The position numbers were made by a program, and so were the translations under genes. Under the pieces are notes generated by a model. That model was not told where the DNA came from. It made no database searches and saw nothing but the letters and a program-made list of their open reading frames with translations. A DNA stretch of 64,000 nt, taken from the NCBI RefSeq assembly GCF_003634935.1, contig NZ_RBXO01000001.1:3683501-3747500 (forward strand), read 5' to 3'. This document shows positions 1 to 64,000 of this stretch, in pieces. The stretch comes from Saccharothrix australiensis. Its GTDB lineage: Bacteria; Actinomycetota; Actinomycetes; Mycobacteriales; Pseudonocardiaceae. How positions within the stretch are numbered: the stretch's first letter is position 1; each line of letters opens with the position of its first letter.

Positions 1-2
1 AC

Positions 3-1004
3 GGCGGCCTCGGCCTGGGTCCGCTGGCCGGCCGCACCTACCCGCTGTGGGCGATGACGCGCGAGCTGGCCAGGGCGGACCTGTCGCTGGCCCGCTGCTG
101 GGAGGCCCACGCGAACTGCCAGGTGCTGCTGGACGCCCTCGGCTCGCCCGAGCAGCGGCGGAGGTGGTTCGACGGCATCGTCACCCGAGGCGAGCGCTGG
201 GCGGCCTGGAGCGGGGAACCACCGGCGCGCCGGGGTGGCGACGCCGGCTTCGGCACCACGCTCACCAGGGTGGACGGCGGCTGGCTGGTCAACGGCAGCA
301 AGGCGTTCTGCACCAGCGCCGGCGCGGCGCACTGGGCGATCCTGCTGATCAACCGCGACGCGCCCGGCGGCGCGCGGCACGGCGACGGCTCGGCCGAGCA
401 CCTGCTCATGCTGGCCTGCGACCTCACCGACCCCACCGTGGTCGTCGACGACTCCTGGTGGCACCCGATCGGGATGCGCGCCACGGTCAGCCACCGGGTG
501 CGCTTCGAGGGCACGTTCATCCCCGACGAGCACCGGATCGGGCCGCCCGGCGCGTACCTGCGCGATGGCTGGCAGGCGGCGTTCACCCCGCACTACGCGG
601 CGAGCTTCCTCGGCGCGGCGGGCGCGGCCCACGACTACGCGCTGGCCACCGCCCACGCCGACGACCCCTACGTGCAGCAGCGCGTCGGGCGGATGTCCAT
701 CAACCTCGAAACCGGCGACCTGTGGCTGCGGCACGTCGCCGAGCTGTGGGACACCGGCCGCCGCGAGGAGGCCCGGCAGGCGGGCGCGCGGGCGCGGCAC
801 GTGGTCGAGCACCTGGCGGAGGACACCGTGCAGCAGTGCGTCCGGGCGTGCGGCGCGCGGTCGCTGGTGCGCCCGAGCCCGGTGGAACGCGTCCTGCGCG
901 ACCTCAGCCTCTACCTGCGGCACGACAACGACGACCACGTCCTGGCCACCATCGGCAAGGCGCTGTTGGGCCGTGCGCACGACCCGCTGTTCTTCAAGCC
1001 CTAG
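3..1004 (+). CDS. acyl-CoA dehydrogenase-like flavoprotein (5' end missing)
   Basis: The gene enters from the left edge, and the frame is open from base 3, so the N-terminus is missing. The visible 333 residues look like the middle and C-terminal domains of the acyl-CoA dehydrogenase superfamily: a beta-domain segment around SKAFCTSAGAAHW, then a helical C-terminal domain ending with PVERVLRDLSLYLRHDND, the place where the family has its xPVERxxRDxR element. That C-terminal form also occurs in group D flavin monooxygenases of the same fold, so oxygenation rather than desaturation is possible. It stops 11 nt before the next gene, which has a good AGGAGG site, so the two are probably cotranscribed. 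The substrate is unknown, and the upstream operon outside the window would decide it. Confidence 0.75.
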   Translation, partial: GGLGLGPLAGRTYPLWAMTRELARADLSLARCWEAHANCQVLLDALGSPEQRRRWFDGIVTRGERWAAWSGEPPARRGGDAGFGTTLTRVDGGWLVNGSKAFCTSAGAAHWAILLINRDAPGGARHGDGSAEHLLMLACDLTDPTVVVDDSWWHPIGMRATVSHRVRFEGTFIPDEHRIGPPGAYLRDGWQAAFTPHYAASFLGAAGAAHDYALATAHADDPYVQQRVGRMSINLETGDLWLRHVAELWDTGRREEARQAGARARHVVEHLAEDTVQQCVRACGARSLVRPSPVERVLRDLSLYLRHDNDDHVLATIGKALLGRAHDPLFFKP

Positions 1005-1015
1005 GAGGCGACCCG

Positions 1016-1822
1016 ATGACGACCACCTTCGCGAGGGAGATCGACCGCCCGCTGGAGCACCCGGGCGCGGCGGCAGGCGCTCCGCCGGACTTCGCCACGC
1101 TGACCGGCGAGTGGGTCAGCGTCTCGCCCGTCGCCGCCGGGGTGTCCCGCGTCGGGCTGCGGGCGCGGGACGGGGTGCTGTCGGTCCGCGCGACCGGCCG
1201 GGGCGAGCCGCGCGACGGCGAGTGGGGCGAGCGGCCGGTGGACCGGTGGTACACCGACGGCCTGTACTCCCGGCGCGTCATGTCCTTCACCACGACCTTC
1301 GCCGACGAGCGGGTGGTGGTCGACCTGCTCGGCTACGTCTCGCACGGCGTGCTGGCGGCGTTCGCGTTCCACCGCTTCGCCGACGGCTCCGGCCGCGACT
1401 TCCTGCTGCGCAACTTCTGCGCGCCCGCCGCGCCGGGCGAACCCGCCCCGGCCACCACCCGCCGCCTGTCCGAGGAACTGCCGGCCGGCCCGAACTCGGC
1501 GGACGACCTGGTCGGCACGTGGCGGTGCGTGGACCCGCACGGGCGCGGCATCAGGGAGATCTCCTGCGCGTGGGCCGACGGCGGGCTGGTCGTCGGCGCG
1601 CGGGGCATCGAGGACTGGGGCCGGACCCGCGCCGCGCTGTACGTCGACCCCACCGAGCTGACCTTCGCGCCCGCGTTCACCACCACCTTCGACCACGACT
1701 TCGGCCGCATCCACCTCTACGCCAGGGTGAACCTCGGCCTGCTGGTGGTCGTGCAGCTCGTGGAGTTCACCGACGGCAGCGGTCGCGCCGACCACTTCCT
1801 GCGCGAGTGCTACCGGCGTTGA
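1016..1822 (+). CDS. unrecognised protein with internal duplication (two beta-rich repeats)
   Basis: 268 aa, with ATG eight bases after AGGAGG. I do not recognise the family. The protein is two copies of one module. Residues about 28-135 run from LTGEW to FADGSGRDFLLRNFC. Residues about 160-268 run from LVGTW to FTDGSGRADHFLRECYRR. Both contain the shared FTTTF element about 45 residues before the end. The alternating hydrophobic pattern and the W-G start suggest lipocalin-like or MoaF-like beta barrels arranged in tandem, which is inference from pattern only. There is no signal peptide or membrane segment. It sits 11 nt after the acyl-CoA dehydrogenase-like gene, so it may bind or process that enzyme's substrate. 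Confidence 0.7.
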   Translation: MTTTFAREIDRPLEHPGAAAGAPPDFATLTGEWVSVSPVAAGVSRVGLRARDGVLSVRATGRGEPRDGEWGERPVDRWYTDGLYSRRVMSFTTTFADERVVVDLLGYVSHGVLAAFAFHRFADGSGRDFLLRNFCAPAAPGEPAPATTRRLSEELPAGPNSADDLVGTWRCVDPHGRGIREISCAWADGGLVVGARGIEDWGRTRAALYVDPTELTFAPAFTTTFDHDFGRIHLYARVNLGLLVVVQLVEFTDGSGRADHFLRECYRR

Positions 1823-1968
1823 TCCGCGGCGCCCGTGACCGCTGTGCGCCCGTCAGCCGGTCACCCCGCCGTCGGGTGGTCGTCGGCCCACGGTCACCGG
1901 TCACCGGCGAGGACCGCACCGGACGCGTCGACCCGCCGTCACGCGGAGGGCGCTCGGCGGGCGGTCGG

Positions 1969-2004
1969 GTCCCGCCGAGGCGCACCGGTTCGCCTCGGCG
2001 GGAC
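1969..2004. terminator. bidirectional hairpin terminator
   Basis: A perfect 14-bp stem (GTCCCGCCGAGGCG / CGCCTCGGCGGGAC) with an 8-nt loop lies between the convergent genes ending at 1822 (plus) and 2015 (minus). There is no U-tract, as usual in this GC range. Confidence 0.7.
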
Positions 2005-2014
2005 GTGCCGCGGG

Positions 2015-2305
2015 TCAGCGGGTGCAGCGGATGGCGGCGTTGGCCGCGTAGTAGCCGGGCGCGAGCCGGTAGGACTCGGCGTACAGCAGGACGCACTGCT
2101 CGTTGAGGTAGCCGCTGATCAGCGCGCTGCGGCGGGCCGCCTGCTCGGCGTCCCGCTTGGCCTCGCGCGGGCTGTTCTCGTGCGCGGAGCCGGTGAAGAC
2201 CTGCGTCTCCTGCGCGCGGACGTCGGCGTGCGCCACCGCCGGCGCGAGCGCGGCGAGGGCGGCGAGAGCCACGGCAACGCCACCTCGGACGATCGTCGGG
2301 ATCAT
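2015..2305 (-). CDS. small secreted protein, unknown function
   Basis: 96 aa with a typical Sec signal peptide: a short basic start, a hydrophobic AVALAALAALAPA stretch, and an AHA-D cleavage site near residue 27. The mature part of about 69 residues carries two cysteines (in NEQCVLLY and AIRCTR), which could form one disulfide. The start is ATG with GAGAGGAC upstream. It resembles the neighbour at 2348-2614 in layout: signal peptide, a VFTGS/TFTGSG motif at the mature start, a helix with SPREA/SPSQA, and a C-terminal cysteine followed by arginine. The two are probably paralogues arising from a tandem duplication. Exported at the cell surface; function unknown. Confidence 0.75.
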   Translation of the reverse strand: MIPTIVRGGVAVALAALAALAPAVAHADVRAQETQVFTGSAHENSPREAKRDAEQAARRSALISGYLNEQCVLLYAESYRLAPGYYAANAAIRCTR

Positions 2306-2317
2306 GTCGGTAGTCCT

Positions 2318-2351
2318 CTCTCGGTGTGGTTCAGCTCTCGGTGTGGTTCAG
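2318..2351. repeat. 17-bp perfect tandem duplication at a stop codon
   Basis: The unit CTCTCGGTGTGGTTCAG occurs twice head to tail (2318-2334, 2335-2351). The second copy contains the stop codon of the minus-strand gene at 2348-2614, and the first lies in the leader of the gene starting at 2305. Confidence 0.85.
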
Positions 2352-2614
2352 CGCCGGCAGAACAAGCTCGCGGAGGCCGCGTGCACGCCACCTCCGACCG
2401 ACCTGACGTCGGTCGCGCGGACGTGGCACAGGTCGGCCGACCAGCCGGCCGAACGGGCGACCGCGTAGGCCATCCGGACCGCGCCGTCCACCGCCTGGGA
2501 CGGCGAGGTGCCGAGCCCGCTGCCGGTGAACGTGCTCACCTCAGCTGACGCCGGCGCGGCCAGTGCGGTCACCGCCCCCATCGCGAGGAGGGTCGCGCAC
2601 AGGAATTTCCGCAT
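2348..2614 (-). CDS. small secreted protein, paralogue of its neighbour
   Basis: 88 aa from ATG at 2614 (MRKFLCATLLAMG), chosen over a longer frame because GGGAGAGGA precedes it and it begins a proper signal peptide cleaving after APASA. The mature part starts with EVSTFTGSGLGTSPSQA and contains two cysteines (DLCHVR and ASLFCRR). The TFTGSG-SP-A pattern matches VFTGS-SPREA in the protein at 2015-2305, supporting paralogy. Function unknown. The promoter region, facing the XRE gene, holds a 15-bp site repeated in front of the regulator, so control by that regulator is likely. Confidence 0.72.
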   Translation of the reverse strand: MRKFLCATLLAMGAVTALAAPASAEVSTFTGSGLGTSPSQAVDGAVRMAYAVARSAGWSADLCHVRATDVRSVGGGVHAASASLFCRR

Positions 2615-2664
2615 CGTTCGTCCTCTCCCGGCCGTCAGCCGAGACCGGCCGACACCCGCGTGCT

Positions 2665-2761
2665 CGTTCATCTCAGCTAACATCGCACCGGACCGTAGAT
2701 CGACGTGCGCGGCGTGTCAATCCCAGGTGAATGAGAATCAGCTGTACGTTCATCTCAGCTA
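2665..2761. promoter_or_regulatory. repeated 15-bp site in divergent promoter region
   Basis: CGTTCATCTCAGCTA occurs identically at 2665-2679 and 2747-2761, in the divergent region between the secreted protein (start 2614) and the XRE regulator (start 2773). A weaker relative (CTCACCTCAGCTGA) lies near 2535-2548. The second copy ends 12 nt before the regulator's ATG. These are probably operators for the XRE protein; inference from position and identity. Confidence 0.55.
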
Positions 2762-2772
2762 GTGGAGCGAGG

Positions 2773-3195
2773 ATGTCCGAGGAACGAGTGACCACGCTCG
2801 CCGACCGGATCGACCGCCTGTTCCAGGTGGTGCGCCGGCCCAACGGCGAACAGCACAGCCACGAGGAGGTGGCCCGCGCGTGCCGGGAGAGCACCGGCGA
2901 GTCGTTCTCGGCCGCCTACCTGTGGCAGCTCCGGACCGGGCGCAGGGACAACCCGACCAAGCGCCACCTGGAGGCGTTGGCGGCGTTCTTCCAGGTGCCT
3001 GCCGCGTACTTCTTCGACGACGAGCAGGGCCGGGTCATCGCCGAGGAACTGGAGCTGCTGGCCGCGCTGCGCAAGAGCGCGGTGCGCGACCTGGCGCTGC
3101 GGGCGGTGACGCTGTCCGAGGAGGGGCTCGGCACCGTCACCGACATCGTGGAGGCCATCGGTCGCCGTGAAGCGATGCGCAAGCGGGGTGACTAG
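2773..3195 (+). CDS. XRE-family DNA-binding regulator
   Basis: 140 aa from ATG at 2773 (MSEERVTTLADRIDRLF); the in-frame ATG at 2731 would put the operator-like repeat inside the gene and is rejected. Residues about 25-75 form an XRE/lambda-repressor-type helix-turn-helix (HEEVARACRES, SAAYLWQLRTGRRDNPTKRHLEALAAFFQVPAAYFFDD). The C-terminal helical part probably dimerises. The domain layout recalls actinobacterial EspR-type regulators. It is the first gene of a three-gene operon with an ImmA-like peptidase and a membrane protein; in such pairs the peptidase often cleaves or inactivates the XRE repressor. Likely autoregulated through the 2665/2747 sites. Confidence 0.85.
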   Translation: MSEERVTTLADRIDRLFQVVRRPNGEQHSHEEVARACRESTGESFSAAYLWQLRTGRRDNPTKRHLEALAAFFQVPAAYFFDDEQGRVIAEELELLAALRKSAVRDLALRAVTLSEEGLGTVTDIVEAIGRREAMRKRGD

Positions 3196-3682
3196 CTTGT
3201 TCGGCAGGGGGAGCGCGCTCTGGCGCCGGTGCGAGCGGATCGCGTCCGGGGTGGACTTACCGGACCCGTTCGACGAGGCCGGGTTCCTCGCCGGGCTCGC
3301 GGAGCGCCGGGGCAGGCCGATCGAGCTGGTGGCGCTCGCCGCCTGGTCCGGCGCGCAGTGCGGCCTGGTCGTGGCCACCGACCGGGCGGACTACGTGTTC
3401 GTCACGGCCGACACGAGCCCGCTGCACCAGCGGCACATCGTGCTGCACGAGGCCGGGCACCTGCTCTGCGGGCACACCGGGGGCGGTGCGCTGCCCGACG
3501 CCGTGGCCGCCTCGCTCACCCCGAACCTGTCGGTCGAGCTGGTGCGGCGGGTGCTCGGCCGCACGACCTACGACCGCGGCCAGGAGCGGGAGGCCGAGCT
3601 GGTCGCGTCGCTGATCATGCGCCGGGTCGACGCGGGCGCGGACGCGCCGCCGGACCGGCTCCGGTCGGCGTTCGGGTCGTGA
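3188..3682 (+). CDS. ImmA/IrrE-type metallopeptidase
   Basis: About 164 aa with the zinc-peptidase signature HEAGHLLCGH near residue 90 (HExxH plus a following His), as in ImmA/IrrE proteins that cleave partner XRE repressors. The C-terminal helix QEREAELVASLIMRR matches the family's conserved E-xx-A-xx-[FL]A segment, which supplies the third metal ligand. The start is uncertain: GTG 3188 overlaps the XRE stop by 8 nt and is preferred; ATG 3167 and TTG 3197 are in frame. It is translationally coupled on both sides, because its TGA shares bases with the next gene's GTG. Expected role: cytoplasmic partner of the XRE protein upstream. Confidence 0.85.
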   Translation: MTSLFGRGSALWRRCERIASGVDLPDPFDEAGFLAGLAERRGRPIELVALAAWSGAQCGLVVATDRADYVFVTADTSPLHQRHIVLHEAGHLLCGHTGGGALPDAVAASLTPNLSVELVRRVLGRTTYDRGQEREAELVASLIMRRVDAGADAPPDRLRSAFGS

Positions 3683-4794
3683 TCAGCTGCCTGGCCGCCG
3701 CGCTGCTGGTGCTGGTCGGCGCGGTGCACCGGGTCACCTCGCGCGGCACCGGCCGTCGGCACCTGACGGCGTTCTTCCTCAGCATGGCCGCGGCGCTGCT
3801 GATCTCGGCCGCGCCGGTGGTCCGGCTGGTCGGCGACGAACTGGTGTGCCGCTTCGCCACCAACCTGCTCCAGTTGGCGGCGGTGCGGTCGCTGGTCCGG
3901 CTGGCCCGCGGCACCCGCGACCCCGAACCGCGCACGGCGCGGTGGCCGCTGGTGGCGTGCTGGCTGGTGCTGTCCCTGTGCTGCCTGGACTTCGCGCCGC
4001 ACCGGGCCGAGGTCGCCACCGACGCGTTCCGGTGGCGGCCCAGCGTCGTGGCCTACCAGGTCGTGCTCACCGCGTACCCGGTCGGCTGCCTGGTGGTGTT
4101 CATGCGCACGCTCGCCGCGAGCGCCGCCGACCGGCCGGCCGGGACGTTCCGCACCGGTCTCCGCGTCATCGTCGCGGCGGCGGCGGCCACGATCGGGTGG
4201 GGCGTGTTCTCCGGGCTGCCGTCGCTGTGGCTGGCGGTCACCGACCTCGCCGCGGCCGACTTCCTGCCGCACGCCAGGGTCTGCGGCCTCGTCGCGGTGG
4301 TGCTGTGGGTGGTGGGCGCGGCGCTGACCACGTGGGAGGGCGCGGCCAGGCTCGTGCGGACCCGGCGCGACATCCGGGCGGTGACCCCGCTGTGGCGTGC
4401 GCTGGTCGCGGCCCAGCCGCAGATCGCGCTGCCCGCGCGGCACGACTGGGCCTTCACCCGGTACCGCAGGCTGATCGAGATCCGCGACGGGCTGCTGGCC
4501 CTGCGCGCCCACGTGCCGCCGCACCTCGCGGACTGGCTGACGAGCCCGGTCGACGCGCCCACCCGCGCCGCGGCCGAGGTGGCCGCGGCCCTGGTCATGC
4601 GCGACGCCGGGCGGACCTGGCCCCGGCGGCCGACCGCCGCCGCCACCACGCCGCCCAGCGTGGACGCCGAAGCCGACTGGCTGGCGGCGGTGTCGTCGGC
4701 GTTCCGGCGCTCGCCGGTGGTGCGGGAGGTGCGGCGCCGGGCCCGGCTGGACGCGGAGCGCGGTCACCTCGCCGGCGAGCCGCCGCCGTCCTGA
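3679..4794 (+). CDS. MAB_1171c-like integral membrane protein
   Basis: 371 aa from GTG at 3679, overlapping the peptidase stop (GTGA). The N-terminal 220 residues contain about six or seven hydrophobic helices (LAAALLVLVGAVHRV, FFLSMAAALLISAAPVV, WLVLSLCCLDFA, VVLTAYPVGCLVVFM, VIVAAAAATIGWGVF, LVAVVLWVVGAAL). The soluble C-terminal half contains the family hallmark RYRRLIEIRDGLLALR. Membrane proteins of this type commonly follow XRE and ImmA genes in mycobacteria, Streptomyces and Pseudonocardiaceae; their biochemical role is unknown. It may sense a signal for the XRE/peptidase pair, which is inference from context. Confidence 0.8.
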   Translation: MISCLAAALLVLVGAVHRVTSRGTGRRHLTAFFLSMAAALLISAAPVVRLVGDELVCRFATNLLQLAAVRSLVRLARGTRDPEPRTARWPLVACWLVLSLCCLDFAPHRAEVATDAFRWRPSVVAYQVVLTAYPVGCLVVFMRTLAASAADRPAGTFRTGLRVIVAAAAATIGWGVFSGLPSLWLAVTDLAAADFLPHARVCGLVAVVLWVVGAALTTWEGAARLVRTRRDIRAVTPLWRALVAAQPQIALPARHDWAFTRYRRLIEIRDGLLALRAHVPPHLADWLTSPVDAPTRAAAEVAAALVMRDAGRTWPRRPTAAATTPPSVDAEADWLAAVSSAFRRSPVVREVRRRARLDAERGHLAGEPPPS

Positions 4795-4959
4795 CGCGGT
4801 GGCGCATCGGTCCCGCGCGGTGGCAGGCGGGCCGGGAGAGCCCTCGGCGGCGCGACCGGCCGCGCCTCCGGTGGTGTCGCCCGGCCGCACCTCCCGCGGT
4901 GTGACCGGGGACACCGCGCGACGGCGCAGCGCCGGTCGACCCCCGGCCTCATACAGTGC

Positions 4960-5592
4960 ATGACGCAAGCCCCACTGCGACCGGCGGAGGCGTTGGCCCT
5001 GGGCGACACCTCCGGGAGCGGCCCACCCGAAGCGGCTGACGCGGAACTCTGGCTCCGGATCGCCGACGACGGGCCGGACGCCCACGCGGCCTTCACCGAG
5101 CTGTTCCAGCGCCACGCCGAGGCGGTCTGGAACTACGCCTACCGGTTGACGGCGTCCTGGAGCCAGGCCGACGACCTGCTGTCCACGACGTTCCTCAACG
5201 CCTGGCGCACCCGCGGCCGGGCCGTGCTCGCGCGGGACTCGGCGCGTCCCTGGCTGTTCACCGTCACCGCGCGCCTCGCCCGCGACCAGCGCCGCGCCGG
5301 CGCACGCCTCGCGGCCGTGGTGCAGCGGCTCTCCCGCGCGGCACCGGGTCACGACCACGCCGACGCCGTGGCGGACGGCGATCTCGCCGAGCGCCGGCTG
5401 CGCCGCGTGCTGGAGGCCGTCGACCACCTGCCGCGCGCCGAGCGGGAAGTCGTCCGGCTGTGCCTGCTGGGCGAGGTCTCCACCGGCGACGCGGCCCGGC
5501 TGCTCGGCATCGCCGAGGCCAGCGTCCGCTCCCGGACGTCCCGCGCCCGCGCCCGGTTGCGCGCGCTGATCGGAGAGGACCCCGATGCCTGA
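4960..5592 (+). CDS. ECF-type RNA polymerase sigma factor
   Basis: 210 aa. Sigma region 2 lies at about residues 45-110 (AFTELFQRHAEAVWNYAYRLT, then SQADDLLSTTFLNAWR). Region 4 lies at about 150-205 (LPRAEREVVRLCLLGEVSTGDAARLLGIAEASVRSRTSRARARL), with a helix-turn-helix. It lacks regions 1 and 3, as ECF factors do. The following gene overlaps it by 8 nt and encodes a single-pass membrane protein, the usual position of an anti-sigma factor or signal receptor. The target promoters are not evident in the window. Confidence 0.88.
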   Translation: MTQAPLRPAEALALGDTSGSGPPEAADAELWLRIADDGPDAHAAFTELFQRHAEAVWNYAYRLTASWSQADDLLSTTFLNAWRTRGRAVLARDSARPWLFTVTARLARDQRRAGARLAAVVQRLSRAAPGHDHADAVADGDLAERRLRRVLEAVDHLPRAEREVVRLCLLGEVSTGDAARLLGIAEASVRSRTSRARARLRALIGEDPDA

Positions 5593-6829
5593 CCTGGACC
5601 TGCCGCCCCGCCGGTCGCTGCCCGACGGCGTCCGCGACACCGCGCTGCTGCGCCTGCGCGCCGGCTTCGACGAAGACCGCCGACCGCGCCACCTCCCGCT
5701 GAAGGCCGCCGCCGTCCTCGCGGTCGTCGCGACGGCGACCACCCTGGTGGTGCAGGCCGCGAACCGCCCGGCGGTGTCGCCCGGTCGGAGCGGCCCGGAG
5801 GTGGCGGAGCTGCCGCTGCCCATCGCCGCCGAGCACTACGACCTGCGCGAGGGCACCGCACCGGAGGGCGCGGCGCAGCGCTGCCACGCCGGGTCGAGCG
5901 GCCTGCCGCCTGTCGAGCGCTGGGACGCGATCGCCACGGCGTCACTGTTCCGAGTGGACCTGATGGCGTTCAAGACCCCTGCGGGCACCGTGTTCTGCGA
6001 GACGACACCCGCGTCGGTCACCGTGTCGGCGCCGCAGGCCGACCCCGGTTCGCTCACGCTGTCGTTCCGGACCGCCACGGGCTCGATGGCGGGTTTCGGC
6101 GGCACCGACCCCCGTCCGTTCGTGCTCCGCGACCGCGCCGACGAGTCCGGCCGGGAAGCGCTCGCGGCGCGCTCCGGGCGGGTCTTCCTGACACCGGCCG
6201 GGTTCGTCGCCGAGGCGGTGGGCGCGCAGCCGGAGGTGCCCGGTGGCGAGCCCGGCCGGCGCACGGAGCTGATCCCGCCGCCTCCGTCGACGGCGGTGGT
6301 CGACCGGCCGGCCACCGCCCACGAGCGCGTCAGCGTCGAAGGTCGCCGGCTGGGGGAGTGCCTGGCGGGCAGCGCGACACCGGTCCCGGACCCCGCGGCC
6401 TGGCGGGCCGGCCTGTCCGCGCGGCTGACCGCGACCGACTCCGTGCAGCTGGGCCACTACCGGGGCCTGTTGCTGGTGTGCCACGAGAACGGCAGCGTGT
6501 CGATCAGCGACCTCGACCGCGTCGACGCCGAGGAGCGGGCGGGGTCGGTGTGGGTCGGCGACACCCTGCGCGCGGTGCGGGTGTCCTACGGCTTCGTCGA
6601 GGACTCGCCGAGCCCGACCAGCGTCGCCCTGATCGCCGAGGTGACCGACCCGCGCGTGGCGACGGTGACCGCGGCGGTCGCGGGCAGGCTCGACGTGACG
6701 GCCAAGCCGGTGACGGGCTCCGCGGTCATCACCGGCCTGCGACCGGACGGCGCAGGACCGACCGAGGTGACGCTGACCGCCAGGGACGCCACCGGTGCCG
6801 TGCTGGAGGAACTCCGGCGGAACCTGTGA
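5585..6829 (+). CDS. membrane-anchored partner of the ECF sigma factor (possible anti-sigma)
   Basis: 414 aa overlapping the sigma gene by 8 nt. A short cytoplasmic N-terminus (about 38 residues, including LPDGVRDTALLRLRAGFDED) is followed by one transmembrane helix (AAAVLAVVATATTLVVQAA, about 41-59) and a large extracytoplasmic domain of about 350 residues with four or more cysteines (RCHAGSSG, FCETTP, ECLAGS, LVCHENGS). No zinc-binding anti-sigma (HxxxCxxC) motif is present, so the anti-sigma assignment rests only on coupling and topology. It is a sequence-divergent family seen next to this sigma subgroup. The extracytoplasmic part may be the sensor. Confidence 0.7.
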   Translation: MPDLDLPPRRSLPDGVRDTALLRLRAGFDEDRRPRHLPLKAAAVLAVVATATTLVVQAANRPAVSPGRSGPEVAELPLPIAAEHYDLREGTAPEGAAQRCHAGSSGLPPVERWDAIATASLFRVDLMAFKTPAGTVFCETTPASVTVSAPQADPGSLTLSFRTATGSMAGFGGTDPRPFVLRDRADESGREALAARSGRVFLTPAGFVAEAVGAQPEVPGGEPGRRTELIPPPPSTAVVDRPATAHERVSVEGRRLGECLAGSATPVPDPAAWRAGLSARLTATDSVQLGHYRGLLLVCHENGSVSISDLDRVDAEERAGSVWVGDTLRAVRVSYGFVEDSPSPTSVALIAEVTDPRVATVTAAVAGRLDVTAKPVTGSAVITGLRPDGAGPTEVTLTARDATGAVLEELRRNL

Positions 6830-6852
6830 ACCGGGCCTCCGGCACCGCGTAG

Positions 6853-6932
6853 CGCACCGCCCCGCCCGGCTCGCACCGCCCCGCCCGGCTCGCACCGCCC
6901 GACCGGCGCGGTGCCAGCCGGGCGGGGCGGTG
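6853..6932. terminator. terminator hairpin with a duplicated left arm
   Basis: A 19-bp unit (CGCACCGCCCCGCCCGGCT) is tandemly duplicated at 6853-6871 and 6872-6890. Each copy contains a 17-base arm that pairs perfectly with AGCCGGGCGGGGCGGTG at 6916-6932. Two alternative hairpins can therefore form between the convergent genes ending at 6829 and 7016. Confidence 0.75.
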
Positions 6933-7015
6933 TCCCGTCCCGCGCGACTCGTGGATCGCCTCGGCGCTCGGCCTGATCGCGGGCGCAACCCGTCCGCCGC
7001 GCCGGCGTCCCGGCC

Positions 7016-7261
7016 CTACCGCACGCCCTGCAACCTCTGCTGGGCCGCCTTGGCGGCCAGGATCGGCAGGAAGCCGTGGACCTTGGCGCGTGCGGCCAGC
7101 TGCCGGTACGCCTCGACCACGGTCTCGCGGACGACCTGGTAGTCGATGCCGCCCGCCAGGCGACGGGTCACCTCCTCCGCGGCCTGGTCCAACTGGACCT
7201 CGATCCGGGTGTGCAGGTCATGCGGGTCACGCACCTCGTGCCCGTCGAGCTTGTCGACCAT
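7016..7261 (-). CDS. three-helix-bundle dimerisation domain protein
   Basis: 81 aa. The start is ATG at 7261 behind a strong AGGAGGA site; the longer frame to 7408 is rejected. The sequence is all helical: an N-terminal segment with charged residues, then VQLDQAAEEVTRRLAGGIDYQVVRETVVEAYRQLAARAKVHGFLPILAAKAAQQRL. This matches the small actinobacterial three-helix bundle family (DIVxxxVxxAYxxLxxxAKxxxFLPxLxxxxAxxRL), which often pairs with arsenate-reductase or phosphatase-like genes but also stands alone. Function unknown; likely a homodimer. A perfect GTGCGC-AG-GCGCAC dyad lies just upstream (7280-7293). Confidence 0.7.
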   Translation of the reverse strand: MVDKLDGHEVRDPHDLHTRIEVQLDQAAEEVTRRLAGGIDYQVVRETVVEAYRQLAARAKVHGFLPILAAKAAQQRLQGVR

Positions 7262-7813
7262 CGCAGTTCCTCCTGCCACGTGCGCAGGCGCACGGCGGAC
7301 CAGCCGCCGCCACCTTCGCCGATCCACGAACCTGGCGCAGGGGATCGACCCTAGAGACGAACACCCGGCGAAGGCAGTCTGGATTTCCGGTGAAGGAAAG
7401 CGCATCATGCGCCGTTCCGGAACGGCCGGTCGCCCGTCCGCGCCGTGTTGGTGCTTTCGGGTTGTTTCGCGCGATCCGGTGAAACGAGGCCGTCCGCGGC
7501 GCGATCAGTCGGCATGAGGCCGAAACAGGGCGACGTCCCACCCGACCGCCGGACCGGGCACCACCCACTTCGCCCGCCGGTGGCCCCGACGGGCGCGGTC
7601 GCGCTTCCGGCCTTCGCGCGGGGTGAAGGCCGGGAGCGGTCGCCGGGGCGGAGGGCGTGCTCGCGTCGGTGAGGATCGCGTAGCGGTCGGTGGTGGCGGC
7701 GCCATCCCGCTGTCGGGCGGTTGTCGACCGCCGGTGGCCACTTGGCCGAGGGACGCACCGGCGCACCGCCCGGACCGCGAGCGGGCACGTCACCGCCCGG
7801 TCGTCCCGGCTCC
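7262..7813. other. 552-bp intergenic region without a supported gene
   Basis: Only short frames without ribosome binding sites are present. It contains the dyad GTGCGC-AG-GCGCAC at 7280-7293 next to the 7261 start and a locally AT-richer stretch around 7380-7480 that probably holds the promoter of the 7261 gene. No repeat or RNA gene was recognised. Confidence 0.5.
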
Positions 7814-8755
7814 TCAACGGCCCGGCTGGGCGATCCCGGCACCACGCGGACGCGCCTCCGCCTCGCCGGCGCTGCGGTCCGGTTGCCCCCGGTCCCACCA
7901 GGCGGTGTCCTGCGGCACCTCGCGAGCGAGCAGTTCGAGCGCGTGGTGGGAGGGTGATCCGGCCGGGGCGGTGAAGACGATCAGGGTCTGCTCGGGTGAG
8001 CCGGTGACGTCGAGCGACTGCTGCGTCAGCGTCACCGGCCCGACCAGCGGGTGCCGCAGCTCGTAGGCGGCGGCGTCGCAGGCGCGGATGCGGTGGTCGG
8101 CCCAGATCGCGGCGAACTCGGGGCTCCGCACGGACAGCTCGCCGATCAGCGCGGCCAGCGGCGCGTCGTCCGGGTGGCGGCCGACCGCGAGGCGCAGGTG
8201 GGCGACCAGGGCGCGGGCCTTGCGCGGCCAGTCCGCGTACAGCTCGCGGACGTGCGGGTCGAGGAAGACCAGCCGGGCCGTGTTGGGCCGGTCCGCGGCG
8301 CGGTCCGGGCTCGTCGGGTCGAGGTGGCCCGCGAGCAGGGCGTGGCCGAGCGGGTTCCACGCGAGGACGTCGGTGCGCCTGCCCTGCACGAGGGCGGGCA
8401 CCCCGCCCATGAGCCGGAGCAGTTCGCGGGTGGCCGCGGTGACCTTCTCCGGTCTGGGGCGGGTCGCCCGGCGGGGCTTCTCCTCGGCGAGGCGGCGGAG
8501 GTGGTCGCGCTCGTTCGGGTCGAGGCGCAGCGCGGTGGCGATGGCGTCCAGCACGGCGGGCGACGCGCCGCGCGACTGCCCCTGCTCCAGGCGCGTGTAG
8601 TAGGACGCGCTGACGCCCGCGAGCAGGGCCAGTTCCTCGCGCCGCAGCCCCGGCACCCGGCGGCGCGGGCCCCGCGCGGCCAGCCCGACGTCCGCCGGCC
8701 GCACCTGCGCCCGGCGCGCTCGGAGGAATTCGCCGAGCCGTCCTGGACCACCCAT
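7814..8755 (-). CDS. HTH regulator with MmyB-type ligand-binding domain
   Basis: 313 aa, starting at MGGPGRLGEFLRARR. Residues about 5-85 form an XRE-like helix-turn-helix (RRVPGLRREELALLAGVSASYYTRLEQGQ, the usual signature). Residues about 105-275 match the MmyB ligand-binding domain, a PAS-like fold (VLAWNPLGHALLAG, HVRELYADWPRKARALVAHLR, IWADHRIR, HPLVGPVTL, QTLIVFTAPAGSPSHHALELLA). These regulators usually control an adjacent divergent oxidoreductase or exporter. Here the divergent neighbour is the MFS gene at 8861, and a CCCTG-C-CAGGG palindrome lies between them. The C-terminal tail after ALELLA is proline/arginine-rich and may be disordered. Confidence 0.88.
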   Translation of the reverse strand: MGGPGRLGEFLRARRAQVRPADVGLAARGPRRRVPGLRREELALLAGVSASYYTRLEQGQSRGASPAVLDAIATALRLDPNERDHLRRLAEEKPRRATRPRPEKVTAATRELLRLMGGVPALVQGRRTDVLAWNPLGHALLAGHLDPTSPDRAADRPNTARLVFLDPHVRELYADWPRKARALVAHLRLAVGRHPDDAPLAALIGELSVRSPEFAAIWADHRIRACDAAAYELRHPLVGPVTLTQQSLDVTGSPEQTLIVFTAPAGSPSHHALELLAREVPQDTAWWDRGQPDRSAGEAEARPRGAGIAQPGR

Positions 8756-8792
8756 GCCGTCGAGTATGTGGGGACGCCGGGTGGCCCAGCCA

Positions 8793-8808
8793 CACCCTGC
8801 CAGGGGTG
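8793..8808. promoter_or_regulatory. candidate operator of the HTH-MmyB regulator
   Basis: CACCCTGCCAGGGGTG contains the perfect interrupted palindrome CCCTG-C-CAGGG, centred in the 105-bp divergent region between the regulator and the MFS exporter. This is the expected position for a shared operator. Confidence 0.5.
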
Positions 8809-8860
8809 GGATGACGCCGGGCTGGTGGCGGTGCCGGACCGGTCGGCAGGGTCGGGAGCC

Positions 8861-10264
8861 ATGCGACGGGTGGTGCGGGAGCGGGGCAGCCGGAAGTGGT
8901 GGGCGCTGACCGGGGTCGGCATCGTCAGCTTCCTCGGGTGCGTGGACCTGACGATCGTCAGCACGGCCGCCCCGGAGATCGGGAGGGACCTGCGGACGAC
9001 GGTGGCGCAGACGCAGTTGGTCGTCAACGTCTTCGTGGTCGCGCTGTCGGCGTTCATGGTGGCGGCGGGCCGGCTGGCCGACGTCTTCGGCCGCCGCAAG
9101 GTGTTCCAGCTCGGCACCGCGCTGTTCGGGCTGGCGTCGCTCGGCGCGGGCTGCGCGACGGACTTCCGGCTCCTGGTGCTCTTCCGGTTCCTCCAGGGCG
9201 CGGCGTGCGCGGTGCTCTACACGAGTTCCAGCACGATCGTGTCCGACGCGTTCCCGGCGGCCCGGCGGGGGAAGGCGATCGGCACGCTGTTCGCGGTCAA
9301 CGGTTTCGGCCTGGCGGTGGGTCCGGTGCTCGGCGGGGTGCTGGTCGGGGCGCTGGACTGGCACTGGATCTTCCTCGTCAACGTGCCGGCGGTCCTGTCG
9401 GCCCTGGGCATCTGCGCGTTCAGCGTGACCGAGTCGCGCGGTGCCGCCGTCCGGCCGGACTGGCCGGGGGTGGCGCTGCTCGCCGTCGGCGTCTCGGGGC
9501 TGGTGTTCGGCCTGACGTTCAACGACACCTTCGGCTGGGGCTCCTGGCAGGTGTGCGGCGCGCTGGCCGTCGGGGCGGTGGCGCTGGTGGCGTTCGTGCT
9601 CGTCGACCGGGCGGCGGAGCACCCGCTGATCCCGTTCGGGCTGTTCGGCGACCGGCTGTTCCTCGGCGCGGTGGTCGCGGAGTCCGCGCTCGGCTTCTTC
9701 TACACCACCGCGCTGTTCCTCATGCCGCTGTACCTGGGTGTCGTGCGCCACCACGACGACACGGCGGTCGGCCTGCTGATGCTGCCCGCCACGGCCACCG
9801 TCGCGGTGCTCTCACCGGTGGTGGGCCGCGTGGTGGACCGGGTCGGCCCGCTTCCGGTGCTGTCGTTCGGGTTCGCCGCGTTCGCGGTGTCGGCGTTCTG
9901 CCAGTCCCGGTTGGACGCAGGCAGCGGGATCGGCGTGGTCGTCCTCGCGTTCGTCCTCATGGGAGTGGGGTGGGCCACCGTGCTCGGGCCGGCGGCGGTC
10001 GCGGCGCTGTCCTCGGCTCCGCCCCGGCTGTCCGGGCTGGCGGTCGGCGCGAGTTGGACGTTCCACAACTTCGGCGGCGCGGTCGGGCTCGCGGCGGGGA
10101 TGTCGGTGTTCCGGGCGTTCGGCGGCGAGACGCGGTTCGAGGCCGGTCACCACGCGGCGATGCTGCTGCTCGTCGGCAGCTCGGTGGCCGCGCTCGCCGT
10201 GATCGTCGCTGTGGGACGCGGCGCGTTCGGGCGCTGGAACGGGGTGCGGCCAGTCGGTGGCTGA
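8861..10264 (+). CDS. MFS drug-type exporter (DHA2 family, 14-TM)
   Basis: 467 aa from ATG 8861. About 14 hydrophobic helices, beginning WALTGVGIVSFLGCVDLTIVSTAAPEIGRDL. Motif A is seen in loop 2-3 (GRLADVFGRRKVF, about residues 70-82) and the motif C region in helix 5 (LAVGPVLGGVLVGALDWHWIFLVNVP). The LTIV motif D1 in helix 1 (VDLTIVSTAAP) is typical of DHA2 proton antiporters. Expected to sit in the cytoplasmic membrane and export an organic compound; the substrate is unknown. Divergent from the MmyB-type regulator, which probably controls it. No lasso-type ABC exporter exists nearby, but there is no sequence evidence that this MFS protein serves the lasso locus. Confidence 0.85.
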   Translation: MRRVVRERGSRKWWALTGVGIVSFLGCVDLTIVSTAAPEIGRDLRTTVAQTQLVVNVFVVALSAFMVAAGRLADVFGRRKVFQLGTALFGLASLGAGCATDFRLLVLFRFLQGAACAVLYTSSSTIVSDAFPAARRGKAIGTLFAVNGFGLAVGPVLGGVLVGALDWHWIFLVNVPAVLSALGICAFSVTESRGAAVRPDWPGVALLAVGVSGLVFGLTFNDTFGWGSWQVCGALAVGAVALVAFVLVDRAAEHPLIPFGLFGDRLFLGAVVAESALGFFYTTALFLMPLYLGVVRHHDDTAVGLLMLPATATVAVLSPVVGRVVDRVGPLPVLSFGFAAFAVSAFCQSRLDAGSGIGVVVLAFVLMGVGWATVLGPAAVAALSSAPPRLSGLAVGASWTFHNFGGAVGLAAGMSVFRAFGGETRFEAGHHAAMLLLVGSSVAALAVIVAVGRGAFGRWNGVRPVGG

Positions 10265-10437
10265 GGACGTCCGGGCGGCGGGAGTGGTTGCGGGGAGCCG
10301 AATCCAACGGTCCGCACCCGGTGCGTCGGACCGCGGACGCGACCCCGGCATCACCTGCTCGCGGCGGTACGGGCACCCTTGTCACCGGCCCTGTCGTCCC
10401 CACGCGGGTCCGCACGCCCACCACCGAGGACGGACAC

Positions 10438-11304
10438 ATGACGCTGCCCTACGAGCCCGACGACGACCAGGCCGCCGACCGCTACATCAACGCCGCGCTG
10501 CGCGGCCGCGACGCCGAGGCGTGGCGGCTGCTGGCCGCCGACACCCACGTCGAGCAGACCGACCGGGTGATCCGGGCGATGCTCGACCGGATCGCGGTGG
10601 CGCGCGCGCACCGCACGGCCGAGCGCGCGACCGCGCGTGCGCGGGTGTCGGCAGGCGAGATCACCGAGGCCGAGTACCGGCGCGAGGCGGCCGAGGAAGC
10701 CGCACGGGCCACGAAGACCGCGCACTTCGAGACGTTGCTGCGCGAGCACCACCGGCTGATCGCGCAGGCCGCGCGCCGCCTGCGCGGCGACGACGTGCGC
10801 GACGAGCTGGCGGACCTGGTGCTCGCCCTGGGCACCGCCATCGACGCCCACCGGTCGGCCGTGCTCGCCGCCGGCGTCGAGCCCAGCGCGGCCGACCGGG
10901 CGTTGTGGGAGCGGTTGAGCGCGCTGGAGGTGCCCGGCACGCCCGGTGGCGCGGGGCGCACGTCGGTGGAGGAGCTGGTCGGGCGCCACGCGACGCGGCA
11001 GGACGACTTCGGGCGCGTGCTGGCCGGGATCATCCTGGACGTGGCGGGTGATGCGGCGTCGGTGTCGCGTGCCGCGTTGCTGCCCGCGTGGAAGAGGGCG
11101 GTCGCGCCGGTCCTGGCGTCCGGGGAGAGGGCGGAGTTCGCGGCCAAGGGCAAGGGCTCGTTGGTGACGGAGAAGCTGCGCAAGGCGTTGGGGCACTTGG
11201 AGCGGAAGGGACTGGTCAGGCGTTCGGAGTCGCCCGACGGGCAGCGACTGGACGTACTCGACCGGCCGGGTCTGGTGGAGCTGGCCGGCGGGCGGGAGCC
11301 GTGA
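10438..11304 (+). CDS. unrecognised cytoplasmic helical protein
   Basis: 288 aa from ATG 10438 with GAGGAC upstream. I do not recognise it. It is mostly charged helices. Residues about 45-125 look coiled-coil-like (RIAVARAHRTAERATARARVSAGEITEAEYRREAAEEAARAT). The C-terminal 60 residues (KGKGSLVTEKLRKALGHLERKGLVRRSESPDGQRLDVLDRPGL) have the look of a winged helix: a helix, a recognition helix, then a beta wing. It could be a DNA-binding protein, but this is pattern-based. It stands alone between the MFS gene and the lasso locus and ends at a strong bidirectional terminator. Confidence 0.65.
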   Translation: MTLPYEPDDDQAADRYINAALRGRDAEAWRLLAADTHVEQTDRVIRAMLDRIAVARAHRTAERATARARVSAGEITEAEYRREAAEEAARATKTAHFETLLREHHRLIAQAARRLRGDDVRDELADLVLALGTAIDAHRSAVLAAGVEPSAADRALWERLSALEVPGTPGGAGRTSVEELVGRHATRQDDFGRVLAGIILDVAGDAASVSRAALLPAWKRAVAPVLASGERAEFAAKGKGSLVTEKLRKALGHLERKGLVRRSESPDGQRLDVLDRPGLVELAGGREP

Positions 11305-11314
11305 CGGGTGCGCC

Positions 11315-11357
11315 GCACCGGCCTCGGCCCGTCCGGTGACGCCGCCGAGGCCGGTGC
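11315..11357. terminator. bidirectional terminator hairpin
   Basis: A perfect 14-bp stem (GCACCGGCCTCGGC / GCCGAGGCCGGTGC, arms 11315-11328 and 11344-11357) lies between the convergent genes ending at 11304 (plus) and 11410 (minus, lasso B). Confidence 0.75.
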
Positions 11358-11409
11358 CGACCGGTGGAGCGCGCCGCGGCGCTGTGCGCGCCCGTGGTGC
11401 GGTGCGCGG

Positions 11410-12114
11410 TCACGTCCTGGTCAGGAAGCCGGCGTCGAGCAGTCGGTCGGTCATCGCCAGGATGTCGCGGTGTGCCAGGGCCGGGTCGATGTCGTAGTGG
11501 GCGGCGTAGTGCTCGGCGGCGTCGTCGGGGGTCTGTCCGGAGAGGAGCCTGCGCAGGGTGTCGACCCCGGTGTGGTTGAGCTGCCAGTAGTCGCCGGTGC
11601 GCTGGTTGAGCAGGACGGCGCCGTCGTCGGTCTCCGCGCTGAGCGCGTCGTGGTGCAGCCGCAGTATCCCGGCGGTGCGCTCGCGGCAGGTGCTGCCCGG
11701 CGTCGGCGGGCCGACGGTGATCAGCGGGACGTAGTAGCCGTCGGGCAGCGGTTCGTCGATCATCCGGCCTTCGGCCTCCACCCAGGCGTGCGCGCCGAAC
11801 GGCGTCGTGCGCGCACCCAGGCGCCAGGTGGGCCACGTGCCCCGCGCACGGCACAGCAACGCCGTCGCGATCGACCGTTGCAGGCATCCGTTGACGGCGC
11901 AGCGGAGGCTGCTCGCGACGACCGCCTCGCGGGCGGCGGACGCCTGCGCGGCCGTCGCCGCGCGGGCACCGCGACTGGCCAGCGCCAGCACCGCGCGCAA
12001 CACCTTCGGCGGCAGGCGGGTGAGCGGCGCGGCGACCGCGACGGCCGCCAGGGCCGACAGCCGGGTGCGCGGGGCGAGCCGCACCCGCTCGGGTGGGGCG
12101 TAGGGCGTGCTCAT
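11410..12114 (-). CDS. lasso peptide B protein, B2 protease fused to PqqD-like B1 (reversed order)
   Basis: 234 aa. The N-terminal half is the transglutaminase-like cysteine protease (B2) that removes the leader peptide: Cys77 in NGCLQRSIATALLCRARG, His109 in FGAHAWVE, and Asp120 in GRMIDEP make the expected triad. The C-terminal half (about 150-234: DGAVLLNQRTGDYWQLNHTG, then a helix pair ending DRLLDAGFL) is a PqqD-like leader-recognition domain (B1/RRE). Actinobacterial lasso loci usually have separate B1 and B2 genes, and proteobacterial fusions put B1 first; here B2 comes first. It starts 16 nt after the cyclase stop with GGGAGG upstream, so A-C-B forms one minus-strand unit. The protein should bind the YxxP leader element and cut before the core glycine. 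Confidence 0.88.
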   Translation of the reverse strand: MSTPYAPPERVRLAPRTRLSALAAVAVAAPLTRLPPKVLRAVLALASRGARAATAAQASAAREAVVASSLRCAVNGCLQRSIATALLCRARGTWPTWRLGARTTPFGAHAWVEAEGRMIDEPLPDGYYVPLITVGPPTPGSTCRERTAGILRLHHDALSAETDDGAVLLNQRTGDYWQLNHTGVDTLRRLLSGQTPDDAAEHYAAHYDIDPALAHRDILAMTDRLLDAGFLTRT

Positions 12115-12130
12115 CTCGGACCTCCCTCGG

Positions 12131-14011
12131 TCAACCCACCGGGAACCGGGTGTCGGTGGGCGGTGGGCCGGTCGGCACCGGGTCCGCGGGCCGGACGGCG
12201 CGGGTTTCGCGCACCCACATCTCGCAGCCGAGCGTCATCTCCAGGTTCGGCGACACGTCGTCGAGCGCGGTGCCCTGTTGGGCGTACAGGCCGGCGCGCA
12301 ACGCGTCGACGTCGATCAGCCCGCGTGCGGCGAGCGCCGAGTCCGCGAACAGGTCGAGCAGGTCGGGGATGTGGCGGTGCTGGGCGCGGAGGACCAGTTC
12401 CTCGTAGTCGCCCTTGGTGCGCCGGTCGAGGACGGCGGCCGGCACGCGGCCGCGCATCGCCTCCGCCAGCAGGGGCTTGTAGCGCCAGGGGTCGTTCCGC
12501 TCGTGCGGTCGGACCGCCAGCGCGGCCTCCACGACCCGGTCGTCCAGGAAGGGCAGGTCGAGGCGCAGCCCCTCGGCGGCGTGGTCGCGTACCACCTGCC
12601 GCAGCACCGGTCCGGCGGAACGCAGGCAGCTCAGCGTTTCGTGCCGACCGCGGTCGCCCGCCGCCGGCACGGCTTCGGCGGCGACCTCGCGCAGCACCCG
12701 GCGCGCCGTGCCCACCGCGTCGGCGGTGGCCCACGGCGAACGGCTCAACGGGTCGGCCCAGCCCAGGCGCGGGTTGTCCGGCGGCGGTGGCGGGCCGGTG
12801 AGGGAGTCGGCACTGTCGCGCCACCACGAGCGCACGTCGCGGTGGTCCAGGAGCGCGCGCAGGGTGGGCAGCAGCGGCCACCGGCCCAGCGCGAGGTGCA
12901 CGCGCAGGTGCTTCAGCGCCGTCAGCGGCCGACGCCGGATCAGGGTGTGCAGGTAGGCGGCGCCGCCGGTGAACAACTCGTCGGCGCCGTGCCCGGCCAG
13001 GTGCAGGGTGGCGCCGTGCCCGACGAGCCACCGCACCTGGAACCGGGTGCCGTTCAGACCCCGGACGAAGGCGTGCGGCGCTTCGGTGTCGGGCAGCGAG
13101 TACGGCGGCGCGAACACCGGCGGACCGTCGTCGTCCAGCAGTTCGAGGTGCTCGGCCCGGTCCAGCGCTCGCGCCGCTTCCGCCGCGTAGCGCGGGTCGT
13201 CGTTGGTCGCGCCGCCCTCGGTCCGGCGGAAGGTGAGCAGGTCGGGCGTGTGCTCGGCGGCGAGGAAGCACAGCGAGGTGGAGTCCATCCCGCCGGAGAG
13301 GTCGGCGGACAGCCGCCCGTGCGCCGGCCTCCGCCACGCCACGGCCTCCCGCAACGCCTCGCGCACCCGTCGGGCGCCGACGCGCAGCGGGAGGACCGGG
13401 TCCGGCGGCGTCCACCAGCGGACGGTGCCCGCGCGGTCGGGCGCGAGGTCGAGGTAGCGGTCCGGCGGGACCCGGTGCACCCCGCGCCACCAAGCGCGCT
13501 CGCTCAGCGGCGGCACCAGCGGCCCGCACGCGACGTGCACCGCGAGCAGGTCCTCGTCCGGCTCGGCACCGATCATCGCGGCCAGCGCGTCCGCCCGGTC
13601 GCTCGCGACGGTCACGCCGTCCAGGCGGGCGGTGAACACCGGCCGCGAACCCGTGGCGGTGCCCTGGAAGCGGACGCGCCCGGCGACCGAGGCCACCAGG
13701 TGCGCGCTGCCCGGCAACGTCCGGGCCAAGGCGTCCAGGTCGGCCGGTCGACCCACCCGGCGCGCCGCCTCGGCCAGGCGGGCGGAGTCGACCGGGCAGC
13801 GCCCGAACGCGGCGATCCGCACGTCGCCCGCACCGCCCACCACCAGCTCGTCCGCCGCCCACCGCCCGACCAGCCACGGCCGCCCGGACGGGTGCGCGAC
13901 CACCTGGGGCGCGCGGTGCGGCACCCGTCGGCTCGCGCGCTCCCCGCCCGGTGAGTCCGGCAGGACGACGAGGCTGTCGGTCAGCCCGTACATGAACGAC
14001 CTCGCTGTCAT
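12131..14011 (-). CDS. lasso cyclase (asparagine synthetase-like C protein)
   Basis: 626 aa. The C-terminal two thirds carry the ATP-pyrophosphatase loop LSADLSGGMDSTSLCFLA (SGGxDS near residue 240) and the AGHGADELFTG motif of asparagine synthetase B/lasso cyclases. The N-terminal glutaminase-like domain lacks the catalytic Cys2, as in lasso cyclases and beta-lactam synthetases. It adenylates the side chain of Asp9 of the precursor core and closes the ring with Gly1. The start ATG 14011 (MTARSFMYGL) is preferred over 13993 because GGGAG lies 8-9 nt upstream; that site is buried in the intergenic hairpin at 14014-14048. It lies between the precursor gene and the B gene. Confidence 0.92.
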   Translation of the reverse strand: MTARSFMYGLTDSLVVLPDSPGGERASRRVPHRAPQVVAHPSGRPWLVGRWAADELVVGGAGDVRIAAFGRCPVDSARLAEAARRVGRPADLDALARTLPGSAHLVASVAGRVRFQGTATGSRPVFTARLDGVTVASDRADALAAMIGAEPDEDLLAVHVACGPLVPPLSERAWWRGVHRVPPDRYLDLAPDRAGTVRWWTPPDPVLPLRVGARRVREALREAVAWRRPAHGRLSADLSGGMDSTSLCFLAAEHTPDLLTFRRTEGGATNDDPRYAAEAARALDRAEHLELLDDDGPPVFAPPYSLPDTEAPHAFVRGLNGTRFQVRWLVGHGATLHLAGHGADELFTGGAAYLHTLIRRRPLTALKHLRVHLALGRWPLLPTLRALLDHRDVRSWWRDSADSLTGPPPPPDNPRLGWADPLSRSPWATADAVGTARRVLREVAAEAVPAAGDRGRHETLSCLRSAGPVLRQVVRDHAAEGLRLDLPFLDDRVVEAALAVRPHERNDPWRYKPLLAEAMRGRVPAAVLDRRTKGDYEELVLRAQHRHIPDLLDLFADSALAARGLIDVDALRAGLYAQQGTALDDVSPNLEMTLGCEMWVRETRAVRPADPVPTGPPPTDTRFPVG

Positions 14012-14013
14012 CG

Positions 14014-14048
14014 ACCGCACTCCCGGCGGGATGCGCCGGGAGTGCGGT
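14014..14048 (-). promoter_or_regulatory. RBS-masking hairpin between precursor and cyclase genes
   Basis: A perfect 15-bp stem (ACCGCACTCCCGGCG / CGCCGGGAGTGCGGT) with a 5-nt loop sits between the lasso precursor stop (14109) and the cyclase ATG (14011). On the minus strand its 3' arm contains the GGGAG ribosome binding site of the cyclase and ends 2 nt before the ATG. It can act as a partial terminator or translational brake, giving more precursor than enzyme. Confidence 0.8.
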
Positions 14049-14108
14049 GTCGTCACACGTATGACCCGTCGTGCGACGGGCAAGGGACTTGGGGGCGGCC
14101 GTTGCTCG

Positions 14109-14237
14109 TCAACGTGGCCGGTAACCCTCGCGGCCGTTGTCCCGCTTACCCTTCTTGTACGCGCCGAAGGTGTCGCGGGCGAACTGGCCCGCCTTGGCCG
14201 CCACGGGCGGCACGTAGCGCTCAGGTCGTGTTTCCAC
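14109..14237 (-). CDS. lasso peptide precursor (A peptide)
   Basis: 42 aa starting at GTG 14237, with GGGAG six to seven bases upstream; a longer 69-aa frame from 14318 lacks such a site. The leader of 24 residues carries the recognition motif YVPPVAAKAGQFARDT (Tyr8, Pro11, Gly17, Phe19; the YxxPxLxxxGxFxxxT form) and the conserved Thr at position -2 of the core. The predicted core is GAYKKGKRDNGREGYRPR (18 residues). Gly1 and Asp9 are spaced for a nine-residue macrolactam ring, there are no cysteines, so it would be a class II lasso peptide. The core has seven Arg/Lys against two acids, one consumed by the ring. I do not recognise this core. Encoded just upstream of the cyclase and B genes. 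Confidence 0.9.
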   Translation of the reverse strand: METRPERYVPPVAAKAGQFARDTFGAYKKGKRDNGREGYRPR

Positions 14238-14258
14238 GCTGGTCTCCCTGCTGGATCG

Positions 14259-14277
14259 GATGGTCCGGCCGACCATC
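14259..14277 (-). promoter_or_regulatory. palindrome in the leader of the lasso precursor gene
   Basis: GATGGTC-CGGCC-GACCATC: 7-bp perfect arms with a 5-nt spacer, 22 nt upstream of the precursor GTG. It could be an operator or a leader hairpin; no regulator gene is linked to the locus except the TetR gene at 14549, whose own operator is different. Confidence 0.45.
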
Positions 14278-14510
14278 GCCTGCGCCTCCACGATGGGGCG
14301 GACCCCGGTGCGCGGCAACGCTCCTGCCGACGACCACCCGTCCGACTACCCGACCGGGCGAGCAGCGCCTCGGACGAACCCGTTCCGTGTGAGGTCGCCC
14401 CGGGACCGGCGAACCGGGCGAGCCGCGCCGCCTCATCGTCCGGTCCGGACGATGTCGCGCCGCCTGTCGGGGCTCGTGCCGGCCGGGACTCGGCGATACC
14501 GGTGCCCGTG

Positions 14511-14533
14511 GTGTACGGTACGGTTTCGTACAC
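14511..14533. promoter_or_regulatory. TetR-type operator
   Basis: A 23-bp near-palindrome with perfect outer arms GTGTACG and CGTACAC and a partly symmetric centre lies 15 nt before the TetR start. Its position over the promoter fits autoregulation of the TetR-monooxygenase pair. Confidence 0.65.
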
Positions 14534-14548
14534 TACGGAGCGAGGTCG

Positions 14549-15109
14549 ATGATGAGGGGCGAGGCGCGCGAGCGGGCCATCCTCGACGCCACCACGGACC
14601 TGGTGGGCGAGGTCGGCTACCAGGCGCTGACCGTCGACGCGGTGGCCGCGCGGGCACGCGCCAGCAAGGCCACGATCTACCGCCGCTGGCGCAACAAGGC
14701 GGAGCTGGTGAAGGCGGCGCTGGACGCCTACGACGCCGGCTTCAACCTGGTCATCCCCGACACCGGTGAGCTGCGCGGCGACCTCGTCGCGGTGCTGGCA
14801 GCCCTGCGGGACAAGGCGACCGACCGCTACCTCGCCCTGCTCAACGCGCTGATCAGCGCCGCCAGGTACGACCCGGCGCTGGCCGCCGCGCTGCACGAGC
14901 ACCAGGAGGACGACGAGCTGTCGCCCTTCACGGCCTGCCTGCGGCGCGCGGTCGCCCGCGGCGAGGCGCCCGCCGACGTCGACACCACGCTGGTGCACGA
15001 CGTCGCCGAGGCGCTCATCCTGCGGCAGCTCACCATCGACCGGCCGTTCGACGACGCGTTCATCGAGCGGGTCGTCGACCGCGTGCTGCTGCCGCTGATC
15101 AACTCCTGA
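14549..15109 (+). CDS. TetR/AcrR-family repressor
   Basis: 186 aa, with ATGATG start behind GGAGCGAGG. The N-terminal helix-turn-helix spans about residues 8-55 (RERAILDATTDLVGEVGYQALTVDAVAARARASKATIYRRWRNKAELV), followed by a helical ligand domain with LLNALISAARYDPALAAALHEH and DVAEALILRQLTIDRPFDDAFIERVVDRVL, typical of the TetR C-terminal class that regulates exporters or oxygenases. It is followed after 21 nt by an FAD monooxygenase gene, the likely target together with itself through the palindrome at 14511-14533. The inducer is unknown. Confidence 0.9.
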   Translation: MMRGEARERAILDATTDLVGEVGYQALTVDAVAARARASKATIYRRWRNKAELVKAALDAYDAGFNLVIPDTGELRGDLVAVLAALRDKATDRYLALLNALISAARYDPALAAALHEHQEDDELSPFTACLRRAVARGEAPADVDTTLVHDVAEALILRQLTIDRPFDDAFIERVVDRVLLPLINS

Positions 15110-15130
15110 ACGGATGGGGGAACACCGGGG

Positions 15131-16636
15131 ATGCCCGACCACGTGCCGGTCCTGATCGCGGGCGCGGGGCCCAGCGGCCTGACGCTCGCCGTCGAACTCG
15201 CCCGCCGCGGCGTCGACTGCCGGGTCGTCGACAAGGCGGCGGAGCCGTTCCCCGGCTCGCGCGCCAAGGGCCTGCAACCACGCACTCTGGAGGTGCTGGA
15301 AGACCTCGGGGTGCTCGACGCCGTGCTCGACGGCGGTGCGCCGTTCCCGGCCTTCCGGATGTACTCGGGGACGAAGATCCTGTGGGAGCGCGGACTGGAC
15401 GAGGTGCTCGGCACCGAGCTGCCGAGGCGCTCGCCCGACGTGCCGTACCCGCTGCCGTGGCTGATCCCGCAGTGGCGGACGGACGCGATCCTGCGCGGTC
15501 GGTTCGAGGAGCTGGGCGGCCGGGTGGAGCGGTCGACCGAGCTCGTCGGGTTCGACCAGGACGACGACGGCGTCGTCGCGACCCTGCGCCACGCCGGGCG
15601 GGACGAGCGGGTGCGCGCCGACTACCTCGTCGGCGCGGACGGCGGGCGCAGCTTCGTGCGCAAGCACGCCGGCATCCCGTTCGCGGGCACGACCCACGAC
15701 ACCGAGCGGACGCTGATCGGCGACGTCCGCGCGGACGGGGTGGAGGGGAACTTCTGCCACATGTTCACCGGCGGCGACCTGGCGAAGCGGTTCTCGCTGT
15801 GGAACCTGCCCGGCTCCGACCACTTCCAGTTCGTCGCGGCGGTCGACCCCGGCGACGAGCCCGAGCCGGGCCTGGCCGCGGTGCGGCGGATGCTGGACGA
15901 GCGGTCCGGCCGCACCGACATCCGGCTGCACGACCTGCGGTGGATCTCGCTGTACCGGATCAACGTCCGCCTGGCCGAGCGGTTCCGGGTCGGCCGGGTG
16001 CTCCTGGCGGGCGACGCCGCGCACGTGCACTCGTCGGCAGGCGGCCAGGGGCTGAACACCAGCGTCCAGGACGCGTACAACCTGGGCTGGAAGCTCGCCG
16101 CCGTGCTGGGCGGCGCGCCGGACGCCCTGCTGGACAGCTACCACGAGGAGCGGTTCCCGGTGGCGGCGGAGGTGCTCGACGTCAGCACCGCCCTGCACCG
16201 CGGCGGGTTCCGGGCGACGACCGCGCCCGCCGGGTCCGCGCCCTCGATCCACCAGCTCGACATCACCTACCGCGGCGGCCCGCTCGCCGTCGACGACCGC
16301 GTCGAGCGGGGACGCCTGCACGCCGGTGACCGCGCGCCCGACGCCCCGCTGCGCACCCCGCTCGGCGGCCGGACGCGCCTGTTCGAGGTCTTCCGGGGGC
16401 CGCGCTGGACGTCGCTGACCTTCGGGGCCGCGCCGGTCGCCGACCTCGGGCCCGGCGTGCACGCCTGCTCGGTGGCCGCGCGCGGTGGCGACCTCCTCGA
16501 CACCGACGGGCACGCGGCCCGCGCCTACGACGTGCCCGGGGGAACCCACGTCCTCGTCCGGCCCGACGGCCACGTCGGGCTGATCACCCCCGACGCCGAA
16601 CGGGTTCGCGGGTACCTGCGCGGGCTGGGGCTCTGA
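15131..16636 (+). CDS. FAD-dependent aromatic monooxygenase (PheA/TfdB type)
   Basis: 501 aa. Class A flavoprotein monooxygenase: the N-terminal GAGPSGL (GxGxxG, about residues 10-16) binds the FAD adenine; the DG motif is in DYLVGADGGRSFVRKHAGI (about 165-185); the GD motif is in RVLLAGDAAHVHSSAGGQGLNTSVQDAYNLGWKLA (about 290-325). A C-terminal thioredoxin-like remnant (about 400-500) is usual for phenol-hydroxylase-like members. It would use NAD(P)H and oxygen to hydroxylate an aromatic compound or antibiotic in the cytoplasm. Cotranscribed with the TetR repressor, so likely induced by its substrate; such pairs often act in detoxification or resistance. A tailoring role for the nearby lasso peptide is not supported. 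Confidence 0.88.
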   Translation: MPDHVPVLIAGAGPSGLTLAVELARRGVDCRVVDKAAEPFPGSRAKGLQPRTLEVLEDLGVLDAVLDGGAPFPAFRMYSGTKILWERGLDEVLGTELPRRSPDVPYPLPWLIPQWRTDAILRGRFEELGGRVERSTELVGFDQDDDGVVATLRHAGRDERVRADYLVGADGGRSFVRKHAGIPFAGTTHDTERTLIGDVRADGVEGNFCHMFTGGDLAKRFSLWNLPGSDHFQFVAAVDPGDEPEPGLAAVRRMLDERSGRTDIRLHDLRWISLYRINVRLAERFRVGRVLLAGDAAHVHSSAGGQGLNTSVQDAYNLGWKLAAVLGGAPDALLDSYHEERFPVAAEVLDVSTALHRGGFRATTAPAGSAPSIHQLDITYRGGPLAVDDRVERGRLHAGDRAPDAPLRTPLGGRTRLFEVFRGPRWTSLTFGAAPVADLGPGVHACSVAARGGDLLDTDGHAARAYDVPGGTHVLVRPDGHVGLITPDAERVRGYLRGLGL

Positions 16637-17033
16637 CGCGAGGCCGGCAGCCGGCCGCGTGGTGGCCGTGCTCGGCGGTGTCGCGGGCGGGGGCGACGTC
16701 GGGACGGGACAGGCCGCCGCGCACAGTCGATCGGGTGACGGGTGTGCGCCGTGCACAGCGCCGGCGGGCACGCGTTCCTACAGTGGCGCTCGCGCCGTTC
16801 CGGGCGGCGACGACGCGCGGTCGGTGGGTTGGTCGGTCGGGAGGCATCGTGGTTCGCAGCGCTCGCCACCTGCCGACGCGGACCGCCGGGGTGACGCGGA
16901 CCGCCGAGCCGGCTCGGCGCGGGCACGTGCGGCGGAGCATGATCGGGGTCCGGTCCCGACCGGTCGCCGCCCCACCGCCCGGCCGGGGCGGCGGCGCGGG
17001 CCGGGTGCGGCGGGGTCGAGCGGGAGGCAGTCG
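16637..17033. other. 397-bp intergenic region upstream of the hydantoinase-like operon
   Basis: No convincing gene. It should contain the promoter of the gene at 17034. The stretch GGGTGTGCGCCGTGCACA at 16740-16757 resembles a dyad at 25177-25198 in front of the hyuA gene (GGGTGTAGCGCCGCACACA) and may be a shared regulator site. Confidence 0.45.
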
Positions 17034-18320
17034 GTGCGGATCGGTGTGCGGTTGACGCCCGACCTCGCGCACGGCGCGCTGGTGGACGGCGGCGCGCTGG
17101 TCGCGGCGGGTTCCGGCGCGCCGGACGAGCTGCCCGCGCGGCTGGCGGGCGGGCGGCGGGTCGACACCGTCACCTGGGACGTCTCCGCCGTGCTGGACGC
17201 CTCGCTCGGGTCGGTGACGGGCCGCGTCGCGGCGGTGCGGGTGCTGCCCGGCGTCACGCGCGCCGCCGCGCTCGACGGGCACCCGTCGGCGCTGGTGCGC
17301 GCGCTGGTCGGCTGGCGCGCCCGCGTCACCGGCGGGCACGACCTGTTCGGCGCGGAGCTGGCGCCGCTGGACCTCGACGCGGGCCGGGCCGCCGAGCTGG
17401 CCGCCGCGGGCGGCCTGGACACCCTCGCGATCACCGCGACCGGTGCGGTGGGCCGGGCCGACCACGAGCGGGAGGTCGCCGCCAGGGTGCTCGCCCGCCG
17501 ACCCGGCCTGCGCCTGTGCCTGTCCTGCGAGGTGGGCGGACCCGGCCTGCTGGAGCGGGAGGCGGCCACCGTGCTCAACGCCGCGCTGCTGGACGTCGCC
17601 GACGAGCTGGTCGACCGGTGCGCGGCGGCCACCGCCGCCCTGCCGGGCGAGGTGACCTGCGGGTTCGTCACCGGCGAGGGCGGGCGGGTGTCGGCGGAGC
17701 GGCTGCGCTCGCTGCCCGTGCTGGGACTGGGCGCGGGCGACGCCGCCCGGCTGTCCGGCGCGGCGGTCCTGGGCGGGGCGGCCGACGCCGCGGTGGTCCT
17801 GGTGGGACGGGAGGAGATCGCCGTCGGGCACGTGCGCGACGGCCTGCCGCGGGTGGAACCCGACCTGGCCGGGCCGCACGGCGTGCGGTTGGCCGCGCCC
17901 CGGCCGGCGCTGACCGGGTGGCCCGCCGGGGCGGTGGCGGCGGTCGCGGCCGATCTCGCCGGGCACGAGCCGCAACGCGCCGTGGTCGTCGTGCCCGACG
18001 ACGCCGAGGACGTGGCGGCCGGGTTGCTCGCGGGCGGCGGGTGGACGCCGGTGGTGGTCCGGCCGGCCGCCGACCCCGGCGCGGTCGGCGCGGCGTGCGC
18101 ACGCGCGGGCGCGTGGCTGGACGTCGTCGCGACCGCCGAGACCGCCGACGAGCTGGACCGGCTGCGCGAGCGGGTCCGGCAGCGGGCGCTGACCGTGGTG
18201 GCCACCAGTGGCGCGGCGCCGGGTGAGGAGGCCAGGGTCGTGGAGTCCACCGCCCGGCCGGTGGCCTACCTGCGCAGCGGCGTCTACCGCCTGCACGTCC
18301 GGGCGACCGGCGCGTCGTGA
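17034..18320 (+). CDS. degenerate hydantoinase A/oxoprolinase-like protein
   Basis: 428 aa from GTG 17034 (GGGAGG upstream). It follows the hydantoinase-A/oxoprolinase N-terminal layout: RIGVRLTPDLAHGALVDGG at the start, a GGHDLFG-LAPLD segment, LAITATGAVGRADHEREVAARVL, and CEVGGPGLLEREAATVLNAALL (compare SHEIG-GLLERENATVLNAAL in active members). However, the DxGGTxTD phosphate loop is replaced by VRLTPDLAHGAL, and the second VDVGGTTTD loop by VVLVGREEIAVG. It probably no longer binds ATP in the usual way. It is shorter than full HyuA (about 500-700 aa). The next gene (DUF917) is its usual partner. Confidence 0.7.
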   Translation: MRIGVRLTPDLAHGALVDGGALVAAGSGAPDELPARLAGGRRVDTVTWDVSAVLDASLGSVTGRVAAVRVLPGVTRAAALDGHPSALVRALVGWRARVTGGHDLFGAELAPLDLDAGRAAELAAAGGLDTLAITATGAVGRADHEREVAARVLARRPGLRLCLSCEVGGPGLLEREAATVLNAALLDVADELVDRCAAATAALPGEVTCGFVTGEGGRVSAERLRSLPVLGLGAGDAARLSGAAVLGGAADAAVVLVGREEIAVGHVRDGLPRVEPDLAGPHGVRLAAPRPALTGWPAGAVAAVAADLAGHEPQRAVVVVPDDAEDVAAGLLAGGGWTPVVVRPAADPGAVGAACARAGAWLDVVATAETADELDRLRERVRQRALTVVATSGAAPGEEARVVESTARPVAYLRSGVYRLHVRATGAS

Positions 18321-18330
18321 GGGGCGCGTC

Positions 18331-19413
18331 GTGAGGGAGCTGTCGGCCGCCGACCTGCCCGCCCTGCTGGCGGGCAGCGGGTTGTTGAGCGCGTCCAGCG
18401 GGTTCGTCGTGGACGGCTGCCTGGACTGGGTCGCGGAGCTGCTGGACCGGCACGGCCCGGTGCCGCTGGTCGACGCGGCGGACCTGCCGCCGGACAGCCC
18501 GTGCGCGGCGATCGCCGTGGTGGGTTCGGTGACCGCGCTCGCGGAGCTGCCGCCCGCGGGCGACGAGCCGGAACGCGCCGTGCGGGCGCTGGAGGCCCGG
18601 CTCGGGCACGCCCTGCGGGCGGTGCTGCCGCTGGCCGCCGCGACGGTGAACGCGCTGTTCCCCGTCGCCGCCGCCGCGATGACGGGCCTGCCGCTGGTGG
18701 ACTGCGACGGGATGGGGCGCGTGCTCCCGCTGATCCAGCAGAGCACCTACGCCCTGGCGGGGCTGCCGCTGACGCCGCTGGCCGCGGTGGGCGCGGCGGG
18801 CGACGTGGTCGTGGTGGACGCGGTCGGCACCCGCGCCGACCCGCTGCTCCGGGCCGCCGTGAACACCGCGGGCGGCTGGATGCTGTGCGCCCTGAACCCC
18901 ACCACCGCAGGCCGCCTGCCGGGTGCGGCCATCCCCGGCGCGGTGAGCAGGCTCGTCGACGTCGGCCGCGTCCTGCGCACCGTCGCCGACCACACCGCGA
19001 TGCTGGACGACCTGGCCCGCGTGCTGGGCGCGAAGCCGCTGGGCGGCGGCCGGGTCGTGGAGCTGTCGCACGACACCCGGCCCGCCGGCTCGGGGCTGCC
19101 CGCGAACCCGGTCAGCGTGGCGATCGTGGAGCACGCCGGCGGCGGGCGGTTGATCAGGCTGGAGGCCCGGAACGAGTTCCTGCTGGCCACCGTCGACGGC
19201 GCGGTCGCCGCGGCGGTGCCGGACCTGCTGTGCCTGCTGGACCGGCGGGAACGGCGCGTCCTCGACCCCGGCAGCGTCGCCGTGGGCGACCACGTCGACG
19301 TGCTGGTGGTGCCGGCCGCCCCGATCTGGCACACGCCCGAAGGTCTGCGGCTCGCGGGTCCCGGCGCGTTCGGCTTCCCGGTCGGGCACCCGCGGCAGGG
19401 TGACGGGCGATGA
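18331..19413 (+). CDS. DUF917 / S-methyl-thiohydantoin desulfurase-like protein
   Basis: 360 aa from GTG 18331, 10 nt after the previous stop. It matches the DUF917 family: LSAADLPALLAGSGLLSASSGFVVDG near the start (normally a GTGGGG motif, here changed to SSGF), NALFPVAAAAMTGLPLVDCDGMGRVLPLIQQ in the middle, and a C-terminal beta-rich half ending NEFLLATVDGAVAAAVPDLLCLLD. Members are encoded beside hydantoinase-A-like proteins; one characterised group desulfurises S-methyl thiohydantoin. The altered N-terminal glycine motif and the degenerate partner suggest a divergent or changed function. Cytoplasmic. Confidence 0.75.
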   Translation: MRELSAADLPALLAGSGLLSASSGFVVDGCLDWVAELLDRHGPVPLVDAADLPPDSPCAAIAVVGSVTALAELPPAGDEPERAVRALEARLGHALRAVLPLAAATVNALFPVAAAAMTGLPLVDCDGMGRVLPLIQQSTYALAGLPLTPLAAVGAAGDVVVVDAVGTRADPLLRAAVNTAGGWMLCALNPTTAGRLPGAAIPGAVSRLVDVGRVLRTVADHTAMLDDLARVLGAKPLGGGRVVELSHDTRPAGSGLPANPVSVAIVEHAGGGRLIRLEARNEFLLATVDGAVAAAVPDLLCLLDRRERRVLDPGSVAVGDHVDVLVVPAAPIWHTPEGLRLAGPGAFGFPVGHPRQGDGR

Positions 19414-19489
19414 GCGCGCCATCCACCGGGGAACCCCTTGTCGCGCACCGGCTTTCCCGGATCGGTGGACACCGCGGAGGTAGCGCGCC

Positions 19490-20959
19490 GTGAGCAGCCG
19501 CGTCCGGGAAGAGCTGTCCGTGGCCGAGCTGGTCCACTACGGACCCCTGGGCCGGGCCCGCGCCCTGGTCACCGCGGACCTGGACCGCCGGGTGTCGGTG
19601 GTGGAGCTGGTCGGCGAGCTGGACCAGGTCCGCCGCTGCCGCCCCCACACCGCCATCGTCCTGCACCACGCGGCGGCCCACGGCGTCTGGGCGGTGGAGT
19701 CGGCGCTGCGCCTGGCGTGGGAGCGCGGCGCGTCCTGCGTGGTGGCCCCGGAGGACGTCGGCGTGCCCGCGTCGACCGTGCAGCTCGCGGAACGCCTGCG
19801 GGTGGCCCTGTTCACGGTGTCCGACGACCCCGCCCGGTACGCGCTGGACCTGGCGGGCGCGATCGCGAGCCCGTCCGCCGCCCGCGCCGTGCTGACCGCC
19901 CGGTGCGCCGAGCTGTTCGGCGAGCGCGGCGGCCTGCGCGGCATCGTCGGCGTCGTCAACGCGGAGGTGCCCGGTGTGTCGGCGGCGCTGCTGGGCACCG
20001 ACGGCCGGGTGCTGGCGGGGCGGTCCGCCGCCGCCACCGATCCCGTGCTGCGCGTGCCGGTGCCGGGACCGGACGGCCGGCCGTGGGCGGAACTGGTCGC
20101 GCGGCTGTCCACCGACTCGCCCGGTCGTGTCGAGGTGGTCCGGACCATCCTGCAACTGGCGAGGGCGCCGCTGGCCGCCGCGGTCGCGCGCAGCCGCCTG
20201 GCGCTGGCCGACCGCGTGGCCAAGGACCAGTTGATCCTCGCGGCCCTGCTGCGCGACGAGCCGTCGCCGGAGGCCGAGCAGGCCGCCGCGGACGCGGGCT
20301 GGCGGCCGACGGGGAACCACGTGGCCGTGGCGCTGCGGGCGGAGGGCGTGCCCGTCGCGGACGCGACACCGGGCCTGGTCGCGCACTGGCAGGAGACCTT
20401 CCACACCCGTCCGCTGATACCCACGGCCGACGGGTGGGTGACGTGGTGGACCGGCGACGAGGTCACGCCGGGGGGAGTGGCCCGCGCGGTGGAGAGGGGT
20501 CTGTCCCGCCTGTCCGCGCCCGTCGCACTGGCGGCCGGCGTCGGGCGGGCGGGCCGCGACCTGCCGGGCCTGCGCCGCTCGCTGACCGAGGCGGGGCTGG
20601 CCGCCGCCCTGGCGGGCCGCGTCGAGGGCTCCCGCGTCCAGTGCTTCGCCGACCTGGGTCCGCGCGTGGTCCTGGCGTGCCTGCCCGTGGCGGAGGTCGC
20701 GGCGGCGGCGGGCGTGGCGCTGCGGGAGGTGGTCGAGTCGCCGGACGGGCGGACGCTGGTGGCGACCATCGCCGCGGTGCTGGACTGCGGCGGGTCGACC
20801 GGGCAGGCGGGGGCACGGCTGGGCGTGCACCGGAACACGGTGATCGGCCGCCTGGACCGGTTGCGGGCCAAGGGGATCGACCTCGACGTGCCGGAACGGC
20901 GGCTGGCCCTGCACATCGCCTGCTACGCCCTGCTGAACGCGCAGCCGCCCTCCCGGTGA
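19490..20959 (+). CDS. PucR-family transcriptional regulator
   Basis: 489 aa from GTG 19490 (GGAGG upstream at 19475-19479). The N-terminal about 110 residues resemble the PucR purine-catabolism domain (VAELVHYGPLGRARALVTADLDRRVSVVELVGELD). The middle is a GGDEF-like/CdaR region (ALRAEGVPVADATPGLVAHWQETF). The C-terminus is the PucR helix-turn-helix (IAAVLDCGGSTGQAGARLGVHRNTVIGRLDRL, about residues 430-465). PucR proteins usually activate purine, hydantoin or allantoin breakdown genes. Here it sits between the DUF917 operon and the convergent HyuB-HyuA operon, so it likely controls one or both. Confidence 0.88.
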   Translation: MSSRVREELSVAELVHYGPLGRARALVTADLDRRVSVVELVGELDQVRRCRPHTAIVLHHAAAHGVWAVESALRLAWERGASCVVAPEDVGVPASTVQLAERLRVALFTVSDDPARYALDLAGAIASPSAARAVLTARCAELFGERGGLRGIVGVVNAEVPGVSAALLGTDGRVLAGRSAAATDPVLRVPVPGPDGRPWAELVARLSTDSPGRVEVVRTILQLARAPLAAAVARSRLALADRVAKDQLILAALLRDEPSPEAEQAAADAGWRPTGNHVAVALRAEGVPVADATPGLVAHWQETFHTRPLIPTADGWVTWWTGDEVTPGGVARAVERGLSRLSAPVALAAGVGRAGRDLPGLRRSLTEAGLAAALAGRVEGSRVQCFADLGPRVVLACLPVAEVAAAAGVALREVVESPDGRTLVATIAAVLDCGGSTGQAGARLGVHRNTVIGRLDRLRAKGIDLDVPERRLALHIACYALLNAQPPSR

Positions 20960-21008
20960 CGGGCCGTCGCGGGGGGTCGAGCCGTGTTGCGTCACGGGTA
21001 CCCGGATC

Positions 21009-21347
21009 GTGTGCCTCCGGAGCGATGGCCGCCGCCCGGCCGGTCGACTCCTCCGCGCGGTCCAGGTGCTCGGGAGCGGAACCACGGGCGAGTGGGCAGT
21101 TGAACTGCCCGAACCGTTGGCATCGGTCGTGGACTACCTCGGGGACGAGCAGGAGTTCGTGCCCACTGCCGAGCTGGTCGAGGCGTTGCAGGTCGAGGCC
21201 ACCGCGTTCGGCCGGGAGATGGGCGAGCCGGGGTGCCGGCCGGTGCGGCGGTACGTACCCGATGGGGATGGCGTGCGGCGGGTGCGTGGCTACCTCGCGG
21301 CGGACATCCGCGCGGCTGTCGACCACGTCGGCGCTGCCGAGGGGTGA
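21009..21347 (+). pseudogene. remnant of a DUF3631-type replication/helicase protein C-terminus
   Basis: A frame of 112 codons without a clear ribosome binding site. The segment LASVVDYLGDEQEFVPTAELVEAL, GCRPVRRYVPDGDGVRRVRGYLAADIRAAV has the form of the DUF3631 C-terminal domain seen at the end of actinobacterial phage/plasmid or integrative-element helicase-like proteins (FxxTxxLxxxL, then RGYxxxDxxxA). The rest of the protein, including its ATPase part, is absent. Most likely a leftover of a lost mobile element; it could also be a small expressed gene. Confidence 0.45.
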
Positions 21348-21367
21348 CCGGGCGGGCCACCCCTCGG
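21337..21367. terminator. hairpin terminator
   Basis: 10-bp perfect stem CCGAGGGGTG / CACCCCTCGG with an 11-nt loop, directly after the stop of hyuB (minus strand, ends 21375). Confidence 0.6.
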
Positions 21368-21374
21368 CGCGGGG

Positions 21375-23033
21375 TCACACCCCGTGGACCGCCGCCGCCC
21401 GTTCGGGCGTCACGTGCCCGTCGGCGATGTCGGCCCGCACCGCCGCCGGGTCGCGGTCGGCGGGCGGGCCGTAGCCGCCGCCACCGCCCGTGGCGCAGCG
21501 GATCGTGTCACCGGCCTTGAGCGCCAGGCCGTTGCACTTCAGCAACCGCCGCTCGTCCGGCCGGCCCTCGTTGATCACGACCTCCGGCGGCGCCGCGTCC
21601 GAGCCGCCGAACAGGCCCCAGGCCGGGGTCGTCGAGCGCTCGAACCACAGCGACACCGTGCAGTCCTGCTGGGCCACGTACTCGCGCACGACGCCGTTGC
21701 CGCCGCGCCAGCGGCCCGCGCCGCCCGAGTCCGGCCGGATGGCGTACTCGGTGATCCGGAACGGGTAGCGGGTCTCGAACACCTCGATCGGGATGTCCTT
21801 CAGCGACCCGTTGACGTTGTTGATCAGCGCGCTCTCGCCGTCCGAGCCCTCCCACGCGCCCCAGCCGCCGAGCGTGGCCTCCAGGCTCACGTAGTCGCGG
21901 CCGTGCCGCGCGTCGCGACCGGCCAGCAGCACGATCATCGAGTCGCCGTGGCTCGCGGCGGCCACGCGCTCGGGCATGGCGGGCGCGAGCGCCTTGGCGA
22001 CCAGGTCGATCAGCAGGCCCAGGTGGGAGAAGTACCACTGGCAGGCGGCCGGCGCCTGCGCCCCGAACACCGAGCCCTCCCGCACCCGCACGGTCATCGG
22101 CCGGAACGAGCCGCCGTTGCCCGGCACGTCCGGGCTCACCAGCAGCTTGTACCCCACCCGGCACGCCGACACCGTCTGCGCCGTGCCGCAGTTGACCGGG
22201 CCGACCGTCTGGTCGGCCGACTCGGTCACGTCGAACTCCAGGCTCTCCCCGGACACCGTGATCGCCAGCTTCACCGGCACCGGCGTGGCCAGGTCGACGC
22301 CGTCGTTGTCCAGGAAGCCCTCGGCCCGGTAGACGCCGTCGGGGATGGCCCGGATCACCTCGCGCTCCAAGCGCTCGGTCTGCGCGAAGATCTCGTCGCG
22401 CGCCGCGCGCACCGTCTCCAGGCCCCAGCGCCCCACGATCTCGGCGAGCCGGGCCTGGCCCATCTTGATGGTGGCGATCATGGCGTGCATGTCGCCGCTG
22501 GTCGGGTACGGGAAGCGGACGTTGGTGGCGATGGTGTCGATCACCGCGGCCACCTCCCGGCCGCCCTCCACCAGCTTCTGCGGTCCCAGCCGCAGCCCCT
22601 CCTGGAAGATGTTCACCGAGTCCATCGACCCGCCGGGGTCCTTGGAGCCCACGTCGATCCAGTGGGCGCGGGTGGCGGTGAAGCCGACCAGCCCGCCGTC
22701 CACGAACACGGGACCGAAGATGGTGACGTCGTTGAGGTGCGTGCCGCCCAGGTAGCTGTCGTTGAGGATCCAGACGTCGTCGGGCTGCCACACCTCCCGG
22801 CCGAACCGCTGCTCGGTGGCCAGCGTGCAGGTCTCCAGGTTGCCCAGGAAGATCGGCAGGCCCGCGGACTGGCCGAGCACCTGGTGCTCGTCGTCGAGCA
22901 GGGCCACCACGCAGTCGCCGCACTCGTAGATGATCGGGGTGTAGGCCGACCGGATGAGGGTCGCGTTCATGTCGTCGGCCGCCGAGGTCAGCGCGTTGCG
23001 GATGATCTCGACGACCACCGGGTCGATGCTCAT
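21375..23033 (-). CDS. hyuB: hydantoinase B / oxoprolinase beta-like subunit
   Basis: 552 aa. Starts MSIDPVVVEIIRNALTSAADDMNATLIRSAYTPIIYE, the classic HyuB N-terminus, followed by HTP-type segments (GDCVVALLDDEHQVLGQSAGLPIFLGNLETC), NDSYLGGTHLNDVTIFGPVF (metal-binding GGTHxxD), and C-terminal RPDSGGAGRWRGGNGVVREY and TGGGGGYGPPADRDP. Works as a complex with HyuA in ATP-dependent opening of hydantoin or oxoproline-type rings, or as acetone carboxylase-type subunits. It overlaps the hyuA stop by ATGA, so stoichiometric coupling is expected. The substrate cannot be read from the sequence. Confidence 0.92.
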   Translation of the reverse strand: MSIDPVVVEIIRNALTSAADDMNATLIRSAYTPIIYECGDCVVALLDDEHQVLGQSAGLPIFLGNLETCTLATEQRFGREVWQPDDVWILNDSYLGGTHLNDVTIFGPVFVDGGLVGFTATRAHWIDVGSKDPGGSMDSVNIFQEGLRLGPQKLVEGGREVAAVIDTIATNVRFPYPTSGDMHAMIATIKMGQARLAEIVGRWGLETVRAARDEIFAQTERLEREVIRAIPDGVYRAEGFLDNDGVDLATPVPVKLAITVSGESLEFDVTESADQTVGPVNCGTAQTVSACRVGYKLLVSPDVPGNGGSFRPMTVRVREGSVFGAQAPAACQWYFSHLGLLIDLVAKALAPAMPERVAAASHGDSMIVLLAGRDARHGRDYVSLEATLGGWGAWEGSDGESALINNVNGSLKDIPIEVFETRYPFRITEYAIRPDSGGAGRWRGGNGVVREYVAQQDCTVSLWFERSTTPAWGLFGGSDAAPPEVVINEGRPDERRLLKCNGLALKAGDTIRCATGGGGGYGPPADRDPAAVRADIADGHVTPERAAAVHGV

Positions 23034-25072
23034 GCCTTCTCCTCGTCACGCACCACCAGCGAGCCGATCGCGTCGATCGACACGGTGAAACCGGGCGGCA
23101 CCACGGTGGTCGCGGTGCTCTCGACCACGATGGCGGGACCGTCGAACGCGTGGCCGTGCGCGAGGTCGTCGCGGCGGACGACCACGGTGTCCCGCGGCTC
23201 GCCGCCGAAGACGACCGGGGCCACGCGGTGCGGGAACTCCCCGGCGCCGGCGGCCAGGCGCTCCGCCTCGGCCCGGCCCAGGTCGCCGAACGCGGTGGTG
23301 CGCAGGGTGACGAACTCGATGGGCGCGCCGGGGTTGGCGTGCCCGTAGCGGGCCTCGTGCAGCTGCGCGAACCGCTTCGCGACGACCTCGACGAAGTCCT
23401 CGCGGGCGGGCTCGTCCGCGCCGTGCACCGGGACGGTGAGCGTGTACTCCTGCGCCACGTAGCGCACGTCCACCGCGTGCTCGACGCGGCGACCGGACTC
23501 CGGCACGCCCTCGTCGGCCAGCGCGCGCAGCCCCTCCTCGGCCAGGGCGGCGAGCCTGCGCGCGGCGTCCGCGCGGTCCAGGTCCTCGTCGACGTGGAAG
23601 TACGGCTCGACGAAGTCCTTGCGGATCTCGGTCTGGAGCATCCCCCACGCCGAGAACGCGCCGGGGAACCTCGGCACCACGACCTCCGCGATACCCAGCT
23701 CCCGCGCCAGGAACACCGCGTGCATGGGCCCCGCGCCGCCGAACGCCACCAGCGTGAACTCCCGTGGCTCGATGCCGCGCGACACCGTGATGGTGCGGAT
23801 GGCCTGGGCCATCTTGGCGTTCGCGACGTCGCAGACGCCCTCCGCCATCGCCACGGCGCCCAGCCCGAGCCGCTCCCCGAGCCCGGCCACGGCCCGCTCG
23901 GCGGCCTGCACGTCGAGGTCCAGCTCACCGCCCGCGAACCAGTCGGCGTCGATGCGGCCCAGCACCAGGTTCGCGTCGGTGACGGTGGGCTCGACGCCGC
24001 CCCGGCCGTAGCAGGCGGGTCCGGGCGCCGCGCCCGCCGACCGGGGGCCGACGCGCAGGCCGCCCGCCTCCTCCCAGCCGACCGAGCCGCCGCCCGCGCC
24101 GATGGTGTGGATGTTGACCACGCTCATCAGCATGGGCAGGCCCTCCAGGGACGCCTCCGGGGAGATGTCCGGCTTGCCGTCGACGACGAGGGAGACGTCG
24201 AAGGAGGTGCCGCCCATGTCGACGCAGATCATGTTCGGGCGGCCGAGCGCCTCGGCCAGCGCGACACCGCCCACCGCGCCGCCGACCGGGCCGGACAGCA
24301 GGGTCTGGAGCGGGCTGCGGCGGGCGGAGGCCGCGCGCAGGATGCCGCCGGAGGACTGCATGACGTGCAGCGGCACCCGCAGCCCGCGCTCGGCGAGGCT
24401 CTCCTCCAGCCGGGCGAGGTAGCGGCGGATCACGGGCCCGGTGTACGCCTCCACCACCGCGGACGACGTGCGCTCGTACTCGCGCCACTCCTTGGCGGCC
24501 TGGTGCGACAGCGACACCGTCACGTCGCCGCCCAGCTCCTCCTCCAGGATCTGCCGGGTGCGCAGCTCGTGGGCGGGGTTGGCGTAGCTGAACAGGTAGG
24601 CGACGGCGATCGCGCCGAACCCCTCGGCGGCGTAGCGCTTCGCCGCGGCGCGTACCGCCTCCTCGTCCAGCGGGACCAGCTCGGCGCCGGTGGCGTCGAA
24701 CCGCCCGCCGACCTCGACCACGTCGCGCGGCGGCAGCAGCGGCTCGGGCTTGCGGTAGTGCAGGTCGTACAGCCTCGTCCGGGGGCCGCGGGCGATGTGG
24801 TAGGTGTCGCCCGCACCGGCCGTGGCCAGCAGCAGGACCTTCACGCCGCGGCGTTCCAGGAACGCGTTGAGCCCCTGGGTCGTGCCGTGGACCATGAACG
24901 AGATGTCGCTCGGATCGGGGACCAGCGCGGTCAGGGCGGCGAACACGCCCTCCGTGAGGTCGTGCGGGGTGGTGGACGACTTCGTCGCCCGGTAGCGCCC
25001 GGTTTCCTCGTCGTAGGCGACGACATCGGTGAACGTGCCACCGATGTCCATCGAGACCCGGTATCGGCTCAT
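23030..25072 (-). CDS. hyuA: hydantoinase A / oxoprolinase alpha-like subunit
   Basis: 680 aa. Both phosphate-binding loops of the actin-like ATPase fold are intact: MDIGGTFTDVVAYD at residues 8-21 and CVDMGGTSFDVSLV near 280. SGPVGGAVGGVALAE, FGGAGPMHAVFLARELGI and a C-terminal beta domain (GPAIVVESTATTVVPPGFTVSID) complete the family pattern. It uses ATP to activate the ring amide that HyuB helps hydrolyse. First gene of a two-gene minus-strand operon, oriented towards the PucR regulator gene. A dyad (GGGTGT...ACACCC, 25177-25198) about 105 nt upstream is a candidate operator. Confidence 0.92.
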   Translation of the reverse strand: MSRYRVSMDIGGTFTDVVAYDEETGRYRATKSSTTPHDLTEGVFAALTALVPDPSDISFMVHGTTQGLNAFLERRGVKVLLLATAGAGDTYHIARGPRTRLYDLHYRKPEPLLPPRDVVEVGGRFDATGAELVPLDEEAVRAAAKRYAAEGFGAIAVAYLFSYANPAHELRTRQILEEELGGDVTVSLSHQAAKEWREYERTSSAVVEAYTGPVIRRYLARLEESLAERGLRVPLHVMQSSGGILRAASARRSPLQTLLSGPVGGAVGGVALAEALGRPNMICVDMGGTSFDVSLVVDGKPDISPEASLEGLPMLMSVVNIHTIGAGGGSVGWEEAGGLRVGPRSAGAAPGPACYGRGGVEPTVTDANLVLGRIDADWFAGGELDLDVQAAERAVAGLGERLGLGAVAMAEGVCDVANAKMAQAIRTITVSRGIEPREFTLVAFGGAGPMHAVFLARELGIAEVVVPRFPGAFSAWGMLQTEIRKDFVEPYFHVDEDLDRADAARRLAALAEEGLRALADEGVPESGRRVEHAVDVRYVAQEYTLTVPVHGADEPAREDFVEVVAKRFAQLHEARYGHANPGAPIEFVTLRTTAFGDLGRAEAERLAAGAGEFPHRVAPVVFGGEPRDTVVVRRDDLAHGHAFDGPAIVVESTATTVVPPGFTVSIDAIGSLVVRDEEKA

Positions 25073-25506
25073 CAGCGCTCCTCTCGGCAGAGGGCCAAGC
25101 TAGGAGGGACCGGGTCGAGGCGGCTGTGCGCGGTGACCAGTCCGGGGGCGGCGGGCAGTGCGCCGCGCCCGGTCGGGGGTGTAGCGCCGCACACACCCGG
25201 TCCACGCGGAGGCTCCCGCACCGGGGACGACCGAGCGGCGAAGCCGGTCGTGCCGGCCGGTCAGCGTCGCCCGGCAACCTGTGGCCGGCCGCGCTCGTGC
25301 GGTGACCGGCGTTCGTGTGGTCGCCCCGACTCGCGCGCCCCGACTCGCGTGCACCCGACTTGCGCGCCCCGACTCGCGCCCCGGCACATGTCGGACGCGC
25401 ACCCGCGGCGACACCGATGTCGTAGTGCCAGGCGGGCGACGCGCCTTGACCGTCGCGAGCAGCGCTCGTGACGATGGCCGAGCCCCCGACGTCCCAGGGA
25501 GAGTCC
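25073..25506. other. 434-bp divergent region between hyuA and the carboxylesterase
   Basis: Contains the hyuA promoter side, the dyad GGGTGT-N10-ACACCC at 25177-25198 and, at 25322-25378, four imperfect copies of CGCCCCGACTCGCG. No gene is supported; the in-frame ATG at 25468 for the esterase is not used. Confidence 0.5.
25322..25378. repeat. short tandem repeat, four imperfect 13-16 bp units
   Basis: CGCCCCGACTCGCG at 25322-25335, with TG added at 25336-25351, a diverged copy CACCCGACTTGCG at 25352-25364, and a perfect copy at 25365-25378. Lies upstream of the carboxylesterase. Confidence 0.7.
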
Positions 25507-27108
25507 ATGAAAACGGCTCGGAGGTCGCACCCGCTGGTCCTCGCGATGGTGACCTTGCTGCTGGTCGGAGGCGCGACGTCCGCGACCCCCGCCACGCCGC
25601 CGCCCTGCTCGCCCGGCACCGGGGTCACCACACCGGACGGCCCGGTCTGCGGCCTCGCGGGCGAACGGGTCACGTCCTGGCTCGGCATACCCTTCGCGCA
25701 GCCGCCGGTCGGCGAGCTGCGCTGGCGGCCCCCGGTCCGGGTCGCGCCACGGGCGGACACCTTCGCGGCCACCGAGCAGGGCGACCGGTGCCCGCAGCCC
25801 GGCCGGCCCTCGCCGCGGATCTCCGAGGACTGCCTGAACCTCAACGTCCGCGTGCCGCGCGACGCGGGCGACCGGCCGCTCCCGGTCATGGTGCAGATCC
25901 ACGGCGGCGGCTTCCTGCTGTTCGGCCCCGCCGACGGCAGCCTGCCGGCCGCCAGCGGGCGCGTGATCAGCGTCGAGATCAACTACCGGCTCGGGATCAT
26001 GGGCTTCCTCGCCGCGGCCCAGTTCGGCCCGCACGCGGGCAACTACGCGTTGCAGGACCAGCAGGAGGCGCTGCGCTGGGTGCGCCGCAACATCGCGGCG
26101 TTCGGCGGCGACCCCGGCAACGTCACCATCTACGGCGCGTCGGCCGGCGGGTCGAGCGTGTGCTCGCAGCTCGTGTCGCCCAGCGCGCGGGGGTTGTTCC
26201 ACAAGGGGATCATCCAGAGCGGCGTCTACAACTCGTTGTTCGGCAACAACACCTCGTGGCAGGCGCAGGACTGCAAGTCACGGTGGCCCACGCAGGGCGA
26301 AGCGCACGAGGCGGCGGCGCGGTTCGCCGCGGCGGTCGGCTGCGGCGACGCGCTGGACGTGGCGGTCTGCCTGCGCGCGGTGCCGGTGGACAAGCTGGTG
26401 GCGCAGGCCGGGGACGGCCTGTCGCCGGACAGCGGCACCGTCGCGCCGGTCGTGGACGGCCGGACCATACCGGTGGCACCGGCGAAGGCCATCGAGGACG
26501 GCCGACTGCACCAGGTGCCCGTGATGACCGGCGTGGCGCGCGACGACGTGCAACTGGACCCCGCCGACACGCCGGAGCGGTACCGCGAGCTGGTCCGGGA
26601 GCAGTACGGGCGGCACGCGCCGGAGGTGTTCGCCCGGTACCCGCTGGAACGCTTCCCCGAGCCCTCGGCGTTCCTGGCCTACCGCACGGTCGTCGCCGAC
26701 TCCAACTCGGTGTGCCCGTCCCTGGTCCTCGCGCGCAGGCTGGCCGAGCACGTGCCGGTGTTCGCCTACCAGGTCGACAACCCGGACTCGCCGCCGGCCT
26801 CGTGGCTCGACCGGACCAAGCCCAACGGCGCGTACCACGTGTCGGAGAACGTGTTCCTCTACGCCGCCGGCCACGACCTGTGGAACGCCAACCAGAACGC
26901 CTACAGCCGCCAGCTCGTGGCGCAGTGGACGGGGTTCGCCCGCACCGGCGACCCCACCGTGACCGGCACGCCGCTGTGGACCCGGCACACCGCGGACGAC
27001 CCACGCGTGATGTCGCTGCTGCCGGCGGGGAACAGCGTGATGACCGGTGAGATACCCCGCCAGCACCACTGCGACTTCTGGGACGGGATCGCACCGCGCC
27101 CGCGATGA
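25507..27108 (+). CDS. secreted type-B carboxylesterase
   Basis: 533 aa from ATG 25507 (MKTARRSHPLVLAMVTLLLVGGATSATPA): signal peptide of about 30 residues, GGGAG eight bases upstream. Alpha/beta hydrolase of the carboxylesterase/cholinesterase family: WLGIPFAQPPVGELRWRPP near the start, oxyanion HGGGF (about 133-137), nucleophile elbow YGASAGGSS (Ser about 218), and the catalytic His in NGAYHVSEN. The C-terminal SRQLVAQWTGFARTGDP is typical. Exported, where it hydrolyses esters; substrate unknown. Monocistronic, with a hairpin between it and the convergent fasciclin gene. Confidence 0.92.
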   Translation: MKTARRSHPLVLAMVTLLLVGGATSATPATPPPCSPGTGVTTPDGPVCGLAGERVTSWLGIPFAQPPVGELRWRPPVRVAPRADTFAATEQGDRCPQPGRPSPRISEDCLNLNVRVPRDAGDRPLPVMVQIHGGGFLLFGPADGSLPAASGRVISVEINYRLGIMGFLAAAQFGPHAGNYALQDQQEALRWVRRNIAAFGGDPGNVTIYGASAGGSSVCSQLVSPSARGLFHKGIIQSGVYNSLFGNNTSWQAQDCKSRWPTQGEAHEAAARFAAAVGCGDALDVAVCLRAVPVDKLVAQAGDGLSPDSGTVAPVVDGRTIPVAPAKAIEDGRLHQVPVMTGVARDDVQLDPADTPERYRELVREQYGRHAPEVFARYPLERFPEPSAFLAYRTVVADSNSVCPSLVLARRLAEHVPVFAYQVDNPDSPPASWLDRTKPNGAYHVSENVFLYAAGHDLWNANQNAYSRQLVAQWTGFARTGDPTVTGTPLWTRHTADDPRVMSLLPAGNSVMTGEIPRQHHCDFWDGIAPRPR

Positions 27109-27147
27109 GGGGGACGACGGCGTACCCGCGTCCGCCCGCAGGCGAGT

Positions 27148-27176
27148 GGCCGGGACCGCGTTCCGCCGTCCCGGCC
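27148..27176. terminator. hairpin between convergent esterase and fasciclin genes
   Basis: GGCCGGGAC / GTCCCGGCC, 9-bp perfect stem with an 11-nt loop, in the 84-bp convergent gap. Confidence 0.55.
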
Positions 27177-27192
27177 GGTGACCGGCGGGTGG

Positions 27193-27867
27193 TCAGGAGG
27201 CGGGCATCATCACCTTGTCGATGACGAAGACCGTGGCGTTGGCGGTGGGGATGTTGCCGCACAGGACTTTCGCGCCGTTGACGGTGATGTCGTCACCCGA
27301 ACCCGAGACCTTCAAGGCATCGCCCTGGACGGTGGTGAGGGTGGCGGCGGACAGGATGCCGTCGCGGTCCATGCGCTGCGGCACGACGTGGTGGGTCAGG
27401 ATGCCGGTGAGCTTGGGCTTGTCCGCCAGCACGGCGTCGAGCGCCTCCTTGCCCAGGGCCTCGAAGGCGGGGTCGTAGGGCGCGAAGACGGTGTACCCGG
27501 CGTCGGCCTTGTTCAGGGTGTCGACGAGGCCGGCGGCCTTGACGGCGGCGACGAGCTTGGTGAGCAACGGGTTGTTGCTCGCGGCGGTGGCGACCGGGTC
27601 GTCGACCATGCCGTCCAGGGAGCCTTCGTCGGTGGCCGCCTTGGGCAGACCGGCACAGCCCGCGCCGAACACGTCACCGGTCCTGGTGACGCCGCCGCCC
27701 GCCGCCTTCGTCCCGGCGGTGCTCGTGGTGGCGGTCGTGGCGGTGGAGGTGGTCGCGGTGGAGGTGGTCGTGGTGGAGGTGGCCTGCTCACCGCCGCCTC
27801 CGCAGGCGGCGGCGAGCAGTGTTGCGGCGAGTACGCCGACCACGGAAGCGAAGCGGGTGCTGCGCAT
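27193..27867 (-). CDS. fasciclin-domain lipoprotein (MPT83/MPT70-like)
   Basis: 224 aa from ATG 27867 (AAAGGAG upstream). Lipoprotein signal with lipobox LLAAACGGGG (Cys about 22), a Thr/Ser/Ala linker (about 28-55), then a single fasciclin (FAS1) domain: DDPVATAASNNPLLTKLVAAVKAAGLVDTLN, YTVFAPYDPAFEAL (H1 motif), ILTHHVVPQRM (the YH region), and TVFVIDKVMMP at the end. Two cysteines, GAGCAGLP and VLCGNIP, match the disulfide of MPT70/MPT83. In mycobacteria these proteins are the main SigK targets; here the gene lies just downstream of a SigK-RskA operon and has its own promoter-like sequence. Confidence 0.9.
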   Translation of the reverse strand: MRSTRFASVVGVLAATLLAAACGGGGEQATSTTTTSTATTSTATTATTSTAGTKAAGGGVTRTGDVFGAGCAGLPKAATDEGSLDGMVDDPVATAASNNPLLTKLVAAVKAAGLVDTLNKADAGYTVFAPYDPAFEALGKEALDAVLADKPKLTGILTHHVVPQRMDRDGILSAATLTTVQGDALKVSGSGDDITVNGAKVLCGNIPTANATVFVIDKVMMPAS

Positions 27868-27924
27868 GGTGATTGCTCCTTTGTGGACTGTCGCGGAGGT
27901 GTGTGCTCCGGGGGTGTCACCGGT

Positions 27925-27952
27925 GATTCGGCGCTGCCGTCCGGTCGGATTG
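27925..27952 (-). promoter_or_regulatory. candidate SigK-type promoter of the fasciclin gene
   Basis: On the minus strand, CCAATCC (27946-27952) and CGAAT (27925-27929) are separated by 16 nt, about 58 nt upstream of the fasciclin ATG. This resembles, from memory, the CCATCC / CGAAT pattern of mycobacterial SigK promoters. Confidence 0.45.
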
Positions 27953-27983
27953 GTCGATCCGGGACAGCGGGCGCGCCGACCGG

Positions 27984-29642
27984 TCAGGGCCGGGCGGTGA
28001 AGACGATCGTGTGCCACCCGGTCGCGCCGTCGGGGACCGGTTCGGCGCGGTCGGCGGTCTGGGTGTGCCCGGTCCGGTCCGTCGCCCGGACCTCCAGGGT
28101 GTGGGAACCGGCCGGGAGGTCGAGTTCGGCCCGCCACATGCGCCAGGTGTCGACGCCGACCTCCCGGCTCAGGGTCGCCGCCCGCCAGGGGCCGCCGTCG
28201 AGGCGCACCTCGACCCGGTCGACGCCCCTGCGCTGCGCCCAGGCGACACCGGCGGCGACGAACCGCCCGGCGGGCACCTGTTGGAAGGCCCGTGGCCGGT
28301 CGACGCGCGACATGGTCTTGACCGGCGCGTGCCGTGCCCAGCCGCGTTGGACCCAGTAGGCGTCGAACGCGGCGAAGGTGGTGAGTTCGGCGTCGACCAA
28401 CCACTTGGTCGCCGAGGCGAACCCGTACAGGCCCGGCACCACCATGCGCACCGGGAACCCGTGCTCGACGGGCAGCGGCTCGCCGTTCATGCCGATCGCG
28501 AGCAGCGCGCCGCTGTCGGGTCGCAGGACGGCCTCGACCGGTGTGCCGCAGGTCCAGCCGTCGACGCTGCGGGTGGCGAGCTGGTCCGCGCCCGGCCGGA
28601 TACCCGCATCGGCGAGGACGTCGTGGAGGCGGACGCCGATGAAGTCGGCGGTGGAGATGTAGGGGCCGCCGACCTCGTTGGACACGCAGCACAGGCTGAT
28701 CGTCCGCTCCACCAGTTCGCGGTCGAGCAGGTCGTCGTAGGTGAGCACGAGTTCGCGGTCGACCATGCCGTGGACGCGCAACCGCCAGTCCCGGACCCGG
28801 ACCACGGGCACCGACAGCGCCGTGTCGACCCGGTAGAAGTCCGCGTTCGGGGTGATGAACGCGGGCGTCCCGTCGGCGGCGAAGTCCGCGCCCGGCGGGA
28901 TGGGCGGCGCACCCACGTCGGGGACGGCGCGCAGGGACCGGCGGGTCGCCTCCACGTCGGCCCGACCGCCGCCGAGGCGCCCGCCGACCGCCGCCGCGCC
29001 CGCTCCCAGCGCGACCGCGCCGGAGGCGACCAGGAACCGACGGCGGTCCGCGCCCGCGACCGCCCGCCCGGTGGCGGGTCCGTCCACAGTGGTCTGTTCA
29101 TGCGCGGCCTTCCCGGCGGGCGGCCCGTTCCGGTGGCGAGGTGCGAGCCGGTGCAGCCACCGGAAGACGGCGACGCCGACGACCAGCCCGGCCGACGGGG
29201 CCAGTGCGGCGAACGCGTCGGAGGTGGGCCGGGCGAGCACGGCCGCGACGCCGACCAGGCCGAGCGCCACCGCCACCAGCGTGCCGGGGAGCGGGCCGCG
29301 TCGGGACAGCAGCCCCGCGACCACCGCCGCGCCGGCGACGACGGCCGCCATGCCCGCCAGGAGGGCCGCTTTGTCGTGCTCGCCGAAGGCTCGGATCGCG
29401 AAGTCCTTCACGGCGTGCGGCGTCAGGTCGACGGCGGTGTCGCCGACGGCGAGGAAGGGCGAGGCGAACGGGTCGGTCAGCGCGGCGACGAGGTGTCCCG
29501 CCGCCAGCGCGGCGGCGACCGAGACCAGGCCGACCGCGGTGGCCGACCACCGCGACAGCGGCGCCACCGGCCCGGTTCCCCGCTTGCCGAAGGATGCTTT
29601 CACAGCACCTGTTCGGAGCCGGCGCGCCGGTGGATTGCTCAC
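27984..29642 (-). CDS. membrane-anchored molybdopterin oxidoreductase (sulfite oxidase family)
   Basis: 552 aa from GTG 29642, overlapping the anti-sigma stop (GTGA). Four hydrophobic helices in the first 170 residues (for example AVGLVSVAAALAAGHLVAAL, AALLAGMAAVVAGAAVVAGL, LVAVALGLVGVAAVL) are followed by a second export-like segment with a twin-arginine flavour (RRRFLVASGAVALGAGAAAVGG). Then comes a sulfite-oxidase-type molybdopterin domain: TPNADFYRVDTAL, ISLCCVSNEVGGPYIS (with the Mo-ligand Cys), GFPVRMVVPGLYGFASATKWLV. A C-terminal dimerisation-like domain starts at VAAGVAWAQRRGVDRVEVRLDGGPW. The catalytic domain should lie outside the membrane. Gene order sigK-rskA-oxidoreductase links it to envelope redox stress. 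Confidence 0.9.
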   Translation of the reverse strand: MSNPPARRLRTGAVKASFGKRGTGPVAPLSRWSATAVGLVSVAAALAAGHLVAALTDPFASPFLAVGDTAVDLTPHAVKDFAIRAFGEHDKAALLAGMAAVVAGAAVVAGLLSRRGPLPGTLVAVALGLVGVAAVLARPTSDAFAALAPSAGLVVGVAVFRWLHRLAPRHRNGPPAGKAAHEQTTVDGPATGRAVAGADRRRFLVASGAVALGAGAAAVGGRLGGGRADVEATRRSLRAVPDVGAPPIPPGADFAADGTPAFITPNADFYRVDTALSVPVVRVRDWRLRVHGMVDRELVLTYDDLLDRELVERTISLCCVSNEVGGPYISTADFIGVRLHDVLADAGIRPGADQLATRSVDGWTCGTPVEAVLRPDSGALLAIGMNGEPLPVEHGFPVRMVVPGLYGFASATKWLVDAELTTFAAFDAYWVQRGWARHAPVKTMSRVDRPRAFQQVPAGRFVAAGVAWAQRRGVDRVEVRLDGGPWRAATLSREVGVDTWRMWRAELDLPAGSHTLEVRATDRTGHTQTADRAEPVPDGATGWHTIVFTARP

Positions 29643-30418
29643 GCCACCCGCAGGACGACGACGGGCGGCGTCGTCGGCCGGTCCGACCCGCCACGCGGTT
29701 CGACGGTCAGGCCGACGGCCTCACCGCCGGTGAAACCACCGGCCAGCAGCGGACCCGGCTGCCCGCCCGAGGGCGGGAGCAGCCCCGCCGAGCGCGGCCC
29801 GGCGTCGTCGATCAGCCACAGCTGGTAGGCGCGGTCCTCCGGCAGCCGCGCCAAGCCGTGCGCCAGGAACAGCACCTGCCCCTTCGCCGCCGACGCCACC
29901 GCGGTCCCCGTGCCGCCACCGGCCACCTCGCCCCGCGCCAGCGCGGCGTCCGGCGCGGCCAGCAGTTCCACGAGCCTGCCCCGGTCGGCTTCGACCTGGC
30001 GCAGGGCTTGGAGCTCCCGCTCGAACTGCCGGTCGCCCACCACGCCCTGCACGCCCAGCGTCACCGCCACCGCGACCGCCGCCGCGGCGGCGAGCGACCC
30101 CGCGCGGCGCGACCACGCGCGGCGGCGGGGCGGCGCGCCGGCGATCGGCGGCGGCTGCGGGGTGCGGGCGATCGGCGGCGGCTGCGGGGTGCGGGCGGCC
30201 TCCGCCAGCACCCGGTCCCGCAGCCCGGCGGGCGGCTCCGCGGCGGTCGGGTCCGCGAGCAGCGCGGTGGTCTCGCGCAGCTCGGCCGTCTCCCGCGCGC
30301 AGCCGGAGCAGGCCGCGAGGTGCTCCTCGAACACGAGGCGCTCCGCGTCGGTCACGGCGTCGAGCACGTAGGCGCCGATCAGCGTGTGCGCTTCGGCGCG
30401 CGTGGTGTCGTCGGTCAC
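29639..30418 (-). CDS. rskA: anti-sigma-K factor (RskA-like)
   Basis: 259 aa from GTG 30418, overlapping the sigma stop by 4 nt. The N-terminal zinc-type anti-sigma domain includes HLAACSGC (HxxxCxxC, about residues 33-40). Then come a proline-rich linker with two copies of RTPQPPPIA, a single transmembrane helix (AGSLAAAAAVAVAVTLGVQGVV, about 105-126) and an extracytoplasmic RskA C-terminal domain (RAYQLWLIDDAGPRSAGLLPP). It holds SigK inactive at the membrane until redox-triggered proteolysis releases it, as known for the mycobacterial pair. Translationally coupled to both neighbours. Confidence 0.92.
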   Translation of the reverse strand: MTDDTTRAEAHTLIGAYVLDAVTDAERLVFEEHLAACSGCARETAELRETTALLADPTAAEPPAGLRDRVLAEAARTPQPPPIARTPQPPPIAGAPPRRRAWSRRAGSLAAAAAVAVAVTLGVQGVVGDRQFERELQALRQVEADRGRLVELLAAPDAALARGEVAGGGTGTAVASAAKGQVLFLAHGLARLPEDRAYQLWLIDDAGPRSAGLLPPSGGQPGPLLAGGFTGGEAVGLTVEPRGGSDRPTTPPVVVLRVA

Positions 30419-31011
30419 CGGGTCACCCCCAGGCAGTCGCGGAGTCTGATCAGCCCGTCGCGCATCCTGGTCTTGACCGTGCCCAACGGGATGCCCAGCA
30501 GGGCGGCGGTCTCCGGGTAGGTGTGGCCCTGGAAGTAGCTGAGCAGGATGGACTCCCGCTGGACGTCGGTCAGCGTCGACAGGCACCGCCGGACCTGCCG
30601 CCGCTCGAACCGCGCGGCGACCTGCTCGCTCACCGCGTCGAAGGGCGTCTCGGCGTCGCGCCGGGCGGCGGCGTCCTCCCGCCGGGTCGCGGCACGGGCC
30701 GACCGGACGCGGTCCACCGCGCGGTGGTGCGCCATCGTCATCACCCACGCCGGCGCGCTGCCCCGCGCCGGGTCGTAGCGACCGGCCGTGCGCCACACCT
30801 CCAGCAGCACCTCCTGCGTGACCTCCTCCGCCTGGGCGTGGTCCCGCACCACCCGCAGGACGAGGCCGAAGACCTTGCCCGCCACGGCGTCGTACAGCCG
30901 CTCGAACGCGCCCTCGTCGCCGCGCGCCACCCGCCCGACCAGCTCCTCGGTCGACACGTCGGCCGGGACGTCGGGCACGGCCCGGAGATCGCGCTCGCGG
31001 CTGCCCGTCAC
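30415..31011 (-). CDS. sigK: RNA polymerase sigma factor SigK
   Basis: 198 aa from GTG 31011 (GGGGAGGGGAC upstream; the longer frame to 31125 has a low-quality N-terminus). Region 2: AFERLYDAVAGKVFGLVLRVVRDHAQAEEVTQEVLLEVWRTAGRYD, with the APAWVMTMAHHRAVDRVR extension. Region 4: LTDVQRESILLSYFQGHTYPETAALLGIPLGTVKTRMRDGLIRLRDCLG. The sequence pattern and the partner RskA identify it as SigK-type ECF. In SigK a redox-sensitive cysteine pair is known; here cysteines appear in RRCLSTL and RDCLG. Likely regulon: its own operon and the fasciclin lipoprotein at 27193. Confidence 0.9.
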   Translation of the reverse strand: MTGSRERDLRAVPDVPADVSTEELVGRVARGDEGAFERLYDAVAGKVFGLVLRVVRDHAQAEEVTQEVLLEVWRTAGRYDPARGSAPAWVMTMAHHRAVDRVRSARAATRREDAAARRDAETPFDAVSEQVAARFERRQVRRCLSTLTDVQRESILLSYFQGHTYPETAALLGIPLGTVKTRMRDGLIRLRDCLGVTR

Positions 31012-31291
31012 GTCCCCTCCCCGGTCGACCGCCCTCGACAGGTGTTCGTCGGCACCCTCACCTCCGGATCGACGCGATGCCAGGTCAACCCCACCACGCC
31101 GGGGCGCGCGGGGCAGGACGGGCACCCGGCGCGGTGCGCGTCACCCCTGCTTCGGAGCCGGTCGGCGATCGGATTGCCGACCGGCCGGACCTCACCCGTG
31201 ACGGTGATCGTCGCGAGTGGGCGTTACCCCTCGGCGCCCGCCGGGTAATCCCACGGCGGAAGGGCGCCGGAGGTGAGAGGGGAGTGCCGCG

Positions 31292-31702
31292 ATGGGTCAC
31301 GGTGACGAGCCCGCGTGCAGAGTCGACGACCTGGTGCTGGACCTCCAGGAGGATCCCTGCTCCATCGCCGGGATGCGCCGACGGGTCGCGGAGGCGATGG
31401 GCGACCTGTCCGAGGACGAGTTGTACGACGTGATGCTGGTCGCCACGGAGCTGTTGACCAACGCCTACGACCACGGCGCGGTGCCCCGTCGGATCCGGTT
31501 CGTGCGCTCCGAGCGGCCGGGGTGCGTCCGGGTCGAGGTGGACGACACCTCCTCGGACCCGCCGATCCTGGGCCGGTCGACGATCTCCGAGCACCGCGGC
31601 CGCGGCCTGGTGATGGTGGACAGCATCGCGCAGGCGTGGGGCACCAAGAGCCGCAAGGTCGGCAAGACCGTGTGGGCCACGATCCCCTGCGAGAAGGTCT
31701 GA
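31292..31702 (+). CDS. RsbW-like anti-sigma / histidine-kinase-type ATPase
   Basis: 136 aa. A stand-alone HATPase_c domain: N-box VATELLTNAYDHG (about 53-65), G1-like VEVDDTSSDPP, and G2 HRGRGLVMVDSIAQAWG (about 102-118). These small proteins bind sigma-B/F-type factors or anti-anti-sigma factors and control stress or sporulation regulons. No partner gene is adjacent, so the target is unknown. The start ATG 31292 follows GAGTGCCGCG; expression is likely independent, with a hairpin downstream at 31741-31766. Confidence 0.88.
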   Translation: MGHGDEPACRVDDLVLDLQEDPCSIAGMRRRVAEAMGDLSEDELYDVMLVATELLTNAYDHGAVPRRIRFVRSERPGCVRVEVDDTSSDPPILGRSTISEHRGRGLVMVDSIAQAWGTKSRKVGKTVWATIPCEKV

Positions 31703-31740
31703 CCCGCGAGCCGGCACCCGCACGCCCTCTCCGGCGGACA

Positions 31741-31766
31741 CCTCGGGTCGCGCAGGGCACCCGAGG
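31741..31766 (+). terminator. hairpin after the RsbW-like gene
   Basis: CCTCGGGT / ACCCGAGG, 8-bp stem with a 10-nt loop, 38 nt after the stop at 31702. Confidence 0.5.
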
Positions 31767-31785
31767 CCGTCGTGTCGCACCGGAC

Positions 31786-31801
31786 GTTGAACGTGTTGAA
31801 C
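31786..31801 (+). promoter_or_regulatory. GTTGAAC direct-repeat site upstream of the decarboxylase
   Basis: GTTGAAC-GT-GTTGAAC, two perfect heptamers with 9-nt periodicity, about 95 nt before the decarboxylase ATG. The same arrangement occurs at 37027-37042 and, with two changes, at 38894-38909. Probably a regulator binding site. Confidence 0.6.
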
Positions 31802-31895
31802 CGCCGTCGATCGCCCGCGGCCGCCGTGCCACCCTGGACGTCACGCGACCGCCGCTGCTCGCGCTGCCACCACCACCCGCGGAGGTGACGGGGTC

Positions 31896-33047
31896 ATGGA
31901 ACCGCTCGACCCGGAACGGCTCCGCATCGGGGAGGACGGCGCGCCACCGGACGCCGGGCCGCTGCGCGAGCTGGCGCGGCGGATGCGGGGCGAACGCGAG
32001 CGGATGCTCGGGCTGCCGTTCAACCTGGACTTCGACCACCGGCCGCTGGCGGACTTCCTGGCCGTGCACGGCAACAACCTCGGCAACCCGCGCACCGCCG
32101 CCGACTACCGGATCGACACCAAGCCGTTCGAACTCGCGGTGCTCGACTTCTTCACCCGGCTGGCGGGTGGCGACCCGGCCCGCGTGTCCGGGTACGTCAC
32201 CACCGGCGGCACCGAGGGCAACCTGTTCGCGGTGTGGGTGGCGCGCGAGCGGTACCCCGACGCCGTGCTGTACGCCTCCGCCGAGGCGCACTACTCGATG
32301 CCGAAGGTCGGCGGGCTGCTCCGCGTGCCCTACGTCGAGGTGGCCACCGCGGCGGACGGCAGGATGGACCTCACGGCCCTGGCGCGGGAACTGGCCCGAC
32401 ACCCCGGCCGGGCCGCCGTGGTGACGGCCACGATCGGCACGACCGGGCGCGGCGCGGTCGACGACCTGCCCGGCATCCGCCGCGCGCTGGCCGCAGCGGG
32501 CGTCGAGCGGAGCCGGGTGCACTGCGACGCCGCGTTCGGCGGGCTGCTGGCCGAGTTCGGCGACGAGGCGATCCCCTGGAACCTCGCGTCGGGCGCCGAC
32601 AGCGTCGCCCTGAGCGGGCACAAGGTGATCGGCGCGCCGATGCCCTGCGCCGTGGTGCTCGCGCCGGAGGCCGACGTCGCCACCATCCGGCGGGCGGGCG
32701 TCGCGGTCGGCGCGGACGACGACACCGTCACCGGGTCGCGCGACGCCGTGTCGCCGGTCCTGCTCTGGTACGCGCTGCGCGGGCTCGGCAGGCGCGGCAT
32801 CGCCGAGCGGGTCCGCCACTGCCACCGGGTCGCCGCGCACGCCGTGCGCGCGCTGGCCGCGGCAGGCCGGAACCCGAGCCGGGCCAGGGGCGGGACGATC
32901 GTGCGGTTCGCCGCGCCGCCGGAGGCGTTCTGCCGCCGCTGGCACCTGCCGCGCGACGAGGAGCACGCGGCGCTGGTGGTCATGCCGCACGTGACGGAGG
33001 AGCACGTGGACCGGCTGTGCCGGGAACTGCGGCAGGCCGGTCGGTAG
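31896..33047 (+). CDS. PLP-dependent amino acid decarboxylase (histidine decarboxylase type)
   Basis: 383 aa. Fold-type I group II decarboxylase close to bacterial PLP histidine decarboxylases: LPFNLDFDHRPLADFLAVHGNNLGNP near the start, GYVTTGGTEGNLFAVWVARERYPDAVLYASAEAHYSMPK (about 95-135, where the aromatic/His ring stacks on PLP), HCDAAFGG (Asp binds the pyridine N, about 210) and LSGHKVIGAP (Schiff-base Lys about 245). It would release CO2 from histidine or a related L-amino acid to give an amine. GGAGG lies 8 nt upstream. It converges on the flavoenzyme-amidohydrolase operon and shares a direct-repeat site with it, suggesting a common pathway. Substrate specificity is not proven. Confidence 0.85.
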   Translation: MEPLDPERLRIGEDGAPPDAGPLRELARRMRGERERMLGLPFNLDFDHRPLADFLAVHGNNLGNPRTAADYRIDTKPFELAVLDFFTRLAGGDPARVSGYVTTGGTEGNLFAVWVARERYPDAVLYASAEAHYSMPKVGGLLRVPYVEVATAADGRMDLTALARELARHPGRAAVVTATIGTTGRGAVDDLPGIRRALAAAGVERSRVHCDAAFGGLLAEFGDEAIPWNLASGADSVALSGHKVIGAPMPCAVVLAPEADVATIRRAGVAVGADDDTVTGSRDAVSPVLLWYALRGLGRRGIAERVRHCHRVAAHAVRALAAAGRNPSRARGGTIVRFAAPPEAFCRRWHLPRDEEHAALVVMPHVTEEHVDRLCRELRQAGR

Positions 33048-33195
33048 CGCACCGGTTGCGGTGGGAGGCCGGTCGGTAGCGCACCGGGTGTGGTGGCGGG
33101 CCGGTCGGTGGCGCACCAGGTGTGGTGGCGGGCCGGGTGGTAGCGGGCCGGTGTGGCGGCAGGCCGGGTGGTAGCGGGATCGGGCGCGGCGGCGG
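33036..33195. repeat. about 32-bp tandem repeat, five units, starting inside a stop codon region
   Basis: Units start at 33036, 33068, 33100, 33132 and 33163. The consensus begins GCCGGTCGGTAGCGCACCGG; unit length is 31-32 bp and copies diverge progressively. The first unit includes the last 12 nt and the stop of the decarboxylase. It fills the convergent gap to the gene ending at 33245. No unique spacers, so not CRISPR. Confidence 0.85.
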
Positions 33196-33244
33196 GATCG
33201 GCGCGAGCGGTGGCGGAGGAGCGGGCGCACCCCCGCGCGACCCG

Positions 33245-36226
33245 TCACCCGCGCCGCACGACGCCGTCCTGCATCACGAAGTCGACCCGGCCCATGACCG
33301 CGAGGTCGTCGAGCGGGTTGCCGGGCACCGCCACCAGGTCGGCGACCGCGCCGTGCCGGACGCGCCCCAACTCCGGGCGCTCCAGCAGGTCCGCCGCGAC
33401 GGACGTGGCCGACCGCAGCGCCCGCTCGGCGTCGACGCCCACCCTGGCCAGGGCCGTGAACTCCCGCCACGTCTGGTCGTAGGGGATCATGCTGGCGTCG
33501 GTGCCGAAGGCGAGCAGCACGTCGCTGTCGGCGAGGTGCGCGGCCGACGCGTGGATGGGCTCGGCGAGGTCCCGGAACTTGGTGCGCAGGAAGCCCGGCC
33601 GGCTCGCCCAGAACTCGTCGTCGTCGAGCCGGTCGAGGTGGTGGAACAGCACGTGCAGCGTCGGCACCAGGTAGGTGCCGCGCTCGGCGAGCAGCGCGAA
33701 GGTGTCGGGGCCCGCCATGTTGGCGTGCTCCACGGAGCGGACGCCCGCGCGGACCGCGCGGCGCACCGCCTCGTCGTTGAACGCGTGCGCGGCGCACCGC
33801 AGGCCGAGGTCGGTGGCCGCGGCGACCAGGGCGTCCACCTCCGCCTGCGCGTAGGTCACCGTGGCGGGGCTGTCCACCGGCGAGGAGAAACCGCCGCTGG
33901 TGGCGAACTTGATCCAGTCCGCCCCGACCCGGACCTGGCGGCGCACCTGCGCGACCACCTCGGCGGCGCCGTCGGCCACGGTGCCGACCTCGACGCCGAA
34001 CCGCGTGGTGAGCGCCGGCTCCTTGTCACCGTGCGCGCCACGCGCGGAGATGATGTTCGGCGCGGTGATCAGGCGCGGCCCGGTCACGATCCCCTCCCGG
34101 ACCGCCTGGCGCAGGTCGACCGTGATGGGGTGGTCGGCGCTGCCGAGGTCGCGCACCGTGGTGAAGCCGCCGTCGAGCAGGGTGCGCAGCGCCGGGAGCG
34201 CCCGCAGGGTCTGCTCGCCGATGGAGGAGGTGTTCAGCGACTCGTCCAGCACGTGCACGTGGCAGTCGATCAGCCCCGGCAGCAGGGTGTGCCCCGGCAG
34301 GCGCACGGTCACCGCGCCCGGCGGCGTGGGCACGTCGTGGCCGAACGCCTCGACGACCCCGCCGCGCACCAGCACGCGGGCGTCGTCGTGCAGCCGTTCG
34401 CCGTCCCACAGGCGGTCCGCGGCGAGGACGACCTCGTCCGGCGCGTCGCCGCGGGGCGCGGTGGTGACGGGCCGCGTGCGCGCCGGCCCGGCTCCGTCAC
34501 CGGGCGGCGGCAGCGGGCGGTACTCGTCCCGCAGCCAGGCGTCGCCCGGACCGGGGTTGTCCTCCGACGTGGTGCCGCCCAGGCACCGCAGCACGCCCCA
34601 GGCCGCGTTGAGCCCCGAGCACAGGGCGCCGTTGAGCCACCCGGTGGACCAGGCCGTGTCGTCGCCGGCCAGGAACAGCGGGTTGGGCGGCTCGCCCGGC
34701 ACGGCGGGCCGGCCGCCGAAGTCCTTCACGAAGTGGGAGAACAGGTCCCACTGGTAGGGGTACTCGCCGGGCCGGGAGAACCGGCACAGCCCCCGGAAGT
34801 TGCGCTCGCGCTCCCAGGAGATGGTGCAGGTGGCGCCGGTGGCGACCTGCCTGCGCAGCTCCTCGGCCAGGTCCGGGTGGATCTCGCCCAGCTCGCGCGT
34901 GAACGCGGCCACCCGCTCCTCCAGCGTGGCGCTGCCGACCTTCATGGCGTCCTCGGCCCACGTGAAGCTGAGCACCAGGACCGCGCGCCGGCCGCCCGGT
35001 TCCACCGGCTCGCCGTAGTCCAGCGTGTAGGTGGCGCGCGGCAGCCGGTCGGTCAGGGTCGCGCCGTCCAGGCTCGTGCCCTCCCAGAACGGCGTCCGGG
35101 TCACCAGGGCGGTCTTGGCCGACTGCCAGTAGCTGAGCCGGCGGATGGCCCGCAGCAGGCGCGGGCCGAAGGGCGGGGGACCGCCAGGGCGCAGCGGGCC
35201 GACGCGCACCGCGCTCTCCAGCACGTGCAGCTGCGGGGTGAAGATCACGGCGGGGAACCGGTCCGCGCCGCCGTCCTCGTCGTGGACGACGACGCCCTCG
35301 GCGCTGTCCGCCCCCACCTCCAGGGCGGTGACCGCCGGGCGCGGCGCGCCGTCGTTGACCGCGGACAGGCTGGTGAACCGGCCGTCGGGCGCGCTGGTGC
35401 GCCGGGTCCAGAACGCGCGGGCCAGCGCGCTGATGCCCTTGCCCATGTGCAGCACGTCCGCGCCCTCGGTGGCCAGCAGCAGGCGCAGGACCTCCAGGAA
35501 CCCCAGCTCGAAGAAGCAGTCCCAGGCGGCGGTGCCGACACCCGCGGTGCCCAGCAGGCGGGCCTGGTCCCAGGTCAGGCCGGCGCCCTCGGGGTCGAGC
35601 AGGAAGCGGTGGAACGTCCAGCGCTCGTAGCGGTCGAGCAGGCCGGCCCACCGCCGTCGCACGGCCGCCAGGTCGCGGTCGGCCACGGCCCGCTGGAGGT
35701 CCGCCAAGCCGATGCGCTCCAGCGCGGCCAGCCACGCGGTGTGCGCTTGCCGGAACAGCTCGTCGTGGGGGTAGAGGTCGGTGATGGCGCGCACGGTGCG
35801 GGTGACGCCGTCGACGTCGAGGACGGTGCGCGGGGTGACGTCCTCCTGGTACTCGTCGCGGAAGGGCCGCCAGGTCAGGCCGAACTGCTCGGCGTACTGG
35901 AGCAGCAGCCGGGCGGAGTCGGGTACGCGCATGCAGCCCAGCTCCACGACCGCGCTGTCGGCGGGCGCCAGCCGCAGGGAGTGCATCCGCCCGCCGAGCC
36001 GCCGCCCGCCCGGACCGGCGGGGTCGCGCTCCGCCTCGTACAGGATCGGGACGCACCCGACGCGCAGCAGCTCGTAGGCCGCCGCGAGCCCGCTGCCGCC
36101 GGTGCCGATCACGGCGACGCGGGTGCCCAGGGCGCTCGTCGGCAGGCGGCCGATGCGCCGCCCGCCCGCGACGTGGGCGGCGTAGTCGAAGGGGAAGTCG
36201 ACCTGGAGGTCGGCGGCGGGGGTCAC
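33245..36226 (-). CDS. tryptophan 2-monooxygenase-like flavoenzyme fused to amidohydrolase
   Basis: 993 aa from GTG 36226. Residues about 35-560 are a flavin amine oxidase most like tryptophan 2-monooxygenase (IaaM): VIGTGGSGLAAAYELL (FAD loop), ELGCMRVPDSARLLLQYAEQFGL, DELFRQAHTAW, LSFTWAEDAMKV, LFLAGDDTAWSTGWLNGALCSGLNAAWGVLR and the IaaM-like ending GG-x-x-S-x-x-NP. Residues about 590-990 are a metal-dependent amidohydrolase: LPGLIDCHVHVLDES (HxH), WIKFATSGG (Lys), CAAHAFND, SVEHANM and FGTDASM (Asp). The linker (about 565-590) is Pro/Arg-rich. IaaM-type enzymes turn an amino acid into its one-carbon-shorter amide; the second domain could hydrolyse that amide to an acid in one polypeptide. 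Upstream by 55 nt is a TenA-fold gene. The substrate is unknown. Confidence 0.85.
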   Translation of the reverse strand: MTPAADLQVDFPFDYAAHVAGGRRIGRLPTSALGTRVAVIGTGGSGLAAAYELLRVGCVPILYEAERDPAGPGGRRLGGRMHSLRLAPADSAVVELGCMRVPDSARLLLQYAEQFGLTWRPFRDEYQEDVTPRTVLDVDGVTRTVRAITDLYPHDELFRQAHTAWLAALERIGLADLQRAVADRDLAAVRRRWAGLLDRYERWTFHRFLLDPEGAGLTWDQARLLGTAGVGTAAWDCFFELGFLEVLRLLLATEGADVLHMGKGISALARAFWTRRTSAPDGRFTSLSAVNDGAPRPAVTALEVGADSAEGVVVHDEDGGADRFPAVIFTPQLHVLESAVRVGPLRPGGPPPFGPRLLRAIRRLSYWQSAKTALVTRTPFWEGTSLDGATLTDRLPRATYTLDYGEPVEPGGRRAVLVLSFTWAEDAMKVGSATLEERVAAFTRELGEIHPDLAEELRRQVATGATCTISWERERNFRGLCRFSRPGEYPYQWDLFSHFVKDFGGRPAVPGEPPNPLFLAGDDTAWSTGWLNGALCSGLNAAWGVLRCLGGTTSEDNPGPGDAWLRDEYRPLPPPGDGAGPARTRPVTTAPRGDAPDEVVLAADRLWDGERLHDDARVLVRGGVVEAFGHDVPTPPGAVTVRLPGHTLLPGLIDCHVHVLDESLNTSSIGEQTLRALPALRTLLDGGFTTVRDLGSADHPITVDLRQAVREGIVTGPRLITAPNIISARGAHGDKEPALTTRFGVEVGTVADGAAEVVAQVRRQVRVGADWIKFATSGGFSSPVDSPATVTYAQAEVDALVAAATDLGLRCAAHAFNDEAVRRAVRAGVRSVEHANMAGPDTFALLAERGTYLVPTLHVLFHHLDRLDDDEFWASRPGFLRTKFRDLAEPIHASAAHLADSDVLLAFGTDASMIPYDQTWREFTALARVGVDAERALRSATSVAADLLERPELGRVRHGAVADLVAVPGNPLDDLAVMGRVDFVMQDGVVRRG

Positions 36227-36281
36227 CTGGGCACTCCTCGGTACGGGTCCGGCCGGCGGGTGTCGTGCTCGCGGGCGGTGC

Positions 36282-36929
36282 TCAACCGGCGGCGGCGAAG
36301 TGCCACAGGTCGGCGATCACGGTGTCCATGTGCGGCGCGCTGCGCGGGATCCGCTCGGGGTCCTCGCCGGCGGCCAGCGCGTAGTCGATGACCTCCACGG
36401 CGCCGTCCACGACCTCCGGCGGCGCCTCCGCGTACTGCCGGAGGTAGGCGACGACCTCGGCCGGCACGTCCGCGCCGTCGAGCACGTCCACGAGGGCGCC
36501 GCACGCCGCGGTCCACAGCACGAAGTCCACCCGCGCGGTCATCGCGGCCTCGCCCGCGCCGGCCTGTAGGCCCAGCCAGGACACCAGTTCCGCCGTCCGC
36601 CTCGGCGCGGGCGACAGCGGGGCCCGGCGCATCTCGTCCACGTCCAGGCCGAGCGCCGGCGCCACCTCCTTGACCAGGAAGGTCCTCGCTCGGCGCACCG
36701 TGTCGGCCACGAACAGGAACAGCCCGTCGGGCACCTCGTGCCGGAAGCGGACCGACAGCAGCGGGTAGGCGCTGAACTCCACCTCCTGGGTCTGGAACTC
36801 CAGCAGCAGCAAGCGGTGCACCTGCTTCGCGTCCAGCCGGCCACCGCGCGCCGCGGCGATGAACTCGTTGTCCTCCACGTGCCTGCGTACGGGGATCTCG
36901 TACCGGTTGACGATCGTCCCGGCGTCCAT
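36282..36929 (-). CDS. TenA/PqqC/heme-oxygenase-fold protein
   Basis: 215 aa from ATG 36929 (GGGAGAGGG upstream; an 11-residue longer frame is rejected). All helical, with the TenA/PqqC-like layout: VRRHVEDNEFIAAARGGRLDAKQVHRLLLLEFQTQEVEFSAYPLL (about 14-60) and paired helices AEVVAYLRQYAEAPPEVVDGAVEVIDYAL near the end. Candidate metal ligands include the Glu residues of LEFQTQEVEF and later His/Asp, but I cannot assign a complete diiron set. It may be a heme-oxygenase-like oxidase or a TenA-like hydrolase. Cotranscribed with the flavoenzyme-amidohydrolase fusion (55-nt gap); the GTTGAAC repeat at 37027 lies about 100 nt upstream. Confidence 0.7.
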   Translation of the reverse strand: MDAGTIVNRYEIPVRRHVEDNEFIAAARGGRLDAKQVHRLLLLEFQTQEVEFSAYPLLSVRFRHEVPDGLFLFVADTVRRARTFLVKEVAPALGLDVDEMRRAPLSPAPRRTAELVSWLGLQAGAGEAAMTARVDFVLWTAACGALVDVLDGADVPAEVVAYLRQYAEAPPEVVDGAVEVIDYALAAGEDPERIPRSAPHMDTVIADLWHFAAAG

Positions 36930-37026
36930 GCGCACCCTCTCCCGGTCGGCCTCGCGGCCCACGACTTCCGCCTCCGAGTCAACGCCTCCGGGCGCGGGCG
37001 TGACAGGCTTCCGCGCGGCTGGTGGT

Positions 37027-37042
37027 GTTGAACCGGTTGAAC
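37027..37042. promoter_or_regulatory. GTTGAAC direct-repeat site upstream of the TenA-fold/flavoenzyme operon
   Basis: GTTGAAC-CG-GTTGAAC, identical heptamers and the same 2-nt spacer as at 31786-31801, about 100 nt upstream of the minus-strand gene starting at 36929. The centre AACCGGTT is itself palindromic. Confidence 0.6.
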
Positions 37043-37057
37043 GCGGCCGGTTCCCGC

Positions 37058-37170
37058 GTCACCGCTCGGGGCGCGTCACCGCCTGAGCGCGTCACCGCTC
37101 GGGGCGCGTCACCGCCTGGAGCGCGTCACCGCCGGGAGTCGCTGCCGCGAGCGCGTCACCGCCGCGAGCG
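37058..37170. repeat. 16-17 bp tandem repeat around GCGCGTCACCGC
   Basis: Six imperfect copies of a unit beginning GCGCGTCACCGC (followed by CTGA, TCGG, CTGGA, CGGGA or CGCGA) between 37058 and 37170. The array runs past the stop codon (37156) of the XRE-TPR regulator on the minus strand. Confidence 0.7.
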
Positions 37171-38550
37171 GGGCGCGGTGGCGGCGCGCGTCCGACCGGG
37201 CGGTGCGGAGGGCCGGTCCATCAACCGCTCCGCCCGCCGCAGCGCCTGGTGGACCACGGCGTTGGCGCGGAAGGGCTGGAGGCGTCCCCACAGGGAATCC
37301 AGGGCCCAGCGCACGCGTCCCGAGCACACCCACGAGCACTCGTCGAGGAAGTGCTGCCAGATCCGGCACGCCTGCTCCGGGTTGCCCCGGCGCAGGTGCA
37401 GCTCGGCCAGCTGGTGCGTGGTCAGCAGGCGCGAGCGCCGCTCGGCCTCGGGGCGGTGCCGCAGCGACGCCCGCAGCGCGTCCTCGGCCTGCCGGTGCTC
37501 GCCCAGCAGCGCCAGCGCCTGACCCGCCAGGTGCGCCACGTCGGCGCGGTCGGTGCACCCCGGTGGCCGCGACGCGTGGTCCGCCCGCTCCAGGCGTCGT
37601 TCCGCCGCGGCCAGCCGGTCCAGGGCCGCGCGCCGGTCGGCGAGCGCGGCGTGCGCGACGGCCGCCTGCCCGAGCAGGACGGCGTGCGTGCCGGGCGGCG
37701 CGCACCCGCCCGCGCGGTCCACCGCGGCGTCGGCCAGCCGCGCGGCGTGGCGGTGGTGGCCGAGGAAGCACGCCTGCGCGCTCATGCCGCGCAGCGCCAC
37801 GGAGTGGCCGACGCTGTCGCCCACCTCGTCGACCAGGTGCAGCGCGGTCCGGAAGTAGTGCTGGGCGAGGTGGTGGTGCAGGTCGTCGAAGCACATGAAG
37901 CCGACCAGGTACGTCAGGGCGGAGGCGGCGCTGACCAACTGCTCGCGGACGTCGCCCGCCGGTGCCGGGCGCAGCCGGCCCAGGACGTCGTCGGCCAGGT
38001 AGGCGACCAGCGCCGAGCGCGCGTGCCCGCCGCCGAACGCCTGGTCGGCGGCGGCGAAGGCGGCGGTCATGACGGTGAGGGCGGACACCGGGCCGTACTC
38101 GGGCCCGCCTGCCGTCGCCGGGGTGCGCGCACCGCCCGACCGCTCCCGCCACGGCGGTACCGCCGACCAGCCGACCTGGAACGGGTGGTCGCGCAGGGCG
38201 GCGCGCCGCCGCGGGTCCAGGTCGAGCCCCACCAGGCGGCGCAGCGCCCCGAGGCCGGACGCCGGGTCCTGGACCGCGTCCTCGGCGGCCGGGTCCACCA
38301 GACCGGTGTCCGCCGGCGGCACCGGGCGGCGCAGCCGGCGGGACAACGCCTCGGCGGCGAACGCCGGCACCGGTGGCCGTGGTCGCGTGCCCGCCAGCCA
38401 GTGCGAGACGCTGGTGCGGTCGTAGTGCAGCCTGGCGCCGGTTTCCGCGGCCACGCGGTTCACCGCCAGGGCGAAGCTGTGGTTGGTCCACCGCGCTTCT
38501 CGCAGCAGAGCGCGGAGCAGGTCGTTGGGCGTGCGGTTGCGCGGTCTCAC
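37156..38550 (-). CDS. XRE-type regulator with TPR repeats
   Basis: 464 aa from GTG 38550 behind GGGGAGGAG; the longer frame upstream is rejected. N-terminal helix-turn-helix (about 5-75: NDLLRALLREARWTNHSFALAVNRVAAE and RTSVSHWLAGTRPRPPVPAFAAEALSRRL). The rest is alpha-helical with tetratricopeptide-like pairs (HYFRTALHLVDEVGDSVGHSVALRGMSAQACFLGHHRHAARLADAAVDRA, and QAEDALRASLRHRPEAERRSRLLTTHQLAELHLRRGNPEQACRIW). Similar Streptomyces proteins regulate development or secondary metabolism. Lies next to the flavoenzyme operon, and a variant of the GTTGAAC repeat lies about 345 nt upstream, so it may control this locus. Confidence 0.8.
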   Translation of the reverse strand: MRPRNRTPNDLLRALLREARWTNHSFALAVNRVAAETGARLHYDRTSVSHWLAGTRPRPPVPAFAAEALSRRLRRPVPPADTGLVDPAAEDAVQDPASGLGALRRLVGLDLDPRRRAALRDHPFQVGWSAVPPWRERSGGARTPATAGGPEYGPVSALTVMTAAFAAADQAFGGGHARSALVAYLADDVLGRLRPAPAGDVREQLVSAASALTYLVGFMCFDDLHHHLAQHYFRTALHLVDEVGDSVGHSVALRGMSAQACFLGHHRHAARLADAAVDRAGGCAPPGTHAVLLGQAAVAHAALADRRAALDRLAAAERRLERADHASRPPGCTDRADVAHLAGQALALLGEHRQAEDALRASLRHRPEAERRSRLLTTHQLAELHLRRGNPEQACRIWQHFLDECSWVCSGRVRWALDSLWGRLQPFRANAVVHQALRRAERLMDRPSAPPGRTRAATAPRSRR

Positions 38551-38990
38551 AGCTCCTCCCCGGTCGGGCGCGTGCCACCGGCCGCGACGGGGGCACCGCC
38601 CCGGCGCCGTGGTCGGGACGTCGACGGGACGGCGGTCCGCCTCGTCTGCGGCGTCGTGCCCAGTCAAGTGACCCGAAGGGGTTCCCGCCAACGCCCGCCG
38701 GGGTGAGGCGGTCGTGCCCGTGGCGAGCCGGTCGGCGCGATCGGCCGGTGGCCGTGCACGCGAGGTGCGCGGTGACGCCGCGATCGTGACCGGATGGCCG
38801 GGTTTGCGGTGCGAACACACGAGTCCGGGCGGGCCGCGGCTACGTGCTGTGCGGGTTCGGCGCGCACTCCGGCCGGACGCCGGGGGGCGGGCCGTGCAAC
38901 ACTTTCAACAACAAAGCACCGCCACGCCGGCCGGCGTGGGTGACCGCGCCGCCGGATGACCGGACCGGTGTGATCAGGGGCCCGGTGTGA
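38551..38990. other. 440-bp intergenic region holding a diverged GTTGAAC site
   Basis: No gene supported. At 38894-38909 the minus strand reads GTTGAAA-GT-GTTGCAC, 12 of 14 positions of the GTTGAAC-NN-GTTGAAC motif, in an AT-richer patch (38895-38917) likely to be promoter DNA of the regulator at 38550. Confidence 0.5.
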
Positions 38991-39932
38991 TCAGGGGCGT
39001 AGCAGGTAGCCGAGCAGCCTGCGCCGCGCGGCGGCGTTGTCCGGTCGCCGGTTGAACACCGCGTCGAGCAGCGGCAGCACCTGGTCGCGGGCCTCGCTGG
39101 TGCGCATGATCCGCCTCCACAGCGCCAGGTTGAGGTCGTAACGCCACTTCGGGGTGCTCGCGAGGCGCAGGACGTTGACGACGTTGCCGCGCGCCTTGGC
39201 CGGCAGCGCGCGCACGTCCTCGGGCGTGGTGAGCAGCGACTCGGGCAGCACGTCGAGGCCGTGCGCGGTCATGAAGCCGAAGTCGGTCGGCCAGGCCGCC
39301 GCCCACAGGTAGTCGACCATCCGGCACCAGCCGCGCAGGAACGCGACCTCCAGCTCGGGCCAGGGCGCGGCGTCGACGTCGGCGATCGCGGCGACCACCA
39401 CGTCCAGGCTCGCCTTGTGCGCTTTCCACAGGGCGCGGCGCGCCGGTTCCGGCTCCACCGGCCCGCTCCCGCCCACGAGGGCGAAGTAGTCCCGCCAGTC
39501 GGCCACCGCGCCGGCGAGCTCCGCCGGCACGACACCGCGCACCACGTACCGGAACCGGGTGCGGGCCGGCGGGTCGGCGACCGGCAGGGCGGGCGCGACC
39601 CCGGCGAGGCCGGCCGCCAGCCACGGGATCGCGCTGAGCGTGTAGTTGCCGTAACCCCACGGCGAGTCCGGGTCGATCCGGCCGTCCCGTCGCGCACCCG
39701 CGCCGAGCCGGCCGGTGCGGAACTGCCACTGGAGCTGGAACAGCAGGCCCCACAACGGGTTGTGCCGGTTGTCGACGCCGAACCGGTCCGCCGGGTTGGT
39801 GCGGTGGAGCAGCAGCCGGTAGGCGGCGACCCGCTGCTCGAAGCGGAACGGGTCGAACGTGCCCTCCGGGTCCTCCGCCGTCGTCCAGACCGGGTACAGG
39901 TCCAGGGTGGCCAGCTCCTCGGGGTGGGCCAT
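38991..39932 (-). CDS. Leg1-family protein
   Basis: 313 aa; start ATG 39932 (MAHPEELATLDLYPVW) with GGAGG 9 nt upstream; ATG 39950 also possible. The sequence follows the Leg1 (liver-enriched gene 1, DUF781) family in order: DLYPVW near the start, NPLWGLLFQLQWQFRTGRL (about 60-80; compare NILWGLPLQHGWQYRTGRL in animals), GNYTLSAIPWLAAGLAGV, VADWRDYFALV, LWKAHKASLDVV, FLRGWCRMVDYLWAAAWPT, and a C-terminal helix bundle. Animal Leg1 proteins are secreted; this one has no signal peptide. Bacterial homologues are scattered and their function is unknown. No clear partner; it follows the MpaB-type gene on the same strand after 133 nt. Confidence 0.75.
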   Translation of the reverse strand: MAHPEELATLDLYPVWTTAEDPEGTFDPFRFEQRVAAYRLLLHRTNPADRFGVDNRHNPLWGLLFQLQWQFRTGRLGAGARRDGRIDPDSPWGYGNYTLSAIPWLAAGLAGVAPALPVADPPARTRFRYVVRGVVPAELAGAVADWRDYFALVGGSGPVEPEPARRALWKAHKASLDVVVAAIADVDAAPWPELEVAFLRGWCRMVDYLWAAAWPTDFGFMTAHGLDVLPESLLTTPEDVRALPAKARGNVVNVLRLASTPKWRYDLNLALWRRIMRTSEARDQVLPLLDAVFNRRPDNAAARRRLLGYLLRP

Positions 39933-40065
39933 GACCGGGATCCTCCGCATGGGTGTCGGCCGGTGTCCACCGGGGCTCGGTCGGGCGCGGCTGCCCGTCG
40001 GGCCTGCCCCTGCCGCACCGGAGGGCCCTGCGGCGCGCGGGCCGCGGTCGTCAGACCGGTTCGGG

Positions 40066-41196
40066 TCAGGGTCGGACCGGGCACGTGCCCGCGGCGGTCC
40101 ACCGCTCGCGCAGGTCCGCCGGGATGTCCAGGGTGGTGGACTGGCCGTTGATCAGGGTGCGGACGCTGCCGCCGAGCAGCAGCGCGCCCGCCTTGTCCAG
40201 CACGGCGGCGGCGAGGGCGCTGTTGTCCTCGGACCGCTCCAGCGCCCGGACCACGCGGGTGCCCGCGCGCACGACACCGGCCCAACCGCGTGAGCGCGGC
40301 ACCTCCATCCAGTCGGCGACGGCCGGGTCGACGACCTGGCGGATCATGGCGGCGACGACGCCGTCGAAGAGCTTGCCGGGGAACAGCTTCTCGTACAGCG
40401 CCAGCAGGTTGCGGGTCAGCGTCACGCCTTCGGGCGAGGGGCCGTAGGCCGCCTCGACCAGGGTGGCGCTGAGCTCACGGGCCTCGTCGACGGTCTCGGG
40501 CAGGGCGTCGACCGGGATGCCGAGCATGGCACCGGTGACGCGCCAGACGTAGTAGTAGTCGGCGGCCTCCTGCTCGGTGACGGAGATGCCGATGCGCCGC
40601 ATGCCCTCGATCACCTGCACGGAGAAGATGAGCAGCGCGCCGACCATGTCCTGCTGGCAGACCGGGACGCCGTCGGCGGCGACGTCCCACCGGCCCGAGG
40701 CGGTGAGGAAGTGGCGGACGGCGGCGTGGATGAGCCGCGTCTTCTGGATGCTGGGCACGAACGACCCGCCCGTGCCGAACGCGTCGCGACCCATCATGTG
40801 CAGGACGAACTGCGAGGTCTCCGACAACCGCCGGTGGGGTTGGTTGAGCCCGTGCGTGAGGGTCAGCGCCCGAGAGGCGCGCGCGTGGGCGTAGCAGTTC
40901 ACCATCGCGCCGAAGGTGAGCACCGAAGCGACGTGCACGCCGTCGTCGACGAAGAACTCGTAGGCCCGCGCCACGCGGTCCAGGTCCGCCCACGCGGGCG
41001 GGTCGTCCGTGGCCACCAGGAACTCCCGCACCGCGGTGGGCAGCTGCTCGGGGATCGGCTGGTCGTTGGCGCGGAAGTGCTCCAGCACCCGGTTGACCTC
41101 CTCGACCCGGCCGGTGGCCACCAGGTCGGCGACCACCGCGTCGGCGAGCGGGTCGCCCTGGAACTTCAGGGCTTCCACCGCTGCGATGTCGATCAT
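40066..41196 (-). CDS. MpaB-family (DUF2236) oxygenase
   Basis: 376 aa from ATG 41196 (GGAGGAGG upstream). DUF2236 fold related to latex-clearing protein Lcp and fungal MpaB: helical, with LSETSQFVLHMMGRDAFG (about 125-142) and IQKTRLIHAAVRHFL (about 150-165, the R-L-x-H-A-x-VR segment that carries the proximal heme histidine in Lcp), plus a C-terminal AADYYYVWRVTGAMLGI helix. Likely a heme b oxygenase acting on a terpenoid or hydrophobic chain, or an uncharacterised dioxygenase. No signal peptide. Probably cotranscribed with the downstream Leg1-family gene. Confidence 0.85.
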   Translation of the reverse strand: MIDIAAVEALKFQGDPLADAVVADLVATGRVEEVNRVLEHFRANDQPIPEQLPTAVREFLVATDDPPAWADLDRVARAYEFFVDDGVHVASVLTFGAMVNCYAHARASRALTLTHGLNQPHRRLSETSQFVLHMMGRDAFGTGGSFVPSIQKTRLIHAAVRHFLTASGRWDVAADGVPVCQQDMVGALLIFSVQVIEGMRRIGISVTEQEAADYYYVWRVTGAMLGIPVDALPETVDEARELSATLVEAAYGPSPEGVTLTRNLLALYEKLFPGKLFDGVVAAMIRQVVDPAVADWMEVPRSRGWAGVVRAGTRVVRALERSEDNSALAAAVLDKAGALLLGGSVRTLINGQSTTLDIPADLRERWTAAGTCPVRP

Positions 41197-41506
41197 CACG
41201 CCTCCTCCGCGGCAGGGACACCCAGTCCACTCCCCGTCCCACCCCGGACACCAGAACACGATCCGGTGACGCGCGCCGGGTGGGGCACACGCACAGTGCG
41301 CTTTCCGCGGATCCCGGCCGCTGACCGGGTCGTGCGGCCCGGCCGGCGGTCGGAGCCGCGTTGTGCCAGGGCATCGGGCCGGTCAGGACGTGCGGTGCAC
41401 CGGGTCGGGCAGGTGGACGTCCTTCTCGGCGTGCCCCTGGCCGAAGTCGCTGTCCTGGTCGCCGACGAACGGGCCGGGGCGCGTCGCGTGCCCCGGCCCC
41501 CTCGCA
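41197..41506. other. 310-bp intergenic region after the RNR remnant
   Basis: No gene supported. It contains the promoter side of the MpaB-type gene and follows the stop of the ribonucleotide reductase remnant (41507). Confidence 0.5.
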
Positions 41507-41777
<271 letters not shown>

Positions 41778-41814
41778 GTGGACACCCGGCTGTCGACCGG
41801 ACCTGGTGGCCGTC

Positions 41815-41960
41815 GCCTCCCGGAGGCGCACGCCTCCAGCGGGCTGTGTGACGGCGGTCGTTTCCACTCACCGCTGCGGGGCAGTCCCGGATTCGCACCG
41901 GGTTCCCTCTTTCCTCCTCCGCCCCTGGGGGCGTCGGAGCCATCGACGGCGGGAACACTG
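41815..41960 (-). promoter_or_regulatory. cobalamin (B12) riboswitch
   Basis: The minus strand carries the conserved core GGGAACCCGGTGCGAATCC (41889-41907) followed by GGGACTGCCCCGCAGCGGTGA (ending 41868), the L5/P6 B12-aptamer region, and CACACAGCCCGCTGG further 3' (about 41832-41850). A GGAGGCG/CGCCTCC hairpin at about 41815-41836 may be the expression platform. In Streptomyces coelicolor a B12 riboswitch controls the class Ia nrdABS operon, and here it stands directly before the remnant of that operon, so it is orphaned. Exact aptamer ends are approximate. Confidence 0.85.
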
Positions 41961-42046
41961 CATGTTGTAGATCGTTCCGCAACACACTCCCACATGAACG
42001 CGTGTCGTGTCGCCGTGCAGGACCGCCCGACGCGGCCCCGGCCGAC

Positions 42047-42940
42047 CTACGGCGCGACGCGGTGCGCGGTGACGAGGCGGTGCCCGTCGCCGTCGGTGAC
42101 CACCAGGCCGGCGGTCGGCGCGGGGAAGTGGCTGCCCAGCAGCAGGGTGTCGGTGCCGGCGGCCGAGGCGAGCAGCGCGCGGCGGCTGCGGACGGCCAGG
42201 GCGGGGTCGACGTCCACGCAGCTGGTGATGTCCGGGCGCGGCAGCTGCACGGGGTGGTGGACGGCGTCGCCGGTGATGACCACCGACCGGTCACCGTCGC
42301 GGAGTTCGACCGCGACGTGGCCGGGCGTGTGCCCCGGCGTGGGCAGGAGCCGGATGCCGGGCGCCACCTCCGCGCCGCCCTCGGGCACGTCGACCGGGTC
42401 GAGCAGCCCCGCGTCGCGGACCGGCAGGACCGAGTCCCGGAACATCTGCCGCCGGGCGGGCTCCATGTCCGCGGCGGCCCAGTGCTCCCACTCGGCGCGG
42501 GAGGTCACGTAGCGGGCGCGGGGGAAGGTGGGCACCCACGCGTCGCCGTCGCGCCGGGTGTTCCAGCCGACGTGGTCGGTGTGCAGGTGGGTCAGGACGA
42601 CCAGGTCGACGCTCTCGGGCGCGAAGCCGGCCGCCGCGAGCCGGTCGAGGTAGTCGGTGTCCAGGTCGTGCCAGGCCGGGTTGGCGCGGGTCTTGCCGTT
42701 GCCGACGCCGGTGTCGACCAGGACGCGCAGGCCGTCGGCCTCGACGGCGAACGTGTGGCTGGCGAGGCGCAGCGCGCCGTCCGGCGCGGCGAAGTCCGGT
42801 CGCAGCCACGGTGCCCGGTCCACCACCTTGGGCGTGGCGGCGGGCAGGAGCCACCGACCGGTGTGCGCGGGGAACGCGACCTCGTCGACGCGGTGCACGA
42901 GCAGGCGGCCCGCGGTCCAGGTCGGTGCGGTGGGGTGCAA
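42047..42940 (-). CDS. metallo-beta-lactamase-fold hydrolase
   Basis: 297 aa from a TTG start at 42940 (GGAGG 5 nt upstream). MBL-fold signature THLHTDHVGW (HxHxDH, about 117-126), further ligands in GHTPGHVAV (His about 206), GDAVHHP (Asp about 229) and the late His in LGSHFPAP. Closest in layout to quorum-quenching lactonase / PqqB-like and SDS-hydrolase groups rather than beta-lactamases. Two zinc ions are expected. Divergent from the AtzG-amidase-TetR operon across a strong dyad, so probably coregulated by that TetR protein in one catabolic pathway: lactone or ester opening here, amide hydrolysis there. Confidence 0.88.
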   Translation of the reverse strand: MHPTAPTWTAGRLLVHRVDEVAFPAHTGRWLLPAATPKVVDRAPWLRPDFAAPDGALRLASHTFAVEADGLRVLVDTGVGNGKTRANPAWHDLDTDYLDRLAAAGFAPESVDLVVLTHLHTDHVGWNTRRDGDAWVPTFPRARYVTSRAEWEHWAAADMEPARRQMFRDSVLPVRDAGLLDPVDVPEGGAEVAPGIRLLPTPGHTPGHVAVELRDGDRSVVITGDAVHHPVQLPRPDITSCVDVDPALAVRSRRALLASAAGTDTLLLGSHFPAPTAGLVVTDGDGHRLVTAHRVAP

Positions 42941-42968
42941 GGCGTCCTCCGAACACTAAAGCAATCTC

Positions 42969-43011
42969 TTTGCGTTAACGGACCCTATGCGCTACGGTCC
43001 ACTAACGCAAA
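42969..43011. promoter_or_regulatory. large operator-like inverted repeat
   Basis: Arms TTTGCGTTAACGGACC (42969-42984) and GGTCCACTAACGCAAA (42996-43011) pair with two mismatches around an 11-nt centre, between the divergent MBL-fold gene and the AtzG/amidase operon. Likely binding site of the TetR regulator at 44686. Confidence 0.7.
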
Positions 43012-43049
43012 CATTGTGCGTTTGCTCGGAGCCGTGGGAGGTGGTGCGC

Positions 43050-43301
43050 ATGAGCGCCGCAGGAGCAGACCCCGAAGAGGACACGCCGGAGGACACCGCC
43101 AAGTGGGCGCTGCGGGCCGGTCTCCCCGCGCCGATCGACGGGCTGGACGAGGTCGCCAAGACGGCGAACCACATCCGGCGGGTCGTCGGCCTGCTGCGCG
43201 AGCTCGACTTCGGCGAGACCGCACCGGCCTTCGCGTACCGCGCCGTGTCGCCCGCCGCCGTGTCGCCCGCCGCTGAGGAGGGACCCGATGGAACCGCATG
43301 A
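43050..43301 (+). CDS. AtzG-like (DUF4089) small subunit of the amidase
   Basis: 83 aa from ATG 43050 (GGGAGG upstream). After a charged N-terminus, the segment LRAGLPAPIDGLDEVAKTANHIRRVVGLLRELDFGETAPAFAYRA matches AtzG-like/DUF4089 proteins, short GatC-like partners of amidase-signature enzymes (LGLPLPxxxRxGVxxxLxRLxxLAxxLxxFPLxxExAPxFxP). In the cyanurate pathway AtzG forms a complex with the AtzE amidase and stabilises it. It overlaps the amidase start by 14 nt, as expected for obligate partners. A proline/serine repeat (two copies of AVSPA) ends the protein. Confidence 0.75.
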   Translation: MSAAGADPEEDTPEDTAKWALRAGLPAPIDGLDEVAKTANHIRRVVGLLRELDFGETAPAFAYRAVSPAAVSPAAEEGPDGTA

Positions 43302-44676
43302 GCTGACCCTCGCCGCCGCGGCGGACGCGATCGCCGGCGGGCAGCTCTCGCCGGTGGAGCTGACCCGCTCGACCCTGGGGCGGATCGAGGCGGTGGACGG
43401 GCGTCTCGGCGCTTACGTCGTGGTCGTCGCGGACGCGGCGCTCCGCGCGGCGGAGCAGGCGGAGCGCGACATCGCGGCCGGCCGGCGTCGCGGTCCTCTG
43501 CATGGCATCCCGATGGCCCTCAAGGACCTCATCGACGTCGCGGGCATGCCGACCACGGCCAGTTCCCGGGTACGCGACGGGCACGTCGCCACCCACGACA
43601 GCGCGGTCGCGGCGAAGCTCGCGGACGCGGGCGCGATCCTGGTCGGCAAGACCCACACGCACGAGTTCGCCTACGGCCTCACCACGCCGCAGACCAGGAA
43701 CGCCCGGAACCCGGACCGGGTGGCGGGCGGGTCGAGCGGCGGCTCGGGGGTGGCGGTCGCCGCCGGCCTGGCGACCTTCGCCCTCGGCACGGACACCGGC
43801 GGCTCCATCCGGGTGCCGGCCGCGCTCAACGGGGTGGTGGGCCTCAAACCCACCTACGGCCTCGTCTCCCGGCACGGCGTGACGTCCCTGTCGTGGTCCC
43901 TGGACCACGTCGGGCCCATCACCCGCACCGTCGAGGACGCCGGGCTCGTGCTCGCCGCGCTCGTGGGGCACGACCCGCGCGACCCGGCCTCGCTGGACGT
44001 CCCGGTCCCGCCGGACGACGGCGCGCACGACGACCTGTCCGGCCTGCGCGTGGGCGTCCCGCGCAACCACTACTTCGAACGGGTCGCGCCCGAGGTGGCC
44101 GACGCGGTCGTCCGGGCGACGGCGCGGCTGGTCGAACTCGGCGCGCGACCGGTCGAGGTGGACATCCCGCTGGCCCGGTACATCCAGGCCACCCACTGGG
44201 GGCTCATGGTGCCGGAAGCCACCGCCTACCACGAGCGAGCGCTGCGCTCGACGCCCGAGCTGTACGGCCCGGACGTCCGCGCCCTGCTCCAGGCGGGCGA
44301 ACTCCTGCACGTCGGCGACTACCTGCGCGCGCAGCGGGCCCGCACCCTCATGAGGCAGGAGTGGGCGCGCCTGTTCGACGCGGTCGACCTCATCGCCGCG
44401 CCGACCGTGACCTCCACCGCCGTCCACCGCGACCAGCGGGCGGTGGAGTGGCCGGACGGCACCGTGGAGGGCGTGCCGGACACCTACGTCCGGCTGTCCT
44501 CGCCGGCGAACATCGTCGGCGCGCCCGCGCTGTCCCTGCCCGTCGGCGTGGACGGCGACGGGCTGCCCATCGGGATGCAGTTGATCGGCAGGCCGCTCGG
44601 CGAGGCCACCCTGCTGCGCGTCGGCCGGGCCTACGAGGCCACCTCGGAGGAGGGCCCGGCTCGTGTTCCGCGGTGA
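43288..44676 (+). CDS. amidase signature enzyme (AtzE/GatA-like)
   Basis: 462 aa. The Ser-cisSer-Lys triad is present: Lys in MALKDLIDVAG (about 78), GGSSGGSGVAVAAG (cis-Ser about 152) and TDTGGSIRVPAALNGVVGLKPTYG (nucleophile Ser about 176). Followed by the usual C-terminal SSPANIVGAPALSLPVGVDGDGLPIGMQLIGRPLGEATLLRVGRAYE. It hydrolyses a carboxamide to acid and ammonia in the cytoplasm. With the AtzG-like partner upstream it probably acts as a heteromeric amidase; biuret- or allophanate-like substrates are possible but not shown. TetR gene follows after 9 nt, MBL-fold gene is divergent. Confidence 0.92.
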   Translation: MEPHELTLAAAADAIAGGQLSPVELTRSTLGRIEAVDGRLGAYVVVVADAALRAAEQAERDIAAGRRRGPLHGIPMALKDLIDVAGMPTTASSRVRDGHVATHDSAVAAKLADAGAILVGKTHTHEFAYGLTTPQTRNARNPDRVAGGSSGGSGVAVAAGLATFALGTDTGGSIRVPAALNGVVGLKPTYGLVSRHGVTSLSWSLDHVGPITRTVEDAGLVLAALVGHDPRDPASLDVPVPPDDGAHDDLSGLRVGVPRNHYFERVAPEVADAVVRATARLVELGARPVEVDIPLARYIQATHWGLMVPEATAYHERALRSTPELYGPDVRALLQAGELLHVGDYLRAQRARTLMRQEWARLFDAVDLIAAPTVTSTAVHRDQRAVEWPDGTVEGVPDTYVRLSSPANIVGAPALSLPVGVDGDGLPIGMQLIGRPLGEATLLRVGRAYEATSEEGPARVPR

Positions 44677-44685
44677 GGTGGCACG

Positions 44686-45258
44686 GTGAGCGGCAAGCCG
44701 TCGACCCGTCCCGGAGGGCGCAGCGCGCGCGTGCAGCGGTCGGTGCACGAGGCGGTGCGCGAACTGGAGGCCGAGCAGGGCCGTGACGACCTCACCGTGC
44801 CCCGGATCGCCGCGCGCGCGGGTGTCACCCCGTCCACCATCTACCGCCGCTGGGGCGACCTCCGGGAACTGCTGGCGGACGTCGCGGTGCAGCGGCTGCG
44901 CCCCGAGACGCCGCCGGACGACCTCGGGAGCCTGCGCGCGGACCTGGAGCACTGGGCCGTCGCGTTCCTGGAGGAGATGTCCTCACCGCCCGGCCGGGCC
45001 CACATCCGCGACGCCCTCGCGGGAGACCCCGACGGGGACAACGCCGGTCGGTGCTCCGCCTACGCCGTCGAGCAGGTCGAGACCATCCTCGCCCGCGCGG
45101 CGGGGCGCGGCGAACCGGCACCGGGCACCGACACCGTGCTGGACCACCTCGTCGCGCCGATGATGTACCGCATCCTCTTCCGTCCGGGTCTACTGGACCC
45201 GCGGTACGCCCGCGAACTGGTAACCGACCTCCTGGACCACTTCACGACGACACCGTGA
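44686..45258 (+). CDS. TetR/AcrR-family regulator of the amidase operon
   Basis: 190 aa from GTG 44686, 9 nt after the amidase. N-terminal HTH: RSVHEAVRELEAEQGRDDLTVPRIAARAGVTPSTIYRRWGDLRELL (about 18-64). C-terminal TetR_C-type domain with DHLVAPMMYRILFRPGLLDPRYARELVTDLLDHF. The last gene of the AtzG-amidase-TetR operon; the dyad at 42969-43011 upstream of the operon is the probable operator, giving feedback control and coregulation of the divergent MBL-fold hydrolase. Effector unknown. Confidence 0.88.
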   Translation: MSGKPSTRPGGRSARVQRSVHEAVRELEAEQGRDDLTVPRIAARAGVTPSTIYRRWGDLRELLADVAVQRLRPETPPDDLGSLRADLEHWAVAFLEEMSSPPGRAHIRDALAGDPDGDNAGRCSAYAVEQVETILARAAGRGEPAPGTDTVLDHLVAPMMYRILFRPGLLDPRYARELVTDLLDHFTTTP

Positions 45259-45264
45259 CCTTAA

Positions 45265-45276
45265 TCCACTGTGGAC
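45265..45276. promoter_or_regulatory. TCCACTGTGGAC palindrome, copy 1
   Basis: The near-perfect palindrome TCCACTGTGGAC lies 7 nt after the TetR gene. Identical copies occur at 48965-48976 and 55659-55670, all intergenic. Function unknown; candidate site for a regulator encoded elsewhere. Confidence 0.4.
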
Positions 45277-45306
45277 GCACCACCCCATGACCCCACGCGA
45301 GGCCGC

Positions 45307-45379
45307 GTCGGCTCGTCGCGCCTCATTTCCCGCCGATCACGCTTTTCGATCGGCGGGAAATCAGGCGCGACGAGCCGAC
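45307..45379. repeat. 32-bp inverted repeat (long hairpin)
   Basis: Arms 45307-45338 and 45348-45379 are complementary at 31 of 32 positions with a 9-nt loop (ACGCTTTTC). It lies between the convergent TetR gene (ends 45258) and the permease gene (ends 45459), immediately before the 39-bp repeats. It may be a bidirectional terminator, but the arm length is also like a small palindromic element. Confidence 0.85.
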
Positions 45380-45388
45380 TTCCAGGCG

Positions 45389-45505
45389 GCCGAGCCGCCG
45401 TCTGCGGAGCAGCGGCCATTCAACACCGCCGAGCCGCCGTCTGCGGAGCAGCGGCCATTCAACACCGCCGAGCCGCCGTCTGCGGAGCAGCGGCAATCCA
45501 ACACA
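45389..45505. repeat. 39-bp tandem repeat, three units, overlapping the permease 3' end
   Basis: Units 45389-45427, 45428-45466 and 45467-45505, beginning GCCGAGCCGCCGTCTGCGGA. Copies 1 and 2 are identical; copy 3 differs at its right end (CGGCAATCCAACACA), next to the permease. The permease reading frame ends inside copies 2-3. Confidence 0.9.
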
Positions 45506-46304
45506 GCCCCGAACCCGCGACGTTGAGCAGGAACACGAACAGGGCGATGCTCAGACCGGGGAACAGCACCATCGTCGGGTGGTCCTGGAGGTAGGTCCGG
45601 CCGTCGGAGACCATGTTGCCCCACGTCGCCGTGGGCGGCGAGATGCCGAGGCCGAGGAAGCTCAGGGAGCCGTCGATGAGCATCGCGCCCGCCGACAGCA
45701 GCACGCACTGCACGAGGGCGAGCGGCAGGGTGTGCGGCAGCACGTGCACGGCCAGCGTCTTCCACGAACTCATCCCGGACACCCGCGCCGCCCGCACGAA
45801 GGTCCGCGTGGTGAGCCCCAGCACGCGGCTGCGGATGACGCGGGCCGTGTAGGGGGTGAAGATGATCGTCACGGCGAGCAGTTCGCTCACCGGGCCCGGC
45901 CCGACCACCACCGCGAACACGATCGCCAGGATGATGGACGGGAACGCGATCCACGCGTCCACCACGCGCATGACCACCGCGCCCGCACGGGGGAAGTAGC
46001 CCGCGACCAACCCGATGAACGTGCCCAGCCCGGCCGCGCACGACGTGATCAGCACCGTCATCCCGATCGACACCCGACCGGCCGACGCCCACCGGGCGAA
46101 CAGGTCGCGGCCGTACTTGTCGGTGCCCATCGGGTGCTCCGCCGACGGCGGCAGCAGGCGCAGCGCCGGCTCGGGCGCGTTCGGGTCGGGCAGCACCGGC
46201 GGCAGCGCCAGCACCAGCGCCGTCAACACCAGCAGCAGCCCGCACGACACCACCAGCGCGCGGTGGCGGCGCACGGCGGACCTGCTGGCACCCACCCCGG
46301 TCAC
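45459..46304 (-). CDS. dppC: dipeptide/oligopeptide ABC permease (DppC-like), altered C-terminus
   Basis: 281 aa from GTG 46304, overlapping the previous permease stop (GTGA). N-terminal helix (ALVVSCGLLLVLTALVLALPPVL), periplasmic segment HPMGTDKYGRDLFARW, then the BPD_transp_1 core with the EAA-like loop RAARVSGMSSWKTLAVHVLPHTLPLALVQCVLL and GSLSFLGLGISPPTATWGNMVSDGRTYL. Normally the chain ends in a helix followed by N-x-x-G-D-x-L-R-D-x-L-D-P-R. Here the last helix LFPGLSIALFVFLLNVAGSG is followed by LCWIAAAPQTAARRC, encoded by the 39-bp repeat, so the cytoplasmic tail has been replaced. The core is intact and may still work. Partners: DppB-like, binding protein, and the divergent fused ATPase. 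Confidence 0.88.
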   Translation of the reverse strand: MTGVGASRSAVRRHRALVVSCGLLLVLTALVLALPPVLPDPNAPEPALRLLPPSAEHPMGTDKYGRDLFARWASAGRVSIGMTVLITSCAAGLGTFIGLVAGYFPRAGAVVMRVVDAWIAFPSIILAIVFAVVVGPGPVSELLAVTIIFTPYTARVIRSRVLGLTTRTFVRAARVSGMSSWKTLAVHVLPHTLPLALVQCVLLSAGAMLIDGSLSFLGLGISPPTATWGNMVSDGRTYLQDHPTMVLFPGLSIALFVFLLNVAGSGLCWIAAAPQTAARRC

Positions 46305-47245
46305 GGCACCCGGACGCGCGGGTCGACCAGCGCGTGGACGAGGTCCACCAGGAGGTTCACCAGCACGAACAGCACCGCGATGAACATGACACCCCCTTGG
46401 ATGAGCGGGAAGTCCCGCGCGTACACCGCGCCGAGCAGCATGGTCCCGAGGCCGGGTATGACGAAGATGCTCTCGACCACCACCACACCGCCGACCAGGG
46501 ACGCGAAGTTCAGCCCGGCCGTGGTGAGCACCGGCGGCATCGCGTTGGGCAGCACGTGCCGCAGCAGGACGCGCCGCTCCGGGACGCCCTTGGCCCGCGC
46601 GGTGCGCAGGTAGGGCTGGGACAGCTCGCCGAGCACGCTCTCGTGCGCGGTGATGGTGAGGAACGCGGTCTGGCCGACCACCAGCACCGCCACCGGCAGC
46701 GCCAGCCGCGCCACCGCGGTGGCCGGTTCGGCGGTCAGCGGCGCGTAGCCGCTGGTCGGGAACCAGCCGAGGGTCAGCGCGAACAGGTAGATCGCCAGCA
46801 GCGCCAACCAGAACTCGGGCAGCGCGAGCCCGAACTGGGCGACCCGGTTGACGAGCCGGGCCACCCGGCTGCGCGGTGACGTGGTGACCCAGCCGACGAC
46901 CAGCACGGTGAGCACGAGGCTGATCGCGGTGGCGAGGACGGCGAGGGTCAGGGTCGGGCCGACGTGGTCCAAAACCATCCGGGGCACCGGCAGCCCATAC
47001 TTGATCGAGGTGCCGAAGTCGCCGGTCAGCACGTTGCCCAGCCAGTGCAGGTACTGCTCGTGCGGCGGTCCGGTCAGCCCCAGGTCGCGGCGCAGCCGGT
47101 CGAGCTGCTCGGGGCTCGCCTTCGCGCCGAGCAGCACCCGGGCCGGGTCGCCCGGAATGGACCGCAGCAGGAAGAACAACGCGGTGCCGACCACCAGCAG
47201 CACCACCACCAGGTCGCGCAACCGGCGCAGGACGACGGCGGCCAC
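46301..47245 (-). CDS. dppB: dipeptide/oligopeptide ABC permease (DppB-like)
   Basis: 314 aa from GTG 47245. Starts with the typical LRRLRDLVVVLLVVGTALFFLLRSIPGDPARVLLG helix and the GDPxxxxxG motif. About six membrane helices follow, and the permease EAA-like loop is PYLRTARAKGVPERRVLLRHVLPNAMPPVLTTAGLNFASLVGGVVVVESIFVIPGLG. It forms the channel with the DppC-like protein. It lies 6 nt after the binding-protein gene and overlaps the next permease by 4 nt. Confidence 0.92.
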   Translation of the reverse strand: MAAVVLRRLRDLVVVLLVVGTALFFLLRSIPGDPARVLLGAKASPEQLDRLRRDLGLTGPPHEQYLHWLGNVLTGDFGTSIKYGLPVPRMVLDHVGPTLTLAVLATAISLVLTVLVVGWVTTSPRSRVARLVNRVAQFGLALPEFWLALLAIYLFALTLGWFPTSGYAPLTAEPATAVARLALPVAVLVVGQTAFLTITAHESVLGELSQPYLRTARAKGVPERRVLLRHVLPNAMPPVLTTAGLNFASLVGGVVVVESIFVIPGLGTMLLGAVYARDFPLIQGGVMFIAVLFVLVNLLVDLVHALVDPRVRVP

Positions 47246-47251
47246 CGGCGG

Positions 47252-48841
47252 CTACCCCGCCAGCCAGACGTCGGCGAACGCCATGCCCCACCCGTCGTAC
47301 CCGCGCACCCGCGCGCCGTAGGCCACGTAGGACTTGGCGTTGTACAAGGTGATCGTCGGCAGGTGCTCGGCGGTGAAGACCTGGATGCGGTCGACCGCCC
47401 GGCGCTGCTCGTCCGGCGTCCGGGCCGCGTCGTAGTCGGCGAGCAACGGCTGGAGCCGGTCCCTCGGGTAGCCCGTGTCGTCCAGGCCACGCACGTTGTC
47501 GCTGTAGGCCGGCACGGGCGGGTTCGCGTCGTCCATCAGCGCCAGCACGTCCCAGCTGTCGGGCTGGTCGTTCTTGCGCCCGATGAGCGTGGCGAAGTCG
47601 TGGCTGTCGATGGTCGCGGTGACCCCGATCTTCTCCAGCTCGTGCTGGATGATCACCAGCGCGTCCTTGAACTGGGGGAACTCGTCGGTGGTGATCATCC
47701 GGACGGCCTGCCCCGGCCGCAGCCCGGCACGGGTGAACAGCTCCTTCGCCCGTGCCGGGTCGTGCTCGGACCACTTCTCCTTGCCCGCCGCGGAGTACAG
47801 GGCCTGGTTGGTCCGCGCGGCGAACGCGCCGTCGCTCGGCGACACCAGGTCGGGCACGCCCTGCGCGGCCATCACGGCGTTCTTGTCGATCAGCAGGTTC
47901 AACGCGTCGCGCGCCGCCGGCTCGGCGAAGACGGAGCCGGGGTTGTGGTTGAGCGCCACGTAGTGGATGTAGGCCGAAGCCTCGACGCCCACCCGCAGGG
48001 TGTCGGTCCGCTTGACGAGGTCGTACTGGTCGTGCGACGGCTCGGCGACGTCCAGCAGACCGGTCCGGAGGCCGTTGAGCACGGCGTCGGGGTCGGCCAC
48101 GACCCGGTAGGTGATGGTGTCCAGGTAGGCGTTCTTCGCGCCGGCGTAGCCGCTGGACCGGCCGTTCGGCGGCCGGTACCGGTCGTTGCGCTCCAGCACG
48201 ACCTCCTGCCCCGCCGTCCACGACTTCACCTTGTACGGCCCGGTGCCCGTGGACCGCTCGCGGGGAATGCCCGTCGGCCCGGCGGCGGCGACGTCGGCCT
48301 CCTTGCGGATGCCGGTGCCGTGGCTCGCGGCGACCAACGGGATCAGGTTGAACGGCGCGGTGAGCGTCACCAGCACCGTGCGGTCGTCGGGCGCGGTGAT
48401 GTCCGCGAGCACGGGCTTGAGCGAGCCGGCGTAGCCGCCGTTCGCGACCCAGTACTCCAGCGACGCCGCCGCGTCGGACGCCCGCAGCGGGGTCCCGTCG
48501 GCGAACTCGACGCCCTCGCGCAGCCTGAACGCGTAGCTGAGGCCGTCGTCGCCCTTCTCGTACGACTCCGCCAGCACCGGCTCGGGCTGGTGGTCGGCGT
48601 CGATCGTGACCAGCTGCTCGTACACCTCGTGACCGATGTAGGCGGCCCCGGCGTTGGTGTTCCGCACGGTGTCCAGCGATCCGGGGTCCTGGGCGAGGCG
48701 CACGGTGAGGTTGCCGCCGCGCACGGGCGGGCCCGCGTCGTCGGCGAGCCGGGTGGTCGGGGTGGCGCAGGCGGCGAGCACCAGCCCGATCGCGGCGAGT
48801 GCGGGGATCCCGTGCGTGCGACGTGGTGCGGTGCGATCCAT
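47252..48841 (-). CDS. dppA: extracellular solute-binding lipoprotein (family 5, DppA/OppA type)
   Basis: 529 aa. Lipoprotein signal peptide with lipobox VLAACA (Cys about 25). Family 5 solute-binding signature near the N-terminus (LAESYEKGDDGLSYAFRLREGVEFADGTPLRASDAAASLEYW). Middle VRNTNAGAAYIGHEVYEQLVTIDADHQPEPVLA and C-terminal YNAKSYVAYGARVRGYDGWG are typical. It captures a peptide, amide or similar small molecule outside the cell and hands it to the permeases. First gene of the minus-strand transporter operon, divergent from the ATPase gene. The nearby fused DMFase-like enzyme suggests that an amide or formamide-type compound may be the cargo (inference). Confidence 0.92.
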   Translation of the reverse strand: MDRTAPRRTHGIPALAAIGLVLAACATPTTRLADDAGPPVRGGNLTVRLAQDPGSLDTVRNTNAGAAYIGHEVYEQLVTIDADHQPEPVLAESYEKGDDGLSYAFRLREGVEFADGTPLRASDAAASLEYWVANGGYAGSLKPVLADITAPDDRTVLVTLTAPFNLIPLVAASHGTGIRKEADVAAAGPTGIPRERSTGTGPYKVKSWTAGQEVVLERNDRYRPPNGRSSGYAGAKNAYLDTITYRVVADPDAVLNGLRTGLLDVAEPSHDQYDLVKRTDTLRVGVEASAYIHYVALNHNPGSVFAEPAARDALNLLIDKNAVMAAQGVPDLVSPSDGAFAARTNQALYSAAGKEKWSEHDPARAKELFTRAGLRPGQAVRMITTDEFPQFKDALVIIQHELEKIGVTATIDSHDFATLIGRKNDQPDSWDVLALMDDANPPVPAYSDNVRGLDDTGYPRDRLQPLLADYDAARTPDEQRRAVDRIQVFTAEHLPTITLYNAKSYVAYGARVRGYDGWGMAFADVWLAG

Positions 48842-48922
48842 TGCGGCTCCTCGCGCCTGGGCTTCCGCAGGTCGGTGGCCGAACGTAGTCGCGGTGACCG
48901 GGTGGGCACAGACGCCGGTGTC

Positions 48923-48984
48923 GGCTTTTCTGTCACTCAGGAGAGGTGGTGCAGACCATTGTGCTCCACTGTGGACAGAAAGCC
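48923..48984. promoter_or_regulatory. imperfect inverted repeat in divergent transporter promoter region
   Basis: GGCTTTTCTGTCAC (48923-48936) and GTGGACAGAAAGCC (48971-48984) are near-complementary, separated by 34 nt, in the 247-bp region between the binding protein (minus) and the ATPase (plus). The copy of TCCACTGTGGAC at 48965-48976 overlaps the right arm. Candidate AraC-family or activator site. Confidence 0.45.
48965..48976. promoter_or_regulatory. TCCACTGTGGAC palindrome, copy 2
   Basis: Identical to 45265-45276 and 55659-55670. Sits in the divergent promoter region of the ABC transporter. Confidence 0.4.
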
Positions 48985-49088
48985 GCCATCGGGCGAGGAT
49001 CGGGCCGCAACCCTTGTGGGGTCGGGTGTTCGCGGTACAGAATCACCGCCAACCGGGGCCGTGCCGGCCGGCGGGAGGGATGACACCC

Positions 49089-51362
49089 GTGTCGCTGCTG
49101 GAGATCGACCGCTTGTCCGTCGAGGTGCTCGCGGACGACGTGGCCACCGGGCTCGTCCACGAGTTGTCGCTCAGCCTGGACGCCGGCCGGACCCTGTGCG
49201 TGGTCGGCGAGTCCGGCAGCGGCAAGACGGTCACGGCGCTGTCGGTGATCCGCCTGTTGGAATTCGTCGCGCCGGTGCGCACCACCGGTGAGATCCGGCT
49301 GGACGGCGTCGACCTCACCGCGCTGGACCCGGTGCGCATGCGGGCGGTGCGCGGGCGGCGGATCGGGATGGTGTTCCAGGAGGCGCTGGACGCGCTCAAC
49401 CCGGTGCAGCGGGTCGGCGCGCAGCTCGCCGAGGCGCACCGGCCGCCGGCGCACCGACCGGGGACGCGTCGGCGCTGGTCGGGGTCGCTCCGATCGGCGG
49501 TGCTCGGGCGGGGGACACCGGGGCGGGCGGCGTCGGAGCGGGAGGCGCTGGGGGAGGCGCTCGGACCGGCGACGCTCGGACCGGCGACGCTCGGACCGGC
49601 CGCGCTCGGGCGGGTGGCGCTCGGTCCGGTGGCGCACCGCCGGGCCGCGCGTGCCGCGGCCCGCGCCCGTGCCGCGGCCCTGCTGGCCGAGGTCGGCTTC
49701 CCCGATCCCGACCGCGTCGCGCGGCTCTACCCGCACCAGCTCTCCGGCGGGATGCGGCAGCGCGTGCTGATCGCGATGGCGCTGATGGCGGACCCCGACC
49801 TGCTGCTGGCCGACGAGCCGACGACCGCGCTGGACGTGACCACGCAGGCGGAGGTGCTGCGCCTGTTCCGCGCCCTCCAGCGGGAGCGCCGGATGGCGTG
49901 CGTGTTCATCACCCACGACATGGCGGTCGCGGCGGAGGTCGCCGACCGGATCGCCGTGCTGTACGCGGGCCGCCTGGTGGAGGTGGGCCCGGCCGCCGAC
50001 GTGCTCGGCACGCCGCGCCACCGCTACACCCGCGCCCTGGTGGCGTGCGTGCCGGCGGTGGGTGCGCGCCGCGTCCCGGATTCCGGCGCCGGCCGCCTGC
50101 CGTCCATCCCCGGCTCCGCGCCCGCGGCGGGGGAGGCGGTCACCGGCTGCCGGTTCGCCCCGAGGTGCGCGCACCGCGATGACCGCTGCACGACCGAGGA
50201 GCCGCCGTTGGCCGCCGTCGGCCCGGTGGAGGTGGCGTGCCTGCACCCCGGCGAGGGACCGGTCGAGCTGCCCACACCGGTCGCGGCGATCCCACCCGCC
50301 GTGCCGCCCAAGAACGCCGCGCCGCCCAAGAACGCCGCGCCGCCCAAGAACGCCGCGCCGCCCAAGAACGCCGCGCCGCCCAAGAACGCCGTGCCGCCCT
50401 CGCCCGCCGCGCCGCCCCCGCCCGCCGCGCCGCCCTCGAACGCCTCGGCGACTCCACCGCGCACGGCGACTGCACCGGTGACGCCGCTCTCGTCGGTCGC
50501 GCCCGCCCTGGTCGCCGAGCGCGGCACCGCGCCGCTGCTGGAGGTCGAGGGCGTGCGGCGCGTGTTCGTCACGCGCGGCGGGAGGGCCGGCGGCCTGCTC
50601 GCGCCGCGCCGCCGCGAGCGGACCGCCGCCCTCGACGGCGTGAGCCTCACCATCCGGCCGGGCGAGTTCTTCGGCCTGGTCGGCGAGTCCGGCAGCGGCA
50701 AGACCACGCTGGGCCACCTCGTCGCGGCCCTGGACCACCCCACGTCGGGCACGATCACCGTGCGCGGCCAACGGCACACCCCGCGCGGGCTGGCCGGTGA
50801 CGCCCGCGCGTTCCGCCGCACCGTGCAGCTGATCTTCCAGGACCCGCACGGCTCCCTGGACCCGCGGCACACCGTCGGGCGGATCGTCGCCGAGCCGCTG
50901 CGCGAGCTGACCGACCTGCGCGGCGCGGACCTGCGCCGTCGGGTGGCGCGCCTGCTGGACGAGGTGGGCCTGCCCGCGTCGACCGCCGACCGGTTGCCCG
51001 CGCGGCTCTCCGGCGGCCAGCGGCAGCGGGTCGCGATCGCCCGCGCCCTCGCGCCGGGGCCGGCGCTGGTCGTGGCCGACGAGCCGACCTCCGCGCTGGA
51101 CGCGTCGGTGCGGGGGCAGGTGGTGAACCTGCTGCTCGACCTGCGCCGCGAGCACGGCCTGGCCTTCCTGTTCATCACCCACGACCTGAGCCTGGTGCTG
51201 TCCGTCGCGGACCGGGTCGGCGTGCTGAAGGACGGCAGGCTGGTCGAGGTCGCGCCACCCGCGGAGATCGCGGACCGGCCGCGCCACGGGTACACCCGTG
51301 CCCTGCTGGCCGCGAACCCCGGCCGCCGCCCGGTCGCCCGCGCGGCGGGTCCACCCGAGTGA
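49089..51362 (+). CDS. fused double ATPase of the oligopeptide ABC transporter (DppD-DppF)
   Basis: 757 aa from GTG 49089 (GGGAGGG 9 nt upstream; the ATG at 49080 abuts that site). Two complete ATPase domains. The first has Walker A GESGSGKT (about 40), signature LSGGMRQR (about 220) and Walker B LLLADEP, then the Opp/Dpp C-terminal CRFAPRC element. The second has GESGSGKTT (about 535), LSGGQRQR and LVVADEPTSALD. Between them is a low-complexity linker with five PPKNAA units. Domain 1 also has an extra insertion of about 55 residues rich in LGPAT repeats just before its signature region. In most bacteria DppD and DppF are separate. Divergent from the binding protein and permeases; AraC gene follows. 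Confidence 0.92.
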   Translation: MSLLEIDRLSVEVLADDVATGLVHELSLSLDAGRTLCVVGESGSGKTVTALSVIRLLEFVAPVRTTGEIRLDGVDLTALDPVRMRAVRGRRIGMVFQEALDALNPVQRVGAQLAEAHRPPAHRPGTRRRWSGSLRSAVLGRGTPGRAASEREALGEALGPATLGPATLGPAALGRVALGPVAHRRAARAAARARAAALLAEVGFPDPDRVARLYPHQLSGGMRQRVLIAMALMADPDLLLADEPTTALDVTTQAEVLRLFRALQRERRMACVFITHDMAVAAEVADRIAVLYAGRLVEVGPAADVLGTPRHRYTRALVACVPAVGARRVPDSGAGRLPSIPGSAPAAGEAVTGCRFAPRCAHRDDRCTTEEPPLAAVGPVEVACLHPGEGPVELPTPVAAIPPAVPPKNAAPPKNAAPPKNAAPPKNAAPPKNAVPPSPAAPPPPAAPPSNASATPPRTATAPVTPLSSVAPALVAERGTAPLLEVEGVRRVFVTRGGRAGGLLAPRRRERTAALDGVSLTIRPGEFFGLVGESGSGKTTLGHLVAALDHPTSGTITVRGQRHTPRGLAGDARAFRRTVQLIFQDPHGSLDPRHTVGRIVAEPLRELTDLRGADLRRRVARLLDEVGLPASTADRLPARLSGGQRQRVAIARALAPGPALVVADEPTSALDASVRGQVVNLLLDLRREHGLAFLFITHDLSLVLSVADRVGVLKDGRLVEVAPPAEIADRPRHGYTRALLAANPGRRPVARAAGPPE
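50304..50393 (+). repeat. 18-bp coding tandem repeat (PPKNAA linker)
   Basis: Five in-frame copies of CCGCCCAAGAACGCCGCG (50304, 50322, 50340, 50358, 50376; the last ends GTG), encoding (PPKNAA)n. It joins the two ATPase domains and is likely prone to copy-number change. Confidence 0.9.
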
Positions 51363-51393
51363 CACCCGGCCCGAGTCACACCCAGGAGGCGCC

Positions 51394-52326
51394 GTGCAGC
51401 CGGCCCGCGTACCCCTCCCGACCCACCGCTTCGACGACCCGCTGATCGCGGACGGGCCGCCGGGGTTCGCCATCGGGTCGTTCGCCGACCTCGCGCCCTG
51501 GTCGGACGCGCCGTACCCGCACCGGCACGACTTCTACGAGCTGGTGTGCGTCACCGGCGGCGCGGGCACGCACGTGATCGACTTCGTGCCGTACCGGGTC
51601 GCGCCGGTGGCGCTGTACTTCATCGCGCCCGGCCAGGTGCAGTTCTGGGAGCGCGAAGCGCCGCTGGAGGGGCACGTGGTGGTGTTCGTGGAGGAGTTCC
51701 TGGTGCCGCAGTACGGCGACCGGGTCTCGCCGCGCCGGTCGCTGGCCCTCGACCCGCTGGGCACCGGGCACGCGCTGCACCTGGCGGCCGGGCAGGCGGC
51801 CCCGATCACGGCGCTGATCACCGCGCTGGACCGGGAGTACCGGCGGCCGGGCGGCGCGGACGTCTCGGTGCTCCAGGCGTACCTGCACGTCCTGCTGGTC
51901 GAGATGCGCAGGCTGCGGCGGGGTCCGGGCGGGTACGCGGTGGAGGAGGACCGCGGCACCGCGCTGGCCCGGCGCTACCTGCGGCTGGTCGGCGAGCGGC
52001 TGCCGCACGAGCAGACCGTGCGCGGGTACGCCAGCCGGATCGGCGTCACCCCGAAGCACCTGGCGGACGTGGTCAAGCGGACCACGGGCAAGCGGCCCGC
52101 GGAGATCATCCGGGCCGTGCTCACCGTGGAGGCCAAGCGGCTGCTCACGCACACCGACCTGACCGTGGCGCAGGTGTCGGAGCGGCTGGCGTTCGACAAC
52201 CCGTCCTACTTCGGCCGGTTCTTCAAGCGGGAGGCCGGGATGAGCCCCGGCGAGTTCCGCCGCCGCGCCGCCGGCGTCGACCTCCTCCGCCCGGTGGCAC
52301 CGCCGCCGACCACCTCAGCCCCGTGA
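51394..52326 (+). CDS. AraC-family transcriptional regulator
   Basis: 310 aa from GTG 51394 (CAGGAGGC upstream), 31 nt after the ATPase. N-terminal cupin-like sensor (PYPHRHDFYELVCVTGGAGTHVIDFVPYRVAPVALYFIAPGQVQFW, about 48-95). C-terminal double HTH (ERLPHEQTVRGYASRIGVTPKHLADVVKRTTGKRPAEIIRAVLTVEAKRLL then VAQVSERLAFDNPSYFGRFFKREAGMSPGEFRRR, about 205-290). Likely activator of the transporter and of the DMFase-like gene 83 nt downstream. Its stop codon lies inside a short tandem repeat. Confidence 0.92.
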   Translation: MQPARVPLPTHRFDDPLIADGPPGFAIGSFADLAPWSDAPYPHRHDFYELVCVTGGAGTHVIDFVPYRVAPVALYFIAPGQVQFWEREAPLEGHVVVFVEEFLVPQYGDRVSPRRSLALDPLGTGHALHLAAGQAAPITALITALDREYRRPGGADVSVLQAYLHVLLVEMRRLRRGPGGYAVEEDRGTALARRYLRLVGERLPHEQTVRGYASRIGVTPKHLADVVKRTTGKRPAEIIRAVLTVEAKRLLTHTDLTVAQVSERLAFDNPSYFGRFFKREAGMSPGEFRRRAAGVDLLRPVAPPPTTSAP

Positions 52327-52365
52327 CACCGACCACCTCCGCCCAGTGACACCGCCGCCGACCTG
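52294..52365 (+). repeat. tandem repeat around the AraC stop codon
   Basis: Three related units (52294-52322, 52323-52345, 52346-52365), each beginning GTGRCACCG and ending in a GACCACCTC / GACCTG segment. The AraC stop TGA is in the second unit. Confidence 0.6.
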
Positions 52366-52409
52366 ACGCGCTGTCCGCGCCGGGGCGCACGTGCCTAGCG
52401 TCGGGGGAC

Positions 52410-54965
52410 ATGGACTCCGCAGTGGCCATCCGGGAGCGGTTCGCGCGCCGCCGCGCCGAGCAGCTCCGCCCGTCGATCACCGAGGACGTCGTCGCCGCCT
52501 GGCTCCGGGAGCCGGGCGCGGTCCACCGGGAACCGGTGAGCCTGCTCGCGCGGTTCCTCGACGCCAGACCGCCCGCCGAGCGGCTGTCGGTGCACGAGTC
52601 GCCCGACGGCCGCTGGCGGCTGGTCCGGCCGCCCGACCGCCGCGGCCGGACCTACCGGCTCGCCGACCGCCGCGAGTTCGCCGGTCCCGAGGAGGCCCGC
52701 GAGGCGTGCCTGCGGCGCGAGCTGTTCACCGCGTTCGGGTACGGCGACCCGCCCGCCGACGCGGTGGACGGCCCCGAGCTGCGCCAGGACGGCCCCGTCC
52801 TGCTCGGGTACGCCGACCGGGTCAGCGCCGCGCCCGGCGAGACCGTCGTGTTCATGGTCAGCGCCGAGGGGGGCGTCGCCGAGTACACCACCGAGCTGCT
52901 GCGCCTGCGGCACGTCGACGACCACCCGGACGGCCCCGGCGTCCGCGTCGAACCCGTGCCCGGCGCCTGGCGCGGCCGGCACCGCGGGCACGTCCAGCGC
53001 ACCCGGCTCGGCTCGCACGTCGCGGTCCGCGACCCGCGGGGCGCGACCACCGGCGAGGGCGGGTTCGCCGTCGCCGCCTACGTCTTCCCGACCCACGTGA
53101 CCGGCGGGCCGCAGGCCGTCATCGCGCGCTGGGACGACGGCCCGCGCGGGTTCGCGCTCGGCCTCGACGGCGAGGGCCGGGCGACGCTGTGGCTCGGCGA
53201 CGGCGACCGCGAGACCGCCGTGCGCACCGAGGCCCCGCTCGCGCCGCACCGGTGGCACGGCGTGGCGGCGGGCCACGACCCCGCGACCGGCCGGGCGGTG
53301 CTCGTCACCCGGCCCCTGGTGACCGTCGTGAACAGCCGCGTCAGCCCGATCGTCGTGGACCGCCGGCCGCAGGTCGCCGAACGGCGCGTCGACGGCGCGT
53401 TCACCCCGGCCGAGCACGGCGACCTGCTGTTCGGGGCGCGCACCCCCGACTCGGACCACTACAACGGCAAGGTCGAGCGGCCCGGCTTCTGGCCGCACCC
53501 GCTGTCCCGCGCGGCGCTGCTGGCCGCCGCGACCGACGACCACGACGCGCCGCTGCGGTGGTCGTTCGAGCCGGGTGGGACGGCGGCGTCGCTGGTGGTG
53601 CCGTGCGCCGGGCGGTCGGACCTGGTCGGGCGGCTGGTGAACCTGCCGGTGCGCGGCGTGACGGGCCGCCACTTCACCGGGCGGGTCGAGCACTACGCGG
53701 CGGACCCGCGCGGGTACGCCGCGATCCACTTCCACGACGACGCGCTCGCCGACGCCGACTGGGCGCCCAGCCACGAGTTCACCGTGCCCGAGGGCCTCGC
53801 CGGCGGTGTGTACGCGCTGCGGGTGGCGGCGGTCGACGGGTCGTGCGAGCGGTCCGTCCCGTTCGTGGTGCGCCCGCCGGCCGGCACCGCCACCGCGCGG
53901 CTCGCGCTGCTGCTGCCCACCGCCACCTACCTGGCCTACGCGAACGAGCGCGGCCTCGGCCACGTGCCGTTCGTGCCGCCGGGCACGGTGTTCCTGGAGC
54001 ACCGCTACGACCTGGGGCACTCCGCGTACGCGCGGCACACCGACGGCAGCGGCGTCTGCTACACGTCGTGGCGGCGACCCATCCTGACGCTGTCGCCGGG
54101 GTTCCGCATCCACCTGTCGCCGTTCCTGCTGGCCGCCGACCTGTACATCCTCGACTGGCTCACCGGGCTGGGCTACGACTTCGACGTCCTCACCGACCAC
54201 GACCTGCACGCCGAGGGCGTCGACCTGCTGCGCCGCTACCGGGCCGTGCTCACCGGCTCGCACCCGGAGTACGCCTCGGAGCGGATGCTCGACGCGGTCG
54301 AGGCGTACGTCGGCGGCGGCGGGCACCTGGCCTACCTCGGCGGCAACGGCTTCTACTGGGTCGTCACGTTCCACCCGGAGCTGCCGCACGTGATGGAGGT
54401 GCGGCGCGGTGAGAACGGCACCCGGAGCTGGCAGGCCCGTCCCGGCGAGCACCACCACGCCTGCACGGGTGAGCGCGGCGGGCTGTGGGCGGGGCGCGGC
54501 CGCCCGCCGCAGAAGGTGTTCGGGGTGGGGTTCTCGGCGCAGGGCGGCGGTCCGTCCGGGCACTACCGCCGCGGTACCGGCGACGACCCGGCGGGGCTGC
54601 TGCGCGGGGTGCCCGAGGTGTTCGGCGACGTGGGGCTGCGCGGCGGGGCGGCGGGCAACGAGGTCGACCGCTACGAGCCGGAGCTGGGCAGTCCACCGGA
54701 CGCGGTTCTGCTGGCCACGTCGGAGGGGCTGGGCGACGGCTACCAGTTCGTCGTGGAGGAGCTGGGCGGGACGCACCCCGGCCAGGGCGGGACCGAGCAC
54801 CCCGGCGTGCGGTCGGACATCGTGTACTTCCGCACCACCGGCGGCGGCGCGGTGTTCGCCACCGGCTCCATCGACTACGCCCGCGGGCTGTCCGCGAACG
54901 GGTACGACAACGGGCTGTCCCGACTGACCCGCAACGTCCTGGACCACTGGCTGGGCGACGGCTGA
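52410..54965 (+). CDS. one-chain N,N-dimethylformamidase-like enzyme (small and large subunits fused)
   Basis: 851 aa. The bulk (about 120-851) is a DMFase large-subunit-like protein: a jelly-roll/LamG-like part (GFAVAAYVFPTHVTGGPQAVIARW), SPFLLAADLYILDWLTGLGYDFDVLTDHDLH, LTGSHPEYASERMLDAVEAYVGGGGHLAYLGGNGFYW, and a C-terminal VYFRTTGGGAVFATGSIDYARGLS. DMFase uses a mononuclear iron held by two Tyr and a Glu; candidate residues are in TATYLAYANERG and HPEYASER. Residues 1-115 (ending GPEEAREACLRRELFTAFGY) resemble the separate DMFase small subunit (EEEAMHAVFLRRIED). So alpha and beta chains are joined in this organism. Substrate likely a small formamide or N-alkyl amide. Part of the AraC/ABC transporter locus. 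Confidence 0.85.
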   Translation: MDSAVAIRERFARRRAEQLRPSITEDVVAAWLREPGAVHREPVSLLARFLDARPPAERLSVHESPDGRWRLVRPPDRRGRTYRLADRREFAGPEEAREACLRRELFTAFGYGDPPADAVDGPELRQDGPVLLGYADRVSAAPGETVVFMVSAEGGVAEYTTELLRLRHVDDHPDGPGVRVEPVPGAWRGRHRGHVQRTRLGSHVAVRDPRGATTGEGGFAVAAYVFPTHVTGGPQAVIARWDDGPRGFALGLDGEGRATLWLGDGDRETAVRTEAPLAPHRWHGVAAGHDPATGRAVLVTRPLVTVVNSRVSPIVVDRRPQVAERRVDGAFTPAEHGDLLFGARTPDSDHYNGKVERPGFWPHPLSRAALLAAATDDHDAPLRWSFEPGGTAASLVVPCAGRSDLVGRLVNLPVRGVTGRHFTGRVEHYAADPRGYAAIHFHDDALADADWAPSHEFTVPEGLAGGVYALRVAAVDGSCERSVPFVVRPPAGTATARLALLLPTATYLAYANERGLGHVPFVPPGTVFLEHRYDLGHSAYARHTDGSGVCYTSWRRPILTLSPGFRIHLSPFLLAADLYILDWLTGLGYDFDVLTDHDLHAEGVDLLRRYRAVLTGSHPEYASERMLDAVEAYVGGGGHLAYLGGNGFYWVVTFHPELPHVMEVRRGENGTRSWQARPGEHHHACTGERGGLWAGRGRPPQKVFGVGFSAQGGGPSGHYRRGTGDDPAGLLRGVPEVFGDVGLRGGAAGNEVDRYEPELGSPPDAVLLATSEGLGDGYQFVVEELGGTHPGQGGTEHPGVRSDIVYFRTTGGGAVFATGSIDYARGLSANGYDNGLSRLTRNVLDHWLGDG

Positions 54966-55016
54966 CCGGGGCCGCGCGCCGGTCGGGCCGGCCCCCGTCC
55001 GCGGCCGGGGCACGAG

Positions 55017-55046
55017 CGCGGGCCGGGGGTCCCCGCCCGGCCCGCG
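55017..55046. terminator. hairpin terminator between DMFase-like and cupin genes
   Basis: CGCGGGCCGGG / CCCGGCCCGCG, 11-bp perfect stem with an 8-nt loop, in the convergent gap 54966-55068. Confidence 0.6.
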
Positions 55047-55068
55047 TCGCCCGGCCCGCGGGGCGCGC

Positions 55069-55533
55069 TCAGGAGTGGCGCGGCACGTTCTCGTCGGAGG
55101 CGTACTCCGGGTTCAGCGACAGCGCGATGAACGTGAACGGGCGCTCGACGTGGTTGAAGCCGAGCGGGCAGTGCCGCGTGCCGGCCGGGATGTAGACCGC
55201 GCCGGTCGTGGTCACCGTGTGCCGCTCGCCCTCGATGTCGAGGTACAGCTCCGCGCCGAGGTCGTGGACGTCCTCCGGGTTGCTGCCCATCCACATCAGG
55301 ACTTCGTCGTAGGCGTGCTCGTGGTCGTTGACCCAGTGCACCCGCTCGGCCGTGGGGTTGATCCAGCTGTAGGCCATGTGGACCTTGCTGGCCGCGACGT
55401 CGATGCCGCGCATCAGCCCGAACGGGTCGCCGATGTTCGCCGGTCGCTCGCCCCCGGCGGCGGCCCCTTCGTTGACGAGGTCGTCCGCGCACTCGCGCAT
55501 GTGTTCGACGAACAGGTGGTCGTACTTGCCCAT
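55069..55533 (-). CDS. cupin-fold protein
   Basis: 154 aa from ATG 55533 (MGKYDHLFVEHMRECADD); ATG 55542 is the alternative, but GGGGAG is only 2 nt before it. A single cupin barrel: WVNDHEHAYDEVLMWMGSNPEDVHDLGAELYLDIEG (motif 1, with H-x-H, E) and GAVYIPAGTRHCPLGFNHVERPFTFIALSLNPEY (motif 2, with the metal-ligand His). The family is mononuclear metal cupins, often dioxygenases, isomerases or regulators of small-molecule pathways; no function can be assigned. Convergent with the DMFase-like gene, so it may still act in the same pathway. Confidence 0.8.
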   Translation of the reverse strand: MGKYDHLFVEHMRECADDLVNEGAAAGGERPANIGDPFGLMRGIDVAASKVHMAYSWINPTAERVHWVNDHEHAYDEVLMWMGSNPEDVHDLGAELYLDIEGERHTVTTTGAVYIPAGTRHCPLGFNHVERPFTFIALSLNPEYASDENVPRHS

Positions 55534-55658
55534 GCGTGTCATCGCTCCCCACGGGTCGAGCGGCCGGTTCCGCGCCTCGATCGTGGTTCCTCGGCGCGGC
55601 GGGGGGAAGGCACTCACGGCACGGGTGCTGTCACTGCTCTCCCGGTCGGGCGTGCAGG

Positions 55659-55670
55659 TCCACTGTGGAC
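55659..55670. promoter_or_regulatory. TCCACTGTGGAC palindrome, copy 3
   Basis: Identical to the copies at 45265-45276 and 48965-48976. Lies in the gap between the SARP gene end (55673) and the cupin start (55533), upstream of the cupin. Confidence 0.4.
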
Positions 55671-55672
55671 GG

Positions 55673-58594
55673 TCACGGCGTCGGTGACGCCTGCCGCGCG
55701 GTCGGGCCGTCGAGGTCGGCGAGTTGCCGCCGCACCCGGCGGGCGTCGTCGTCGCGCCCCTGCGCCCGGTACAGGTCCAGCGCCTCCGACCACGCCGCGC
55801 GGGCCTGCTCGACCTCGCCGAGCGCGGCGTGCGGGTGGCCGAGGTGGTCGAGGGTGTCGGCGGCCAGGTAGTCGTGGCCGAGCGACCGGAGCAGGTCGAG
55901 CCCCCGCCGGTAGTGCCCGGTGGCCTGCCGGTGGCGTCCGGCGAGGTGGTCGAGCTGCCCCAGGGTGTCCCTGATGGTCACCTCGCTGCCGAGGTGGGGG
56001 TGCCGTTCGACCAGGGCGAGGGCGGTCTCGCAGTGGGTGCGCGCGGTGGCGTGGTCGCCCAGGGCGGCGGTCAGCCGTCCCACCAGGTTGAGCACGCAGG
56101 CTTCCACCGCCGGGTCGCCGAGCGCCCGGTGGAGGTCGAGGGCGCGTCGGGCGTGCGCCAGCGCGCCCCGGACGTCGCCCTGGCGTTCCAGGACGTCCGC
56201 GAGGTCGCAGTGGAGGTCCGCCCGCCGCGCGTGATCGCGGTGCCGCTCGGCCAGGGCGAGCGCCTGGCACAGGTGCTCGGTCGCCTCCTGGTGCCGCCCC
56301 AGCCGCGCGCAGCCGGCGGCGACCTTCCGGTGCGCGACGACGCGGGTGACCGGGTCCGGCAGGTGGCGCGCGGCGTCCAGCGCGGCCCGCCACACCACCA
56401 GCGCGTCGTGGGTGTGCCCCCGCCGGTGGTGGAAGAGCGACAGGCTCAGGGCGAGGTGCCACACGGCCCGGTGCCGGTGCTCGGCGACGGCGACCCGCTG
56501 CGCGGCGGCCACGTTCGGGTGCTCGGCGTCCAGCCAGGCCATCGCCGCCTCGGCGTCGGCCAGGGGGTGGCGGTGCGTGCCGGGCGCGGGCGGGTCCGGG
56601 TGGAACGGCTGTTGCTCGATGGCGAGCAGTCGGCAGGCGGCGTCGGCGGTGTGGAGGTAGCAGTCCACCACCCGCTCCAGCGCCGCGCGGCGGTCCGCCT
56701 CGGGCAGGTCGCGGGCGACGCCGGCGGCGCACTCGCGGACCAGGTCGTGCATCGCGTAGCGGCCGTCGGCGTCCCGCTCGACCAGGGAGGCGTCCTCCAG
56801 GGCGCGCAGCGCGGCCCGCGTCCGCGCGACCGGCGTCCCGGCGAGGCTGGAGGCGGCGGTCAGGTCGATGTCGTTGCCGGGCGCGACGCCCAGCAGGGCG
56901 AACAGGGTGCGCTGCTCGGCGGTCAGCCGGCGCAGGGACCAGGACACCACCGCGGGCAGGCTGACGGCGGGGTCCTCGTCGTCCAGCGCGTCGACGCCGT
57001 GCTCGCGCAGCTCGGCGACCAGGCGGGCGAGGGGGAGGCCGGGATCGGTGGCGGCCCGCGCGGCCAGGACGGCCAGCGCCAGCGGCAGGCCCCGGCAGAA
57101 GTCGAGCAGGGCCCCGACCGCGTCGGGTTCGGCGGCCACGCGCTCGACGCCGAGCCGGTGCACGAGCAGGGCGCGGGCCAGGGGAGCGGTGAGCACGCCC
57201 AGGTCGAGGTGGTGCGCGCTGTGCCGGGTGACCAGGCGGGTGAGCTTGCGGCGGCTGGTCACCAGGACGGTGCAGCCGCGCCCGCCGGGGAGGAGGGGCT
57301 CGACCTGCTCGGGCGAGGCGGCGTTGTCCAGCACGACCAGCAGGTGCTTGTCCGCCACCAGGCTCCGGTACAGCGCGGCGCGGGCCTCCGGGCCGCCGGG
57401 CACCCGCTCGGGTGCGACGCCGAGCGCGGACAGGAACCCGAACAGCGCCTCCACGGGGTCGACGGGCCGCCCGGCGGGTGCGAAACCCCGCAGGTCGACG
57501 AACAGCTGCCCGTCGGTGAAGCGGTGCAGGTTGCGGTCGGCCCAGGCCAGGGCGAGCCAGGTCTTGCCCATCCCGCCCGCGCCGCCGATCACCGAGATCA
57601 GGAAGGTCGGGTCGCCGGGGGTGTCGCCGGCGGGACCGGGGCCGCGGGGCGGTTCGCCGTCCGGCGCGTCCTCGCCGGCACGCCGGCTCGCCGGTGGGCG
57701 CCCGCCGTCGTCGGGGTCGCCGAGGAGCACCCGGTCCAGCTCGGCCAGCTCGTCGGCGCGCCCGGTGAACAGGCGGGGCGGCGACGGCAGCTGCCTCGGC
57801 GCCGGGATCGGTGACGGCCTGTCCGCGCCGGTGTCCGGTGCGGGCGGCGTCAGCGACGGGTCCGCGGTCAGGATGCGCTGGTACAGGTCTTGCAGGTCCG
57901 GGCACGGGTCGACGCCCAGCTCGTCGGCCAGCCGGGTGCGGATGTCCCGGTAGCGGGCGAGCGCCTCCGCCTGCCGCCCGGCCCGGTACAGCGCCAGCAA
58001 GTGCCGGCCCGCCACGCGCTCGTCCAACGGGTGCTCGGCCGCGAGCGCGGCCACCTCGGCGACCAGCTCCTCGCCGTGGCCCAGGCTCAGCCGGACACCG
58101 ACCAGGTCGTGCTCGACGGCCGACCGCTCGCGGGCGAGGCGGTCGCGCTCGGCCACCGCCCACTCGCCGTGCAGGCCGGTCAGCGCCTCACCGCGCCACA
58201 GCCCCAGCGCCTCGGTGAACAACCCCGCCGCCGCCCGGTCGTCCCCGTCCCGCGTCCGGTCGCGCGCCGCCGCGCACAGCGCGCGGAACCGGTGGAGGTC
58301 GACCACCGACCGCTCCGCCGCCAGGACGTAGCCGCCCGAGCGCTGCACGATCTCCAGCTCGTCGGACGCCGCCAGCGCGCGCCGCAGCCGGGACAGGTAG
58401 GTGGCCAGCGTCGGCCGCACCCGCAGCGGCGGCAGCCCGCCCCAGACCCGCTCGGCCAGCCGCTCGGCGGGCACCACCCGGCCCACCTCCACGGCCAGCG
58501 CGGCCAGGACGCACCGCTGCCGGGCCGGCCCCAGCTCCACCGCACCACCGGGCGTGCGCACCGCGACCTCGCCCAACAGGCTCAACTCAGCCAC
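55673..58594 (-). CDS. SARP/AfsR-type regulator (BTAD, NB-ARC, TPR)
   Basis: 973 aa from GTG 58594 (GAGGGGGATGCG upstream; an in-frame start at 58675 is rejected). N-terminal winged helix (AELSLLGEVAVRTPGGAVELGPARQRCVLAALAVEVGRVVPAERLAERVWG), BTAD helices (about 95-245), an NB-ARC ATPase with GGAGGMGKTWLALAWADRN (Walker A, about 343) and HLLVVLDNAASPEQV (Walker B), then TPR-like repeats to the end (LALAERHRDHARRADLHCDLADVLERQGD, LDLYRAQGRDDDARRVRRQLADLDG). Such regulators activate secondary-metabolite clusters or pleiotropic development genes. It has no obvious cluster next to it, so its target is outside or unknown. Confidence 0.9.
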   Translation of the reverse strand: MAELSLLGEVAVRTPGGAVELGPARQRCVLAALAVEVGRVVPAERLAERVWGGLPPLRVRPTLATYLSRLRRALAASDELEIVQRSGGYVLAAERSVVDLHRFRALCAAARDRTRDGDDRAAAGLFTEALGLWRGEALTGLHGEWAVAERDRLARERSAVEHDLVGVRLSLGHGEELVAEVAALAAEHPLDERVAGRHLLALYRAGRQAEALARYRDIRTRLADELGVDPCPDLQDLYQRILTADPSLTPPAPDTGADRPSPIPAPRQLPSPPRLFTGRADELAELDRVLLGDPDDGGRPPASRRAGEDAPDGEPPRGPGPAGDTPGDPTFLISVIGGAGGMGKTWLALAWADRNLHRFTDGQLFVDLRGFAPAGRPVDPVEALFGFLSALGVAPERVPGGPEARAALYRSLVADKHLLVVLDNAASPEQVEPLLPGGRGCTVLVTSRRKLTRLVTRHSAHHLDLGVLTAPLARALLVHRLGVERVAAEPDAVGALLDFCRGLPLALAVLAARAATDPGLPLARLVAELREHGVDALDDEDPAVSLPAVVSWSLRRLTAEQRTLFALLGVAPGNDIDLTAASSLAGTPVARTRAALRALEDASLVERDADGRYAMHDLVRECAAGVARDLPEADRRAALERVVDCYLHTADAACRLLAIEQQPFHPDPPAPGTHRHPLADAEAAMAWLDAEHPNVAAAQRVAVAEHRHRAVWHLALSLSLFHHRRGHTHDALVVWRAALDAARHLPDPVTRVVAHRKVAAGCARLGRHQEATEHLCQALALAERHRDHARRADLHCDLADVLERQGDVRGALAHARRALDLHRALGDPAVEACVLNLVGRLTAALGDHATARTHCETALALVERHPHLGSEVTIRDTLGQLDHLAGRHRQATGHYRRGLDLLRSLGHDYLAADTLDHLGHPHAALGEVEQARAAWSEALDLYRAQGRDDDARRVRRQLADLDGPTARQASPTP

Positions 58595-58924
58595 CGCATC
58601 CCCCTCGCCGCGCGGCCCTGGTGCCGGTATAGCGCCTGTGGCGCGCGAATGGAGCAGCAGCACGGGTCGAACCACTCGAATGGGCGGCTCGTGCGCCCGG
58701 TGCCGGCGCGATCAACCGCCGGGTGCCGGCGGGACGGGTTCCCGGCCCTCGCGCGATCCGCCCTGGGTGCCCGCACGATCCGCCCCGGGTGCCCGCGTGC
58801 TGCGCTCCGGTGCGGGCGGGACCTGGTGGCGCGGCGGCCGTCCCGGTGCGGAACAACACCGGGACGGCCGCCGCGAGGCGTTCCGGCGTGGCCACTGCGC
58901 CTGGCCACGCCGGCGGTCACCGGG
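58595..58924. other. 330-bp intergenic region
   Basis: Holds the SARP promoter side, two copies of GATCCGCCCYGGGTGCCCGC (58754-58800 region) and the terminator at 58831-58874. No gene is supported. Confidence 0.5.
58831..58874 (-). terminator. strong hairpin terminator of the secreted-protein gene
   Basis: An 18-bp perfect stem (GCGGCGGCCGTCCCGGTG / CACCGGGACGGCCGCCGC) with an 8-nt loop CGGAACAA, 50 nt after the stop at 58925 on the minus strand. Confidence 0.8.
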
Positions 58925-59350
58925 TCACACGCAGGAGTGGCCCACCAGCAGGGGCTGCTCGAACGGGTTGTCCGGGTCCACGTAGCTGACCAGGTGCACG
59001 CAGATGTGGTCGATCGGCGGGGTGGTCTGCGGGTAGACGTTGAGGTCCTGCCAGGTGCCCCCGGCCTCCACCCACTGGGCTTCCCGCGGGTTGCTGTCCG
59101 CCACGCCGCCCGCGAACACGACGACGTCGGCGAACACGTACCGGCGGTCGGTGCACTCGACCGTCCAACCGGCCTCCCGCGCCGCCGGGTCGATGTGGAT
59201 GTTCGTGGCGGTGCAGCCGGCGTTCGCGGCGGTGGTCGCCGGGGCGCCGGTGGCGGCGGCCGACGTGCCGGCCGTGACGGTGAGCGCGCCGGCGGCCAGG
59301 GCCACGGCGGCGAGGGTCCGGACGGTGCGCTTGCGGTCGAAGCTCCGCAC
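58925..59350 (-). CDS. secreted small protein, unknown function
   Basis: 141 aa from GTG 59350 (GGAGG upstream). Signal peptide of about 31 residues (RKRTVRTLAAVALAAGALTVTAGTSAA). The mature protein of about 110 residues contains four cysteines (AGCTATN, VECTDRR, HICVHLV, GHSCV), likely two disulfides, and ends in the last of them. I do not recognise the family. Terminator downstream, promoter region upstream; monocistronic. Confidence 0.75.
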   Translation of the reverse strand: MRSFDRKRTVRTLAAVALAAGALTVTAGTSAAATGAPATTAANAGCTATNIHIDPAAREAGWTVECTDRRYVFADVVVFAGGVADSNPREAQWVEAGGTWQDLNVYPQTTPPIDHICVHLVSYVDPDNPFEQPLLVGHSCV

Positions 59351-59936
59351 AGTGCCTCCACTCCAAGATTGGTCTGGGCCAGTGGAAGTCTGCCGGCGCG
59401 CGGGTGAACACCTACCGCCGTCCGGGCGCGGCCACCGTCACAGGCCACCGGACTTGCCAACCGGCGTCATCCTGTGGCACCAAGGAGTTAATACTGTCCT
59501 CTGTGGACTGAACAGGGCGGGGGCCGGCGGCGCGCGGCGGGGCGCGGCGACCCGATCGGCGTGGTGGCGGCGGGCCGGCGCGCCGCCGATCGGACGGCCG
59601 CCGGGGTCGCCCGCGCGGTCGGTCGCCCACCGCCCGTTCGAGGGCGCGGGACCGCCGGCGCGGGCACGGGCGACCGGTGGGTGACCGCCACGCCCGTCCG
59701 CCGCGGTTCGGATTACTGAAGCCCCGCGGCGGTGGGCAGCCGGGCGCGGTCGGGTCGGTCGTCGCCGGTCCGGGAGGCCGCGCGCCGCCGCCGGCGCCCG
59801 GTGATTGGTGCGCGTCCGCCGCGAGGGCGTCGCCCGACGGCCGCTGTCGGAAGGGGCACGGCCAAGGGGACGTCGGTCGGCCGTCGTCAGGCCGTCACCG
59901 GTCGGCTGCCGTCGAGGGGTCGTCGGTCGGCTGCCG
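59351..59936. other. 586-bp intergenic region
   Basis: Contains AT-richer promoter-like patches near 59361-59392 and 59480-59510 (TTAATACTGT) and degenerate GTCGGTCGGC/GTCGGCTGCCGTC repeats at 59871-59940 at the 3' side of the BtuF-like gene. Short frames present are not convincing genes. Confidence 0.5.
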
Positions 59937-60842
59937 TCAGGAGGTCACCCGACGGGCCTCGGCCGGGCGCACCGGCTCCGCCACGGTGACGCCGTGGAGC
60001 ACGTGGACCAGCACCTCGGCCCCGCGCACCACCCGGGGACCGGGGCGGTTGAAGTAGGCCGGGCCGTCCAGCACCCACACCTCGCCCGACCGCACGGCGG
60101 GCAGGTCCGCCCAGCCCGGCCGCGCGGTGAGCGCGCCCAGCTCCGCCAGGGTCCGCTCGGGGGCCAGGCCGCACGGCATGAGCAGCACCACGTCGGGTCG
60201 GGCGTCGAGCACGGCGCGCCACTCGACCGGCGAGGTGTGCTCGCCCGCCTGCGCGAGCAGCGGCTCGCCACCCGCGCGGGCGACCTGCTCGGGCACCCAG
60301 TGCCCGGCGGGCCACACCGGGTCCAGCCACTCGATCGCCGCCACGCGCGGCCTCGCCCGGCCCGCCACCGCCGCTTCGACGGCGGCCAGGCGGTCCTCCA
60401 GCGCGGCGACGCGCTCCCCGGTGTCGTCGACACCCAGCAGCGCGCCCACGCGACGGACGCAGTCCAGCACCTCCGCCGTCGTGCGCGGCTCCAGGCTCAC
60501 CACGCGCGGCCCGCCGTCCAGCACGCGCACGACCTCGCCGACCCGCTGGTAGGACACCGCGCAGACGTCGCACAGGTCCTGGGTGAGCACCAGGTCCGGC
60601 GCGAGCGCGGCGAGCAGGTCGGCGTCCAGCGCGTACAGCCCGGAACCCCGGTGGTCGCCGACCGCGGCGGAGATCTCCCGGCTGCTGAGCCGGTCGGTGT
60701 CCAGGCTCGTCCCGGTCACCACCGGCACCGACGCCACCTCGACGGGCCAGTCGCACTCGTGGGTGCGCCCCACCAGGTCGCCGACGCGCCCCAGTTCCGC
60801 GACGATGTCCGTCGCGGCGGGCAGCAACGACACTATCCGCAT
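59937..60842 (-). CDS. BtuF-like cobalamin-binding protein (cytoplasmic type)
   Basis: 301 aa. Periplasmic-binding-protein fold of the BtuF/FecB family: [32 protein letters not shown] at the start, [81 protein letters not shown], and a final [21 protein letters not shown]. No signal peptide or lipobox, as in many actinobacterial members annotated as cobalamin-binding proteins; this raises doubt about a transport role. No ABC components adjacent. Its position next to a ketopantoate reductase-like gene (45 nt) suggests cotranscription. Confidence 0.8.
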
Positions 60843-60887
60843 CGACCCAGGGTAGGCCGGGCGCGGCGGGGCGCGCCCACCCCGACC

Positions 60888-61889
60888 TCATCCGGCGGCC
60901 TCGACGGCGGCCTCGACCCGCTCGGTGAGCCGGTCGAGGAGCGCCTCGTCCGGCGCACGCCCCAGCCGGGCGGACTCCACGGCGGCGTGCGCGAGGGTCT
61001 CGTTCACCGGGGTCGGCACGCCGTGGGTGCGGCCCAGCAGCACGATCTCCCCGTTCAGGTAAGGGGCCTCGACCGAGGTCTTGCCGCGCACGACGCTCTG
61101 CCACGAGGAGCCGAGCCCGCGGTCGACGCCGTCGATCGGCCGCACGGTCACGGAGTCGCCCTGCAACCGCGCGAACTCCGCCTCGGACGCGCGGTCGATC
61201 CCGGCGGCGGTCAGCACCCGGTCGGCCTCCTGCCTGGCCAGGGCCACCAGTGCCGGCGAACGACGCCCGCAGACCGCCTCGACGGCGTTGCCGAGGTTGC
61301 CGAGCAGCTTCGCGTACTTCCACCGCATCACGTCGGCGAAGACCGGGGCCGACATCCGGGACTCCGCCAGGTCGGCGGCGACCAGCTCGCAGGTGCGGTC
61401 GACGCCGGACGGGTACCTGCCCAGGGGCAGCAGCCCGGTGAGGGGCGCGCACGGCGCGACGACCCGACCCGGCGTCAGGAAGGTCGACGGCAGCACGACG
61501 CAGGCGGCGAGGACCTGCCGGAAGCGCCGCAGCGCCAGCCGCTCGTTGGCGACGCCGTTCTGCGCGCACAGCACCGGCAGCCGTTCACCCGCCGTCCCGC
61601 CGCCGAGCACCGGCTCCCCGCACCAGGCGTCCAGCGCCGCGACGCTGTCCTGCGTCTTGACCGCGAGCACCAGCACGTCGTCGGGCCGCAGCCGCACCTC
61701 GGCGGGCCCGGACACGACCGGGACGCGCAGCCGCAGCCGCTGGTCCGGGGTGATCAGCTCCAACCCGTCCGCGCGCAGCGCGTCGCCGTGCTCGCCCCTG
61801 GCGACGAGCACCACCTCGTGCCCGCTCTCGTGCAGCCGACCGCCGACCGAGCAGCCGATCGCGCCCGCGCCGATCACGATGTAGCGCAT
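60888..61889 (-). CDS. ketopantoate reductase-like NADPH oxidoreductase (PanE family)
   Basis: 333 aa from ATG 61889 (MRYIVIGAGAIGCSVGGRL). Rossmann GAGAIG (about 8-13), then LVLAVKTQDSVAALDAW and LCAQNGVANERLALRRF (family NGV motif), and the C-terminal ApbA_C part with RWKYAKLLGNLGNAVEA (catalytic Lys) and SSWQSVVRGKTSVEAPYLNGEIVLLGRTHGVPTPVNETL (the NG-E-ST-type region). PanE reduces ketopantoate to pantoate in pantothenate synthesis; many paralogues act on other 2-oxo acids, so the substrate here is open. Follows in an operon with the BtuF-like gene. Confidence 0.85.
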   Translation of the reverse strand: MRYIVIGAGAIGCSVGGRLHESGHEVVLVARGEHGDALRADGLELITPDQRLRLRVPVVSGPAEVRLRPDDVLVLAVKTQDSVAALDAWCGEPVLGGGTAGERLPVLCAQNGVANERLALRRFRQVLAACVVLPSTFLTPGRVVAPCAPLTGLLPLGRYPSGVDRTCELVAADLAESRMSAPVFADVMRWKYAKLLGNLGNAVEAVCGRRSPALVALARQEADRVLTAAGIDRASEAEFARLQGDSVTVRPIDGVDRGLGSSWQSVVRGKTSVEAPYLNGEIVLLGRTHGVPTPVNETLAHAAVESARLGRAPDEALLDRLTERVEAAVEAAG

Positions 61890-62659
61890 TCCCCAGCCCC
61901 CGCTTCCCGACCGATCCCACTGTCCGGCCACGCGCTCGTGGCCGCACGACCCGGCAGCGCCGGCGAGCCGTCCCGACCGCCCTCGCCGCCGTCCCGGCCG
62001 CCCGCCTCATCGCCTCCGCGCCGGTCCGAGCAGGTCACCGCCGCCGCCCGGCACGGGTTCGCCGACGCGGGTGATGCCCCGCGGCTCCAGCCCCGGCCGC
62101 GCCAGGAGGTCGCGGATCTCCCGCTGATCACGACGGTAGCGGCCACCGCGCTCGGGCCCGCTCCGGGGACCGCGCCGCGAGGTGGTCCGGCAGGCGGAAG
62201 CAAGGCGGGTGGGCGCAGGACCGCCGACCGCAGGACCGCCGACCACGCACCGCGCCCGCCGCCCCGCTCACCGTGCCCGTCGACGCACCGCCGCAACCCC
62301 GGACGGCGAACTGAGGCGATCGTCACAACCGGTGGACCTCGGGCGGGTGCGGTGGTGAGGTTCGCGATGAGGGCGCTGGAACCGGTACGCGCAGCACACG
62401 ACCGGTGACGTGGGTGACAAGAGCGGCCGTCGGCCGGTTCCGGACCGTGTGCTCGCTCACCGCGTGTCGGCCGAAGTGCGGAATCACACACCCCGATCGA
62501 AGGTCAAATCCGGGGTTAGTGTCATCCCCGGCGAACGGTCGTGCCAGCATTTCTGTTCATGGCCCCACATGTCCCTGATCATCCTGTCGCCGCCGTACCC
62601 GGTCCGCACGGTCGGCGTGCGCGAGGACCGGTCACCGGATCGACGAGGTGGATCTGGTC
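61890..62659. other. 770-bp intergenic region, possible gene decay
   Basis: No gene with convincing start and composition. A minus-strand frame at 62007-62246 has a protein-like tail (RYRRDQREIRDLLARPGLEPRGITRVGEP) that may be a decayed gene. The region 62440-62560 is AT-richer and probably promoter DNA for the mannosyltransferase at 62660. Confidence 0.4.
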
Positions 62660-64000
62660 GTGACCGCCGGGGTGAACGCGGGTGGCGAACGGGCGGGCGT
62701 CCTCGCGGAGCGTCCTGGCGCGTGGAAGGCGGTGGTCCGGCAGGTCCCGCTGCGCGTGATGAGACCGGGTGTGATCGGCGCGCTGCTGATCGCGATCGGT
62801 GGCGTCGGCGCCGGGGCGGTCGTCCACCGCGACCCGTTCCTGAGCGGCACCTTCCTGAGCGTGGTGCGCTACGGCCACGGCCGTGACCTCGCGACCGCGG
62901 TCCTGTTCGCCGGACTGGCGCTCATGGTGGTCTCGTGGGTCCGGCTCGGGCGGATGGTGCGCGCCGGCGAGATCGGCGGGCGCGGCGTGGCGCTGGCCGC
63001 CGCGGCCTGGACCGCGCCGCTGCTCATCGCGCCGCCGCTGTACAGCCGGGACGTCTACAGCTACCTGGCCCAGGGCGCGGTCGCGCTGCGCGGGTTCGAC
63101 CCGTACACGACCGGCGCGTCCGCGCTGACCCTCCCGCTCGGCGGGAACGTGGCGTCGCTGTGGCAGGACACGCCGTCGCCCTACGGGCCGCTGTTCCTCC
63201 TGCTGGCCAAGTCGGTGGTCGCCGTCATCGGCGACAACGTGATCATCGGCGTGGTGCTCATGCGGCTGGCCGTGCTCTGCGGGCTCGTGCTGCTCGTCCG
63301 GGCGCTGCCTGGCCTCACGCGGCACCTCGGCGGGCGCGCCTCGGTGGCGCTGTGGCTCACCGCGGCCAACCCGCTGGTGATCGCGGTGGGCATCGGCGGC
63401 GCGCACAACGACATCCTGATGGTCGGCCTGATGGCGGTCGGCCTGCTGATGGTGCTGGACGGCAAGCACGTCCGGGGTTTCGCGGTGATCGCCCTGGCGG
63501 CGGCCGTGAAGGCCACCGCGGTGCTGCTGATCCCGTTCCTGGTGTGGGTGTGGGTGGCGCGGCTGTCCGGTCCCGCCCGGCAGCGCTTCGTCAAGGCGTG
63601 CGCGGTGGGCGGCGCCACGTTCGTCGGCGTGTTCGGCCTGTCCACCCTGGCGGCCGGGGTCGACCTGGGTTGGATCGACGTGCTGCGGTCCCAGACACCG
63701 TTGCTGACCTGGATGTCGCTGCCGTGCGCGGTCGCCGAACTCGCGTACCACTCGATCGGGCGGCACTTCGGCGGCGCGGAATACGAGGGCTTCCTCGGGT
63801 TCTTCCGGTCGGCCGGGGTCTACGTCCTCGCGGTGGTGCTCGTCCGCCAGTGGTGGATGGCCAGGGCGGGTGGCGTGGAGGCGGTCCGCCGCGCCGCGAT
63901 CGCCCTGCTCGCCGCCACCGTGCTCGCCCCGTCGGTGCTGCCGTGGTACTTCACCTGGGCGCTGGCGGTCGCCGCCGCGTTCGCGTGGAAGGACCGGTGG
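62660..64000 (+). CDS. MptB-like polyprenol-phosphomannose alpha-1,6-mannosyltransferase (3' end missing)
   Basis: At least 447 residues, running off the right edge. GTG 62660 (GAGGTGG 8 nt upstream) is chosen; GTG 62648 also possible. GT-C-type integral membrane glycosyltransferase: after about 36 residues, helices GVIGALLIAIGGVGAGAVV and DLATAVLFAGLALMVVSWVRL, then the first extracytoplasmic loop PLYSRDVYSYLAQGAVALRGFDPYTTG, with the conserved acidic residue (SRDVYSY) of the family, and DTPSPYGPLFLLLA. About 10 helices are visible. MptB proteins extend the alpha-1,6-mannan core of lipomannan/lipoarabinomannan using polyprenol-phosphomannose outside the membrane. Confidence 0.85.
   Translation, partial: MTAGVNAGGERAGVLAERPGAWKAVVRQVPLRVMRPGVIGALLIAIGGVGAGAVVHRDPFLSGTFLSVVRYGHGRDLATAVLFAGLALMVVSWVRLGRMVRAGEIGGRGVALAAAAWTAPLLIAPPLYSRDVYSYLAQGAVALRGFDPYTTGASALTLPLGGNVASLWQDTPSPYGPLFLLLAKSVVAVIGDNVIIGVVLMRLAVLCGLVLLVRALPGLTRHLGGRASVALWLTAANPLVIAVGIGGAHNDILMVGLMAVGLLMVLDGKHVRGFAVIALAAAVKATAVLLIPFLVWVWVARLSGPARQRFVKACAVGGATFVGVFGLSTLAAGVDLGWIDVLRSQTPLLTWMSLPCAVAELAYHSIGRHFGGAEYEGFLGFFRSAGVYVLAVVLVRQWWMARAGGVEAVRRAAIALLAATVLAPSVLPWYFTWALAVAAAFAWKDRW

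Follow-up and report, generated by a model that had tools for sequence, protein, structure and literature searches.

The window, by which we mean the whole stretch of 64,000 nt of Saccharothrix australiensis DNA analysed here, contains a very short minus-strand gene that a sequence-only reading had taken for the precursor of a new class II lasso peptide. This raises the question of whether a working lasso pathway surrounds the gene, and how such a pathway relates to those already described. We find that the locus is probably a working A-C-B class II lasso pathway and belongs to a small, mostly cationic subfamily. What is new here is a variant of class II lasso biosynthesis, in which a polycationic core goes with a B protein of one chain and reversed order.

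The precursor gene and its product

Translation of 14237-14109 on the minus strand confirmed the 42-codon gene proposed to start at GTG 14237. The product of this lasso precursor gene A (14109..14237, (-), GTG start, 42 aa, stop included), for which homologues are known, is VETRPERYVPPVAAKAGQFARDTFGAYKKGKRDNGREGYRPR followed by a stop. The GGGAG pointed out upstream is part of a ribosome-binding site, AGGGAG, read from the sequence at 14244..14249 (-), 6 nt ahead of the GTG. As had been claimed, the 24 aa leader (YVPPVAAKAGQFARDTF, 14166..14237, (-)) has the pattern YxxPxxxxxGxFxxxT with Thr at -2, and the predicted core (14112..14165, (-)) has Gly1 and Asp9, the candidate ring residues, and no Cys; Tyr15 is the candidate plug. 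Split at the predicted border of leader and core, the product reads VETRPERYVPPVAAKAGQFARDTF and GAYKKGKRDNGREGYRPR. The C (12131-13993) and B (11410-12114) genes do follow directly after A on the same strand.

The locus thus shows what is expected of a class II lasso peptide: a YxxP leader with Thr at -2, an adjoining cyclase and B peptidase/RRE, a residue 1 (Gly1) with an Asp at positions 7-9 (Asp9), and a Cys-free core. Three features go beyond the sequence-only reading, namely that B is an inverted fusion, that the exporter is missing and that the spacer from A to C holds a 15-bp hairpin.

The cyclase and the spacer between A and C

The lasso cyclase C (12131..13993, (-)) has 620 aa when read from ATG 13993, 115 nt past the stop of A; GTG 14020 and ATG 14011 are alternative in-frame starts. 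It matches PF00733 at 1.7e-39, and its best NCBIfam model is the albusnodin-type NF033561 with 236.4 bits, under the curated cut-off of 300. When the window was compared with its two closest relatives, dN/dS was 0.36-0.46 for C and 0.28-0.30 for B, and no internal stops were found in either gene of the three; judged by these ratios, purifying selection is acting on B and C. For the precursor dN/dS was 0.76 over 42 codons, which is uninformative at this length. Next to the 64% cyclase of Amycolatopsis anabasis (L076), neither B nor a precursor was found.

Between A and C lies a perfect 15-bp hairpin (14014..14048, (-)) with no T-run after it, a possible attenuator or RNA stabiliser. It was matched by none of 200 single-base shuffles, and the spacer folds with a z of -3.5; a terminator scan found nothing at the hairpin. 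At the corresponding position locus L064 carries a 15-bp hairpin too (z -4.3), unrelated to that of the window. The hairpin may serve to give more precursor than enzyme. A strong hairpin comes after A in the window and in both L064 and L110, and another stands between the two precursors of L075. As a clade rule the hairpin was rejected, there being none in L065, L077, L078 and L080, in the space from the second L075 precursor to C, or after either of two orphan precursors described below.

An inverted, fused B protein

The B gene (11410..12114, (-)) encodes 234 aa in which B2 and B1 are fused in inverted order. The B2 leader-peptidase domain takes up residues 17-134 (11713..12066, (-); NF033537 8.2e-31, PF13471 6.2e-23) and the B1/RRE (PqqD-like) domain residues 155-230 (11425..11652, (-); NF033530 3.8e-24, PF05402 3.9e-13), so B runs peptidase first and RRE last. 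The C-terminal half also matches the solved TfuB1 chain 6jx3_B at 1.9e-14. In the parts of PMC6784204 consulted, the RRE, when fused, sits N-terminal of the peptidase and actinobacterial clusters encode it separately, and the excerpts from PMC5067487 give the order of actinobacterial clusters as A C B1 B2 D. The window locus has neither this canonical architecture, with a separate B1 ahead of B2 and an adjoining D, nor a fused B of the McjB kind with the RRE at the N-terminus of the peptidase. Among the titles listed for rearranged B genes and for lasso peptides together with Saccharothrix, none dealt with such a B arrangement.

The fused B aligns from end to end with those of Saccharothrix obliqua (L063, 78%) and L064 (74%), the hinge being the most variable part. 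B matches were found in 115 of 297 genomes of the family at E<=1e-5, where among the matches listed those over the whole length were from the window, S. obliqua and G295, and in 55 of 394 genomes across the class at E<=1e-20, where only the window's own genome matched over the whole length. At least 80 named loci were found with the cyclase; among them Nocardia panacis (L075) has a fused B as well, and L078, L080, L110 and L101 have separate adjoining genes, B2 then B1. The B genes of Streptomyces celluloflavus are on a second contig, again in the order B2-B1.

A cyclase tree of 90 rows was built by a quick method with SH-aLRT as its only support. Adjacent B genes run B1-B2 in 66 rows and B2-B1 in eight, the window included, and the remaining 16 are without one or both B genes within 1.5 kb. 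Among the 74 rows with adjacent B1 and B2 the gene order switches once. SH-aLRT support is 99 (starred) for the four fused rows, 94 (unstarred) for the 10-row set holding all B2-B1 rows, and 100 (starred) for the 12-row set that includes the sister. Counted among the 16 are two Actinomadura loci (L146 and L148), far outside the clade, where B2 adjoins the cyclase and some 2.5 kb separate it from the B1 that follows. Two sister cyclases of S. obliqua lie 28 kb apart (L066, G023:C33:230001-250000, and L074, G023:C33:204000-214000); one has B2 with no B1 found and the other B1 with no B2 found, as if they were complementary halves, and the L066 cyclase stretch has one stop inside the tblastn match.

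Artificial fusions and splits of B stay functional, as described in a part of PMC5067487, so fusion in itself is tolerated. With its single inversion and fusion, B lends itself, as a natural experiment, to the study of how the leader is presented to the peptidase by the RRE.

Relatives of the precursor

A search of 99 related genomes gave a single strong outside match over the whole precursor, in S. obliqua (G023) at E 1.4e-12 and 60% identity, together with weaker precursor matches in the same genome. The S. obliqua cores are GIRHRGHKDNGREGYRRRPY (the closest homologue), GTSILGFTDTATWGYKRPKAR and GSKPRGKRDGTTPFRKIKTW; the same-family genome G295 has GTIHLKKDATTIGFKKPH, Nocardia panacis has two, GTIHTQKDATTWGFKKG and GTIHTKKDATTFGFKKG, and the four Streptomyces cores read GT[IV]YTxKDATTxGFKKP[RK]. 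The motif DNGREGYR is common to the window and S. obliqua, and GT[IV]xxxKDATTxGFKK to Nocardia panacis, the four Streptomyces and one same-family genome.

For a wider search we used a profile from an alignment of five precursors, the window's own among them, in which P5, R7, Y8, P11, A13, G17, T23, G25 (core 1) and D33 (core 9) are invariant. At E<=1e-5 the profile matched one of 394 genomes across the class, the window's own; among 297 family genomes it matched in 4, at six places in all (three of them in S. obliqua and one each in the window, G295 and G009), hence it does not fire at random. At the loose limit of 0.05 it matched 56 of the 297 family genomes, and at E<=0.001 it matched 10 of 11 genomes chosen for carrying the cyclase clade or its sister.

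Against the window core, the core of the closest relative scored 59 where shuffles had a mean of 20 (p 0.0005). Shuffle p was 0.0005, 0.02 and 0.05 for the three S. obliqua cores and 0.06 to 0.39 for seven GT[IV]xxxKDATT cores, a weak likeness. The window is thus linked to the latter group by leaders, cyclases and B, core likeness alone being weak. All ten relative precursors of the clade keep Gly1 and carry Asp at core position 8 or 9, and together with the leader motif and the adjoining C and B this bears out the proposed class II lasso with a Gly1-Asp9 ring.

A Gly-Phe/Tyr with the aromatic residue six positions past the ring Asp is found in 10 of 11 clade cores, including the window's Gly14-Tyr15; the exception is the S. 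obliqua core beginning GSKPRGKRD, with Phe five residues past the ring Asp. The count covers the clade without the sister branch of L070 and L079, whose cores look different. This pattern makes Tyr15 the natural plug candidate. The remark of the sequence-only reading that the tail plug is not obvious can be improved upon, Gly14-Tyr15 offering a candidate.

In the sister branch, L070 (Saccharothrix G009) and L079 (Amycolatopsis dendrobii) have the normal B1-B2 order, and their precursors have Arg/His-rich tails and a predicted residue 1 of Ala, Ser or Arg after TDTR/TVTR. S. obliqua also carries four tandem precursors ahead of one cyclase (L067, 6800-8500, G023:C44), with Arg-rich cores such as GYDGPRRDWRRRRPRF and GPRGPRPDFRRRRPRF.

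The proposed pathway

We consider it quite likely that the locus is a minimal A-C-B operon making a polycationic class II lasso by the scheme of RRE and leader, peptidase and C, with a B that arose by order reversal and then fusion. The C-terminal RRE of B would bind the leader (YVPP...G), and the N-terminal peptidase of the same chain would cut after Phe(-1), with Thr at -2. C would then activate Asp9 with ATP and join it to Gly1 while the tail threads, Tyr15 (Gly-Tyr, D+6) being the likely plug, and the expected lasso mass is 2089.104, the linear core minus water. As to the origin of B, the order of the B1 and B2 genes would have been reversed first and the fusion would have come second.

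Nothing on function was gained from the neighbouring genes. Of 25 genus genomes, 2 carry a relative of the TetR neighbour, and the one in S. obliqua is remote from the lasso genes; the 288-aa neighbour (10438-11304) is a genus-core gene present in 24 of the 25. Both were set aside. An FAD monooxygenase gene is also among the neighbours. It is a guess, and one we hold somewhat less than evenly, that the strong positive charge would give the product an antibacterial role on an anionic target, e.g. RNA or the cell envelope. The membranes, DNA or protein partners put forward as targets in the sequence-only reading are likewise guesses.

Exporter, orphan precursors and maturation in trans

A D-type ABC exporter with membrane and ATPase domains is found near C and B in L064, L075, L078, L080 and L110, and also in the sister loci L070 and L079; within the clade it is kept by G295, Nocardia and three Streptomyces members. 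A tblastn search with the G295 exporter found none near the window operon, the only match in the window being to an ATPase domain at 50622-51326, and none in S. obliqua L063 or in L065/L101, which leaves three Saccharothrix clade copies without D. At E<=1e-20 the G295 exporter has 25 matches in the S. australiensis genome, and the best of those elsewhere (42%) is that of a second lasso cluster, at 3855641-3857371. This cluster (L068, G000:C1:3846000-3860000) has a normal B1-B2 order and a precursor at C1:3852548 with the candidate core GSRGRQRDSRRRQKN, which is very cationic too.

An L063 gene was considered as exporter D and rejected, as it has two ATP-binding domains, no membrane domain and no tblastn match to the G295 exporter. 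At 2306-5579 of this locus (G023:C47) two neighbouring genes each encode two ABC ATP-binding domains without a membrane domain, one of them with an ABC_tran_Xtn linker; the pair is about 2.6 kb from the fused B of S. obliqua, with two opposite-strand genes between. If these were ABC-F type ribosome protectors, it would bear on a ribosome target.

No precursor was detected beside the cyclase and fused B on contig C47 of S. obliqua (L063). The same genome has orphan precursors with the same leader at C33:242213 and C23:602220, and neither has a clade cyclase beside it. At 3.6 kb from the one on C33 there is a different cyclase (40% similar), accompanied by a candidate precursor with another leader. 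The distance to the nearest contig end is 158 kb for C47:158153, and 242 and 284 kb for the two orphan precursors, so that, misassembly apart, the L063 enzymes and the orphan precursors are hundreds of kb apart. The arrangement suggests that the S. obliqua precursors are processed in trans, with the L101 enzymes of S. obliqua as a possible alternative partner, and it makes this species a test case for lasso maturation in trans. A bolder reading, which we hold to be doubtful, is that in Saccharothrix C and the inverted B have been cut loose from the exporter and, in S. obliqua, from the precursor, and that one cyclase/B pair would act in trans on several distant precursors with the same leader. 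It would thereby make a small set of different cationic lassos, which would either borrow an exporter or have none and would hit a target new for lassos.

With no clade-type exporter beside the three Saccharothrix copies, the product might also stay in the producer and act there, in regulation or nucleic-acid binding, instead of being an antibiotic. We regard this as unlikely: relatives in other genera keep the exporter, and any of the 25 exporter matches in the genome could serve. Decay of the cluster, the exporter having been lost and the peptide no longer made or no longer of consequence, would fit the same contrast between the loci with and without D, the L063 enzymes without an adjoining precursor and the rarity of the clade. 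However, all three genes are intact, purifying selection acts on B and C, and the window and S. obliqua cores have kept DNGREGYR in common, and decay seems to us quite unlikely.

Comparison with published cores

The sequence-only reading did not recognise the core as a described lasso peptide and called for a comparison with catalogues. We scored 57 published cores against it, taken from the table of PMC12427821 with triculamin added from PMC13192320, and ran shuffles for the five best. Six rows of the table were left out as duplicates or near-duplicates (Lariatin B, LAR-B, Siamycin I and II, Specialicin and Moomysin), and the printed letter O in Astexin-1 was taken as Q. No convincing similarity emerged. 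Kinship to triculamin (shuffle p 0.32), lariocidin (0.56), albusnodin (0.76) and caulosegnin I (0.17) was rejected as no better than shuffles, and caulosegnin II, with p 0.02 uncorrected for 57 comparisons, was taken as chance. Six core strings occurred in no paper of the literature searched; PMC12070363, on triculamin-like lassos, and the Nature version on lariocidin may overlap with the present findings. As far as these comparisons reach, then, the core is unlike the described ones.

In charge the core does have company. By one counting scheme the predicted mature peptide has about +5, lariocidin +6 and triculamin +5, lassomycin being next of the 57 with +3; the other ten clade cores have +2 to +6. 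According to the preprint PMC11451635, lariocidin belongs to the class II lassos and acts on 16S rRNA, and the first lasso antibiotic that targets the ribosome has recently come from polycationic lassos. The window peptide, likewise short and strongly cationic, could therefore be thought to belong with lariocidin and triculamin and to block the ribosome where they do. This we find improbable, as those peptides have Ser1, PGDG and a ring of 8, whereas the window core has Gly1, a ring of 9 and neither Ser1 nor PGDG, and the shuffles gave no kinship. Moreover, no PF00583 acetyltransferase was found inside the window, the nearest being 39 kb from the operon, and no clostripain-type peptidase, the other gene of this comparison, among the neighbours scanned from 8051 to 16636. 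With a charge comparable to that of ribosome-targeting polycationic lassos on an unrelated core, the lineage allows one to test cleanly whether a charged lasso scaffold suffices for uptake and activity. The least probable alternative, a branched-cyclic, unthreaded product whose tail lacks a strong plug, would agree with bulky residues limited to Tyr3, Tyr15, arginines and lysines, but Gly-Phe/Tyr at D+6 recurs through the clade and Arg can serve as the plug in some known lassos.

Comparison with known lasso systems

Our preferred reading, the minimal A-C-B operon with a reversed and fused B, can be set against four kinds of known cluster. The A-C-B1-B2-D clusters of the anantin, ulleungdin and RES-701 kind have homologous C, B1 and B2 and the same leader logic, and loci with cores like theirs fall just beyond the 12-row clade, in the nearest large branch; they differ in that the window has B2-B1 fused, no adjoining D, and a hydrophilic cationic core where theirs are aromatic-rich. 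The proteobacterial McjB likewise holds RRE and peptidase in one chain, but as far as the passages in PMC6784204 and PMC5067487 go its RRE is N-terminal, in contrast to the C-terminal RRE of the window B. The albusnodin type provides the best model for C, yet C scores below its cut-off, and the albusnodin core, GQGGGQSEDKRRAYNC, is unlike that of the window.

The fourth kind consists of clusters for which we found no published name, in Nocardia panacis and in Streptomyces RPT161, celluloflavus, pinistramenti and NRRL WC-3742. In Streptomyces RPT161 (L078, 8014-9159) a GNAT acetyltransferase gene stands directly after the exporter and recalls the self-resistance of lariocidin; as a clade feature it was rejected, since tblastn at E<=1e-3 matched that protein neither in the window nor in L063, L064 and the other 79 of the 80 named loci. 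These five share the cyclase clade and the leader with the window, and all have the order B2-B1 where both B genes could be read. Unlike the window, they have cores with 8-residue rings of the GT[IV]xxxKDATTxGFKK type and, in L075, L078, L080 and L110, the exporter, and in the Streptomyces clusters B2 and B1 are separate and the precursor is divergent.
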